Origin: Bacteroidota bacterium
Lineage (GTDB): Bacteria; Bacteroidota; Ignavibacteria; Ignavibacteriales; Ignavibacteriaceae
Assembly (NCBI GenBank): GCA_021813585.1
Contig: JAKAJV010000109.1
Location: 1-49,536 of the forward strand
Reading direction: 5' to 3'
Length of the DNA stretch: 49,536 nucleotides
The notes below the pieces were generated by a model. It saw only the letters and a program-made list of their open reading frames with translations, did no database searches and was not told the origin of the DNA. The position numbers and the translations under genes were made by a program. This document shows positions 1 to 49,536 of the stretch, piece by piece. Each line of letters begins with the position of its first letter. Position 1 is the stretch's first letter.

Positions 1-885
1 GTTGGCGTTACTGTAATTGCCGGCTTAATAATATTCCTGTGGATATTGGGCTGGGCCAAAAACTTTAGCCTTACCGCCAGCCAGAATACAGTAACCATAG
101 AATTTAGTACGGCAGCCGGGCTTGAGGTGGGAGATTATATAACGGTAAACGGTGTTAGAGAGGGCAATGTTGAAGACATAAAAATAGACGGGGACAAAGT
201 TTTGGTTACAGCGCTTATAAATAAAGATATCGACTTAAGAAGCGATGCAACATTTTCGCTTTCTATGGTTGACTTAATGGGCGGGAAAAAGATTGATGTA
301 AAGCCCGGCTCATCTTCCACGCCTCTGGACTATAATAAAATTCAAAAAGGCAGCTTCTCTTCGGATATCCCGACTGTAATGTCGCTTGTTGGCTCCATGC
401 AGGACGATTTAGTCTCTACTTTAAAGGAAGTAAAAATTACCCTGTCTTCTTTGAATAATTATCTTACAGATAAACAACTCAACGAAAATGTCAAAGAGTC
501 GCTTGAAAATCTCAACAAGCTTACTTCAAAGTTGAACTTGATGGTGGATGAGAACAGGACCAGCATTAAAGAGCTGGCATCGAACGGAGTTAAGCTTACA
601 AAGGAAGCAAAAGATTTTATAGCTAATAACAAAGACCAGCTAAAGTATACGCTTGAAGAGACTAACAGAGTGCTGACAAGAACCGATTCTTTGATGCAGA
701 AGCTAAATCTGTTTACCGACGAAGTTAAAGAGGGAAAAAATAACATCGGGAAAATTGTTTATGACAAGGAGCTTTACTCTAACCTTACACAAACGCTTAA
801 GCAAGTAAATGAACTAACAAGACTGCTTGTAGAGCAGCTAGAAAAAAAAGGAATTAAAGTTGATGCTAAGATTAATCTCTTTTAG
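1..885 (+). CDS. mlaD: MlaD/MCE-domain lipid transport protein, 5'-truncated by the window edge
   Basis: The frame is open from base 1, so the true start lies upstream. The first ~18 visible residues are a hydrophobic membrane anchor (VTVIAGLIIFLWILGWA). An MCE domain follows at about residues 20-100, with the typical GLEVGDYITVNGVREGNV segment and a later MGGKKIDVKPG strand. The remaining ~190 residues are long, charged and predicted helical, as in MCE proteins that build a periplasmic hexameric ring or tube. Family members are the periplasmic substrate-binding part of an ABC system that moves phospholipids between inner and outer membranes; the ATPase and permease would be expected just upstream, outside the window. 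The TTG at 46 lies inside the membrane anchor and is not a credible start. The ggt gene overlaps its 3' end. Family assignment is firm; the symbol is by analogy. Confidence 0.85.
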   Translation, partial: VGVTVIAGLIIFLWILGWAKNFSLTASQNTVTIEFSTAAGLEVGDYITVNGVREGNVEDIKIDGDKVLVTALINKDIDLRSDATFSLSMVDLMGGKKIDVKPGSSSTPLDYNKIQKGSFSSDIPTVMSLVGSMQDDLVSTLKEVKITLSSLNNYLTDKQLNENVKESLENLNKLTSKLNLMVDENRTSIKELASNGVKLTKEAKDFIANNKDQLKYTLEETNRVLTRTDSLMQKLNLFTDEVKEGKNNIGKIVYDKELYSNLTQTLKQVNELTRLLVEQLEKKGIKVDAKINLF

Positions 886-2566
886 AATATTCCTTATAAT
901 TATATTTGTGAATTTAAATATCGCATCGGTTTTACCTGCCTCTAAAAAACCGGTTCACGCTAAAAACGGAATGGTTGTTTCCGCAAGCAAAATTGCCTCC
1001 CAGGTAGGAGTAGATATTTTAAAACAAGGCGGCAATGCTGTAGACGCAGCAGTTGCAGTTGGCTTTGCGCTTGCAGTTACTTACCCGTACGCCGGTAATA
1101 TAGGCGGCGGTGGATTCATGGTTATCCATTTGAGGAACGGCGAGAATACCACAATCGACTACAGGGAGAAAGCGCCGCTAAAAGCCTTCCGGGATATGTT
1201 TCTGGATAAGCATGGTAATTTCGATCCCTCGCTAAGCCAGCAAGGAGCTACATCTGCCGGCGTGCCTGGCAGTGTTGCCGGAATGTTATACACCCTAAAC
1301 AAATACGGCACAATGAAATTATCCCAGGTTATACAGCCCGCAATTGATCTGGCGAAAAACGGCTTCACTCTGGACTATAATACAGCAGAATCTTTCAAAG
1401 AGTATTTAAAAGATTTTGAAAAGTATCCCGCTTCTTATAAAAAATTTACGGATAATGGTAAACCGTATAAAGCAGGAGATATCTTTAAGCAGCCTAACCT
1501 TGCAAAAACTCTTGAGCTGATTAAAGAAAAAGGCAGAGACGGTTTTTATAAAGGCAGAATTGCCGAACTTCTTGTAAAGGAAATAAAATCTTTGGGCGGA
1601 TATATATCGACCGGGGATCTGGAAAAATATCAACCGGTTGAAAGAAAGCCGGTGACGGGAAGTTATAGAGGATATGAAATTGTTTCGATGCCTCCTCCCA
1701 GTTCCGGAGGAATTGCACTTGTTGAGCTGCTGAACATTCTTGAGAATTATCATTTCAAAAATGATGAATGGGGAAGCAGCATGTACATCCACAAGCTGGC
1801 CGAAGCAATGAAGTACGTTTATGCAGATAGAACAATTTATCTCGGTGATCCGGATTTTTATCCTGTCCCGGAGAAGGGATTAATTTCCAAAGAATATGCG
1901 AAGACTATTTTTGAAAAAATAAAAGATTATGCCGTGCCTGCAAGGGATATTTCCGCAGGCAAGCCGGTGAAGTACCAGGAGAGCAGCGAGACAACTCATT
2001 ATTCAATTTATGATAAATACGGCAACGCTGTAAGCACAACCACAACCTTAAACTCGGCTTATGGCTCAAAGATAGTTGTTCCCGGCGCGGGTTTTCTGCT
2101 TAATAATGAAATGGATGATTTCAGTGCCAAGCCTGGCGTACCTAACCAGTTCGGGTTAAGAGGCAGCGAGGCTAATTCAATTGCACCGCAAAAGAGAATG
2201 CTAAGCTCCATGACTCCGACAATAGTATTAAAAGACGGCAGGCCGTATATTATAATAGGTTCTCCGGGCGGCTCTACTATTATTACGGTAGTGCTTCAGG
2301 TTATTTTGAACTGCATAGATTTTAATATGAATATCCGTCAAGCGATTGATGCACCGCGCATACACGATCAATGGCTGCCGGATGAAATATACACAGAAAA
2401 ATTCGGCGTGCCGCTGGATGTAAAAGAAAATCTTGAAAAGATGGGTTATAAATTCGGCGAGACAAGGAGCCTCGGTCTTGCCGAAGGAATAATGATAGAC
2501 AACAAGAGCGGTGAAATCTTCGGCGCTTCCGACCCGAGGGGCAGCGGCGCGGCAATAGGTTATTGA
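863..2566 (+). CDS. ggt: Gamma-glutamyltransferase precursor
   Basis: Secreted N-terminal-nucleophile enzyme of 567 aa that transfers or hydrolyses the gamma-glutamyl group of glutathione and related peptides. A signal peptide (RIFLIIIFVNLNIASVLPA) is followed by the large subunit with GGNAVDAAVAVGFAL and NIGGGGFMV near residues 50-80. The self-cleavage site is at ETTHYSIYDKYGNAV: the first Thr of TTHYS (codon 1991-1993, residue 377) becomes the N-terminal nucleophile of the small subunit. The small subunit carries NNEMDDFSAKPG, LSSMTPTIV and the oxyanion-binding IGSPGGS. Length is normal for the family. I start at ATG 863 rather than the adjacent TTG at 860; an AAGGA lies about 10 bases upstream. 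The start is inside the preceding MCE gene (23-base overlap), which suggests co-transcription. Confidence 0.95.
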   Translation: MLRLISFRIFLIIIFVNLNIASVLPASKKPVHAKNGMVVSASKIASQVGVDILKQGGNAVDAAVAVGFALAVTYPYAGNIGGGGFMVIHLRNGENTTIDYREKAPLKAFRDMFLDKHGNFDPSLSQQGATSAGVPGSVAGMLYTLNKYGTMKLSQVIQPAIDLAKNGFTLDYNTAESFKEYLKDFEKYPASYKKFTDNGKPYKAGDIFKQPNLAKTLELIKEKGRDGFYKGRIAELLVKEIKSLGGYISTGDLEKYQPVERKPVTGSYRGYEIVSMPPPSSGGIALVELLNILENYHFKNDEWGSSMYIHKLAEAMKYVYADRTIYLGDPDFYPVPEKGLISKEYAKTIFEKIKDYAVPARDISAGKPVKYQESSETTHYSIYDKYGNAVSTTTTLNSAYGSKIVVPGAGFLLNNEMDDFSAKPGVPNQFGLRGSEANSIAPQKRMLSSMTPTIVLKDGRPYIIIGSPGGSTIITVVLQVILNCIDFNMNIRQAIDAPRIHDQWLPDEIYTEKFGVPLDVKENLEKMGYKFGETRSLGLAEGIMIDNKSGEIFGASDPRGSGAAIGY

Positions 2567-2602
2567 GTATTTAATTGAATGAAAATGTAAAAGGCAAGAT
2601 AA

Positions 2603-2980
2603 ATGGTTTTCGGAATTGGAATAGACATAATTGAAATTGATAGAATAAAGACGAGCGTAGAAAAATACGGCAATCATTTCCTAAATAAAATTTATACTGA
2701 AACCGAACTTGACTATTGCTTGAGCAAGGTAAATAAGCACCAGCATCTTGCGGCAAGGTTTGCGGCAAAGGAGGCTGTCTTTAAAGCATTAACTACCGGG
2801 TGGAATAAGGATGTGGGCTGGAAAGATATTGAGATATACAACGAGCCGAACGGGATGCCGCTAGTTAAATTAAGAGGCGATCTCGAATCTTTTCTCTCCA
2901 ACGGAATGCGGTTAAAAATATCAATGAGCCATTCGAGGGACTACGTTACTTGTGTGGCCATTATTTTTAAAGAATTATAA
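2603..2980 (+). CDS. acpS: Holo-[acyl-carrier-protein] synthase
   Basis: This 125-residue cytoplasmic enzyme attaches 4'-phosphopantetheine from CoA to apo-ACP and so activates fatty acid synthesis. The N terminus GIGIDIIEIDRI holds the conserved metal-binding Asp of the family. RFAAKEAVFKAL near residues 52-63 contains the second conserved acidic/lysine motif, and SMSHSRDY near the C terminus is the expected end of an AcpS trimer subunit. Length matches the family. The ATG at 2603 has an upstream AAGGCAAGA as a plausible ribosome binding site. It lies 36 bases after ggt on the same strand. No acyl carrier protein gene is visible nearby. Confidence 0.96.
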   Translation: MVFGIGIDIIEIDRIKTSVEKYGNHFLNKIYTETELDYCLSKVNKHQHLAARFAAKEAVFKALTTGWNKDVGWKDIEIYNEPNGMPLVKLRGDLESFLSNGMRLKISMSHSRDYVTCVAIIFKEL

Positions 2981-3045
2981 AACACTGCGCGGATAGTTGT
3001 TCAACCTTCTCTTTTCCCGATTCGGGTATGAAGTTAGATTAAATT

Positions 3046-3064
3046 AAAAAAGTAATGACTTTTT
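3046..3064 (+). terminator. Weak A/T hairpin after acpS
   Basis: AAAAAAGT and ACTTTTT flank a four-base loop (AATG), forming an A/T-rich hairpin ending in a short T run, 66 bases after the acpS stop and 20 bases before the kinase gene. It could act as a weak terminator in either direction, but the stem has almost no G/C pairs. Confidence 0.3.
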
Positions 3065-3083
3065 AACATTCACGCACCTCGAT

Positions 3084-6000
3084 ATGATAATTTCAGAATT
3101 AAAATTTTCCTTTAAAATTTTCACTTCTCTTTGCATTCGAATTTGTTTTTTAGAACTACTTCTTTACTCCGCTACAATAAGCGCGCAGCTTCTTCATTTC
3201 AGCCATTATACAACAAGCCAGGGCTTGCTTTCCAATAACATACTGTCTATGTGCCAGGATGATAAAGGCAGGTTGTGGATAGGCACCGGAGACGGTATAA
3301 GTATTTATAACGGCGAGTCATTCAAGAATCTTACTCCGGCCAATGGATTATCAGCTCCGATGGTTAACGCGATGCTTGTTGATAAATTTAACAAGGGAGT
3401 AATATGGATCGGGACAAACGGCGGCGGTTTAGATAAATATGAGGCAGGAAAAATCCGCACAATTTCCATTGGCAATTCCGGCGCTTCAAATAGAATAAAT
3501 TCTATAGCTGAAGATGGTAAAGGTATTCTCTGGCTTGCTACAGACAAGGGAGTATATCTGGTTTACAAAAATAAAGAAAAGAGGTTTAGACCCGATCTTT
3601 TTTCCGAAGGAACTAATGCCATAGCATCAACCGGCGGTAAGGTTATAATTCCTCTACATAAAAACCTGGTTTATTTTATTCACGAGGATAACGGTAAGAT
3701 TAATTCATTAAAGCTGCCTTTGGAAAGCGGCGAAGAAATATGGTCGATAAGTGTTGAAAAGAACGGAGCTGTTTGGATAGGTACTTCACGTGGAAAGTTA
3801 TTTAAGTTATTCGATAGAAAAATACGTGAAATAAATCTGCATATAAAAGGAACTGTTTTATTCGCTGCAAAGTATTACAACAATGTTTTGTGGATCGGAA
3901 CAGGCGAGGGAATCTTTAAATATCAAGACTCAACACTTAAGAAAGAAAGCTATACCAGGATTACGGAGGCAAACGGTTTGCCCGGCAGGGATATTAATTG
4001 CGGATTGATAGACAGCGAAGGGGAGCTCTGGTTCGGTTTGTGGTCGAACGGTTTAGTGAAATTATCTAACGGGAATATTTATAGGTTTTACGGAAAATTT
4101 TCCAGTCCTATCCCGGATAATTCAAAATCGGTTAAAGACGAGCATGATCATATATGGTGCGTTGAAAAAAAAGGCTTGCTGGAAATATGGAAAACCGGCG
4201 GCGATCTTATAATGAGCAGCTATCACCGGCTGCTAAGTGAAGGCTCCAGTGACGAATTGGAAATAATTAAAATTGATTATCTGGGAAGATTGATTGCCGG
4301 CTTTAACAGCGGTAAAATAAATTATTATAAAATTATTCACCCGCCAAACGGACCGTCGTCTATTAAAGAGCTCATCAGCGTTCAGACCCCATTCGACTAC
4401 TCGGCCGGTAATTTATTATACATTTTCCCCGGCATGAAAGGAAAGCTCTGGTGTAGTGTTAACGGAGTTGGCGTATGCTCGTTTTATCCTTTCGGTAAAA
4501 AATCAAAAGCGCATCTGTTTGCCGCAGCGGAAGGACTTTCGAGTAAATCCGTTAGAGTAATTTATGAGGATAGTAAAAATAATTTTTGGTTTGGCGGATT
4601 CGATAAAGGCTTAACGGAATTAACAAAAGAAGGTAACGGCAAATGGGCTAACCGGCTGTATACGCGCAAAGATGGCTTACCCGATAATTATATCCGTTCG
4701 ATTACTGAAGACAACAAAGGCAGACTATGGGTAGGAACGCGTTACAGCGGAATAGCAGTTCTGAATAATAACCAATTTAAAATTATAGACATCAAGGACG
4801 GGTTGTTAAGCGACGGTATTTGGTGCATGACAAAAGAAACCGGCAATAACAAAATAATAGGCACACAACTTGGATTGCAAAAACTATCTGCAAGCAAAAG
4901 TAAATTTCATATTCAAAATCTGCTTTTCGGCCAGCCGTGCTATTCTTGCGGCGAAACTACTAACGGGCTAATCTGGGCGTCGACCGAAAAAAACATTACC
5001 GTTATAGATGAGCAAAATAAGTCCGTTGTTAACGTTCCGCCAAAAATATTTATATCAAAAGTACTGGTTAACGGGCGCGAGATAAAATCATATAGAAACA
5101 TCGATCTTGATTATCTCCAGAATACATTTACTTTTGATTTTAACGGCATTAGCTTAAGATACGGCCGGTTGTTGAGCTACAAATATATTCTAAAAGGGGC
5201 CGGCAATACATGGCATAAGGTTGATGGCCAGCATGCAGTAACTTACGCTTCGCTTCGCCCCGGTAATTATGAGTTCGAAGTTGAAGCTATCAATCCAAAC
5301 GGCGCAGAGAGCGTTAAGCCTGCAGTGTTTCTGTTCTCAATTGAGCCGCCGGTTTGGCTAAGGTGGTGGTTTATTACTTCAGCATTTCTCATTCTCGGTA
5401 CATTAATATTTCTAGTTATTAGGATCAGAATAAACCGGATGCTTGAAATAGAAAAAGTAAAAGGTAGAATAGCAACAGACCTTCATGATGATATAGGTTC
5501 CGGTTTAACTAGAATTGTTATAGCTGCGGACGTGGCTCTTAAGCAAATGGAATCGGCCGGTTCGCTTAAAGATACCGGCGCAACTTTAGATGAACGAAAT
5601 GGATCAAAGAATTATTCAATTATAGATTTAATTAAAAAGATAGGAAAGCACGCCAGGCAGCTTGTAGACGATATGAGCGATGTAGTTTGGTCTATTGATC
5701 CTAAAAATAAAAAGATTTCTGATTTGCTTTCGCATCTCAGGCCGTATGTTTTAGATATTTGCGAATCAAGTGAAATATCGGTTGAATTCATACTAAGCGA
5801 GAAAATTTTAGAAACCGAAATTAATCCCGAAACGCTTCGTTCTCTGCTGCTGATAGCCAAAGAAGCTTCAAACAACTCGGTCAAGCATTCAGGATGCGAC
5901 AGGCTTAGGATCGAATTATCAATCGAGGGGAATTGCGTTATGCTAAAGGTGATAGATAACGGGAAAGGATTTGACGCCGGTAAAATTAGTCTTGGTTATG

Positions 6001-6104
6001 GACTTATAAATATGAAGAGGAGATGCGAATCGGCAAGAGGTACTTTCAGTTCGGAGTCTGATTTTAGCGGAACAACCGTAACAGCAGTAATTCTATTTAA
6101 GTGA
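3084..6104 (+). CDS. Beta-propeller sensor histidine kinase (Reg_prop / Y_Y_Y / HisKA_3)
   Basis: A 1006-residue membrane sensor kinase. A signal peptide (about residues 1-35) precedes a large periplasmic part made of repeated two-component-regulator propeller units, each with a W-I/V-G-T strand (GRLWIGTGDGI, GVIWIGTNGGG, GRLWVGTRYSGI and others), about residues 40-650. A Y_Y_Y-type Ig-like domain follows at about 665-750 (LSYKYILKGAGNTWHKVDG, LRPGNYEFEVEAINPNGAE). One membrane helix (WWFITSAFLILGTLIFLVI) leads to a HisKA_3 dimerisation domain with DLHDDIGSGLTRI; His801 is the expected phosphorylation site. The ATPase domain has an N-box (AKEASNNSVKHSG) and a G-box (VIDNGKGFD). In relatives such propellers often sense sugars or polysaccharide fragments, but the ligand here is unknown. 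The response regulator 92 bases downstream is the obvious partner. Confidence 0.93.
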   Translation: MIISELKFSFKIFTSLCIRICFLELLLYSATISAQLLHFSHYTTSQGLLSNNILSMCQDDKGRLWIGTGDGISIYNGESFKNLTPANGLSAPMVNAMLVDKFNKGVIWIGTNGGGLDKYEAGKIRTISIGNSGASNRINSIAEDGKGILWLATDKGVYLVYKNKEKRFRPDLFSEGTNAIASTGGKVIIPLHKNLVYFIHEDNGKINSLKLPLESGEEIWSISVEKNGAVWIGTSRGKLFKLFDRKIREINLHIKGTVLFAAKYYNNVLWIGTGEGIFKYQDSTLKKESYTRITEANGLPGRDINCGLIDSEGELWFGLWSNGLVKLSNGNIYRFYGKFSSPIPDNSKSVKDEHDHIWCVEKKGLLEIWKTGGDLIMSSYHRLLSEGSSDELEIIKIDYLGRLIAGFNSGKINYYKIIHPPNGPSSIKELISVQTPFDYSAGNLLYIFPGMKGKLWCSVNGVGVCSFYPFGKKSKAHLFAAAEGLSSKSVRVIYEDSKNNFWFGGFDKGLTELTKEGNGKWANRLYTRKDGLPDNYIRSITEDNKGRLWVGTRYSGIAVLNNNQFKIIDIKDGLLSDGIWCMTKETGNNKIIGTQLGLQKLSASKSKFHIQNLLFGQPCYSCGETTNGLIWASTEKNITVIDEQNKSVVNVPPKIFISKVLVNGREIKSYRNIDLDYLQNTFTFDFNGISLRYGRLLSYKYILKGAGNTWHKVDGQHAVTYASLRPGNYEFEVEAINPNGAESVKPAVFLFSIEPPVWLRWWFITSAFLILGTLIFLVIRIRINRMLEIEKVKGRIATDLHDDIGSGLTRIVIAADVALKQMESAGSLKDTGATLDERNGSKNYSIIDLIKKIGKHARQLVDDMSDVVWSIDPKNKKISDLLSHLRPYVLDICESSEISVEFILSEKILETEINPETLRSLLLIAKEASNNSVKHSGCDRLRIELSIEGNCVMLKVIDNGKGFDAGKISLGYGLINMKRRCESARGTFSSESDFSGTTVTAVILFK

Positions 6105-6196
6105 TTAACCGGACAAATGTTCAGTTGAAAAAGCATAAATTATTGTAGATATTAAGATAAAATTCTCTAAAAGATAAATTACTGAAAGAACAAAAA

Positions 6197-6841
6197 TTGT
6201 TGCAGGAAAATATTATTAAGATAGCTATTATAGATGACGACCGGGAAATTCGTGACGGCTTATTTTGGATGCTTAGTAATACGGGAGGATTTATATGCAC
6301 AGGCAAATATCCCGATTGCGGCGAGGCAATGAAAGACCTGGGTAAGAATCCCGCAGATGTTTTGTTAATGGATATAGGCTTACCGGGCAAGACAGGTATA
6401 GAGTGCGTGAAATTAATTAAAGATGAATTCCCCAAAATTGAAATTCTTATGCTTACTGTATATGACGATGACGAAAAAATCTTTCAATCGATTAAAGCCG
6501 GTGCAATAGGGTATATCCTTAAGAAAACACAAACGGAAAAATTAATCGCGGGAATAAAGGAAGCTTCGCAAGGTGGCTCGCCCATGTCCCCGGAAGTTGC
6601 CCGTAAAGTGCTCGGTTACTTCATGGAGAATTCATTAAAAAAAATCTCATCCAAACTCTCGGAAAGGGAAACGCAGATTCTAGAATCCCTGATTGACGGG
6701 TTATCGTATAAAGCAATAGCCGACAAATTATTTTTAAGCGTTCATACCGTTCGTTTCCACCTGCACAACATCTACAAAAAGCTTCATGTTAAATCTAGGG
6801 CTGAAGCTGTTACCTTAGCTGTTAAGAATAGGCATTCTTAG
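6197..6841 (+). CDS. NarL/LuxR-family DNA-binding response regulator
   Basis: A 214-residue regulator. The receiver domain (about 8-125) has the acidic pocket IIDDD, the phospho-acceptor Asp59 in VLLMDIGLPG, the conserved Thr in MLTVYDDDE and Lys in GYILKK. The C-terminal domain (about 145-210) is a LuxR-type helix-turn-helix (LSERETQILESLIDGLSYKAIADKLFLSVHTVRFHL). The start is taken at TTG 6197 because no ATG or GTG occurs in frame upstream and the receiver begins immediately after it. It follows the propeller kinase, whose HisKA_3 domain type pairs with NarL-type regulators, so the two very likely form a phosphorelay. The secreted proteins just downstream are candidate targets by position only. 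Confidence 0.93.
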   Translation: MLQENIIKIAIIDDDREIRDGLFWMLSNTGGFICTGKYPDCGEAMKDLGKNPADVLLMDIGLPGKTGIECVKLIKDEFPKIEILMLTVYDDDEKIFQSIKAGAIGYILKKTQTEKLIAGIKEASQGGSPMSPEVARKVLGYFMENSLKKISSKLSERETQILESLIDGLSYKAIADKLFLSVHTVRFHLHNIYKKLHVKSRAEAVTLAVKNRHS

Positions 6842-6986
6842 CTTCTCCCTTTACCAACCGTTGTTTATATACAAATCACATTTTTAATAAACCGTACATC
6901 AGTTCAGTTGAATGTAGGAATAATAACGCAGAACTTTCAAAAGCGGAAATTCCAGATGAAACAAGATTGAAAGGAAAAATATAAAA

Positions 6987-8684
6987 ATGAAAATATTTAG
7001 ATTATTTACCTTATTGCCTTTAATGCTCTTTATATTTTCAATATTTCTTTACAGTCAATCAAATATGCTGGATAATACTTTCGGAACTGACGGGACAGTG
7101 AGGAATTATATTACTGGAGGAGATTCCTCGGATGACGAAGCAACCTCAATAGCAATTCAGCCGGATGGGAAAATAGTTGTAACTGGAATTACAGCCGGAC
7201 TATCTGCTCTAACTAATTTGTTTGCAGTGGCACGTTACAATAGTAATGGCACACCGGACAGCACCTTTGGCGGAGTTTTTAAGCCTACTCTAAGTAGCGG
7301 GTTCATTTTGGCTGGCGGCGACGACTGGACAGCGGCATCGGTGCTGATTCAAACAGATGGGAAAATAGTTGTTGCAGGCAGCGCTGACTTGTCGCCAAAT
7401 CTTAACGCATCCATCAATCAATATGAATTTGGGCTATACCGGTTCAATAGTAACGGCACAATTGACAGTTCATTCGGTCAATATGGAGAAGCCCAAACTT
7501 CTATCTTTGGAGGAGATTATGCCGCAGACCATGTGTATGCGGCTGCATTGCAAGGTGATAGTAAAATCGTAGTAGCAGGGGCTTCTGCTGATTCAAACAA
7601 AACCGCTTTTGCACTTGCGCGCTTTAATAGTGACGGCACAATTGATAAATCCTTTGGTAACAATGGAACAGTTAGAAATTATATTGCGAGCGCAGATTCA
7701 TTTGACGATGAAGCCCACTCTGTAGCCATACAATCTGACGGAAAAATTGTAGCGGCAGGATGGTCGGAAGATGGTTACTCGGCGACTCCTCAAGCCTTTG
7801 CTTTGGCAAGATACAACAGCAATGGAACATTAGATAGCACTTTCGGATCCGGCGGAACAGTGAGGGTTGCAGTCCCGCTACCCGGCATACCCAATGAAGT
7901 TGGACTTGCATATTCGGTGGCTGCGCTGCCTGACGGAAAAATTCTTGCAGGCGGATATTGCAGTGACTCAGGCTTTGCTGTAGTAAGGTTTAACGGCAAC
8001 GGTACGATTGACAACACCTTCGGTGTAATGGGTGCTGCTACAACAAATATCTCAGGCAGCAACGGCACCGGAGACGAGGCGCTTTCGATGGCAGTCGGCT
8101 CAGATGGGCAGATAGTGCTCGCCGGGCATTCTTCGGTGTCCGGAAACGGATATAATGCATTTGCTGTTGCATGTTTCGACAGCAATGGTACCCTTGAAAA
8201 AACTTTCGGTACGAATGGTTCTACGATAACAAATATTTCAGGAGGTGATGGGAGCGATGATGAAGCTAATGCAGTAGCAATACAAAAAGATGGAAAGATT
8301 ATCGCTGCCGGATACTCTTCAGGTGTACCTCCTTATCTTGGTTCTATAGGATGGGCTTTTGCAATTGCTAGATTCTTGCCCAGTATTCCAACTGCTGTAG
8401 CCGCCGGACAAACGATTCCAAATAAATATGTACTTTACCAGAATTATCCTAACCCTTTTAATCCGTCAACAGTCATTAGCTACCAGCTTTCAGCGCTCAG
8501 CAGTGTTACCTTAAAGGTGTATGATGTGCTTGGCAGAGAGATAGAAACATTGGTAAGTCAAAGACAGAAAGCCGGTTTATACCAGGTTACTTTTAACGCA
8601 AGCAGACTCTCAAGCGGAGTTTATTTCTACAGAATCGTTGCTGGTAATTTTTCTGATACAAAAAAGCTTTTGTTATTAAAATAA
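6987..8684 (+). CDS. T9SS-exported delta-60 repeat protein
   Basis: A 565-residue secreted protein with a signal peptide (LFTLLPLMLFIFSIFLYSQS). About seven delta-60 repeat units follow (residues ~28-450), each built from a D-GKIV-AG strand, an F-LARYNSNGTLDSTFG strand and a glycine-rich turn, which should fold as a beta-propeller. The last ~80 residues are a type A T9SS sorting domain: YQNYPNPFNPSTVISYQL, VLGREIETLV and SSGVYFYRIVAG, which directs passage through the outer membrane and attachment or release at the surface. The function of the propeller is unknown; ligand or carbohydrate binding is a guess. The gene lies 145 bases after the response regulator and 30 bases before the OmpA/lectin-like gene. 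Confidence 0.9.
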   Translation: MKIFRLFTLLPLMLFIFSIFLYSQSNMLDNTFGTDGTVRNYITGGDSSDDEATSIAIQPDGKIVVTGITAGLSALTNLFAVARYNSNGTPDSTFGGVFKPTLSSGFILAGGDDWTAASVLIQTDGKIVVAGSADLSPNLNASINQYEFGLYRFNSNGTIDSSFGQYGEAQTSIFGGDYAADHVYAAALQGDSKIVVAGASADSNKTAFALARFNSDGTIDKSFGNNGTVRNYIASADSFDDEAHSVAIQSDGKIVAAGWSEDGYSATPQAFALARYNSNGTLDSTFGSGGTVRVAVPLPGIPNEVGLAYSVAALPDGKILAGGYCSDSGFAVVRFNGNGTIDNTFGVMGAATTNISGSNGTGDEALSMAVGSDGQIVLAGHSSVSGNGYNAFAVACFDSNGTLEKTFGTNGSTITNISGGDGSDDEANAVAIQKDGKIIAAGYSSGVPPYLGSIGWAFAIARFLPSIPTAVAAGQTIPNKYVLYQNYPNPFNPSTVISYQLSALSSVTLKVYDVLGREIETLVSQRQKAGLYQVTFNASRLSSGVYFYRIVAGNFSDTKKLLLLK

Positions 8685-8714
8685 AACACGGAGAAAAATA
8701 TTAAGGAGTTTATT

Positions 8715-9872
8715 ATGAAGAAGATGTTATTCCTTTCGGCAATAATTTTTTCCTTTGCGGTTGTAACTGCAAATGCACAGTTCGGCAGCTTTTTACAGAA
8801 AGCGAAGAATAAAGTTGAAAAAAAGATTATTAACTCAGTCGACAATTCAAATAAGAATAAAAACGGCAGTGCCAATACCGGAAATAACGAAAGCAAGAAT
8901 AACTCTGTTGGTAATTCAAACCAGACTCAGGACCTAATGGTTTATCGCAACTATGATTTTGTACCCGGGAATAAAATAATTTTTGAGTCGCAATTAGCAG
9001 ATGAAACAGTCGGGGAGATACCATCGCAGTTCACTTTACAGCAAGGGCAAATGGAAGTTGAAAATGATAACGGTGAAAATGTAATTCGTATTGATAAAGG
9101 CTCGGGAGCTACTTTTACACCAAGAATGTCCGTCCCTAATTATCTACCGGACCAATTTACCGTAGAATTTGATTTTAAAGATCGAAGATATGGAGTAGCC
9201 GACCTTGATATTCTTTTTGGAGATGGAAATAATATAATCCGGAGAATTAACTTTCAAGAGCAGGATGCCGTTAGATGGACAACAGGAACCGTGAATTATC
9301 CTTCGGGTCTTCACATAGGTTACAATGATCCGATGACATGGCATCATGTTGCAATTACAATTAACAAAAACGTCGGTAAAATTTATATCGATCAATTCAG
9401 GGTAGTATATGTAAATAACCTTACCGGCAAGGCGCAATCAATTATTTTTAATGTATGGCAATATTATAATTCCTTTATTAAAAATATACGCATAGCTGAA
9501 GGCGGGACTAATGTTTATAAAGAAGTAACTACCACCAGCAAAATTATTACGCACGGGATTTTATTTGATGTAAATAAAGCAACACTAAAACCACAGTCCA
9601 TGGGCACGATAAATGAGATTTACAACCTATTAAAAAAAGATCCTTCCCTTAAATTTGAAATTGACGGATTTACAGACAGCACCGGGAGCGCACAAAATAA
9701 TTTAGCCCTTTCACAGCAAAGAGCAGATGCCGTTAAAGCTCAGCTAGTTAATATGGGTATTGATGCATCAAGGCTAACGAGCAAAGGACTCGGCAGCACA
9801 AAGCCAATTGATACAAACGCTACTCCCGTAGGCAGAGCAAATAACAGGAGGGTTGAGTTCATTAAAATGTAA
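8715..9872 (+). CDS. OmpA-family protein with a lectin-like (LamG-type) domain
   Basis: A 385-residue envelope protein with a signal peptide ending near ANAQF. A low-complexity Asn/Ser/Lys linker (about 35-70) leads to a beta-rich module (about 75-265) that resembles concanavalin/LamG-type jelly rolls: LPDQFTVEFDFKDR, MTWHHVAITINKNVGKIYI and a closing IKNIRIAEGG. The C-terminal ~110 residues form an OmpA/MotB peptidoglycan-binding domain: ILFDVNKATLKPQS, FEIDGFTDSTG, LSQQRADAVK and GRANNRRVEF, including the Asp and Arg that bind diaminopimelate. The protein is probably fixed to the cell wall and displays the lectin-like module in the periplasm or at the outer membrane. A strong AAGGAG precedes the ATG. 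The OmpA call is firm; the lectin call rests on strand pattern only. Confidence 0.88.
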   Translation: MKKMLFLSAIIFSFAVVTANAQFGSFLQKAKNKVEKKIINSVDNSNKNKNGSANTGNNESKNNSVGNSNQTQDLMVYRNYDFVPGNKIIFESQLADETVGEIPSQFTLQQGQMEVENDNGENVIRIDKGSGATFTPRMSVPNYLPDQFTVEFDFKDRRYGVADLDILFGDGNNIIRRINFQEQDAVRWTTGTVNYPSGLHIGYNDPMTWHHVAITINKNVGKIYIDQFRVVYVNNLTGKAQSIIFNVWQYYNSFIKNIRIAEGGTNVYKEVTTTSKIITHGILFDVNKATLKPQSMGTINEIYNLLKKDPSLKFEIDGFTDSTGSAQNNLALSQQRADAVKAQLVNMGIDASRLTSKGLGSTKPIDTNATPVGRANNRRVEFIKM

Positions 9873-9935
9873 TTGATAATTCTTTCTAGTATAAAATTAA
9901 AGTGAATTTTTTAAATTTGAAAAGTTGAGGCAGCA

Positions 9936-10190
9936 ATGAAATTAAAGCTTAAGTATTTTTTATCGTTTAAGCCAGTAGTAATAGCATGCATCATCTCTTT
10001 CACCGCGTATGCACAAATTCCCGATCCAAGCTTCGAAAGCTGGGCATCGGGAAACCCCACCGGTTGGGCTATAACGAACAGCCCATCATTTAAAACCGTT
10101 ACACAAACTTCGGATGCTTACGCCGGTTTATATGCAGCTAAAGGTGAAACAATTAGTATTAATGGAATTATTATACCTCTTTCAATTTAA
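9936..10190 (+). pseudogene. Truncated secreted protein (N-terminal fragment)
   Basis: Only 84 residues: a signal peptide (VVIACIISFTAYAQ) followed by IPDPSFESWASGNPTGW and a TQTSDAYAGLYAAKG segment. This is the usual first ~60 residues of larger Bacteroidota/Ignavibacteria secreted proteins in which a carbohydrate-binding-like beta sandwich opens with N-x-x-F-E-x-W and continues for a few hundred residues, often to a T9SS tail. Here the frame stops at 10188-10190 right after ETISINGIIIP, and I could not find a continuation in the other two forward frames over the next ~100 bases. The simplest reading is a 3'-deleted remnant. It might instead be a small exported protein, but it lacks most of the expected fold. 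Confidence 0.6.
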
Positions 10191-10260
10191 TCCTCAAGTT
10201 GGAAAATCCTAATCCAATTCTTTATATTTACATCCAAAATTATCGTGCTTTTTTTTGTGG

Positions 10261-10278
10261 AAGAATAAAATTATTCTT
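10261..10278. repeat. Perfect A/T-rich inverted repeat
   Basis: AAGAATAA and TTATTCTT are separated by two bases. It lies in the 176-base gap between the truncated gene and the HNH frame. It could be a weak hairpin terminator for the upstream transcript or a protein binding site. Nothing else recognisable is in this gap apart from a GGAGG at 10324-10328. Confidence 0.4.
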
Positions 10279-10366
10279 GATTTCTAGAATGACGGTATAA
10301 AGCAAAATTGAGAAGATAATAACGGAGGCCGACTTCGAAACTGCGAAACATGTAAACGGTAAGCTT

Positions 10367-10867
10367 AATGCGAAAGTATTAATTCTTAATCAAAGTTACG
10401 AACCTTTAACCATTTGCAACATAAAAAAGGCAATTATACTAATATACCTGGGCAAGGCAGACCTTGTTAGAAACGACGACAGGAAAGAACTGCACAGCGT
10501 TAAGACAAGTTTTCCCTGGCCGAGCATTATAAAATTAAACCACTATATAAACGTCCCGTATAAAAAGGTAGTGCTTACTCGTAAAAATATTCTTAGGCGC
10601 GATTCTTATAAATGCTCATACTGCGGCAGGAGCGACCTCCCGTTAACGATTGATCATGTAGTCCCGAAATCCAAAGGCGGTGCCGATTCATGGGAGAACC
10701 TGGTTTGTGCTTGTACATCATGCAATAATAAGAAAGGCGACCGCACCCCGGATGAAGCGAAAATGATTCTTCATAATAAGCCGTTTAAGCCCAGCCACAT
10801 TATGTTTATAAAGCATGTGGTAGGCAAACTTGACGAGAACTGGAAGCCTTACCTTTATCTTTCTTAG
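10367..10867 (+). CDS. HNH endonuclease with unresolved start
   Basis: The frame encodes a small HNH nuclease of a type common in Bacteroidota. The N-terminal part reads VLILNQSYEPLTICNIKKAI and the nuclease domain has a first zinc pair (CSYCG), the HNH motif (TIDHVVPKSKGG, then ENLV and CNNKKG) and a second Cys pair (CACTSC). The C terminus is complete (GKLDENWKPYLYLS). The frame is open from 10301 but has no ATG, GTG or TTG until GTG 10571, which would remove the conserved first 68 residues; I therefore begin at the edge of recognisable similarity. A perfect GGAGG at 10324-10328 is not followed by a start codon. An out-of-frame ATG at 10368-10370 would fit if one base were missing just after it. 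The biological target of this family is unknown. Confidence 0.75.
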   Translation, partial: NAKVLILNQSYEPLTICNIKKAIILIYLGKADLVRNDDRKELHSVKTSFPWPSIIKLNHYINVPYKKVVLTRKNILRRDSYKCSYCGRSDLPLTIDHVVPKSKGGADSWENLVCACTSCNNKKGDRTPDEAKMILHNKPFKPSHIMFIKHVVGKLDENWKPYLYLS

Positions 10868-10961
10868 GTTTTTGAAAAGCATAAAAATTATTTTTAAAAC
10901 AATTTATTGGTAAATAAATTATTGAGTTATTTATCAAGTTTATTTAGACCATTATTATTAT

Positions 10962-10989
10962 TTTTCACTGCATCATTTAATATTATATT
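10962..10989 (+). promoter_or_regulatory. Candidate promoter of trpS and the long downstream run
   Basis: TTTTCA (10962-10967) and TATATT (10984-10989) are 16 bases apart, four and five matches to the sigma-70 consensus. The -10-like box ends six bases before the trpS ATG and no Shine-Dalgarno is visible, so the transcript could be leaderless. The surrounding ~128 bases are very A/T rich and hold no other signal I can support. Confidence 0.35.
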
Positions 10990-10995
10990 CTAATT

Positions 10996-11976
10996 ATGGC
11001 AAAAAAAAGAATTCTAAGCGGAATGCGCCCTACGGGAAAATTGCACATCGGTCATTATGTTGGCGCTCTTGAAAATTGGATTAAACTTCAGGATGAATAT
11101 GAAAGCTTCCATCTAATAGCCGATTACCATGTACTAACCACCAAGCTGGAAACGAACGATATTTACCAGGACTCGATAGATATGCTGATTGACTGGCTGG
11201 CTGCGGGACTGGACCCAGTTAAAAGCCCTATGTTCAGGCAGTCGAAAATTAAAGAGCATACCGAGCTTCATCTTTTGTTCAGCATGCTTATTACAGTAAA
11301 TCGGCTGGAAAGAAATCCTACTTTAAAAGACCAGATAAGGGATTTGAATATTGAGCAGGTAATATACGGTCATCTCGGCTACCCGGTTCTTCAATCGGCA
11401 GACATTCTGCTCTATAAAGGCAACGCTGTGCCTGTTGGAGATGACCAGGTTCCCCATATCGAAATCTCCAGGGAAATTGCCAGAAGGTTTAATAACCAGT
11501 ACGGCAATGTCTTCCCGGAACCGGAGCCGCTTTTAACGCAGTTTGCCAGACTGCCTGGTCTAGACGGCGGCGCGAAGATGAGCAAGTCTTTGAACAATAC
11601 AATACTTCTTTCCGATTCGCCGGAAGTAGTAAAGTCAAAATTAAAGAAGGCGGTTACCGATCCGAATAAGATTAGGAAAGGCGATCCCGGCAACCCGGAT
11701 ATATGCTTGGTCTTCGCTTACCACAAAAAATTTAACGATGCCGAAGTGCAGGAGATTGACAGCGGCTGCCGTTCCGGCGCGCTTGGATGCGTTGATTGTA
11801 AAATGAGATGCGCTGCAAAAATTTCTCTAATGCTAGAACCGATTATTGAAAGAAGAAAATATTACGAGCAAAGAATGGACGAAGTTGAAGATATACTTCG
11901 CCAAGGCGAACAAAGAGCGAAGCTTGTTGCGGAAGAAACTATGGCTGAAGTACGCGATAAAATGAAACTAGGTTAA
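10996..11976 (+). CDS. trpS: Tryptophanyl-tRNA synthetase
   Basis: Class I aminoacyl-tRNA synthetase of 326 residues that charges tRNA-Trp. The N terminus ILSGMRPTGKLHIGHYVGAL contains the HIGH signature used in ATP binding. GDDQVPHIEISREIARRFN lies in the central tryptophan-binding half, and GAKMSKSLNNTI is the KMSKS loop. Length is standard for bacterial TrpRS. The ATG at 10996 puts the catalytic fold at once at the N terminus, as in homologues, and there is no ribosome binding site in front of it. The scpA gene starts two bases after its stop, and trpS is the first of 18 closely packed genes. Confidence 0.97.
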   Translation: MAKKRILSGMRPTGKLHIGHYVGALENWIKLQDEYESFHLIADYHVLTTKLETNDIYQDSIDMLIDWLAAGLDPVKSPMFRQSKIKEHTELHLLFSMLITVNRLERNPTLKDQIRDLNIEQVIYGHLGYPVLQSADILLYKGNAVPVGDDQVPHIEISREIARRFNNQYGNVFPEPEPLLTQFARLPGLDGGAKMSKSLNNTILLSDSPEVVKSKLKKAVTDPNKIRKGDPGNPDICLVFAYHKKFNDAEVQEIDSGCRSGALGCVDCKMRCAAKISLMLEPIIERRKYYEQRMDEVEDILRQGEQRAKLVAEETMAEVRDKMKLG

Positions 11977-11978
11977 AA

Positions 11979-12698
11979 TTGTACAAGATAAAATTAGAGC
12001 AGTTTGAAGGACCTCTGGACCTTCTACTTTTTTTCATCAAGCGGGATGAATTGAACATCTACGACATCCCGATCTCCAAAATTACAAAAGAATTTTTGGA
12101 GTACGTGAACTTTATTAAAATGCTTGATCTGGAAGTTGCCGGAGACTTCATTCTAATGGCTTCTACTTTGATGCACATTAAAGTTAGAATGCTTCTGCCC
12201 AGGGAGGTTGATGAAAAAGGCGAGGAGATCGATCCCCGCGCAGAGCTTATTCAGGCTTTGCTTGAGTATAAGAGATATAAGGAGATGTCCGATGATCTTT
12301 CTTTCATGGAATCCGGCCAGAGGAAGATAAGCTACAGAGGAAATTATTCCAAGGATGTTAAAGAGTCCCCGCCCGAGTTCGAGGTTCTATTAAAGAATGT
12401 TACCGTCTTCGACCTGGCCAAGGCATTTAAGAAAGCAATTGAAAACCTAAAGCCGGAAGTTTTTCACGAAGTAAAGAAGATAAACATTACCATAGATGAG
12501 CAGATTACTTTTATAATGAACAGCCTTGAGGAAAACCCGGAACTGCACTTCCTTAGCCTGGTTAACGAGATGCGCGAGAAGATAAGGATAGTAATTACTT
12601 TTGTTGCTCTGCTGGAGCTGACTAAAATGGGTATGATAGGATTAAAAGAGTCGAGTGATTTTAACGATTTTGTAATCATTAAGTTGAACAATGGATAA
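11979..12698 (+). CDS. scpA: Segregation and condensation protein A
   Basis: Kleisin subunit (239 aa) of the bacterial SMC-ScpAB condensin complex, which compacts and helps segregate the chromosome. The N terminus KLEQFEGPLDLLLFFIKRDE is the hallmark of ScpA and binds the SMC neck. IYDIPISKITKEFLEY follows, and the C-terminal winged helix (about 165-239) would bind the SMC head. I use TTG 11979: it places the conserved motif right at the N terminus, and trpS stops two bases before. The scpB start overlaps its last codons by eight bases, so the two subunits are probably translationally coupled. The smc gene itself is not in the window. Confidence 0.95.
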   Translation: MYKIKLEQFEGPLDLLLFFIKRDELNIYDIPISKITKEFLEYVNFIKMLDLEVAGDFILMASTLMHIKVRMLLPREVDEKGEEIDPRAELIQALLEYKRYKEMSDDLSFMESGQRKISYRGNYSKDVKESPPEFEVLLKNVTVFDLAKAFKKAIENLKPEVFHEVKKINITIDEQITFIMNSLEENPELHFLSLVNEMREKIRIVITFVALLELTKMGMIGLKESSDFNDFVIIKLNNG

Positions 12699-13344
12699 TA
12701 TTTATAATTCGGTAATTGAAGGCCTGATTTTTTCATCGGATGAGCCTTTACCGGCAGCCGAGATAATTAAAGCTGTAAAGGGAATCGACGGCGAGGATAT
12801 ACAAATTTCAGCCGATGAAATTGAATGCTGTGTTGATGAACTGAATAAAAATTATGATGAGAAGAACATCGCCTTTCAGATTGTTAAGATTGCCGGAGGC
12901 TATTTGTTCGCAACCAAACCGGAATACGCCAAGTATATCGGGTATTTATCTTCAGAAAAAAGCAAGCGAAGACTGAGCCAGGCAGCATTGGAAACGTTAG
13001 CCATAATTGCCTACAAGCAGCCTATTACAAAGCCTGAACTGGAATCCATACGCGGAGTTAATTCGGATTATATTTTAAATACGCTGCTGGAAAAAAATCT
13101 TATCTCTATTACCGGCAGGGCAGAAACCATCGGCAGGCCTTTACTATACGGCACTACCGATGAATTTCTGAAATATTTCGGACTGAACAAACTGAGCGAT
13201 CTTCCAAAGCCCAGAGAAGTTGAAGAGATTATGAGGGATGAGGACTTTATTGAGCAGAAACAAAAAATTATGATGAACCTAATTGAAGAAACATTAGAGA
13301 ACGAATCCGCAGAAGACAACAATGACACTGATACGGCTGAATAA
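12691..13344 (+). CDS. scpB: Segregation and condensation protein B
   Basis: Partner of ScpA in the SMC condensin complex. The 217-residue protein has the two winged-helix domains of the family: the first at about residues 1-90 and the second at about 95-170 with LSQAALETLAIIAYKQPITK, EIESIRGV-like ELESIRGVNSDYIL, and GRPLLYGTTDEFLKYFGL. The C-terminal ~45 residues are acidic and probably disordered, which is normal for ScpB. ATG 12691 overlaps scpA by eight bases. rluB begins 23 bases before the scpB stop, the usual scpA-scpB-rluB order in many bacteria. Confidence 0.95.
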   Translation: MDNIYNSVIEGLIFSSDEPLPAAEIIKAVKGIDGEDIQISADEIECCVDELNKNYDEKNIAFQIVKIAGGYLFATKPEYAKYIGYLSSEKSKRRLSQAALETLAIIAYKQPITKPELESIRGVNSDYILNTLLEKNLISITGRAETIGRPLLYGTTDEFLKYFGLNKLSDLPKPREVEEIMRDEDFIEQKQKIMMNLIEETLENESAEDNNDTDTAE

Positions 13345-14035
13345 ATATATTTCCGACAGCGGAATAACTTCCCGGAGAAAAGCCGATGAGCTTATACTGC
13401 AGGGGCGTGTTTCCGTTAACGGCAGGGCTGTTTTTGACTTACCGATGAAAGTTGATGACGAAAAAGATATAGTTTACCTGGACGGCGAGGTTATAAAAGC
13501 AAAGCGGCATTTTTATTTCCTTCTGAACAAGCCCAAGGGAGTGGTAACCACAACCAAGGATGAAAAAAACAGAAGGACAGTAATTGAGCTTTTAAAAACA
13601 AAAGAGAGGATTTATCCGGTTGGCAGGCTGGACTATAATACTACCGGCGTGTTATTGCTTACAAACGACGGCGAATTCTCGAACTTCCTTACTCATCCTA
13701 AAAATAAAGTTCCAAGAGAATACGAGGTAAAGCTAGACCGGCCGATTGCTGATGAAGATAAATTGAAGTTGTTGAAAGGTGTTTATATCTACGGCAATAA
13801 AGGAGTGTTTACTAAAATAGTATTTCCGAAGAAGAACGACAGGAAATTTGTAATTGTAACTTCGGTGGAAGGCAGAAACCATTTTGTGAAAAATATGTTT
13901 AAGACTTTGAGTTATAACGTTATGTCGCTAAATAGAAAAAGCTATGCGGGAATAGTTGCCGATGTTCCGGTCGGTGCGTACAGGGAATTAACCATATCAG
14001 AAATAAAGGGAGTAATTAAAAACTATGGGGGCTAA
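13322..14035 (+). CDS. rluB: 23S rRNA pseudouridine synthase, RluB/RsuA family
   Basis: RNA-modifying enzyme (237 aa) that converts a uridine of ribosomal RNA to pseudouridine. An N-terminal S4 RNA-binding domain (LNKYISDSGITSRRKADELI, residues ~5-60) precedes the catalytic domain. The active-site motif GRLDYNTTGVLLLTNDGEF, with the catalytic Asp, is at about residues 101-119, and the RsuA-type VEGRNHFVKNMF appears near residue 185. Location after scpB favours RluB (23S U2605) over RsuA (16S), but sequence alone does not settle this. It overlaps scpB by 23 bases and dacB by 11 bases. Confidence 0.92.
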   Translation: MTLIRLNKYISDSGITSRRKADELILQGRVSVNGRAVFDLPMKVDDEKDIVYLDGEVIKAKRHFYFLLNKPKGVVTTTKDEKNRRTVIELLKTKERIYPVGRLDYNTTGVLLLTNDGEFSNFLTHPKNKVPREYEVKLDRPIADEDKLKLLKGVYIYGNKGVFTKIVFPKKNDRKFVIVTSVEGRNHFVKNMFKTLSYNVMSLNRKSYAGIVADVPVGAYRELTISEIKGVIKNYGG

Positions 14036-15527
14036 AATATTCTTTGTGTTTTTTGTATTCGTACTTTTTACGGCGGCATCCTTTCCCCAAGAGGCAGCAA
14101 GGGATACGATACCTAAATATGCTTATTCAACTATCTCCGAATTCTGGTCGCAAATGAACGACATATTCAACGACCCCAACTTCAGCAATGCCGAATGGGG
14201 TGTTGTTATTCAATCTCTAGAGACCGGTGAATACTTTTATAAGCGGAATGAGGACAAACTCTTTATGCCCGCTTCCAACCTTAAATTATTTACAACTGCA
14301 GCCGGACTTTTAATATTGGGAAGCGAGTACAGGTTCCAGACAAACATTTATATGAACGGACATGTGGACGGCTCTACTTTGAATGGAGACCTTGTTGTGC
14401 AGGGAAGAGGCGATCCGACAATTTCCGGCAGGTTCTATGACGACGATATGCTGAAAGTTTTTAACAACTGGGCAGATTCGCTGCTGGACAACGGTATAGA
14501 CGAAATTACCGGAAATATTATCGGCGACGACGATGCCTTTGATGCGGTAGGGCTAGGAACCGGCTGGCAGTGGGACTATGAAAGCAGCTGGTTCGCTGCG
14601 CCTTCAAGCGCTATTTCATTTAATGATAACTGCGTTGATATTACCGTTACCGTCAATAAAAAAAATCACCAGCCGCAGATTACTGTTATGCCGGAGACGA
14701 AGTATATTATTATCCTGAACAAAGTAGTTACCGTTCCCAAGGATTCGGTTACCTCAATTAATACTTACAGGGAACTCGGCACCAATGTAATTACTGTTTA
14801 CGGAACTATTAGAGATAACAACGACTCAGTAAAAACTTATGTGTCGGTAAATAATCCGACTCAATTTGCCATGGTTGTACTAAAAGATGTTTTAAAGAAG
14901 AAGGGAATTACAATCGGCGGGTACCCCATAGACATTAACGATATGCCGGTTCCGCTGGATTATGCAAAGATGAAAAAATTGTTTACTCAATATTCTCCGC
15001 CATTAAAAGAGATCATCAAAGTAATAAATAAGAACAGCCAGAATCTATACGCAGAGCAGCTTCTTAAGACCATCGGCCTGGAGTCCTACGGTTACGGCAA
15101 TGTGGAAAACGGAGTACGGGCAGAGAACAAAGTATTAAAAGAGATGGGCATCAATCCAGAGAGTCTGAGCATTGTTGACGGCAGCGGGCTCTCCAGGCTG
15201 GACCTTGTTACGCCCAAACAAATAGTTGCTCTTTTAAGCTTTATGTATAAGAATAAAAATTTCATCCCATTCTTTAACTCGCTGCCTATTGCGGGTGTTG
15301 ATGGGACACTTGGCGACAGGATGCAGAATACAAAGGCCCAAGGCAAGATACGGGCGAAGACAGGTTTCCTGGAAGGCGTTAGAAGCCTTTCCGGTTATGC
15401 ATTCACCGGGGATAACGAGCCGGTTGCTTTCTCTATTATCGTTAACAATTTTAATGTGCCAGTTAAACTGGCGGAGAATATTCAAGATTTAGTATGTTTG
15501 CGGCTCGCAAACTTTAAAAGAAAATGA
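14025..15527 (+). CDS. dacB: D-alanyl-D-alanine carboxypeptidase/endopeptidase (PBP4 type)
   Basis: Periplasmic penicillin-binding protein of class C (500 aa) that trims or cuts peptide cross-links in peptidoglycan. A signal peptide ([17 protein letters not shown]) is followed by the peptidase S13 fold. The three active-site motifs are present: SNLK with nucleophile Ser84 and Lys87, SQN in [15 protein letters not shown], and KTG in [11 protein letters not shown]. The long insertion between the first and second motifs (about residues 110-330) is typical of PBP4. It overlaps rluB by 11 bases and lysS by four bases (ATGA), so it is embedded in the packed gene run. Confidence 0.94.
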
Positions 15528-17047
15528 ACGGAGGATTAGTGGAAAATAATACACAGCCGGATATAAATGTTTTAATAAAAAGAAGGTTTGAGGAACTTGA
15601 AGAATTAAAGCAAAAAGGCTTCGAGCCTTTCGCTTACTCTTTCGACGTTAATTCCGATTCTACAGATATTAAAAATAATTTTAAGGAAGATGAAAAAAGA
15701 ATTGTAAGAATTGCCGGTAGAATAATGGCTATCAGAAGAATGGGTAAAGCATCGTTTGCCCACCTTCAAGACCATAACGACAGAATTCAGATTTACCTCA
15801 GGAAAGACGACATCGGCGATGCATATGATGCTTTTAAACTGCTCGATATCGGCGATATAATCGGCATAGAAGGATTTGTCTTTAAAACAAAGACCGGCGA
15901 GATATCTGTGCATGTAACTTCTATGACTCTGCTGTCAAAAACTCTTCGCCCCCTGCCGATTGCAAAAGAAACAATTGACGAGCAGGGGAATAAAATAATT
16001 CACGATCAATTTGCGGATAAAGAATTGCGCTACCGGCAAAGGTACGTAGACTTAATAGTTAACAGCGAGATAAGGGACGTCTTTGTTAAAAGGAGCAGGA
16101 CAATTTCCGCGATGAGAAAATTTCTAGACTCAAACGGCTATCTGGAAGTTGAGACTCCTATTTTACAGCCGCTTTACGGAGGCGCTGCTGCAAGGCCATT
16201 CATTACCCATCATAACACTCTGGATACCGATCTGTATTTGAGGATTGCCGATGAACTGTATCTGAAGAGATTAATTGTAGGCGGGTTTAACGGCGTTTAT
16301 GAAATCTCCAAGGACTTTAGGAACGAAGGCATGGATAAAACGCATAACCCCGAGTTTACTATGATGGAACTTTATGTTCCGTACAAAGACTATGAATGGA
16401 TGATGAAATTTGTGGAAGAGATGATCCATAATATTTGTATGCAGGTATTTCAGACTCTCGATTTTGAATTTGACGGCAACAAAATAAATTTTACTTCGCC
16501 TTGGAAAAGAATCTCGATGCTGGATGCGATAAAAGAGAAAACAGGGCTGGATGTATTGACGGCATCTGTTAGCGAGTTGAAAGGCTCGGCGAAAAAGTTA
16601 GGCATAGATATTTTAGGGCTTGAGACTAAGGGGAAGCTGATTGATGAAATTTTCAGTGCATCGGTTCAGCCGGAGCTAATCCAGCCGACGTTCGTAGTGG
16701 ATTATCCTCTTGAATTATCTCCTTTGGCAAAAAAGCACCGCACAAAAAGCGGAGTAGTGGAAAGATTTGAGGGCTATGTAGCAGGCAGGGAAATATGCAA
16801 TGCATTTTCGGAACTGAATGATCCGATAGACCAGAAAGCCAGGTTTGAAGGCCAAAAGAAAATGCGTGAGGAAGGCGATGAAGAGGCTCATCAAATTGAT
16901 GAGGATTTTATAAGAGCGCTTGAATACGGCATGCCGCCTACCGCAGGTCTCGGCATTGGTATCGACCGCCTGGTTATGCTGCTTACAAACCAGACATCTA
17001 TTAGGGATGTAATTTTCTTCCCTCAAATGAAACCGGAAAGCAAATAA
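15524..17047 (+). CDS. lysS: Lysyl-tRNA synthetase, class II
   Basis: Cytoplasmic enzyme (507 aa) that charges tRNA-Lys. The N-terminal OB-fold anticodon-binding domain (about 60-160) contains [21 protein letters not shown]. The class II catalytic core follows: [20 protein letters not shown], motif 2 at [19 protein letters not shown], and motif 3 at [14 protein letters not shown] near the C terminus. Length is standard. The ATG at 15524 overlaps the dacB stop in an ATGA arrangement and has a GAGGATTAG-like stretch just inside; residues before the OB fold are poorly conserved, so a start at the in-frame GTG (residue 6) is also possible. Confidence 0.97.
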
Positions 17048-17077
17048 TACCAGTTGAATATTTAAAGGATTACTTAC

Positions 17078-17806
17078 TTGAAGTACAGCGTAATAATTCC
17101 AACTTTGAATGAGGAGAAGCTCCTCCCGGAATTATTGCGCCAATTAAGCGATGACGACCTTAATCGGAAATATGACTTCGAGATAATTGTTTCCGACGGC
17201 GGAAGCAGGGATAAGACCGTTAGCATTGCGCTTGAATATGCTGACAAAGTAAAGGTACACAACAATTCCGCAGCACAAAATATAGCCGGGGGAAGAAACT
17301 CCGGTGCAAAATATGCCAAGGGAGAAATCTTCGTCTTCATTAACGGCGATGTAATATTCGAGAACGTTTCCGGGTTCTTCGGATTTTTGGAAAAGAACTT
17401 TGCCGCAAACAAATTTCTTGCAATGACGTGCAAAGTAAAAATTTTCCCGCACGAAGAGACTCTGCTCGACAGGCTTTTCCATTACGGCTACAACTCCTAT
17501 TTCCGTCTTTTAAATGGCATGGGCCTGGGAATGGGAAGAGGCGAATGCCAGGTAGTAAAACGAAATATCTTTTTTAAGGTAGGCGGGTATAATGAAGCTT
17601 TAGCCGCCGGTGAAGACTTCGATTTATTTAGGAGAGTTAGAAGGCTTGGTAAAATTTTATACACAAAAGAAATTTGCGTTTTCGAGTCCCCCAGAAGATT
17701 TAGGAAATTAGGCTACAAGGGTGTAACAGTTTCGTGGGTAAAGAACGGATTCTCGGTTCTATTTAAGAATAAATCTCTCTCAAAGGAATGGGAACAAGTG
17801 AGGTAA
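17078..17806 (+). CDS. Family 2 glycosyltransferase
   Basis: A 242-residue GT-A fold transferase. YSVIIPTLNEEKLLPELL opens the nucleotide-sugar-binding half, VSDGGSRDKT and FINGDVIF supply the acidic metal-binding residues (the latter at the place of the DxD motif), and AAGEDFDLFRRVRRLG is the usual acceptor-side ED motif. No membrane helix follows, unlike synthases with a C-terminal membrane anchor, so it probably works on a lipid-linked or soluble acceptor at the inner membrane face. The sugar and product cannot be told. I use TTG 17078, since AAAGGA is 10 bases upstream and the conserved strand begins at residue 2. The Wzi-like gene follows after one base. Confidence 0.9.
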   Translation: MKYSVIIPTLNEEKLLPELLRQLSDDDLNRKYDFEIIVSDGGSRDKTVSIALEYADKVKVHNNSAAQNIAGGRNSGAKYAKGEIFVFINGDVIFENVSGFFGFLEKNFAANKFLAMTCKVKIFPHEETLLDRLFHYGYNSYFRLLNGMGLGMGRGECQVVKRNIFFKVGGYNEALAAGEDFDLFRRVRRLGKILYTKEICVFESPRRFRKLGYKGVTVSWVKNGFSVLFKNKSLSKEWEQVR

Positions 17807-17807
17807 T

Positions 17808-19463
17808 GTGAAGAAAATTTTTTTTGTTATAATCCTGTTTACAGCTGCCGCTTATGCTCAAGATGACTATGTTAATGTAGACAACCAGGTCTATTCGTTT
17901 CTAGAGCGGATGGAAACGCTCCATATTATTTCCGGTTATAATTCCTTCGAGCTGCCTAAGCCTAGGAAAGATATTGTAAATTACTTAAAGGAAGTAATTG
18001 CTTCGAAGGATAAGCTTGATAATGTAGACCGTAAAATACTGAACGATCTCGAGGTGGAGTTTGAGTATGAGCTAACCGGTACTTTGAAAAATTCGGAATC
18101 AGTTTTAAACAGCGGCAGTTACGATATATTTTCGCAAAAGAACAAATATCTTTTTTACTACGCTAAGCCGCATAAGGCTGATTTATTCATCAACCTTCTG
18201 GGTGAAGGCGAAGGGATCTTTCAAAACGACGTTGCAAACAAGGCAAATCTATCAACTACTTTAGGCGTAATAGGCGGCGAGATTAAAGGTACGTTCCTAG
18301 ACCATTTCGGCTTTTCATTAAAGGGTACTAACGGTTATGTCTTCGGCAACAAGGAAGTTGCAAAGCTGCGCGAGGATATAAGGTATAATTTTAAATTTGA
18401 TGAGAACAAACCCGGCGAGGCTTTCTTTGATGAATCGGAAGGCTATTTAACTGCCGACTACGATATGCTGAGAATTAAGTTCGGAAGGCAAAGGATGAAG
18501 ATCGGTTACGGGCCTATGAAATCCATAATTGACGATTTCGCTCCGCCCTTCGATTATCTGGGCTTCAACATCAATTACGGGTTCTTCAATTTTTCTTATT
18601 TTCACGGCAAGCTTCTGGGCGACAGCTATTTTCAGCCCGATTCCATTACCGGCGGCATTGAAGTAGTTGCGGAAAAATATATCGGCTACCATAGGATAGG
18701 ATTTAATCTTTCCAACGCTTTCAACTTCGGCGCAGGCGAAATGATAATATACGGAGACCGACCGCTCGATCTTTCGTATTTAAATCCTTTTGCATTTTAT
18801 AAATCGATTGAGCATGCAAACCGGGACCGCGACAACTCATTTTTATTTTTTGATTTTAACAACAAATCCATTACCGGGTTGAAACTTTACAGCACTCTTT
18901 TAATCGATGATATTGATTTCGGAAAGCTCGGCACATCGTGGTACGGCAACCAGGTACTTTTCGATCTCGGACTTTACTCCGTCAACCTTTATAAGATATT
19001 GCCTCTGGATTTTAAATTTGAATATACACGTGTCGATCCTTATGTGCATACGCACCGGACCGGCAATACCAACTTTACGAATTTCGGATATAACCTTGGT
19101 TCGATTTTAAAGCCTAACAGCGAGTTGTTTTTAGGCGAGTTAAACTACAGGTTTACAAACCGATTTAATTTGGACGCCAGCTTTTCATACATAATTCACG
19201 GAGCCAACCCCGTATTGCCGAACGGTACAATTATAAATGTGGGCGGCGATGAAGCACTGGGGCACCGCACATACGATTCGAACGAGGCAAAATTATTGGA
19301 CGGTGATATGGAATACTCAAGGATAACTACGGCATTGCTAACTTTTGAGCCGGTAAAACAGATATTTTTTTCATTAAAACTTGTATATTATAACGAATCT
19401 CTGCAGAACTCAATTTCAAACAATCAAGTTCAAAGTTATTTTATCCTTTCTGCAAAATTATAA
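17808..19463 (+). CDS. Wzi-like outer-membrane beta-barrel (capsule assembly family)
   Basis: A 551-residue protein with a signal peptide (IFFVIILFTAAAYAQ), an N-terminal alpha-helical segment (about 20-100, with VYSFLERMETLHII) and a long run of alternating hydrophobic/aromatic strands ending in a terminal VQSYFILSAKL strand, the pattern of an outer-membrane barrel. The arrangement of an N-terminal SLH-like helical part plus a barrel matches the capsule assembly protein Wzi family, which binds surface polysaccharide. Start GTG 17808 is one base after the glycosyltransferase, which supports a shared role in surface glycan. Barrel is fairly sure; Wzi function is inferred from family resemblance. 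Confidence 0.75.
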   Translation: MKKIFFVIILFTAAAYAQDDYVNVDNQVYSFLERMETLHIISGYNSFELPKPRKDIVNYLKEVIASKDKLDNVDRKILNDLEVEFEYELTGTLKNSESVLNSGSYDIFSQKNKYLFYYAKPHKADLFINLLGEGEGIFQNDVANKANLSTTLGVIGGEIKGTFLDHFGFSLKGTNGYVFGNKEVAKLREDIRYNFKFDENKPGEAFFDESEGYLTADYDMLRIKFGRQRMKIGYGPMKSIIDDFAPPFDYLGFNINYGFFNFSYFHGKLLGDSYFQPDSITGGIEVVAEKYIGYHRIGFNLSNAFNFGAGEMIIYGDRPLDLSYLNPFAFYKSIEHANRDRDNSFLFFDFNNKSITGLKLYSTLLIDDIDFGKLGTSWYGNQVLFDLGLYSVNLYKILPLDFKFEYTRVDPYVHTHRTGNTNFTNFGYNLGSILKPNSELFLGELNYRFTNRFNLDASFSYIIHGANPVLPNGTIINVGGDEALGHRTYDSNEAKLLDGDMEYSRITTALLTFEPVKQIFFSLKLVYYNESLQNSISNNQVQSYFILSAKL

Positions 19464-19479
19464 AGCATAGGAATTTTTT

Positions 19480-21099
19480 ATGAAACTGCGAAATCTTAAA
19501 ATTCCATTTTCGGTTATCATACTTGTGCTGGGAATTGTTCTCGGCACTCAAATACACAAGGTATTCTCGGACGACAATTTGCAGGACAGCCTGGCAAAGT
19601 TTGACGATGTTCTTACGTACACCGAAAAGAATTACGTAGATAAAGTAGATACACAGAAGCTGGTTGATGCCGCTATAAACGGCATGCTCGGCAAGCTCGA
19701 TCCGCATACGGTTTACATCCCCGCAAAGGAACTTCAATCAATAGATGAATCGTTTAAAGGAAATTTTTCAGGCATAGGCATAGAGTTCCAGATTCTTAAT
19801 GATACATTAACCGTAGTGTCGCCTATTAGCGGCGGGCCTAGTGAAATGCTAGGAATTCTGCCCGGCGACAGAATTATAAAGATTAACGGGAAGAGCGCAA
19901 TTGGTATTACTGATGAAGAAGTTGCAAAAGAGCTGCGCGGGCACGAAGGTTCAAAGGTAAATGTTTCTATTGTAAGATACGGAGTGACGAAGCCGATTGA
20001 TTACGAAATTACACGCGCAAAAATTCCGCTTTACTCTATCGATGCCCATTTTATGTACAACGAGAACACAGGCTATATCAGCTTGACAAAATTTTCAGAA
20101 ACGACTTACGACGAGATGGCAAAGGCCATTGCCGATCTTAAAAAGCAGGGCATGCAGCAGCTTATACTCGATCTAAGGGGAAATCCCGGCGGTTTGCTAG
20201 ACCAGGCAGTTAATGTAGCCAACTTGTTTATTGACGGCGGAAAAAAGATTGTCTATACCAAAGGCCGCAGGCCCGAATTCGATGAAGAATATGATGCCGA
20301 AAAGCCAGCGCCTTTTAAAAATCTACCTTTGATTATTTTAGTTAACAAAGGCAGCGCATCGGCAAGCGAAATTGTATCCGGCGCTATGCAGGACTGGGAC
20401 AGAGCTTTGATTGTCGGCGAGACAACATTCGGTAAAGGGCTTGTGCAAAGGCAATACCCGCTGCCAGATAATTCAGCGCTGAGGCTTACCGTAGCACGGT
20501 ATTACACACCGTCGGGCAGACTAATTCAAAGGGATTATAAGAATTTAAAAAATACCGAAGAGTATTTTGCGGATGCCGGCAAGAATAATGAACCTAACGG
20601 AAATAATCTTAATCATACTGCCGAAGCAAAACAGGATTCAGCTCTTCCAAAATTCAAAACACACGACGGCAGGACGGTATACGGCGGCGGCGGAATTACT
20701 CCGGATTATATTATCAGATCGAACAGCATAACAAATTACACAACCGATCTTCTGAAGAATAATATCTTTTACCAGTTTGTTTTATTGTATCTTGATAACA
20801 ATAAAAAGAGCCTGGAAAAACAATATGGAAATGATCTTAATAAATTCGCTAAGGATTTTTCCTTTACCGAAGATCAACTGCACGATTTTATAAGCTTTGC
20901 CGGCTCAAAAGGAGTTAAATTTTCCCAAAAGGATTTTGACAAAGATAAAAATTATATTGCGGCAAGGCTTAAGGCCCAGGTTGCTAGAACTTTCTGGGGC
21001 AACAACGGTTGGTACGATGTTATACTAAGAGAGGACGACCAGTTTGAAAAAGCGGTTCTATTGTTTCCCGAGGCAAAAGAACTTGCCGGATTAAAATGA
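19480..21099 (+). CDS. ctpA: C-terminal processing peptidase, S41 family
   Basis: Membrane-anchored periplasmic protease (539 aa) that degrades or trims proteins from their C termini. An N-terminal helix (FSVIILVLGIVLGTQI) is followed by a PDZ domain (about 85-170, GIGIEFQILNDTLTVV and LPGDRIIKINGK). The catalytic Ser/Lys dyad is Ser294 in GSASASEIVSGAMQD and Lys319 in TTFGKGLVQ, with the supporting Asp305. A C-terminal helical extension of about 130 residues carries the DUF3340-like part found in longer tail-specific proteases. The DUF3108 gene overlaps its stop by four bases. Confidence 0.95.
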   Translation: MKLRNLKIPFSVIILVLGIVLGTQIHKVFSDDNLQDSLAKFDDVLTYTEKNYVDKVDTQKLVDAAINGMLGKLDPHTVYIPAKELQSIDESFKGNFSGIGIEFQILNDTLTVVSPISGGPSEMLGILPGDRIIKINGKSAIGITDEEVAKELRGHEGSKVNVSIVRYGVTKPIDYEITRAKIPLYSIDAHFMYNENTGYISLTKFSETTYDEMAKAIADLKKQGMQQLILDLRGNPGGLLDQAVNVANLFIDGGKKIVYTKGRRPEFDEEYDAEKPAPFKNLPLIILVNKGSASASEIVSGAMQDWDRALIVGETTFGKGLVQRQYPLPDNSALRLTVARYYTPSGRLIQRDYKNLKNTEEYFADAGKNNEPNGNNLNHTAEAKQDSALPKFKTHDGRTVYGGGGITPDYIIRSNSITNYTTDLLKNNIFYQFVLLYLDNNKKSLEKQYGNDLNKFAKDFSFTEDQLHDFISFAGSKGVKFSQKDFDKDKNYIAARLKAQVARTFWGNNGWYDVILREDDQFEKAVLLFPEAKELAGLK

Positions 21100-21923
21100 A
21101 AAATTTCTTAAAGATATTTTTACTCTTGCCTATTATTACCGGTTTTGTACTGGTTAAAAAACCATGTCCGGAAAAGGTGTATAACTTTAATTTTTCTTCA
21201 GACCAAATTCTTCAGGTAGGAGAAGAGCTTACTTACGTAGTAAGCTATTCTTTTATTAAGCTGGGTGAGATTAAGATACTGGTTAAGAGCAAAAAAACCG
21301 TAAACGGAAAAAACTTCTACAATACAATCGCATATATGGATTCGTATTCGGGAATCCCTTTCGTTAACCTGCATATGATATACGAAAGCACCCTCGATCC
21401 GGATTTCTATTCGGTTTTTTTTAGAGGCATCGTAAAGAAGGAAGAATATACAACTTTTACCGAATATTATTTTAATTACAACAAATCGAAAGTTAGAATT
21501 AAAAAAGGAAAAACAAATCCGTATCAACTGTGGACTGACTCCACGGCGGAAGTAAATAAAAAATATCAGGATGGACTGTCGATCTTATATTATGCCCGCT
21601 ATTTAAGCGGCAGCGGCAAATCCGAGAACGTGCCTTGCTTCGTAAACGAGAAGAAAGTGTACACCTCTATTAATTCTTATAAGGAAGTAACCGGCGTTTC
21701 GATAGATGCCGTTAATTACGATGTGGCTTGTGTAAGGCTGGACGGCGAGATGAATTTTATAAGCGTGTTCGGTTTGACGGGATATTTTGAAGGATGGTTT
21801 TCCGACGACCAGGCGTCGATACCTATAGTCGCAAAACTGAAAGTTATAATCGGGAATGTTAAAGTTGAGTTAAAATCATGGAAGAGACCCGGATGGACAC
21901 CGCCGAAATTCGAAAAAGACTAG
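21096..21923 (+). CDS. DUF3108 family periplasmic protein
   Basis: A 275-residue exported protein: an N-terminal hydrophobic segment (FLLLPIITGFVLV) is followed by an all-beta domain with LQVGEELTYVVSYSFIKLGEI, the characteristic opening of DUF3108 proteins, and YDVACVRLDGEMNF plus a terminal WFSDDQASIPIVAKLKVI segment. Members are periplasmic, with a fold like a partial lipocalin or beta-clam; no biochemical role is established. ATGA overlap with ctpA suggests coupling. Its last 31 or 46 bases also code for the start of the gamma-carbonic anhydrase gene. Confidence 0.8.
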   Translation: MKNFLKIFLLLPIITGFVLVKKPCPEKVYNFNFSSDQILQVGEELTYVVSYSFIKLGEIKILVKSKKTVNGKNFYNTIAYMDSYSGIPFVNLHMIYESTLDPDFYSVFFRGIVKKEEYTTFTEYYFNYNKSKVRIKKGKTNPYQLWTDSTAEVNKKYQDGLSILYYARYLSGSGKSENVPCFVNEKKVYTSINSYKEVTGVSIDAVNYDVACVRLDGEMNFISVFGLTGYFEGWFSDDQASIPIVAKLKVIIGNVKVELKSWKRPGWTPPKFEKD

Positions 21924-22474
21924 AAGATGAAATAAAGCTTTTCCCTTACTTAGACAAGTTCCCGGAAATACCGGGGAATGTTTTTTTGGCCTCCGGCGTA
22001 AAGATTATTGGTGATGTAATAATTGGAGAGAATTCCAGTGTTTGGTACAACACAGTAATTAGGGGCGATGTTCACTATATTAGAATCGGTATGTTTACCA
22101 ACGTGCAGGACTGCTCGATGCTACATGTAACAAACGGAAAGTACCCGTTGAACATAGGTAATAAAGTTACAATCGGGCATTCGGTTACTTTACACGGATG
22201 TACGATAAAAGATTTATGTCTGATTGGTATGGGATCGGTAATACTAGATGGTGCAGTTGTAGAGTCAACGTCGATGGTTGCTGCCGGTGCAGTTGTAAAG
22301 CCAAACTTTGTTGTGCCGTCCGGAACTTTGGCAGCGGGTGTGCCTGCAAAGATTGTTAGAGAGTTATCACCGGAAGAGATTGAGGAATTTGAAAAATCTG
22401 CGGTGAGATATAAAAAATATACCGAGTTAACAATAGATTCTATAAATAAATTCTATAGCAATAATGTATTTTAA
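21893..22474 (+). CDS. Gamma-class carbonic anhydrase-like protein
   Basis: A left-handed beta-helix protein of about 193 residues built from hexapeptide repeats (VIIGENSSVWYNTVIRGD, NIGNKVTIGHSVTLHGC, VVESTSMVAAGAVVKP). The three zinc-ligand histidines of gamma-carbonic anhydrases are present: one in CSMLHVT and two in IGHSVTLHG. Members hydrate CO2 or, in many cases, have no measured activity. Two starts are possible: ATG 21878 and ATG 21893; I prefer the second because GGAAGAG sits six bases before it. The gene overlaps DUF3108 upstream and the MBL hydrolase downstream by 11 bases. Confidence 0.88.
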   Translation: MDTAEIRKRLEDEIKLFPYLDKFPEIPGNVFLASGVKIIGDVIIGENSSVWYNTVIRGDVHYIRIGMFTNVQDCSMLHVTNGKYPLNIGNKVTIGHSVTLHGCTIKDLCLIGMGSVILDGAVVESTSMVAAGAVVKPNFVVPSGTLAAGVPAKIVRELSPEEIEEFEKSAVRYKKYTELTIDSINKFYSNNVF

Positions 22475-23333
22475 ATTTTGGGGTACAAGAGGTTCAATAC
22501 CTGTTCCGGGTAAGAGTACTTTTAAGTACGGCGGGAATACTCCATGCGTTGAGATCCGTTCAAGTAAGGATAAACTAATAATTTTAGATGCCGGCAGCGG
22601 CATACGTGAGTTCGGGAATCATCTCCTAAAAAATAAAAACGACAGTGTGATTGATATTTTCTTTAGCCACTATCATTGGGATCATATCCAGGGCATACCG
22701 TTTTTCGCCCCTTTATATCAAAGGGAAGCTGTTGTCAATTTATATGGCGAAACTTGCGGCGGCGAAAGGATAAAAGATATTTTAGGCTCGCAGATGGCCT
22801 CCCATTATTTCCCGATTGAGCTGGACGATATGAGTGCAAAGACTACATTCAATGAAATTGAGCCTAACAAAAAATATGACATAGACGGAATTAAAATAGA
22901 GACATTCAGAGCTAACCATTCTTCTCCTACAATCTCATTTAAGTTTACCGAAGGAGAAAAAAGCTTTATCTATTTAACCGATAATGAATTAAAGCTAAAC
23001 GAATTGGAGAACGGAAATATTTCTTCGCAGCTACTTGACCTCAATAAAGAAATTATTGATTTTTGCAGAGGAGCGGATTACTTAATTCATGATTCTATGT
23101 ATGATGAGGCTCTATTGATGAAGAAAAAAGGATGGGGACATTCCAGCAATGTTACCCTTGCTTATTTTAGTATTTTATCAAGCGTAAAGAACTTGATTCT
23201 GTTTCATTATAACCCTGACTATACAGATGACAAAATTGATGAGCTTCTGAAAGAAACCAGGTTGCTGCTAAAGGCTGAAAAATCTGAAATTAAATGTCTT
23301 GCTTCGATGGAAGGATTGAGGATTGATCTGTAG
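22464..23333 (+). CDS. Metallo-beta-lactamase fold hydrolase
   Basis: A 289-residue cytoplasmic protein. The N terminus WGTRGSIPVPG and YGGNTPCVEI, then the metal-binding HYHWDHIQG (H-x-H-x-D-H), a second His in RANHSSPTISF, YLTDNE, and HDSMYDE supply the usual ligands for two metals. The WGTRGSIPV opening is that of a branch often annotated as class II cAMP-phosphodiesterase-like or CRISPR-unrelated MBL hydrolases; the substrate is not known. Start ATG 22464 overlaps the carbonic-anhydrase gene by 11 bases. Confidence 0.88.
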   Translation: MYFKFWGTRGSIPVPGKSTFKYGGNTPCVEIRSSKDKLIILDAGSGIREFGNHLLKNKNDSVIDIFFSHYHWDHIQGIPFFAPLYQREAVVNLYGETCGGERIKDILGSQMASHYFPIELDDMSAKTTFNEIEPNKKYDIDGIKIETFRANHSSPTISFKFTEGEKSFIYLTDNELKLNELENGNISSQLLDLNKEIIDFCRGADYLIHDSMYDEALLMKKKGWGHSSNVTLAYFSILSSVKNLILFHYNPDYTDDKIDELLKETRLLLKAEKSEIKCLASMEGLRIDL

Positions 23334-23366
23334 ATTAATGCACTTGATATTTTAACAAAAAGTTAT

Positions 23367-23816
23367 TTGTTTGTGGTTAAGAATTTAAAAGTTAATTTTT
23401 CCGGTTTTTTTGAAATTAAAAAAGGTATTTTCCATAAATTGGTTGAATATCTGAAAAATGAATTAGAATTTGACATTTCGTTTTTAATAATTAATTTTGT
23501 CTCGGCAGATCTTATTACCCAAATAAATATTAAGTACCTAAACCATCATTACTCAACAGATATAATAACTTTTAATTACAACGGAAACTCCAAAAAATTA
23601 GACGGCGAGCTATATATTTCGAAAGAAGATGCAAAATTAAACGCGGAAAAATTCCGGGTAAGCTGCCAGGATGAATATTACAGGCTTGTTATCCACGGAA
23701 TTCTTCACCTGATTGGTTATGACGATCAGAATAAAAATGCTAAATTAGTAATGAAGCGGCTGGAAAATAAACTGCTGAACGGTTTTGTTAATTATATATC
23801 GGCAAATAAAAACTAA
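23367..23816 (+). CDS. ybeY: Endoribonuclease YbeY (16S rRNA maturation)
   Basis: Single-strand endoribonuclease (149 aa) involved in 16S rRNA 3'-end processing and ribosome quality control. NIKYLNHHYSTDIITFNY is the conserved core, and the metal site is HGILHLIGYDD with His110, His114 and Asp120 where the E. coli enzyme has a third His. As far as I recall an Asp here is usual for Bacteroidota YbeY. Start TTG 23367 gives a normal length; no ATG is in frame upstream of the conserved part. It is 33 bases after the MBL gene and eight bases before smg. Confidence 0.93.
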   Translation: MFVVKNLKVNFSGFFEIKKGIFHKLVEYLKNELEFDISFLIINFVSADLITQINIKYLNHHYSTDIITFNYNGNSKKLDGELYISKEDAKLNAEKFRVSCQDEYYRLVIHGILHLIGYDDQNKNAKLVMKRLENKLLNGFVNYISANKN

Positions 23817-23824
23817 ATAAATAG

Positions 23825-24283
23825 ATGATAGGCGAATTAGTAAAAATTCTTGAAAAGATAGCAAAAGGAATAAACAATAATTATTCATTCGAAGAGGTTG
23901 AAAGTTCTATAAATAACGAGAGTAAAATAGATAAGATTGCTGCTGCAGCCGCTTACAGCTGGATTTATGAAAAGTTCCTGGTAAACTTTTTCCGGAACAA
24001 GGAAATGAAAGAAAATATCTCCGGCGGCCTCAGGGTTTTATCGGACGATGAATTATCTAAAATAGGATTGAATAATTACAACTATCTTTTGCATTTTTAC
24101 AATGTAGGCTTACTTAACAACGGCGAACTGGAAATGATTATTGACCAAATTGTTTTATTCCCGGAAGGCGCAATAAGCAAAGAAAATATTAATTTGTTAA
24201 TCCTTTCCGTGTTCTTGGATTTGGACAGCGTGTCTCCTCCGGGCAGCAGGTATTTGTTATATTCATCAGACACAATAAATTAA
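23825..24283 (+). CDS. smg: Smg-like DUF494 protein
   Basis: A 152-residue mostly helical protein. The central VLSDDELSKIGLNNYNYLLHFYNVGLLNNGELEMIIDQI matches the order of motifs in DUF494/Smg proteins (a short winged-helix-like C-terminal half after a variable N-terminal helix pair). Position immediately before topA is the classical smg location in other bacteria, which strengthens the call. Function is not established. ATG 23825 is eight bases after ybeY; topA follows after 16 bases. Confidence 0.7.
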   Translation: MIGELVKILEKIAKGINNNYSFEEVESSINNESKIDKIAAAAAYSWIYEKFLVNFFRNKEMKENISGGLRVLSDDELSKIGLNNYNYLLHFYNVGLLNNGELEMIIDQIVLFPEGAISKENINLLILSVFLDLDSVSPPGSRYLLYSSDTIN

Positions 24284-24299
24284 AATTAGTAAAGGCATA

Positions 24300-26630
24300 A
24301 TGAGTAAAAATCTTGTTCTTGTAGAATCTCCTTCTAAAGCGAAAACCATAAATAAATATCTAGGCAAAGATTTTATTGTTGAAGCAACAGTTGGACACAT
24401 TAGGAATTTACCCAAAACGAAGCTTGGCGTAGATGTAGAGAAAGACTTCCAGCCTCAGTTTGTTACCATTAGAGGCAAGGGAGACGTAATAAAAAAAATA
24501 AAAAATTTGGCGGCCAAGAGTAAAAAAATATTCATAGCTACCGACCCTGACCGCGAAGGCGAAGCTATTGCGCAGGATATAGCCGACGTGCTTAATTCCG
24601 ATTCAGGCCAGAAAATTTACCGCGTCCTATTTAACGAGATAACCAAGACCGGAGTGCTTAGGGCAATGGAATCTCCCAGAAGCATCGATACTAACCTGGT
24701 TACTTCCCAGCGGGCAAGAAGGGTGATGGATAGAATTATCGGCTATAAGATAAGCCCTTTCCTCTGGAAAGCGGTAATCGAATTATCAGGCAGCAACTCA
24801 CTGTCTGCCGGTCGCGTTCAGTCCGTCGCCTTAAAACTGATCTGCGACAGAGAGACTGAAATTGAAAAATTTATTACTACAGAATACTGGTCGATCTGGG
24901 CAATTTTTGAAACCGATAAAAAGGAAACATTCAAGGCTAAGCTTTTCAGTATTTCCGGCAAGGATATTAAGATACAACCTAAGCCGGTAATGACTGAAGA
25001 CGATTGGATAGAGTTCTTAAAGAGTTTTGTTGCGCTGTCAGATGAGAAAACTTCGACCGGATTCTTCAATAGAATTTTAGCAAAAGAACATTTCAAAATT
25101 ACCGGAATTTCAAAAAGGAATACCAAGCGTAATCCTCCTCCGCCGTTCATAACAAGTTCGCTGCAGTCCGAAGCTTCTAAAAGTATTAAGATGCGGCCAA
25201 AGCAGACTATGATGATAGCGCAAAAATTATATGAAGGCATTGATCTGGGTAAAGAAGGATTGGTCGGTTTAATCACTTACATGCGTACGGATTCAACCAG
25301 AATAAGCGAAGAAATGGTATCGGAAGCTCGCAAGTTTATAACGGAGACTTACGGGCAGGAATATTTACCGGATGTTCCAAACAACCACGAAAAGAAAAAC
25401 AAACAAAATGTTCAGGATGCTCACGAGGCAATACGCCCGACATCATTAAAATATTCACCGGCGTTTGTTAAGCCTTTTTTAGACAGCAGGTCATATAAGC
25501 TATACTCTTTAATCTGGAACAGGTTTATCGCTTCCCAGATGAACCAGGCACTGATGGAAACAACCATCGTTGAAATTTCCGCAGACGAATTTTTGTTCAA
25601 AGCCTTTGGAAATGCAATTAAGTTCAAAGGCTATATGCAGGTTTACGAGGAAGTGCCGGAAAAGAAGGAGAATGCGGAAGAGAAAGAAGAATACCGTAAC
25701 GAAACAATTCCCATCGGACTTGAGGAGGGAAACGATCTTAAATTATTCGAGCTTAAGAAGACGCAGCATTTTACAAAGCCTCCGGCCAGGTTTACGGAAA
25801 GCTCACTTATAAAGGAACTGGAAAGCAAGGGCATCGGAAGGCCGAGTACTTACTCGCTTATTGTAGGTACCATTCAAGACAGAAAATACGTAGATCAGCT
25901 AGACAGGAAATTAATTCCTACCAAGCTTGGAAGGGAAGTAAATAAAATCCTGGTAAGTAACTTCCCGGATATTATTAATGAAGATTTTACCGCCGGCATG
26001 GAAGGCGAGCTTGACCAGATTGCTCAAGGTGAAAACGAATACGTAAAAGTATTAAACGATTTCTACCAGCCGTTCCAGCATGCACTTATGCATGTAGAAA
26101 ATAAAGTCGAGAAAATTATCTGCGACCAATGCGGCGGCGAGATGGAAATTAAAATTGGCCGCTTTGGTAAATACCTTGCATGTACAAATTACCCCGAATG
26201 CAAGAATATCAAATCGTTCAAAGATGTATACGCACAGAACCAGGAGCCGGAATATACCGGTGAAACCTGCGAAAAGTGCGGGGCAAGAACGGTTTTTAGA
26301 AACGGAAAGTTCGGCAGATTTATAGGCTGCGAAAGATACCCAGAATGCGACTATATAAAAAATATTACGCTCGGCGTTAAATGCCCCAAATGCGGCGAAG
26401 GAGATATTGTAGAAAGAAAATCGAAACGCGGAAAATTGTTTTACGGATGTTCCCGATACCCTTCATGCGATTTTGTAAGCTGGTACAAGCCTGTTCCGCA
26501 GGCATGTCCCAACCACGATTCCGATTATATGGAACAAAGGTACTCTGTTAAAAAGGGCAACTACCTTAAATGCCCCGTATGCAGCCAAGAAGTTCTAATA
26601 GAAGAAGTTGAAGAAGTGGAAGAGAATTAA
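24300..26630 (+). CDS. topA: DNA topoisomerase I
   Basis: Type IA topoisomerase (776 aa) that relaxes negative supercoils. The TOPRIM domain (LVLVESPSKAKTINKYLG, ATDPDREGEAIAQDIA) is at the N terminus. The active-site Tyr327 lies in LITYMRTDSTRI, and RFTESSLIKELESKGIGRPS follows. The C-terminal ~170 residues carry three intact four-Cys zinc ribbons (CDQCGG...CTNYPEC, CEKCGA...CERYPEC, CPKCGE...CSRYPSC) and a fourth, degenerate one with C-P-N-H at its first half. Length and order are standard. The xer gene begins at its last base. Confidence 0.98.
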   Translation: MSKNLVLVESPSKAKTINKYLGKDFIVEATVGHIRNLPKTKLGVDVEKDFQPQFVTIRGKGDVIKKIKNLAAKSKKIFIATDPDREGEAIAQDIADVLNSDSGQKIYRVLFNEITKTGVLRAMESPRSIDTNLVTSQRARRVMDRIIGYKISPFLWKAVIELSGSNSLSAGRVQSVALKLICDRETEIEKFITTEYWSIWAIFETDKKETFKAKLFSISGKDIKIQPKPVMTEDDWIEFLKSFVALSDEKTSTGFFNRILAKEHFKITGISKRNTKRNPPPPFITSSLQSEASKSIKMRPKQTMMIAQKLYEGIDLGKEGLVGLITYMRTDSTRISEEMVSEARKFITETYGQEYLPDVPNNHEKKNKQNVQDAHEAIRPTSLKYSPAFVKPFLDSRSYKLYSLIWNRFIASQMNQALMETTIVEISADEFLFKAFGNAIKFKGYMQVYEEVPEKKENAEEKEEYRNETIPIGLEEGNDLKLFELKKTQHFTKPPARFTESSLIKELESKGIGRPSTYSLIVGTIQDRKYVDQLDRKLIPTKLGREVNKILVSNFPDIINEDFTAGMEGELDQIAQGENEYVKVLNDFYQPFQHALMHVENKVEKIICDQCGGEMEIKIGRFGKYLACTNYPECKNIKSFKDVYAQNQEPEYTGETCEKCGARTVFRNGKFGRFIGCERYPECDYIKNITLGVKCPKCGEGDIVERKSKRGKLFYGCSRYPSCDFVSWYKPVPQACPNHDSDYMEQRYSVKKGNYLKCPVCSQEVLIEEVEEVEEN

Positions 26631-27511
26631 TGAATTTAAATTCATTAGTTACCGAATACATTGAAGAATTGAAGAATGTTAAAAGATATTCTTTTAATAC
26701 TCTTAAATCTTATTCCGAAGATTTGGCCGGCTTTATAAATTATTGCGGCGAATACGATAGAACGACGGCAGACGGCATTACCGAAAAATTTATAAAATCG
26801 TACTTGATGCGCTTAAACGATAACGGCCTGGAAAAAAGATCAATATCCAGGAAGCTGGCTGCCATTAGGGGACTATTTAAATTCGCCTACTTCCATAATT
26901 ATATCGAAACTAATCCTGCAGTATTAATCTCAAATCCCAAAGCGATAAGAAAACTGCCGGAGATTGCCGCAACGAACTCGATTTTAAAAACTTTCACTCT
27001 GGCAGATGAAGAAGATAAAGACCCTGAATTAATAAAAGCGATATTCGAGCTTCTTTACGGCAGTGCATTGCGGGTTTCTGAATTATGCAATTTAAATTTT
27101 ATAGATTTGGATTTAAAACAGAAGACCATCCGGGTGCTGGGGAAAGGGAATAAAACCAGGATAGTACCTGTTGGTGAAAAATCGATTAAAACAATTGCCG
27201 GGTATCTGCAATCGAAAAAAAACATGGAGCCAAACTCTCCGCTTTTAACCGATTTGAGGGGGAACAGAATCTACCCGAGGTTGGTTCACAGGATTGTTAA
27301 TAAATATCTTTCTAAAGTTACAGACATAAAAAAGAAAAGTCCGCACGTGTTAAGGCACAGCGCCGCAACTCACATGCTGGATAAAGGTGCCGACTTGCGT
27401 GCTGTTAAAGAAATTCTAGGGCATGAAAACCTTTCTACCACACAGATATATACTCACGTTAGTGTGGAAAGGTTGAAAGCTGCCTATAAAAAAGCTCATC
27501 CAAAATCCTAA
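26630..27511 (+). CDS. xerD: Tyrosine recombinase XerC/XerD family
   Basis: Site-specific recombinase (293 aa) that resolves chromosome dimers at dif. The N-terminal SAM-like core-binding domain (about 1-90) includes LKSYSEDLAGFINY. The catalytic domain has the full set: Arg in SALRVSELCNL, Lys in LGKGNKTR, HxxR in HVLRHSAATHML, and His/Tyr in LGHENLSTTQIYTHV with nucleophile Tyr274. Size, completeness and location among housekeeping genes argue for a chromosomal Xer enzyme and not a mobile-element integrase. Whether it is XerC, XerD or a sole Xer cannot be told. Confidence 0.92.
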   Translation: MNLNSLVTEYIEELKNVKRYSFNTLKSYSEDLAGFINYCGEYDRTTADGITEKFIKSYLMRLNDNGLEKRSISRKLAAIRGLFKFAYFHNYIETNPAVLISNPKAIRKLPEIAATNSILKTFTLADEEDKDPELIKAIFELLYGSALRVSELCNLNFIDLDLKQKTIRVLGKGNKTRIVPVGEKSIKTIAGYLQSKKNMEPNSPLLTDLRGNRIYPRLVHRIVNKYLSKVTDIKKKSPHVLRHSAATHMLDKGADLRAVKEILGHENLSTTQIYTHVSVERLKAAYKKAHPKS

Positions 27512-27529
27512 TTAAAGGGAGGTGTTATT

Positions 27530-27835
27530 ATGAACATAAAAATAACGGCTAGAAAGTTCAAGGCTCATGATACTCTGAAGGAATTTATAACATCAGAGGT
27601 TTCATCGCTTGAAAAGTTTAGCGATAATATTTTAGACTTAGATGTCATCCTAAGCTATCAGAACAGCAAGGACAGCATTAAAAAGGCGGAGATTGTTTTG
27701 CAGGTGCCGGGCCAAACACTAACTGCAACCGAGAATTCCGACGATTTCAAAAAATCCGTCAGTGCTGCAGTTGAAAAGCTGACCCGTCAATTAAATAAAG
27801 TTAAAACGAAAAAAATTGTCCGGGCAAAGCAATGA
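27530..27835 (+). CDS. hpf: Ribosome hibernation-promoting factor, short form
   Basis: A 101-residue protein of the HPF/YfiA/RaiA family, which binds the 30S decoding site and inactivates or dimerises ribosomes in slow growth. IKITARKFKAHDTLKEFI opens the beta-alpha-beta-beta-beta-alpha fold, with a conserved VILSYQ strand and AVEKLTRQLNKVK in the last helix. It lacks the long-form C-terminal domain. A strong AAGGGAGGTG precedes the ATG by six bases, one of the best ribosome binding sites in the run. hprK overlaps its stop (ATGA). Confidence 0.93.
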   Translation: MNIKITARKFKAHDTLKEFITSEVSSLEKFSDNILDLDVILSYQNSKDSIKKAEIVLQVPGQTLTATENSDDFKKSVSAAVEKLTRQLNKVKTKKIVRAKQ

Positions 27836-28842
27836 AAATAGATCAGAAATCTATCTCGCGGAAAGAGTATATAACCATTGAGTTCCTCTACAACAATATA
27901 AGAGATAAATTCAAATTTAAGCTTATATCCGACAGATCAGGTTTCGATAAAAAAATTCACGATCAAAATTTACACAGACCCGGCCTAGCACTGGCCGGGT
28001 TTCTAGACCTGTTTTCTTATTCAAGAGTTCAGGTTTTCGGAAATACAGAAATGAGATATCTGGATTCTCTTTCGGAAGAGAACAAACTGAATACTCTTGA
28101 AAGATTATTTAATTTCGACATCCCATGCATAATTCTAACCGACGGCAACAAGCCGTTTCCGGTGCTTATTGAGCTTGCAAACAAACACCACATACCGTTG
28201 TTTACGTCGGAGTTTGCAACCACAAAGCTGGCCTACCTGGTGGGTGATTTTTTAGACGACCAATTCTCGCCTAGAATTTCCATTCACGGATCTTTCGTAG
28301 ATGTTTACGGCGTTGGGATGCTGTTTGTAGGCAAATCCGGAATAGGGAAGAGCGAGGTAGCTCTCGATTTAATTGAAAGAGGGCATAGGCTTGTAGCCGA
28401 CGATATTATAATCCTTACTAAAAAAGGCGAAGGCATATTAATGGGTTCGGGAACCAACCTGGTAAAGCATTTTATGGAAATAAGAGGACTCGGCTTAATT
28501 GATGTTGAGAAGATGTTTGGCATAAGAGCTATAAGGTACCAAAAAAGGCTTGAAATTATAATCGAACTGGAATTGTGGGATGATAAAGCGGAATATACAC
28601 GTACAGGGCTAGACGGCAACACGGTTTCAATCTCGGATGTGGAAATTCCTTACATAAAGCTGCCTATTTTACCGGGGAAAAACATAACTGTTATTTCTGA
28701 AGTCATCAGCTTAAATTATCTTTTAAAGCATTACGGATATGATGCGGCTACTCAATTTCAACACAGATTGAATAGAAAATTAAAGAGAAAAGACACAGAT
28801 AACATCCGCGGCGTTGATTATTTTGAGCACGACTTCGAATAG
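27832..28842 (+). CDS. hprK: HPr kinase/phosphorylase
   Basis: Bifunctional enzyme (336 aa) that phosphorylates and dephosphorylates a Ser of HPr or an HPr-like protein. The N-terminal domain (about 1-150) is followed by the P-loop GKSGIGKS (residues 167-174), the catalytic ERGHRLVADD and the family signature MEIRGLGLIDVEKMFG. Length is slightly above the usual 310 because of a charged C-terminal tail. No HPr or PTS gene is in the window; HprK in bacteria without sugar PTS often accompanies regulatory phosphorelays. It is the last of the 18 packed genes. Confidence 0.95.
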   Translation: MKIDQKSISRKEYITIEFLYNNIRDKFKFKLISDRSGFDKKIHDQNLHRPGLALAGFLDLFSYSRVQVFGNTEMRYLDSLSEENKLNTLERLFNFDIPCIILTDGNKPFPVLIELANKHHIPLFTSEFATTKLAYLVGDFLDDQFSPRISIHGSFVDVYGVGMLFVGKSGIGKSEVALDLIERGHRLVADDIIILTKKGEGILMGSGTNLVKHFMEIRGLGLIDVEKMFGIRAIRYQKRLEIIIELELWDDKAEYTRTGLDGNTVSISDVEIPYIKLPILPGKNITVISEVISLNYLLKHYGYDAATQFQHRLNRKLKRKDTDNIRGVDYFEHDFE

Positions 28843-28853
28843 AAAAATTCGAA
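28834..28853 (+). terminator. Weak hairpin at the end of hprK
   Basis: TTCGAAT (28834-28840) and ATTCGAA (28847-28853) form a seven-base stem that includes the hprK stop codon. It lacks a clear T tract, so termination here is uncertain. Confidence 0.25.
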
Positions 28854-28874
28854 TAAAAATCTCTTAAAATATAC

Positions 28875-28903
28875 TTGACAAATAAGACTTAATTCTTTAG
28901 ATT
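28875..28903 (+). promoter_or_regulatory. Sigma-70-like promoter of the M23 peptidase gene
   Basis: TTGACA (28875-28880) is a perfect -35 box; 17 bases later is TAGATT (28898-28903), four of six matches to the -10 consensus. The box lies 13 bases before the ATG at 28917, so the 5' leader would be very short. It falls in the only real gap after the 18-gene run. Confidence 0.5.
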
Positions 28904-28916
28904 CCGCCCACTGTTT

Positions 28917-29843
28917 ATGAAAAAATTATATTACTTTTCCAAGTCAAAATTACAATTTATAGAGATAAGAAATTACAAAGCAAAATTAGCTTTGTACTTT
29001 TCCGGCTCTGTATTATTAATAAGTTTGATGATTTTCGGCGGATATTATTTAGCAGACTCAGTCTTTAATTCGAGGAATAATATCGGTTCTTTAAGAAATG
29101 AAAATAAAGCGCTCAAAGAAAATCTGGATAATTTAATGCTGCAGTTCAAAGTGCTAAATGTTGAATTAGACAGCTTAAATAAGGTAAATAATGATTTAAG
29201 ACTTGCTGTTAATCTTCAACCAATTTCAAATGATGAAAACATGGTGGGAATTGGCGGCGGTTCTTTTAATAATGAATTGGATTTTCTTTCTAATCCTACT
29301 GAAAAAAAATTGAGCCAGGTACTCAGTTTTGTAGACGATATATCAAGGAAAGTAGCATTCGAAAAGGCGCAATACTTAGACATATCGCAGAAATTGAAAG
29401 AAAACCAAAAGCTGTATGCGGCAATACCGGCAATAAAGCCATGCAACGGCGAAATTTCCGACGGATTCGGGATGAGAATGCATCCCATACTTCATATTCG
29501 CAGAATGCATGAAGGAGTAGATTTTGTTACCGATGTTGGTACAGCAGTATACGCAACCGGAAATGGGGTTGTTGATTTTGTAGGCCAACGGGGAGGTTAT
29601 GGCCTTGCCGTTGAAATCGATCATGGTTTCGGATATCGCACTGTCTATGCGCATCTGTCGCAGGCTCTGGTTAAGGAAGGGCAAAAGGTAACCAGAGGCC
29701 AAGAGATAGCCGAAACCGGGAATACAGGGTTGTCCACAGGTCCCCACCTTCACTATGAAGTCCGCCATGACGGTGTTGCAATAAATCCGGAAGATTTTTT
29801 CTTTGGAAATTTAGGCTTCTTTGAGTTAACGAGTAAGAATTAA
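28917..29843 (+). CDS. Membrane-anchored M23 (LytM) metallopeptidase
   Basis: A 308-residue protein with one membrane helix near residues 25-45 (LYFSGSVLLISLMIFGGYY), a coiled-coil stalk (about 55-100) and a C-terminal LytM domain. The zinc site has GFGMRMHP and HEGVDF (first His and Asp), and HLHYEVRHDG with the last pair; VYAHLSQ gives another conserved His. Such proteins either cut peptidoglycan cross-links or activate amidases at division; all metal residues seem present, so catalysis is possible. It has its own promoter-like signal and is followed after 19 bases by the DUF2795 gene. Confidence 0.92.
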   Translation: MKKLYYFSKSKLQFIEIRNYKAKLALYFSGSVLLISLMIFGGYYLADSVFNSRNNIGSLRNENKALKENLDNLMLQFKVLNVELDSLNKVNNDLRLAVNLQPISNDENMVGIGGGSFNNELDFLSNPTEKKLSQVLSFVDDISRKVAFEKAQYLDISQKLKENQKLYAAIPAIKPCNGEISDGFGMRMHPILHIRRMHEGVDFVTDVGTAVYATGNGVVDFVGQRGGYGLAVEIDHGFGYRTVYAHLSQALVKEGQKVTRGQEIAETGNTGLSTGPHLHYEVRHDGVAINPEDFFFGNLGFFELTSKN

Positions 29844-29862
29844 TTTATTAGCGGAGAGAAAT

Positions 29863-30084
29863 ATGATATGGACCGTTGAGCTAGCTTCATATTTAGATGA
29901 TGCCCCATGGCCAGCAACGAAGGAAGAATTAATAGATTATGCAGAAAGAATAGGGGCCCCTTATGAAGTAGTTGAAAATTTAATCGAATTAGAAGATTCG
30001 GATGAGCCTTACGAATCGATAGAGGATATTTGGCCTGACTATCCATCCGATGAGGACTTCTTTTATAACGAAGACGATTATTAA
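29863..30084 (+). CDS. Small acidic DUF2795 protein
   Basis: A 73-residue, very acidic protein. The central WPATKEELIDYAERIGAPYE matches the DUF2795 core (Y/W-P-A-T-K-x-E-L-I-x-Y-A-x-x-x-G-A), a small helical fold with no known function; the second half is rich in Asp, Glu, Pro and Tyr. A GGAGAG ribosome binding site precedes the ATG. It closes the transcript: a strong hairpin begins five bases after the stop. Confidence 0.8.
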   Translation: MIWTVELASYLDDAPWPATKEELIDYAERIGAPYEVVENLIELEDSDEPYESIEDIWPDYPSDEDFFYNEDDY

Positions 30085-30088
30085 TATT

Positions 30089-30111
30089 AGGCGCTTTAAG
30101 CGCCTTTTTTT
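30089..30111 (+). terminator. Strong Rho-independent terminator
   Basis: AGGCGCTT and AAGCGCCT form a G/C-rich stem immediately followed by seven T. It ends the M23 peptidase - DUF2795 transcript; the delta' gene starts six bases after it. Confidence 0.9.
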
Positions 30112-30116
30112 ATCTT

Positions 30117-31241
30117 ATGCAACAGCCTTTTAATGAAATATTTGGACAGAACAACGCTAAGGAAATCCTTAACCGCATTATCAAATCAACTAAAATCCCT
30201 CACGCTTTTATTTTTTCAGGACCGGAGGGGATAGGTAAGGAATATTGTGCACTTGGTCTTGCCAAAGCTTTAAATGAAAGATATATTAAAAAAGAGGAAT
30301 CAGAGCACACGAATAAATTAATTGCAGCTTATACCGAGCCTTATATAAAATATATCTTTCCGCTTCCGCGCGGTAAGAACGAGACAGAATCAAGCGGTCC
30401 GCTGGAAAAATTAAGTGCTGATGAATTGCAGCTAATTCAAGACGAAATAACGAAAAAGATAAAAAATCCTTACCACAAAATTTTATTAGCTCGGGCTTTT
30501 AATATAAAGATTAGCAGTATAAGAGATATAAAAAAATTCCTTTCCCTGGATTTTTCTGATGTCCCGTACAGGTTCATAATAATTTCAGATGCTCACTTGA
30601 TGAATGAAGAAGCTCAGAATGCATTGCTTAAAGCCCTGGAAGAGCCTCCTGAAGGTGTTATATTTATTTTAATTACACCTTATCCTTCTTTACTGCGCTC
30701 CACCATAGTATCAAGATGCTGGTCAATAAATTTTCAGCCGTTAAACAATTTCGATATAAAAGAAATTCTGATTAAGTATTACGGGATTGAAGATAATACG
30801 GCCGAAAAAATAGCACCGTTTTCGGGCGGATCAGTTACTTATGCGCTTAGATTAATCGAGCATGAATTTGAAAGCCTCCTGGAAAAAACGGTATTTATTT
30901 TAAGATATTCATTCGGCAGAAAATATTATTCTGCCATGAATGAGTTCTCTGCATACCTTTCCGACGGCGACTCCGAAACGATTATATTACTGATTAATAT
31001 GATTATCGTCTGGCTAAACGATATACAAAAGTTCCGGCTGGGAATTAATAATTATTTTTTTAAGGGATATGTGGAGACCCTTGAAAAATTTAATAAAAGA
31101 TTTCCTGAGATTGAGTTAAATAGTATTGTTGCTAAGCTTGAATTCTTATCGGCAAATATTCAGAATAATATTAACCTAAATTTACTAGTATTAAATCTGG
31201 TTTTTGAATTATCGGCCTTAACTTCAATTATGAAACAATGA
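30117..31241 (+). CDS. holB: DNA polymerase III subunit delta' (clamp-loader AAA+ protein)
   Basis: A 374-residue AAA+ protein of the clamp-loader family. FGQNNAKEILNRII and IPHAFIFSGPEGIGKEYCALGLAKAL give the N-terminal fold, with a P-loop that ends in KE instead of KT/KS, as expected for the non-hydrolysing delta' subunit. LMNEEAQNALLKALEEPPEG and TIVSRCWSINFQPL complete the domain. The zinc-binding cysteines of DnaX are missing, which separates it from gamma/tau. The start lies six bases after the terminator, with no visible ribosome binding site apart from the overlapping T-rich region, so a promoter inside the DUF2795 gene is likely. Confidence 0.88.
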   Translation: MQQPFNEIFGQNNAKEILNRIIKSTKIPHAFIFSGPEGIGKEYCALGLAKALNERYIKKEESEHTNKLIAAYTEPYIKYIFPLPRGKNETESSGPLEKLSADELQLIQDEITKKIKNPYHKILLARAFNIKISSIRDIKKFLSLDFSDVPYRFIIISDAHLMNEEAQNALLKALEEPPEGVIFILITPYPSLLRSTIVSRCWSINFQPLNNFDIKEILIKYYGIEDNTAEKIAPFSGGSVTYALRLIEHEFESLLEKTVFILRYSFGRKYYSAMNEFSAYLSDGDSETIILLINMIIVWLNDIQKFRLGINNYFFKGYVETLEKFNKRFPEIELNSIVAKLEFLSANIQNNINLNLLVLNLVFELSALTSIMKQ

Positions 31242-31246
31242 AAACC

Positions 31247-31276
31247 TCTTTTATGATTTCTGCAATTCATAAAAGA
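31247..31276 (+). repeat. 10-base perfect inverted repeat upstream of the thiolase gene
   Basis: TCTTTTATGA and TCATAAAAGA are separated by ten bases, just after the holB stop and about 70 bases before the thiolase start. It may be a weak terminator for holB, as a T-rich stretch follows, or an operator controlling the thiolase/hbd pair. Confidence 0.55.
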
Positions 31277-31349
31277 CTTATTTATTAGTTTTCCATTTTG
31301 AATAAAAACCACTAAGGTGTAAATTGTAAGTAAAAATTTAGAGGAGGAA

Positions 31350-32528
31350 ATGAAAAAGGTAGTAATTACTTCTGCTAAAAGAACACCGATCGGATCGTTC
31401 GGCGGAACATTATCATCTCTGAGTGCTTCAAAGCTTGGAAGTCTTTCAATAAAATCAGTTTTAGAAACTTCGAAAATTAATCCGGCTCTAATTGACGAAG
31501 TTATTTTCGGAAATGTTCTTACAGCCGGGCAGGGGCAAGCGCCTGCGCGTCAAGCTGCGTTATATGCGGGGCTGCCCAATAAAACCGAATGCCTAACAAT
31601 TAACAAAATGTGCGGCAGCGGATTAAAAGCAGTTATGCTAGCCGCCCAAGCAATAATGTGCGGTGATGCCGATGTTATTATTGCTGGCGGACAGGAGAGT
31701 ATGAGCAATTCCCCGTATATACTACAGAATGCCAGAAATGGTTATAGACTTGGTAATGGTGAGTTAATTGATTCGATAATAAAAGATGGACTGTGGGATG
31801 TTTATAATAATATTCATATGGGAAGTTGTGCTGAAGCCTGCGCAAAGGATTTTAAATTTACGCGCGAGCAGTTAGACGATTTCGCTATCAAGTCCTACAA
31901 AAAAGCACTTGAAGCTCAAAAGTCCGAAAAATTTAGCGACGAGATAGTTAAGGTTAACATCAAATCCAAATCGGGTGAAACCATTATAGATACAGATGAA
32001 GAACCGCCCAAGGTAAATTTTGAAAAAATTCCTAATCTAAAACCTGTATTTGAAAAGGATGGAATAGTTACGGCAGCAAATGCTTCGAGTATAAACGACG
32101 GTGCTGCTGCTTTATTAGTAACCAGCGAAGACAAAGCAAAAGAACTCGGATTAGTACCGCTTGTAGAAATTATAGCTCAAAGTTCGGCGGCTAAAGCACC
32201 GATTGAGTTTACTACTGCGCCTGCCGACGCGATAACCAAAGTTCTGAAAAAAGCTAATATGAAAAAAGAGCAAATTGATTTATGGGAAATTAATGAAGCG
32301 TTTGCAGTAGTTTCGTTGGCTGTTAATAAAATACTAGATCTGGACGATTCTAAAATAAATGTGAATGGCGGAGCTATTGCATTGGGACATCCTATCGGAG
32401 CCAGCGGTGCTCGCATTTTAGTAACTTTAATTCACGAACTGAAAAGAAGAAATTTAACTTTCGGCCTTGCTTCATTATGCATTGGCGGTGGTGAAGCTTC
32501 AGCTCTCTTAATAAAAAATTATATTTAA
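31350..32528 (+). CDS. atoB: Acetyl-CoA C-acetyltransferase (thiolase)
   Basis: Thiolase of 392 residues that joins or splits acetyl-CoA units. The acylated Cys88 is in NKMCGSGLKAVMLAAQ; the other catalytic residues are His347 in ALGHPIGASG and Cys377 in CIGGGEA. Length and motifs fit the biosynthetic/acetoacetyl-CoA class. A strong GAGGAGG precedes the ATG. The 3-hydroxybutyryl-CoA dehydrogenase gene follows after 12 bases, so the two enzymes probably carry out successive steps of a butyryl/3-hydroxybutyryl-CoA route. The rest of that route is not in the window; fatty-acid degradation is an alternative. Confidence 0.93.
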   Translation: MKKVVITSAKRTPIGSFGGTLSSLSASKLGSLSIKSVLETSKINPALIDEVIFGNVLTAGQGQAPARQAALYAGLPNKTECLTINKMCGSGLKAVMLAAQAIMCGDADVIIAGGQESMSNSPYILQNARNGYRLGNGELIDSIIKDGLWDVYNNIHMGSCAEACAKDFKFTREQLDDFAIKSYKKALEAQKSEKFSDEIVKVNIKSKSGETIIDTDEEPPKVNFEKIPNLKPVFEKDGIVTAANASSINDGAAALLVTSEDKAKELGLVPLVEIIAQSSAAKAPIEFTTAPADAITKVLKKANMKKEQIDLWEINEAFAVVSLAVNKILDLDDSKINVNGGAIALGHPIGASGARILVTLIHELKRRNLTFGLASLCIGGGEASALLIKNYI

Positions 32529-32540
32529 TAGGGAGGAGCT

Positions 32541-33395
32541 ATGTCTATAAAAAAAGTTTCAGTAGTGGGAGCAGGAACAATGGGAAATGGGATCGCGCAT
32601 GTTTTTGCTTTAAAAGGATTCCAGGTTAACCTTGTTGATATTACAAGTGAGTTTGTTGATAAGGCATTTTTAACAATTTCTAAAAATTTGGATAGACAGG
32701 TAAAGAAAGAAACAATAAAAGAAGAAGACAAAACGAATGCACTTAACAATATCACTAAAGTTGTTGGAGTAGAAAATACACCGGTAGATTCAGATCTAGT
32801 AATTGAAGCTATATATGAGAATAAGGAAACTAAAATCGGAATATTTAATATCATAGATAAACTAATTAAAGCAGATTCAATTTTTGCGTCAAATACTTCT
32901 TCTATTTCTATCACTGAATTATCCGCAAATTTTCGTCCCGAAAATTTTATAGGTATGCATTTTATGAATCCTGTACCTATGATGCAGCTGGTTGAAATTA
33001 TTAGAGGATATTCAACAACAGATAATACATTCAGTATTATTAAAGAACTAACTTTGAAATTAGATAAAGTTCCGGTTGAAGTATACGATTACCCGGGTTT
33101 CATTTCAAATAGAATTTTAATGCCGATGATAAATGAAGCTGTTTTTGCGTTAATGGAAGGTGTAGCTTCTGCAAAAGACATTGATACGGTAATGAAACTG
33201 GGGATGAATCATCCGATGGGTCCATTGACTTTAGCTGATTTTATTGGGTTGGATGTTTGTCTTGCTATTATGGAGGTATTATATGACGGGTTTAATGACA
33301 CCAAGTATAGACCGTGCCCATTGTTGAAAAAAATGGTCGCTGCAAAAAAATTAGGCAGGAAAACCGGTGAAGGATTTTTTAAATATGATAAGTAA
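32541..33395 (+). CDS. hbd: 3-hydroxybutyryl-CoA dehydrogenase
   Basis: NAD(P)-dependent enzyme (284 aa) interconverting acetoacetyl-CoA and 3-hydroxybutyryl-CoA. The N-terminal Rossmann domain starts with VSVVGAGTMGNGIAHVFAL (GxGxxG). The catalytic His is in GMHFMNPVPMMQLVEI, and the C-terminal dimerisation domain includes DYPGFISNRILMPMINEA and GMNHPMGPLTLADFIGLD. Length is that of the single-function bacterial enzyme. AGGGAGGAG precedes the ATG closely. It is the last plus-strand gene before the switch to minus-strand coding. Confidence 0.95.
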   Translation: MSIKKVSVVGAGTMGNGIAHVFALKGFQVNLVDITSEFVDKAFLTISKNLDRQVKKETIKEEDKTNALNNITKVVGVENTPVDSDLVIEAIYENKETKIGIFNIIDKLIKADSIFASNTSSISITELSANFRPENFIGMHFMNPVPMMQLVEIIRGYSTTDNTFSIIKELTLKLDKVPVEVYDYPGFISNRILMPMINEAVFALMEGVASAKDIDTVMKLGMNHPMGPLTLADFIGLDVCLAIMEVLYDGFNDTKYRPCPLLKKMVAAKKLGRKTGEGFFKYDK

Positions 33396-33464
33396 ATTTA
33401 TTTAAATTAAAGGAAATAATACCAAATTAATAAATTAGATTCTGAGTTCATCTTTTCGGTTAGG

Positions 33465-33998
33465 TTAAAACGGTGTTCCTTTAATCTCCGGTAGTTTTTC
33501 AGAATAAAACCAGTCCTTGCCATATTGGATTAATTCATTTTTAAAAGTTGAGTCAAAATTTAACAACTGAATTATAGAGACAAAATAATTATTAACACTG
33601 CTCCTTATTATTATATAGCTCAACGCCAAACTGGTAACATTATCGGGTCCCAAATAAATACCGCAGACATTTGCAATATTCCGTTGTTTAGGCTGCTTAA
33701 ATACTCTAGCTAGGTCTAAAATCATTCCGCTTTCTTTTGTAATCAAATTAAAATACGATTTTCTGAAATCCGTAATCTCTCTTCTGATTCTTTCGTATTG
33801 TTTAAGATAATCCTTTACAATTTTCAGGCCTTGATATTTATATAGCCTGGAGATTAGATTGCTTTTAATACCTACATTACATGTGTCTCCATAAAAGGTC
33901 TTAACAGAATCTAACAAAGAAACCACGTGTAAATTATTATTTAGTTGCGGGAAGATATAAGAAGAAACTAAGACAATAAGAATTAATACCTTGTTCAT
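33465..33998 (-). CDS. Hypothetical secreted protein
   Basis: I do not recognise this 177-residue protein. A signal peptide (VLILIVLVSSYIFPQ) suggests export. The rest is mostly helical, with a basic Arg/Lys/Tyr-rich region (about 50-85) and single Cys residues at two places. No catalytic or binding motif is visible. It stands alone between convergent hbd and co-directional ftsY, with 174 bases upstream for its own promoter. Low G+C and lack of any operon partner would fit a lineage-specific gene. Confidence 0.6.
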   Translation of the reverse strand: MNKVLILIVLVSSYIFPQLNNNLHVVSLLDSVKTFYGDTCNVGIKSNLISRLYKYQGLKIVKDYLKQYERIRREITDFRKSYFNLITKESGMILDLARVFKQPKQRNIANVCGIYLGPDNVTSLALSYIIIRSSVNNYFVSIIQLLNFDSTFKNELIQYGKDWFYSEKLPEIKGTPF

Positions 33999-34172
33999 AT
34001 AATCTTTTTAATTTTAAACTTACTCGGAAATATTCATTATGAGCTCAAACCGGTGAATGTCCGATAATGTATATTATGTAAAATTAATTATCCTCTTTTT
34101 AATTTGAAGTGCTGGAGTATAATTAAAATAGATATAAGACTAAAACTCATTAAAACCTAAAAATCTTTGTAT

Positions 34173-35111
34173 TTAATTTTCAAATATTGCTGAGACAAAT
34201 AATTCCGGATTAAAAGTCTGAAGATCATCAATCCCTTCGCCAACACCAATATATTTAACAGGAATTTTTTGTTTAGCGCATATCTGGAATACAACACCGC
34301 CTTTAGCTGTGCCGTCTAATTTTGTAATTATTAGTCCGTTTATATCAGTTACTTTTGAAAATTCATCTGCCTGAACGATAGCATTTTGTCCGGTATTGCC
34401 ATCTAATACAAGCAAGGTCTCATTAGGAGCATTGGGAAGTACTTTGTTGATGACGCGTTTTATCTTGTTCAACTCGTCCATCAAATGGGACTTGTTATGT
34501 AACCTTCCGGCGGTATCGATTAAGACCACATCGTATTTTTCTTTTAGGGCTGTATTAACAGTATCAAAGGCCACAGAAGAAGGATCGGAGCCTTTTAAGC
34601 TCTGAAAAATCTCTACACCTGCTCTTTGTGCCCAAATTTCTAATTGCTCGTTAGCAGCAGCTCTAAAAGTGTCGGCCGCGCCAACAATTACCTTTAATCC
34701 TGCCTTTCTAAAATTATGGGCCAACTTTCCAATAGTTGTGGTCTTCCCTGCCCCGTTTATACCTACTATTAGAATAACGTATGGTTTTGATTTAAGTATT
34801 TCGGCTGAATTATTTTTTCCTTCGTTTACATGAAGAATCGAGATCAATTCATCTTCGACAGTATGAATTACATTCGTGTTGGTCCTGTCTTTGTCAGATT
34901 TTAGTTTAATCCTTACATTCTCGATTATTGACTCAGCTATTTCTGCACCGACATCCGATGTAACCAAAATTTCTTCAATCTCTTCGAGGGTTTTATCATC
35001 CAGAACAGCTTTACCGCTTATAGCTTCATTTATTGTATTAACAATTTTATTCCTGGTCTTTTTTAAACCGTTCTTTAATTTATCTAAATTAAAATTATCA
35101 AATATTCCCAT
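34173..35111 (-). CDS. ftsY: Signal recognition particle receptor FtsY
   Basis: SRP receptor GTPase (312 aa) that docks ribosome-SRP complexes at the inner membrane. The N-terminal helical N domain (about 1-95) is followed by the G domain: GINGAGKTTTIGKLAH, ADTFRAAANEQLEIWAQR, the DTAGR motif and TKLDGTAKGGV, which ends with the GVGEGIDDL insertion loop. It lacks the long acidic A domain of E. coli FtsY, as usual in this group. The ATG overlaps the last 14 bases of pgsA. Confidence 0.97.
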   Translation of the reverse strand: MGIFDNFNLDKLKNGLKKTRNKIVNTINEAISGKAVLDDKTLEEIEEILVTSDVGAEIAESIIENVRIKLKSDKDRTNTNVIHTVEDELISILHVNEGKNNSAEILKSKPYVILIVGINGAGKTTTIGKLAHNFRKAGLKVIVGAADTFRAAANEQLEIWAQRAGVEIFQSLKGSDPSSVAFDTVNTALKEKYDVVLIDTAGRLHNKSHLMDELNKIKRVINKVLPNAPNETLLVLDGNTGQNAIVQADEFSKVTDINGLIITKLDGTAKGGVVFQICAKQKIPVKYIGVGEGIDDLQTFNPELFVSAIFEN

Positions 35112-35670
35112 ATTCTTTCTGTTTTAAAAATTCAAGTGCTCTTATTATATATGCAATTAAGGATAGCGCCATTAATACGATGCTCATGTAATACAAGAAC
35201 ATGAAAAAAATATTTGCTTTGTCAACTTGTAAAATTATAAGCAAAATAATAATGCCAATATTCGAGACCGTAATTTTGCCGAGTACGTTGGAAGGCAACA
35301 CCTTTCCCAATTTATTCGAGACAAATACACCACCAATAAATATTACAAGGTCTCTGGAGAGAATTAAAATTAAATAATAAGGGGCTATTTCTCCTATTAT
35401 AAAAAGTTTAATTATTACGGCTCCAACAACAACTTTATCTGCTAAAGGGTCAATAATTTTCCCAAGTTCGGTTACTTCTTTATATTTTCTTGCAAGATAT
35501 CCGTCAAGACTGTCGGTAGCAGCAGCAGCGATGCAGAGTACAGCCGTAATTATTCTTACATTGTAGCCATTAAAATTATCCAGCAGTATCCACAACGGGA
35601 TTGCCGATAATAATCTAATAAGGCTTAGCAGATTCGATTTTGTCTTTATTTCGAGGAAATTTATTTTCAT
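35098..35670 (-). CDS. pgsA: CDP-diacylglycerol-glycerol-3-phosphate 3-phosphatidyltransferase
   Basis: Inner-membrane enzyme (190 aa) of phosphatidylglycerol synthesis. The CDP-alcohol phosphatidyltransferase signature is intact: DSLDGYLARKYKEVTELGK followed by IDPLADK, with the three Asp that bind magnesium and the transferred group. About four to five membrane helices are visible. The start overlaps the stop of the subtilase gene (ATGA) and ftsY begins inside its 3' end. PgsA is the usual product of this family in Bacteroidota; phosphatidylserine synthase would be the alternative, but lacks the RKYKEVTELGKI spacing. Confidence 0.9.
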   Translation of the reverse strand: MKINFLEIKTKSNLLSLIRLLSAIPLWILLDNFNGYNVRIITAVLCIAAAATDSLDGYLARKYKEVTELGKIIDPLADKVVVGAVIIKLFIIGEIAPYYLILILSRDLVIFIGGVFVSNKLGKVLPSNVLGKITVSNIGIIILLIILQVDKANIFFMFLYYMSIVLMALSLIAYIIRALEFLKQKEYGNI

Positions 35671-38600
35671 TTTACTACGGCAAATTTACCTAATTTTACT
35701 TCAATTTCATTATTTGAATCGTCTAACGTTGCGATCCTATAGATATAAATTCCGCTGTTTAATAAATTGCCGTTTACATCCTTTAGGTTGTATTCAAAGC
35801 CACCGTTATCGGTCTTTCCTTCTGTATCGAACACTTGTTTACCATTTAAATTGAATATTGCAATCTTAATGTGTCCCGGCAGATTGGCAAACGTTATATA
35901 TTCATTCCCGCTGTTTAGTCTAGCAGGACTAGGGTATACATACAAATTCGCCAGGTTGTTTGCTACGGCAGTTAAAACCAAATAACTTCCTGCACCGCTA
36001 TTAATTGGTACATTGCCGGAGTTTGACGACGAAGTTATATTAAGAATGTGCAATGTATATTCTTTACCGATTGAACCGACCGGCCTGCTTCCGTCTAGGA
36101 TTATATATATTGTCTTGTGGTCTTCTTTATCAAATTGAATTCCGGATATTTTATTATATGGACTAAAGACATAGTTTTCTTTATTCAAGGCAGCAACGGT
36201 ATCAACATCATTATTAAAAGTAATTTTTATTTTATAAGGTGATAATATTTCGTGCGATGATATAAAAAATTCTTTATTGTTAATTGTATTAATAACCGTA
36301 AAATCCAAAGTATCTTCTTTAATTGGGGAACCGTAAAAGTCTATTAAGTCCTTTACTATTATTTTATTCGGCCCGATAGGTAAAGGGCTATTAAAAGACA
36401 ACAAATACGAAAATTGACTGGCGGCTGAAATAGAATTCGGCGCACCGGTTCCCGGTATTTCGAATGAAAGCAAATCATCAATTGTTGTGTTTATCTTAGC
36501 GGAAAAATTTATTAATACGGAATTTTGATTCTTACTAACTGCCGCTAACGGCACCGCAGGATTGTGAGAGTAAACTTGAATTATTTGACTTATGTTTGAA
36601 TAGGAAATTCTTTTGGAGTAATCGGCACTTTTAATTCCGTAATAGTAAGTTAATGAATTTGAAACTGTCGAGTCCAAAAAAGAATTCGAGGCTGTTGAGT
36701 CAATTAAAACTAAATTTGAATTTGTTGTACCGCGATAAACAAGATATTCAGGAGAATTCCCCGTCCAGCTTAACATTGCTACAGATGAATCAATGTTGTA
36801 TCCGGACAAATTAGTTGGAGTAGCCGGACTGTTCGGCACCGAAAACTCATAAAATGTAATTCCCTGACTAGTCGGGAAAGCAACTTCCGGTACGCCGTCC
36901 TTATTCAAGTCGCCTACAAAAACCGAACTCGAATTGATATTTTCCTTGTATGATATTATCGTATTCTGCCCGCCGTTATATTTGAATATATAAGAATACG
37001 GATACACAAAAAGTATTAATTGATCGGTACCGCTGTTATCGAGATCTGCAAACCGAAGGCTGTTATCAGCCTGTTGAAATTGAGAATTGAATTCAGTTGT
37101 CGGATCGATAAATGTTTGGTCGTATACTATATTAATCGAATCGGAAACAAAATTAAAAATGATCAGCCTATAGTAAGGGGCTATATCCAAATTACTTTTT
37201 GAATGCAGAAGAACGGCCATGGATTCCTTTTTGCCGTCTGTATAGTGGCCGGCAGCTATATATGCAGAAGAACTTTCAAAGCCGGAAGATATTACCTTAT
37301 CTTTTAGATATTGGTTGCTGCCTAATATTTTATAGCTGAAAATATCTCCGTCTTGATCTACCATCCAAATCTCATTCTTGCCGTCACCGTCCATATCGGT
37401 TATAACGGCATGAGGATAAGTCAAAACATTTCCGCCGTCTCCGGCTGCAGTAAAGTTTACCAATCTTACGGGATCGGACAGACTTAGATCGCCGTTAACC
37501 TTCCATATTACAAAAGAAGTGTCGCTGTCTATTTCAATTAACTCGGTCTTTCCGTCATTATCAATATCCTGCGCAAGTACAGGCCAGAACTTGCCGGTGG
37601 TGTCTATAAACTTAACGTCTAATTTTGTTGAATAAGCAGAGTCCTGCTCATATATAAAACCGTCATATACGAACGAAGTAAGAAAGTCTTTCTTGCCGTT
37701 GAAATTAAAATCTCCGAAGTCATTTACTATTCTGTCCTGAAGAGAATCGATCTGAATAAAACTATTGCCCTTTAGCTTGTAGATAGTTGAGATTCGAGGA
37801 TTGGAAGCTTTTCTAAGGACAACCTCATTTGAATCGCTTGAGGTCAGGTTGATAGGATTTTCATATATATCCCCTGCCTGCAGTGAGAACGGTTCCTGTA
37901 TTTGGTAAGCAGGCTTTAGCGGGAAATCAGTGTTAAAAAAATAATCTTTCCCTAGATTGTTGATTACTGTTTTTAATCCGACTTGATTCTGCGCTTCGAA
38001 ATAAACTTCATACTTGGAATCCGGCGACACTAATTCTTTTGGTATAAATCCGTAATGCATTGAATTTACCATTTGAACATTTGTATTAAAGCCGTCCAAC
38101 GTTACAAAATTAAAGCTACCTGCGCCTACTAGCTTATAATACATCCGCACGGTTGTAGGCTGGTTGGTATAAACAGATGCAAGTATGGTTGACTTTTCTC
38201 CATAGAATGCTGAACCAGCAAAAACAAGCTGTGCAATAGGAGGATTTCTTATTACATTAAAATTCACTCTTTCTTCTAGAGGCTTTCCGCTGCTCTGGTA
38301 AACAACAAGCCGCAGACAATACACTGAATCATTAAAGTTCGATATATTTAGATTATAAATATTGCTGCCTTTAAATTGATACTGACCGTTCTGAATAAGC
38401 GTTGTCCATCTGTCGGGATTTAATCCCGTCCCTTCGTAAAGGCTGTATCCGTTAAAATAAGCGGATAAAATTGTTGCATTAATAGTAAGTGTATCAGAAG
38501 AGGTAGAAAAATTTTGTTCCGGATAGTTGAATTTAATTACCGATGGAGCCGTAACACTTACCGCCTTGTAAAGGTCTAATCTTCCAGCGCCGCTTTTAGA

Positions 38601-39884
38601 GTCCCAGCCGGATTGCTCAATATCATCGGCGGTGGATTTTAGTATTTGTTTCACTTCTTCATTTGTAAAGTTTCCAAGGGATAATATTAATCCGGCCGCT
38701 GCCGATACAAAAGGTGCAGATGCAGATGTACCGCTAACCGTTGCATAGCCTCCGCCTTTAGCAGTTGTCAGTATATCTGTCCCTGGCGCAACAAGGTCCA
38801 GCGTAGAGCCGTAATTAGAGCTAGGCGCAACGTTATCGTCAACAGTTGAATTGCCTACACATATTACCTCCGAATAGCCCGAAGGATAATGAGGCAAATC
38901 ATTTCCATCGTTTCCCGAACTTGCAACTAATACTACACCTTTGCTGTATGCATATCTAATTACATCTCTTAAAACATAAGAATATTGGGTGTCGCCGAAG
39001 CTCATGTTTATTACTTTAGCTCCCATTTTAACTGCATATAAAATTGCAGCAGCAACATCATCTTCCTCGCCGTATCCAGACGGATCGAACGCTCTTAGGT
39101 TAAGCAGTTTTGCTTTTGGCGCTACACCTGCAATGCCGATAAGGTTATTTGTCTCGGCGGCAATAATGCCGGCAATAAATGTTCCGTGGCCGTTTTCGTC
39201 CATCGGGTTGTTATCCCAATCCAAATAATCTCCGGCGCTGGAATCAAAAGGAAATCCTTTGCGGTCTGTAAAATCCCATCCCATATAATCATCAACAAAT
39301 CCGTTATGGTCGTCATCAATGCCGTTATATTCTTTGTTGTTTCCGTTTTTATCTGTGCCGGTCTCTCCCGGATTAATATATATTTGATTTTTCAAATCAG
39401 GATGAAGGTAGTCGATTCCTGTGTCAATCACTCCTATTAATATTGAGTCCGAGCCTTCGGTTATGTTCCATGCGTCGAAGGCCCTTATTTTTTTTAGCGC
39501 CCACTGCTGGCCGGCTAAGCTGTCGTTCGGAATTGAATCTATCTTGTAAATATTGGACTGCTGGATGTATTCAATCGAAGGATCATTTTTAGCTTCTTCA
39601 ATAAATTTTTCTGCTGCTGCCTGGCTGTCGAATGTCAGCTTTACTATTCGTGAAAGATTTGAGTCGTCCTTTCCCAGGTTTTTGGCAAAGTACTGGGCAG
39701 AAAAAATTACATTTGCTAATTTCTTTCCTGAATGGGGGCTAAAAAATTCGCCGGTTTGAATCTTCTCATTTATTAAGCTGCGGCTTACTGTGTTTTTATA
39801 TTTTATAAAATAAGTTGATTGAGGAAAGGATAATACGTTATATATAATAGCAAGTAAAAAAGCAATTTTTACTTTAAAGCTCAT
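35667..39884 (-). CDS. Secreted S8 (subtilisin-like) protease with repeat region and T9SS-type tail
   Basis: A 1405-residue exported protease. A signal peptide (KIAFLLAIIYNVLSFPQ) and an inhibitor-like propeptide (about 20-125) precede the peptidase S8 domain (about 130-490). The triad is Asp in IGVIDTGIDYLHPDL, His in DENGHGTFIAGIIAA and Ser in SGTSASAPFVSAAAG; the oxyanion Asn is in SSGNDGNDLP. Then come about 900 residues of beta-rich modules, with VCBS/FG-GAP-like D-x-D-x-D-G units (DIDNDGKTELIEID, DMDGDGKNEIW, DLNKDGVPEV), a fibronectin-III-like segment and a C-terminal SSGIYIYRIATL/KLGKFAVVK module that resembles a T9SS sorting domain. I start at ATG 39884 because AAGGA precedes it and the signal peptide begins there; an upstream in-frame start near 39995 would only add shadow coding over purF. 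It overlaps purF by 11 bases and pgsA by four. Confidence 0.9.
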   Translation of the reverse strand: MSFKVKIAFLLAIIYNVLSFPQSTYFIKYKNTVSRSLINEKIQTGEFFSPHSGKKLANVIFSAQYFAKNLGKDDSNLSRIVKLTFDSQAAAEKFIEEAKNDPSIEYIQQSNIYKIDSIPNDSLAGQQWALKKIRAFDAWNITEGSDSILIGVIDTGIDYLHPDLKNQIYINPGETGTDKNGNNKEYNGIDDDHNGFVDDYMGWDFTDRKGFPFDSSAGDYLDWDNNPMDENGHGTFIAGIIAAETNNLIGIAGVAPKAKLLNLRAFDPSGYGEEDDVAAAILYAVKMGAKVINMSFGDTQYSYVLRDVIRYAYSKGVVLVASSGNDGNDLPHYPSGYSEVICVGNSTVDDNVAPSSNYGSTLDLVAPGTDILTTAKGGGYATVSGTSASAPFVSAAAGLILSLGNFTNEEVKQILKSTADDIEQSGWDSKSGAGRLDLYKAVSVTAPSVIKFNYPEQNFSTSSDTLTINATILSAYFNGYSLYEGTGLNPDRWTTLIQNGQYQFKGSNIYNLNISNFNDSVYCLRLVVYQSSGKPLEERVNFNVIRNPPIAQLVFAGSAFYGEKSTILASVYTNQPTTVRMYYKLVGAGSFNFVTLDGFNTNVQMVNSMHYGFIPKELVSPDSKYEVYFEAQNQVGLKTVINNLGKDYFFNTDFPLKPAYQIQEPFSLQAGDIYENPINLTSSDSNEVVLRKASNPRISTIYKLKGNSFIQIDSLQDRIVNDFGDFNFNGKKDFLTSFVYDGFIYEQDSAYSTKLDVKFIDTTGKFWPVLAQDIDNDGKTELIEIDSDTSFVIWKVNGDLSLSDPVRLVNFTAAGDGGNVLTYPHAVITDMDGDGKNEIWMVDQDGDIFSYKILGSNQYLKDKVISSGFESSSAYIAAGHYTDGKKESMAVLLHSKSNLDIAPYYRLIIFNFVSDSINIVYDQTFIDPTTEFNSQFQQADNSLRFADLDNSGTDQLILFVYPYSYIFKYNGGQNTIISYKENINSSSVFVGDLNKDGVPEVAFPTSQGITFYEFSVPNSPATPTNLSGYNIDSSVAMLSWTGNSPEYLVYRGTTNSNLVLIDSTASNSFLDSTVSNSLTYYYGIKSADYSKRISYSNISQIIQVYSHNPAVPLAAVSKNQNSVLINFSAKINTTIDDLLSFEIPGTGAPNSISAASQFSYLLSFNSPLPIGPNKIIVKDLIDFYGSPIKEDTLDFTVINTINNKEFFISSHEILSPYKIKITFNNDVDTVAALNKENYVFSPYNKISGIQFDKEDHKTIYIILDGSRPVGSIGKEYTLHILNITSSSNSGNVPINSGAGSYLVLTAVANNLANLYVYPSPARLNSGNEYITFANLPGHIKIAIFNLNGKQVFDTEGKTDNGGFEYNLKDVNGNLLNSGIYIYRIATLDDSNNEIEVKLGKFAVVK

Positions 39885-41358
39885 ACATTTCCTTATTAAA
39901 ACTCGGGTCAACTTCGGTAGGATAATTACCTGAGAAACATGCCGTACAGAAATTTTCCGGATTTGCCTCCGATACGGCTTCGAGCATTTCATCAATAGTT
40001 AAATATTCCAGGCTGTTTACACCTAAATATTTTTCAATCTCCTTTACATTACCATGCATTTGGTTTGCGATTAATTCTTCACGGCTGGGGAAATCCATTC
40101 CGTAATAGCATGGGTGCATAATAGGCGAAGAAGAAATTCTTAAGTGTATCTCTTTCGGGTGAGCTTCCTTAATCAAATTAACTAATTGCTTGGATGTGGT
40201 CCCTCTTACAATCGAATCATCAACTATTACTACAGTCCGGCCTTCTAGTACGCCTTTTACAATATTGAATTTAATACGCACACCTATTTTCCTTTTTTCC
40301 TGCCCCGGCTGGATAAATGTACGGCCGATATAATGGCTCCTAATCAACCCGATTTCCAGCTTAGAATTAATACCTTGCTTTTCAAGCTGGGCTTGATATC
40401 CCAACGCAGTTGTATTAGAACTGTCCGGCACGCTTATAACTATTACTTTTTCTCCGTCTTTATCGTAGACCGGGTATTTTCTTGCTAGTATTTTCCCCAG
40501 CCTTCTTCTCATCTTATCAACGTTATGGCCGAATATAAAACTATCGGGGCGCGAAAAATATATGTACTCAAAGATGCAGTGCTTCTTATGAAAATTATTT
40601 CCGTTTAAAATTTTATACGATTTAATTTGATCGTCTTCGACAACTTCATTATCAATTACTACAATTTCTCCCGGTTCTACTTCTCGAATAAACCTGGCAG
40701 AAATAATATCGAATGCGCACGTTTCAGAGGCAATAACAAACGTACCGTTCAATTTCCCGATTGACAACGGCCTGAAGCCGAAAGGATCTCTTGCGGCAAT
40801 TAGCTTATCGTCGGTTAATATAGATAGTGAATACGCTCCTTGAAGCTTGGCTAGTGCTTCTCTTATTTGATCTACCTGGTTATTCAGCTTGCTTCGTGCA
40901 ATTAAATGTAATATTACTTCAGTATCGCTGGTTGTTTGAAATATAGCGCCTTCATTTACCAGTTCTTCCCGGAGTAGTTTTGCATTGGTAAGATTTCCAT
41001 TATGAGCGACTGCAATGTTGCCGAGTCTATAATTTACAACAAACGGCTGAATATTTTTTATAGATTCGGATGAGCCGGTTGTTGAATACCGGTTATGCCC
41101 GATTGCAGCATTGCCGGTTAGAGTACTGTGGAATACTTTCGAATCGGAAAAAACTTCTGAGACAAGACCTTCGCCTTTGAAAATATTAAAAACCGGCTTA
41201 CCATTCTGCTTAAAATCCCGCGTAACTATTCCGCTTGCTTCTTGTCCCCTATGCTGTAATGCGTGCAGTCCGTAGTAAGTATTTATTGCTGATTCATTAT
41301 TCCCAAATATTCCAAAAACACCACAATGACATTTGGGTTTATCGGATGTAAATTCCAT
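39874..41358 (-). CDS. purF: Amidophosphoribosyltransferase
   Basis: First committed enzyme of purine synthesis (494 aa), converting PRPP and glutamine into phosphoribosylamine. The N-terminal glutaminase begins after a short propeptide at Cys12 (CGVFGIFG). ALQHRGQEASGI and NRYSTTG follow. The phosphoribosyltransferase half has the PRPP motif VVIVDDSIVRGTTSKQLV. Cysteines that hold the Fe-S cluster in the Bacillus-type enzyme are present at KKHCIFEY, HPCYYGMD and FCTACFSGNYPTE, so the enzyme should be oxygen-labile and cluster-bearing. The subtilase gene overlaps the last 11 bases. Confidence 0.97.
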   Translation of the reverse strand: MEFTSDKPKCHCGVFGIFGNNESAINTYYGLHALQHRGQEASGIVTRDFKQNGKPVFNIFKGEGLVSEVFSDSKVFHSTLTGNAAIGHNRYSTTGSSESIKNIQPFVVNYRLGNIAVAHNGNLTNAKLLREELVNEGAIFQTTSDTEVILHLIARSKLNNQVDQIREALAKLQGAYSLSILTDDKLIAARDPFGFRPLSIGKLNGTFVIASETCAFDIISARFIREVEPGEIVVIDNEVVEDDQIKSYKILNGNNFHKKHCIFEYIYFSRPDSFIFGHNVDKMRRRLGKILARKYPVYDKDGEKVIVISVPDSSNTTALGYQAQLEKQGINSKLEIGLIRSHYIGRTFIQPGQEKRKIGVRIKFNIVKGVLEGRTVVIVDDSIVRGTTSKQLVNLIKEAHPKEIHLRISSSPIMHPCYYGMDFPSREELIANQMHGNVKEIEKYLGVNSLEYLTIDEMLEAVSEANPENFCTACFSGNYPTEVDPSFNKEMYEL

Positions 41359-41494
41359 ATAGGCTTAACTTAAAAAATTTTTGCTGCTAAATTAAGAATA
41401 ATATTAAAGTATTAAAATAGATTTGATGCGGAAAACAAAAAAGGTATTCTTTATATCACCAATACATACTAAAATGAAATACTTATTTTAGCTA

Positions 41495-41524
41495 AAAATA
41501 ACAAAGCCCGTTTGGGTAACGGGC
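41495..41524 (-). terminator. Rho-independent terminator after tRNA-Pro
   Basis: On the minus strand GCCCGTT and AACGGGC form a seven-base stem with a five-base loop, followed by a T-rich tract. It begins 19 bases after the tRNA 3' end and should end the MerR - tRNA transcript before purF. Confidence 0.85.
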
Positions 41525-41542
41525 GATAATGTATCTAACCAG

Positions 41543-41616
41543 TCGGAACGGTGGGATTTGAACCCACGACCACCTGAACCCCATTCAGGTACGCTACCGG
41601 GCTGCGCCACGTTCCG
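41543..41616 (-). tRNA. tRNA-Pro (anticodon GGG)
   Basis: Read on the minus strand, CGGAACG pairs with CGTTCCG as the acceptor stem. The D arm (GCGC...GCGT), the anticodon stem CCTGA/TCAGG with loop ATGGGGT (anticodon GGG) and the T arm GTGGG TTCAAAT CCCAC are all standard. The discriminator base is A; the next bases are CT, so CCA is not encoded and must be added. It starts four bases after the MerR-family gene. Confidence 0.97.
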
Positions 41617-41620
41617 AATT

Positions 41621-42016
41621 TTATAATTTTGACACTAGAAGTTCTAGAATATTTTTTATTTCTTCAAGATCTTTCTTAATTGAAGGCCTTTCTTTTTTTA
41701 CGATAGTCACCGGATTCATTAACTCGCCGGGGGTTTCTTCTGTCTCTTTAGTCTGGACAGCAACTTCCGGAGTATAATTTTCCAGAATTTTTTTTGCTCC
41801 TTCGATAGTATATTTTTTTTCTCTCAATAAATTTTTAATATGAAGAATTAGCTGGATATCTTTATTTGTGTATATCCTATTTCCTGCTCTGTTTTTCTGA
41901 GGTTTTAGTTCTTCAAATTCAGTTTCCCAATATCTTAAAACATATTGCTCAACTTCGGTAATTTTACTTACTTCGCTTATTGAATAATATAGTTTTCTGA
42001 TTGAAAGATTTTTCAT
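41621..42016 (-). CDS. MerR-family transcriptional regulator
   Basis: A 131-residue regulator. An N-terminal MerR winged helix-turn-helix (KLYYSISEVSKITEVEQYVL, RYWETEFEELKP, NRIYTNKDIQLILHI, about residues 8-75) is followed by a short linker and a C-terminal helix (about 105-131) for dimerisation. It lacks the metal- or drug-binding domain of classical MerR proteins, so the signal is unknown; similar short MerR proteins are common in Bacteroidota. The next gene on the strand is tRNA-Pro, four bases downstream, probably on the same transcript. Confidence 0.88.
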   Translation of the reverse strand: MKNLSIRKLYYSISEVSKITEVEQYVLRYWETEFEELKPQKNRAGNRIYTNKDIQLILHIKNLLREKKYTIEGAKKILENYTPEVAVQTKETEETPGELMNPVTIVKKERPSIKKDLEEIKNILELLVSKL

Positions 42017-42172
42017 TTTTCCTCAAAAAAAATTTGAGAGAAAAATAACTAATCATTTCTTTAATATCAAGATTAAGGTTATTAAATAAGCTATCCCTTT
42101 AACTAAATCTCATAATCTGTTCTATTTTTACCTGTACAATTTTAAGCTTGCTAAAAGTTTTTTTAAAACGAA

Positions 42173-42607
42173 TTATTTCCTCTCTCCCGACAATTTTAAT
42201 ATCAAATAAACGGCAGCAAGGTAACCGTGTTCTTTGAACCCCGATAAATATCCGTCGCATGCCGATGCCGTTATTAGTTCCTGTCTGAAACTCTCTCTGT
42301 TTACCAGATGAGACAGGTGAACTTCAACTTTTATAAGAGGACTTTCCGCTAATGCATCTCTAATTGCTACAGAAGTATGTCCGTATCCTCCGGGATTTAT
42401 TATAATACCGTTAAAAAGTTCCCCGGCAGTTTGAATCTTATCAATCAACTCCCCTTCCAAATTCGACTGGAAAAAAGAAAATTGAATTTCGGGGAATTCT
42501 TTTTCGATTAAGTCATAAATATTTTTCAGGCTTAATGCACCATATTTATTCTTATCTCTTGTACCTAACAGGTTAAGATTAGGACCATTTAGCACTAGGA
42601 TTTTCAT
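42173..42607 (-). CDS. aroQ: 3-dehydroquinate dehydratase, type II
   Basis: Shikimate-pathway enzyme (144 aa) that dehydrates 3-dehydroquinate to 3-dehydroshikimate as a dodecamer. ILVLNGPNLNLLGTRD opens the flavodoxin-like fold; KYG holds the catalytic Tyr. The catalytic His lies in NPGGYGHTSVAIRDAL, and EVHLSHLVNRESFR contains further substrate-binding residues. The loop NPGGYGHTS differs from the common NPGAYTHTS form, but the His, Ser and Arg are kept. Start overlaps the preceding small gene (ATGA). Confidence 0.93.
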   Translation of the reverse strand: MKILVLNGPNLNLLGTRDKNKYGALSLKNIYDLIEKEFPEIQFSFFQSNLEGELIDKIQTAGELFNGIIINPGGYGHTSVAIRDALAESPLIKVEVHLSHLVNRESFRQELITASACDGYLSGFKEHGYLAAVYLILKLSGERK

Positions 42608-42876
42608 TTCGTCTCAGCCATTTCTTCAATTATTTCTCTTATTTTGGGCGTCAAATACATTTGATCGATACCTAATTCCTTTAATGCCATAGAAAGTATC
42701 ATCACCTTTCTTTGGAGGTTAGCCATTTTGTTTATTACAATTACTTTATTTTCTTTTAAAATACAATAGCCTCCTTTGAAATCTCCCTTCTCAAAGCGAA
42801 CCTCAGCGCCCAATTGAGCCGCGAGCGCTTTTAAATCCTGAATTATTTCTTCAAATTCCTTCTCTTTAATCTTCAT
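42604..42876 (-). CDS. Small conserved hypothetical protein
   Basis: A 90-residue protein without a signal peptide. A first helix (residues ~5-22) leads to VRFEKGDFKGGYCILKENKV with a VIVINK strand, and a helical second half with ALKELGIDQMYLTPKI. The GDFKGGYCILKENKVIVINK pattern resembles small uncharacterised proteins that accompany shikimate or recombinase genes in several bacteria, but I cannot name a family. It lies between a membrane-protein gene (11-base overlap) and aroQ (four-base overlap). Confidence 0.6.
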   Translation of the reverse strand: MKIKEKEFEEIIQDLKALAAQLGAEVRFEKGDFKGGYCILKENKVIVINKMANLQRKVMILSMALKELGIDQMYLTPKIREIIEEMAETK

Positions 42877-43399
42877 GCTTTTCTTTTTGTTTATATTTAA
42901 ACGGCTGAAAAAGAATGAAAAATATAACAGCGAAATAACAGATTATCTCAACTACCGGAAAGCTGCTTAAGACCTTGAACCTTTTAACATACAAATTTAT
43001 AATTTCGTTGGCATTAAATACACCGCCAGCAACCTGAATTATTGTTCTGTAATCAATGGTCATTAAATAAACTTCAAATGGAAGTGTAATAAATATTATG
43101 GCAGAAATTATAAAAAGCCAGCCATTCTGTTTTAGATTTATCTTGGACGAAATTAAAAAGATTATTAGACTAACGATAAATATAATGTACAAAATTGATG
43201 TTAATAAAATGACTGCATTAAATGCCGATATTATTCCCGGCAAATTTTGTCCGTTTACAAAATCGTTTAGTTGAAATTGATTACCTTTAAACAGGTGGTA
43301 CGTTAATGTTAATCTGGCAAAATAACTTCCAAACCATAATGCCCCTGAAGTAAAACAGATAAATAAAAATATCTTTGAAAATTTGTTTAAGTTTCTCAT
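42866..43399 (-). CDS. Four-helix integral membrane protein of unknown function
   Basis: A 177-residue protein with about four membrane helices (IFLFICFTSGALWFGSYFA; AVILLTSILYIIFIVSLIIF; GWLFIISAIIFITLP; VVEIICYFAVIFFILF) and a Lys-rich cytoplasmic tail. There is no catalytic or transport motif I can see. It is 38 bases from the start of the divergent Ppx/GppA gene, so a shared promoter region is likely, and it heads the overlapping unit that continues through the small conserved gene to aroQ. Confidence 0.7.
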   Translation of the reverse strand: MRNLNKFSKIFLFICFTSGALWFGSYFARLTLTYHLFKGNQFQLNDFVNGQNLPGIISAFNAVILLTSILYIIFIVSLIIFLISSKINLKQNGWLFIISAIIFITLPFEVYLMTIDYRTIIQVAGGVFNANEIINLYVKRFKVLSSFPVVEIICYFAVIFFILFQPFKYKQKEKHED

Positions 43400-43437
43400 A
43401 TAATTATTTTATTGTATAAACTAAAATAAAAAAAATT

Positions 43438-44364
43438 ATGATTATTTCTTCTATTGATATCGGGACGAATACAATTTTATTATTGGTTGCCGATGTAAAC
43501 CGGGATACAAAAAATATTCGCGTTCTGCGAGACGAACACAGAATACCAAGAATCGGTAAAGGCGTTATACCGGGAAGAGCTATTACTGAGGATAAAATAT
43601 CCGTATTGTTCAAAATTCTTTATGAATTCAAGCAGATAATTAATGAATATAATACTGATTTGACAATATTAACTGCCACTAACGCCTTTAGAATTGCTTC
43701 TAATAGCGCAGAGATAGTGAATAAAATTAAAGAAATTTTTGAATGGGAAGTTAATATTATCAGCGGCGAAGATGAAGCTAAATACTCATTTTTAGGTTCA
43801 ACTATAGGAGAAACTTTTTACAAAGATATTTTAGTTATAGATATAGGAGGCGGCAGTACAGAGCTAGTCCAGGGAAGAAACCAAGAAATATACTTTAGAC
43901 AAAGCTATCCGATCGGTGCTGTCCTAGGCACGGAGAAATTTCTTAGAGCTAATCCGCCTTCTGCACAAGAGATCGAGACTTTTAAGGATGAGATTTCCAA
44001 AATTTTTATTGGAATAAAAGCTAAAACAAATATTCCGGAAAAGACGATTGCTATAGCCGGAACTCCCACAACATTGGCCTGTATAAAACAAAAACTGAAA
44101 TCATATGATGAATACTTAATAGAAGGCAGCGAAATTACATACAATGAACTAAGTGTATTGACGGAAACGCTTGCAAAACTAAGAAGCGAAGATATTAGAG
44201 AAAAATATCAGGATGTAGTTAAGGGGCGTGAAGATGTATTACTGAGCGGCAGTTTAATTTTACAATATTTGATGGAAAAACTCGGTTTATCCAAAGTAAC
44301 TGTAAGTACAAAGGGCATCCGTTATGGTGCTATTGTGAATTATTTATTAAGAGAAAATGCTTAG
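43438..44364 (+). CDS. Ppx/GppA family exopolyphosphatase
   Basis: A 308-residue ASKHA-fold phosphatase. ISSIDIGTNTILLLVADV is the phosphate-1 motif, FRIASNSAEIV and SGEDEAKYSFLGS give the family core, and VIDIGGGSTELVQG is the phosphate-2 motif. The protein is of the short two-domain form, without the C-terminal HD domain of E. coli Ppx/GppA. It may degrade polyphosphate or pppGpp; the sequence does not decide. It is the only plus-strand gene in this half of the window. Confidence 0.9.
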   Translation: MIISSIDIGTNTILLLVADVNRDTKNIRVLRDEHRIPRIGKGVIPGRAITEDKISVLFKILYEFKQIINEYNTDLTILTATNAFRIASNSAEIVNKIKEIFEWEVNIISGEDEAKYSFLGSTIGETFYKDILVIDIGGGSTELVQGRNQEIYFRQSYPIGAVLGTEKFLRANPPSAQEIETFKDEISKIFIGIKAKTNIPEKTIAIAGTPTTLACIKQKLKSYDEYLIEGSEITYNELSVLTETLAKLRSEDIREKYQDVVKGREDVLLSGSLILQYLMEKLGLSKVTVSTKGIRYGAIVNYLLRENA

Positions 44365-44389
44365 TATTAGATTGAATTAATAAATCATT

Positions 44390-46015
44390 TTAAGGATTTA
44401 AATTTTGTAAAATCGTATCCTTAATTTTAGAGTCTGATAATTGATTTGGGTAATCCAGAGTATAATGAAGCCCTCTGCTTTCTTTTCTCAACTTAGCCGA
44501 TTTTATGATCATGTGTGCGCATGCAACTATATTTCTTAATTCAAGAATGTCTTCAAATATTTTTGTCCTTTTATATAAGTCTTCGGTCTCAACAAAAATA
44601 TTATGAATTCTTCTTGCTGCCCTGTCAAGCCTCTGGTTGGACCTGACGATTCCGACATAATCCCACATAATTTGTCTTACTTCCTTTATACTGTGGGAGA
44701 TTAATATTTTTTCATCGTATGATAAGGCACCCAGATCATCCCATTCCGGGATATCCGGGAAAGAGTGAGAATAATTCTTTAAAAATATCTTAATATCCTT
44801 TGCTGCGCGGTGGGCAAATACAACAGCCTCTAAAAGTGAATTGCTTGCCAATCGATTTGCGCCGTGGACCCCAGTCATACTTACTTCCCCGCATGCGTAT
44901 AATCCCTTCAATGAAGTTCGTGCGAATTCATCTACTGCTACTCCACCACAAGCATAATGAGCTGCAGGCACCACGGGAATGAAATCTTTGCTTATATCGA
45001 TTCCTTTTTTCAGGCATTCGTTATATATATTAGGAAAATGTTCAATAATCTCTTCTTTATCTTTATGAGTAATATCCAGATAAACAAATTCTTCTCCGCG
45101 TACTTTTAACTCGTTATCAATAGCCCTTGCAACAATATCCCTCGGTGCCAGTTCTTTTCTGGAATCGTATTTAGTCATAAATTCTTTACCATCAATTGTA
45201 CGCAAAATTCCGCCAAAGCCTCTTACTGCTTCGGAAATTAAGAATGAAGGGTTATTGTAACTTTCGTTTCCGTTAGCGCGGTATAATGATGTAGGATGAA
45301 ACTGGATGAACTCCATATTTCCTATTTTTGCTCCAGAGCGGTATGCCATTGCAAAACCATCTCCCGTCGCAATACTTGGATTTGTTGTATGAAGATAAAC
45401 CTGACCTAATCCACCAGTAGCCAGCACAGTAACCTTGGCAGCAATTTTAATAACGTCCATACTGTTGCAGTCCAAAACAAAAGCGCCCCAGCAGTTTCTA
45501 TTATTCAGCGGTTCATTTTTAAGTTTTTTAATATTATGCTCGGTAATCAAATCAATTGCTAAAGTATTTTCTATAATTTTTACATTTTTAATTGTATTAA
45601 GTTTTGCTATTAAAGCTCTTTCTATTTCTTTACCTGTTAAGTCCTTAGCATGAACAATCCGGGCCATGGAATGTCCCCCTTCTTTAGCGAGATCCAGTTT
45701 TCCGTTCTTTTTAGTAAACTCAGTCCCAATCCGGATTAAATCATTTATCCTGTCGGGACCATCTGTTACCAGTATTTCAACTATATCTCTTTTACAAAGG
45801 CCTGCTCCAGCTTTCAGAGTATCTTCAATATGCTTATCAAAAGAATCTTCAGGATCGATAACTGAAGCTATCCCGCCCTGGGCGTAGTTAGTATTCGATT
45901 CATTTTTATCCTTTTTTGTTACAACAATTACATCTGCATATTTTGAAATTTCATGCGCGGCAAATAATCCTGCTATGCCGCTTCCGATTACAAGTACATC
46001 AGTTTTAATTTCCAT
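44390..46015 (-). CDS. nadB: L-aspartate oxidase
   Basis: FAD enzyme (541 aa) that oxidises aspartate to iminoaspartate, the first step of de novo NAD synthesis. The FAD-binding motif is VIGSGIAGLFAAHEI; NYAQGGIASVI, EGGHSMARIVHAKD, EFIQFHPTSLY and GVHGANRLASNSLLEAVVF are family landmarks that hold the flavin and substrate. The C-terminal helical domain (about 420-541) is that of the succinate dehydrogenase/fumarate reductase flavoprotein family. nadA and nadC are not in the window. It follows argD after two bases. Confidence 0.95.
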   Translation of the reverse strand: MEIKTDVLVIGSGIAGLFAAHEISKYADVIVVTKKDKNESNTNYAQGGIASVIDPEDSFDKHIEDTLKAGAGLCKRDIVEILVTDGPDRINDLIRIGTEFTKKNGKLDLAKEGGHSMARIVHAKDLTGKEIERALIAKLNTIKNVKIIENTLAIDLITEHNIKKLKNEPLNNRNCWGAFVLDCNSMDVIKIAAKVTVLATGGLGQVYLHTTNPSIATGDGFAMAYRSGAKIGNMEFIQFHPTSLYRANGNESYNNPSFLISEAVRGFGGILRTIDGKEFMTKYDSRKELAPRDIVARAIDNELKVRGEEFVYLDITHKDKEEIIEHFPNIYNECLKKGIDISKDFIPVVPAAHYACGGVAVDEFARTSLKGLYACGEVSMTGVHGANRLASNSLLEAVVFAHRAAKDIKIFLKNYSHSFPDIPEWDDLGALSYDEKILISHSIKEVRQIMWDYVGIVRSNQRLDRAARRIHNIFVETEDLYKRTKIFEDILELRNIVACAHMIIKSAKLRKESRGLHYTLDYPNQLSDSKIKDTILQNLNP

Positions 46016-46017
46016 TA

Positions 46018-47196
46018 TTACTTCTTAAGCTTTAAAGATTCGTGAAAATTATATAAAAAGAAATCTATATCATTTTTTGTTGAGATAAGCGGTGGTAATA
46101 TTCTTAGAACATTATTATTAGTACAATTTATTAGAACTTTTTTATCGCGCATAATTTTAACCAGGCTCTGGCCTTCATAATTAAGCTCAATACCAATCAT
46201 AAAACCTTTCCCTCTTATTTCCTTAATGTCATCGGGGAACATTTTTTTTATTTCATTTAATTGGGAAAAAAAATAATCTCCCAATGCAGCCACTTCATTT
46301 ATTAAACCATTCTCAAAGACTTCATGAAGAACTACCTTGCCCGCAGCACAGCTTACGGGATTACCTCCGAATGTTGTCCCATGTTTCCCCGTTTCAAAAA
46401 CCCCGCTTAATTTTTCAGTTGTTAATACTGCGCCCAATGGCAAACCGCCTCCGATAGCTTTTGCGGTTACTATTATATCTGGGTACAAATTTAGATGATT
46501 GTGCGAGTATGGTTTCCCGGTTCTTCCTATTCCACATTGAATTGAATCGGAAACGATAATAAAGCCATACTTATTTCTTAGCAGTGCCAAATGATCTGCA
46601 AATTCCCGAGAAACTACATTTATGCCGCCTTCGCCTTGAATAAATTCAACGAAGACGGCTGCCGTTTCACTATTGATTTTCTCGTATAGGTCTTCTACGC
46701 TATTAAATTTTATGTGAAAGATGTTGGGAAGCAAAGGCTCAAATCCATGACGGTATTTTTCCCGGCCTGTAAGAGTCATAGCACCGTAAGTACGCCCGTG
46801 AAAAGAATCGGTAAGAGCAAATATCTTTTTATCGGGTCCTTCCTTTTTTCTAATTAATTTCAGTGCACCTTCAATTGACTCTGTACCGCTGTTTGTTAAA
46901 AATACTTTTGACATATTCGAATGCTTAAGCAGCAGCTCGGCAAATTCAATTTGAATATCGGTTATGTAGTTGTTGGAAAGATGGGCGAATTTAGAAATCT
47001 GTTCAGAGACAGCTTTTACAATCTCCGGATGCGCATAGCCAAGAGCGTTTACAGCTAGACCTGAAAAAAAATCCAAATACTTGTTCCCATCTTTGTCAAT
47101 TAAATGTACTCCTCTGCCGTGAGAAATATTTATTGGTATCCGGTTATATGTCGGAAGGAATAGTTGATGTTCTTTTGCAAATAAATCCTGATTCAT
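46018..47196 (-). CDS. argD: Acetylornithine-type aminotransferase (class III, PLP)
   Basis: PLP enzyme (392 aa) of the acetylornithine/ornithine aminotransferase group. FLTNSGTESIEGALKLIRK holds the phosphate-binding turn, FHGRTYGAMTLTG the ring-stacking residues, Asp217 in SDSIQCGIGRTGK contacts the pyridine nitrogen, and the Schiff-base Lys is in TAKAIGGGLPLGA. The usual Glu after Asp217 is Ser218. Arginine synthesis is the most likely role; a succinylornithine or 4-aminobutyrate-type reaction cannot be excluded, as no other arg gene is nearby. Confidence 0.85.
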   Translation of the reverse strand: MNQDLFAKEHQLFLPTYNRIPINISHGRGVHLIDKDGNKYLDFFSGLAVNALGYAHPEIVKAVSEQISKFAHLSNNYITDIQIEFAELLLKHSNMSKVFLTNSGTESIEGALKLIRKKEGPDKKIFALTDSFHGRTYGAMTLTGREKYRHGFEPLLPNIFHIKFNSVEDLYEKINSETAAVFVEFIQGEGGINVVSREFADHLALLRNKYGFIIVSDSIQCGIGRTGKPYSHNHLNLYPDIIVTAKAIGGGLPLGAVLTTEKLSGVFETGKHGTTFGGNPVSCAAGKVVLHEVFENGLINEVAALGDYFFSQLNEIKKMFPDDIKEIRGKGFMIGIELNYEGQSLVKIMRDKKVLINCTNNNVLRILPPLISTKNDIDFFLYNFHESLKLKK

Positions 47197-47207
47197 ATTT
47201 AATTTCT

Positions 47208-47915
47208 TTAATTATATAGATAATAAGAGTTGGAATAAATTACGAAATAAATTAATGCGTTGAATGCTAATCCGGCAATAATAGAATAGACCAAGTTTCT
47301 GCTTTGGGTTTTAACTGCCGAAATAGATAAAAATACCCCCCATATAACCACAAGGAATTCAAAAACAGTTAGAGTATAAGCCAGGCCTTCTTTAATAGTA
47401 AACGGTGAAGGATTCTTTGAAAAAAGTGTTCCGCCGAATATTGTTAGTTCAACAATGAACAAAATTATTAGTCCGAATACATGCGGCAGAAGCGAAAATA
47501 CAAGTATGGAAATATTATCCCTGAACCGGGTTTTCAACCCGGCTATCTTGTTTGTCCACGTTAAGGCAGTACTAATCAATATTATAAAGAATGCAAGTGA
47601 AGCAGCAATAATCAAAAAGCTAACAATAAAATTGTCAAAGGCCGGCTCATATTTATGAGTAATCAATGAAAGGAACATTGAATCGATAAATAGCTTTACC
47701 GAAGCAAAAATGAAAATGGTTAATAGGAAGTTCTTATGTTCCGATTGAATGATTATTTCAAATCCTTTTCTCGGACTTTCGATTAACAGGCCGATAACTT
47801 TCCACAGGTCGATATTAAAAATTCGTTCCCTTAAATAGGAATTACAATTTTTACAAATTAATCCGTAGAATGGATTTTCCTCATTACAATTTTTGCAGAC
47901 TATTATATTTTTCAT
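47208..47915 (-). CDS. Yip1-like multi-helix membrane protein with an N-terminal zinc ribbon
   Basis: A 235-residue membrane protein. The first ~25 residues form a small zinc ribbon (CKNCNEENPFYGLICKNC). After an amphipathic region (KVIGLLIESPRKGFEIII, typical of Yip1 proteins just before the membrane part) come about five membrane helices (TIFIFASVKLFID; FLIIAASLAFFIILIS; ISILVFSLLPHVFGLIILFI; TVFEFLVVIWGVFLSISA; IIAGLAFNALIYFVI). The fold is Yip1-like; no function is known for the bacterial forms. It starts at the last base of the DUF5683 gene. Confidence 0.7.
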   Translation of the reverse strand: MKNIIVCKNCNEENPFYGLICKNCNSYLRERIFNIDLWKVIGLLIESPRKGFEIIIQSEHKNFLLTIFIFASVKLFIDSMFLSLITHKYEPAFDNFIVSFLIIAASLAFFIILISTALTWTNKIAGLKTRFRDNISILVFSLLPHVFGLIILFIVELTIFGGTLFSKNPSPFTIKEGLAYTLTVFEFLVVIWGVFLSISAVKTQSRNLVYSIIAGLAFNALIYFVIYSNSYYLYN

Positions 47916-48400
47916 TAAAAATTTACCCTCATGTTTAGCATGGGAGAATTTGTTCGTGCATCTTGTTTAACCGAAAAATCAAAAAGCTCGGCATCTACAT
48001 ACGCATCCACAAGATTTAAAACATAAGCCAAGCCGAAATAAATTGCAAAAAGATCGCGCTGGTCTTGATAGAATGTTTTATAGCTTAAGTAATTTATGTT
48101 ATTGGTCTGATTGTACAAATCCTGGGACTGCCTGTAATACTTATTGTTTTGGTACCATTGATAGCCAAGCCAGCCGAGCACTCCCCAAACCACAGGAATT
48201 TTTAAATAGGATTGGTTATAGAACTGTCCCCAGCCAGGTAATATTGCGCTTCTTAATACGGCTCCCCACGGAGATTTTTGCATTACGAAAACTGTATCTT
48301 CCTTTTCTGAAGAATTATTCCGGAGAGTGTCCTGCTGCGAATATCCTGTTCGCAGCAATAAGAATGTTATTGCTAAAATTTTAATTGTATGCTTTATCAA
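47915..48400 (-). CDS. DUF5683 protein
   Basis: A 161-residue exported protein with a signal peptide (ILAITFLLLRTGYSQ). The SPWGAVLRSAILPGWGQFYN segment, GWLGYQWYQNNKYY and LVDAYVDAELFDFSV are the landmarks of DUF5683, a membrane-associated family that lies next to parB in many Bacteroidota; function is unknown. It overlaps the 3' end of parB by 20 bases and the Yip1-like gene by one base. Confidence 0.85.
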   Translation of the reverse strand: MIKHTIKILAITFLLLRTGYSQQDTLRNNSSEKEDTVFVMQKSPWGAVLRSAILPGWGQFYNQSYLKIPVVWGVLGWLGYQWYQNNKYYRQSQDLYNQTNNINYLSYKTFYQDQRDLFAIYFGLAYVLNLVDAYVDAELFDFSVKQDARTNSPMLNMRVNF

Positions 48401-49331
48401 TTACTTCAAACAGTTCAAATAATCGTTCTAATTCATCGTTTGAATAGAATTCAATTGTTATCTCGCCAGAGCCGTCCTGTTTTTGCTTGCATATTACTTT
48501 CGTCCCGAAAATCTTTCTCAATTTATCCTCTACGTCGTTAAGTCCAGCTGAAAATGCGGCCGCTCTGGGTGCAAACGAAACTGTCCGCTTTGACGCTTCG
48601 GGCGACTTCAATAATTTCTTAACTAAATTTTCTACCTTTCTAACGGAAAGGTTTCCTTCCATAATTTTATGCAGTGCTTCCAGCTGCATAGCTTCGGAAG
48701 GCAGGTTTATTAAGGCTCTAGCGTGTCCGGAGGATATTTCTTCTTTTATTAAACACTGCTGTATTTGAAGAGGCAGCTTTAAAAGCCTTATTGAATTTGC
48801 AACCGTCGTTCTATCCTTACCGACTTTCTCGGCAATCGCTTCCTGTGTAAGATGACATTCATCCATCAGTCTTTTGTAAGCAAGACCCACTTCAATCGGA
48901 TTTAATTTTTCTCTCTGTATATTTTCGATCAGCGCTAAAGCGAGCATTGTCTCCGGAGAATCCACTTTAATTATATATGCCGGAATTTCTTTATATCCTA
49001 TTTCCCTGCAGGCTTTCAATCGTCTTTCGCCTGAGACTAACTCGAATTTGCTGCGGTCAAGTCTCCTTACGGTTATCGGCTGGATAAGACCGTTTGAAAG
49101 GATTGATTTCTTTAGCTCTTCAAACGCTTCCGGCTCTATGCTTATTCTAGGCTGGTATGGATTGGGAGAAATAACATCGATCGGAATCTTTGCTAAAACA
49201 TCGACAAGTATGCCGTCGTCTTTTTTTATCTCAGCAATGTTTAACGGCGTACCGGTGTTCTGAAAGCTTTGCTGGTTAATCAAAGCTTCAAGTCCCCTTC
49301 CAAGTCCGGTTTTTAATTTACTCATACTCAT
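48381..49331 (-). CDS. parB: Chromosome-partitioning protein ParB
   Basis: CTP-dependent DNA clamp (316 aa) that loads at parS sites. LGRGLEALI opens the protein. The ParB/sulfiredoxin domain has [13 protein letters not shown] and [21 protein letters not shown] (the CTP-binding box), and the helix-turn-helix that reads parS lies at about residues 145-190 ([24 protein letters not shown]). The C-terminal dimerisation domain (about 270-316) ends with [16 protein letters not shown]. It overlaps parA by four bases. I saw no parS-like palindrome in the window. Confidence 0.97.
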
Positions 49332-49536
49332 TCTGTCTTAATTTCAGTTGAATTTCTTTCCAATAATTCGGAAGCTAAGGCAATATAGTTCTGAGAGCCC
49401 GTAGAGATCGCATCGTAAAGAATAACCGGCTTGCCGAAGCTGGGCGCCTCCGAAATTCTTACATTACGGTGTATTATCGTCTTAAATACTTTTTCGCCGA
49501 AATATTTTTTAACTTCATCGGCTACCTGCTGAGAAA
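49328..49536 (-). CDS. parA: Chromosome-partitioning ATPase ParA, C-terminal part
   Basis: The last 69 residues of a ParA/Soj protein run off the right edge. They read [19 protein letters not shown], then [20 protein letters not shown] and [10 protein letters not shown], the conserved ParA C terminus including the [10 protein letters not shown] signature. The stop (49328-49330) overlaps the parB start in an ATGA arrangement. The ATP-binding half is outside the window. Confidence 0.95.

Follow-up and report, generated by a model that had tools for sequence, protein, structure and literature searches.

The DNA stretch analyzed here (the window, 49,536 nucleotides) is one contig of a 4.54-Mb draft genome of a member of the Ignavibacteriaceae. 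On its forward strand, the frame of an HNH nuclease gene is open for 188 codons at positions 10301 to 10867 and is bounded upstream by an in-frame TAA stop codon at 10298 to 10300. In agreement with the original prediction, the first ATG, GTG, or TTG codon in this frame is the GTG at 10571, and both a GGAGG sequence at 10324 to 10328 and an out-of-frame ATG at 10368 to 10370 are present. GGAGG, which the sequence and the class comparison described below identify as a Shine-Dalgarno core, is separated by 5 nt from a downstream TTC GAA, a layout that recurs in relatives. On the basis of that comparison, the TTC codon at 10334 to 10336 (UUC in the mRNA) is proposed to be the start codon, from which a coding sequence of 177 codons plus stop would run to 10867 in the conserved frame. 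Positions 10334 to 10384 encode a class-specific N-terminal extension that is conserved past its first seven codons (NGKLNAKV), so that conservation begins at NGKLNAK, 5' of the VLILNQ motif at which it had been predicted to start. The HNH domain (PF01844) is encoded at 10613 to 10744. A neighboring gene on the same strand at 10996 to 11976, which lies outside the present claim, codes for a class I tRNA synthetase of the Trp/Tyr type (PF00579). The region at 9936 to 10300, 5' of the HNH gene, was unlike the upstream sequence of the aligned genus members and contained an ORF of 84 codons that matched no Pfam family; a perfect palindrome, AAGAATAAAATTATTCTT, was located at 10261 to 10278.

The predicted identity of the gene product was borne out by profile searches, which gave matches to PF01844 (60.2 bits versus a curated cut-off of 21.4; E value, 2.2e-16 to 2.6e-16) and PF14279 (55.3 bits versus a curated cut-off of 27.5; E value, 6.3e-15). 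The gene product is a predicted small HNH nuclease. Membership in the IscB (NF040563) and Cas9 (TIGR01865) families was rejected, with scores of 75.2 and 29.6 bits under the curated cut-offs of 175 and 100, respectively. The top sequence match in the PDB was TbaIscB (9k30; E value, 1.3e-17) over residues 84 to 152, and the PDB matches listed (IscB, Cas9, and 4h9d) all started at or beyond residue 82, in the HNH part. Foldseek likewise returned HNH-containing entries (Cas9, McrA, and 4h9d), and a search of a defence-system library gave 58 families at an E value of 0.01 or lower, of which the 25 listed matched mostly the HNH part. The protein thus shares the HNH core with known HNH nucleases (Pfam HNH/HNH_5 and the IscB, Cas9, and McrA domains). 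The mean pLDDT of an AlphaFold2 model was 86.6, with residues 1 to 4 below 50 and a weaker block at approximately residues 71 to 80.

Protein matches (E value of 0.001 or lower) were obtained in 56 of 59 genomes searched, a few of them (e.g. G034 and G037) partial only, and in 191 of 197 Ignavibacteria genomes. Because nearly every genome of the class carries it, the nuclease may have a housekeeping task. The 5' ends of the gene were read in 30 loci, then in 80 named loci, and then across a class-wide spread, which amounted to 165 distinct loci after duplicate removal and covered 23 of the 27 sampled families of the class. TTC was present in 30/30 and 80/80 of the loci extracted before TTC served as a criterion. 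A strict rule was then applied, by which an in-frame TTC past the last stop codon had to lie 3 to 10 nt 3' of GGAG, GAGG, or AGGA. This arrangement was found in 153 of the 165 class loci, with observed gaps between core and TTC of 4 to 10 nt. In nine of the other 12 loci, TTC is retained and the core is weaker (L018, L084, L097, L173, L207, L321, L324, L336, and L337), and the remaining three (L212, L215, and L332) are ambiguous. In the 11 loci of the genus itself (L002 to L012), the check for a normal start codon in close relatives, which had been put forward with the original prediction, revealed none.

In a check that was blind to TTC, the site was set by AGGAGG, GGAGG, or AGGAG alone, and the codon 3 to 11 nt downstream in frame was recorded. 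TTC was found in 129 of 136 loci placed in this way, TTT in 2, and ATG in 0. When TTC at core spacing was scored by frame, it fell in the gene frame in 119 of 126 loci and in the other two frames in 5 and 13. A count of codons in the core window over 166 rows (165 distinct loci) gave 153 TTC, 8 TTT, 1 ATG, 3 GTG, and 2 TTG. The column entropies were zero at TTC, partly by construction because the loci were positioned by this codon. In the class loci, TTC is located 16 to 71 codons 5' of the LN of the protein core, and it is therefore apparent that TTC moves together with the ribosome-binding site. Phenylalanine codons elsewhere in the HNH genes were mostly TTT (302, versus 193 TTC); the fixed C is thus not explained by retention of phenylalanine. 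Among 85 loci with 17-codon spacing, which were selected by TTC, the codon after TTC was GAA in 76, codons +2 to +6 varied freely, and the preceding codon was variable (GTC in 47).

Divergence around the codon changed in character at TTC. The differences at the first, second, and third codon positions were 0.56, 0.59, and 0.50 before TTC, without a coding pattern, and 0.25, 0.10, and 0.60 at codons +7 to +16, which is a coding pattern; codons +2 to +6 were near saturation (0.62, 0.61, and 0.67). In-frame ATG, GTG, or TTG codons between the last stop and TTC were absent in 121 of the 153 strict loci. The other 32 contain such a codon, within 6 codons of TTC in nine cases, and judging from the sequence some of these species could start there. 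TAA was often found two codons 5' of TTC. Since TAA or TAG is followed directly by GTC TTC in many loci, translation of those genes has to start at GTC or later. Taken together, the comparison argues that translation of the HNH gene starts at the UUC at 10334 to 10336, and we regard this start as probable.

The original prediction had listed several ways to account for the missing start codon. A very rare start was the right kind of option, and the codons named for it were the wrong ones: the ATT at 10307 sits 5' of the ribosome-binding site and is not conserved, and the CTG at 10448 lies inside the conserved core and is not conserved either. The ATG at 10368 is formed by a pair of Asn-Ala codons (AAT GCN) and is lost where relatives use AAC or AAT TCA, which speaks against its use as a start. 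The absent start codon is also the sole observation in favor of a missing assembly base or a pseudogene. Independent assemblies of many species, including single-contig genomes, show an identical layout with open and conserved frames, and such an error or decay is extremely improbable.

Programmed frameshifting or translational coupling, in which a canonical start in another frame or an upstream gene is used and the frame is shifted near UUC, was evaluated in the 148 loci where stop codons close each of the three frames. Some upstream canonical codon was open in at least one frame in 95 of these, as this mechanism would need; in the other 53, no canonical codon was open in any frame, so that initiation at a canonical codon with a later change of frame is excluded there. 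Recoding, as raised in the original prediction, was accordingly eliminated in 53 of the 153 strict loci, an exclusion that does not extend to every locus. An upstream ORF of at least 80 codons was present in 88 of the 102 loci whose available sequence was long enough. The ends of these ORFs are scattered over all frames, between 390 nt 5' and 88 nt 3' of TTC; this variability indicates that coupling is not general. Overall, we consider a shift of frame or coupling very unlikely.

The conserved TTC might also be the binding site of a regulator, either a protein or a small RNA, with translation starting at a neighboring weak codon that varies among species, such as GTC. GTC is the codon immediately 5' of TTC in 59 of 120 loci, and it is a proven start codon in sigR (PMC5472188). 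GTC is missing, though, in about half of the loci and is replaced by GAC in the present gene, and the gap of 4 to 10 nt from the core suits TTC. No Rfam family was matched in 9900 to 11000, and no folding excess was detected at the leader (mean z of 0.02 against mononucleotide shuffles in 40 loci sampled from the 120), by which a structured leader was rejected as well. A regulator site with a variable start nearby is thus improbable, at a level somewhat above that of a frameshift.

As a control, 827 kb of the own genome (18%), with 662 closed coding ORFs, was scanned. The region 5' of the first canonical start scored highest for coding in the HNH gene (24.8 nats; runner-up, 23.5), and this gene alone paired a high score of this kind with TTC at ribosome-binding spacing. 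Six other ORFs have TTC at such spacing, each 1 to 3 codons 5' of a canonical start, and another 25 carry coding-like sequence of more than 6 nats before the first canonical start, none of them with such a TTC. Thus, no other UUC-start gene was found in the 827 kb (18%) scanned. Nine of the 25 were checked against Pfam: they included prfB, a LuxR-type protein, an O-antigen ligase, a cyclophilin, a DNA methylase, and HEPN proteins, and three (L247, L249, and L250:12065-12337) gave no match over the Pfam cut-off. The recovery of prfB (PCRF and RF-1 domains) served as an unplanned positive control. The main frame of this release factor 2 gene (L308:4088-5131) has no canonical start, as expected because prfB is known for its programmed frameshift. 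In one HEPN-domain ORF (L250:4930-5331), the apparent ATG at 4930 is cut off by an in-frame TAA immediately 5' of the open stretch; this gene is possibly broken.

Of 223 genes sampled from this genome, only 12 have GGAGG or AGGAGG 5' of the first ATG of the open frame, where the ATG may not be the true start in each case. The ribosome-binding site of the HNH gene therefore looks unusually strong for its genome. In the same genomes, infC served as a positive control: of the 13 infC loci found, six were read (L369 to L374), and each of them begins with ATC behind a GAGG or AGG core. In E. coli, infC, the gene for initiation factor IF3, has a start codon of the AUU/AUC type and is regulated. The infC gene is similar to the HNH gene in having a conserved non-canonical start codon behind a ribosome-binding core, and differs in that ATC is one base and UUC two bases off AUG.

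In Streptomyces, translation of sigR starts at GTC behind an extended AGGAGGTG ribosome-binding site and is under repression by IF3 (PMC5472188); 32 of 34 species have GTC and the other 2 have GTT. The sigR gene resembles the HNH gene in carrying a non-canonical codon behind a strong ribosome-binding site that is conserved among species and was missed by annotation. It differs in that a sigma factor gene of one genus with an experimentally proven GTC/GTT start stands against a nuclease gene of a whole class whose UUC start is derived from sequence comparison. The closest precedents for the UUC start are infC and Streptomyces sigR, both of which are linked to IF3. The HNH gene fits the pattern of these two genes, in which a codon other than ATG, GTG, or TTG is conserved at ribosome-binding spacing, and this suggests that its putative start belongs to the known kind of conserved non-canonical start codons. 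No recognizable report of a natural UUC/TTC start in bacteria was found among the literature matches listed, which consisted partly of titles and the beginnings of abstracts.

In the proposed mechanism, the strong Shine-Dalgarno sequence would position the ribosome at UUC, initiation there would be inefficient, and the level of the nuclease would consequently be low. By analogy with infC and Streptomyces sigR, the codon check of IF3 would act on the UUC start, and a relaxed check would lead to more nuclease synthesis. The first residue would be either fMet or Phe. In vitro experiments with E. coli components, in which UUC served as the wrong-codon control, gave no initiation complex at UUC in the presence of IF3 and productive 70S complexes in its absence (PMC7907450). 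The failure at UUC with IF3 present counts against a UUC start. An IF3-checked start is preferred because IF3 governs both UUC in vitro and the GTC of sigR. We infer that the explanation as a whole, an inefficient UUC start after a strong Shine-Dalgarno sequence that keeps the nuclease level low and is probably checked by IF3, is likely, almost to the same degree as the UUC start itself. Control by IF3 taken as a separate claim remains tentative, somewhat short of even chances. IF3 was present as a single copy in all 13 genomes searched (one match in each), and an extra IF3 copy was rejected on these grounds. An observation against an IF3-checked weak start is that a merely weak codon should drift, as in sigR, and UUC stays.

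The constancy of the codon would be accounted for if UUC were read by phenylalanyl-tRNA (anticodon GAA) or a special initiator tRNA, so that the protein begins with phenylalanine. The kept C in the third position, which forms a Watson-Crick pair with G34, and the absence of drift from UUC would both follow. The tRNA complement argues in the other direction: the sole tRNA with a GAA anticodon among the 42 tRNA matches in the own genome, a draft set that may be incomplete, is an elongator-like tRNA-Phe, and 18 of the 21 genomes that gave a match yielded no second full-length initiator tRNA. When arms combining a GAA anticodon and GC pairs of the initiator type were searched for, 0 perfect and 54 one-mismatch matches were obtained (30 with the reversed pattern), and no extra methionyl-tRNA formyltransferase was found, with one match in the own genome. 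A weak tRNA match of 30.1 bits (L072; G000:C105:19566-19638), which was not called by ARAGORN and lies near an intact tRNA-Cys gene, looks like a degenerate tRNA-Cys. Initiation with phenylalanine is thus unlikely, and is still the least improbable of the alternatives considered here. If true, reading of UUC as a start by phenylalanyl-tRNA or some other dedicated system would be the most direct account of the exact UUC and would represent natural non-methionine initiation in bacteria, retained class-wide for one nuclease gene, possibly with an unstable N-terminal phenylalanine.

Outside the class, homologs mostly have ordinary start codons. In other classes of the phylum, ATG or GTG was found near the core in 16 of 18 anchored loci, in all four further loci (L192 and L194 to L196), and in 28 of 29 loci of a second anchored set, with overlap between the samples. 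Family f36 stands apart: its two genomes (L225 and L226/L278) have GGAGG-N7-TTC AGT or GGAGG-N9-TTC AGT, although ATG or GTG starts were seen in the rest of the loci read from the class to which f36 belongs. In a tree of 46 proteins, the f36 sequence grouped with ATG-start proteins and apart from the Ignavibacteria, which formed one side of a branch with support of 94/79 and were recovered in 97% of bootstrap trees. This placement implies that the use of UUC either arose twice or predates the class. An in-frame TTC AGC or TTC AGT was also seen near the canonical start in L267, L270, and L271 (f30), L282 (f50), and L285 and L288 (f47). Its occurrence in these leaders is either coincidental or a remnant of UUC initiation from an earlier time.

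For annotation, the consequence is that a search restricted to ATG, GTG, and TTG starts will either miss the N-terminal third of the protein or present the gene as apparently defective. For the Ignavibacteria, a codon two bases off AUG has apparently been kept as a start codon across one bacterial class. The UUC gene would therefore provide a simple natural test of how the choice of start codon is controlled and of protein starts that lack methionine, and it raises the question of why a nuclease stays under such a brake.
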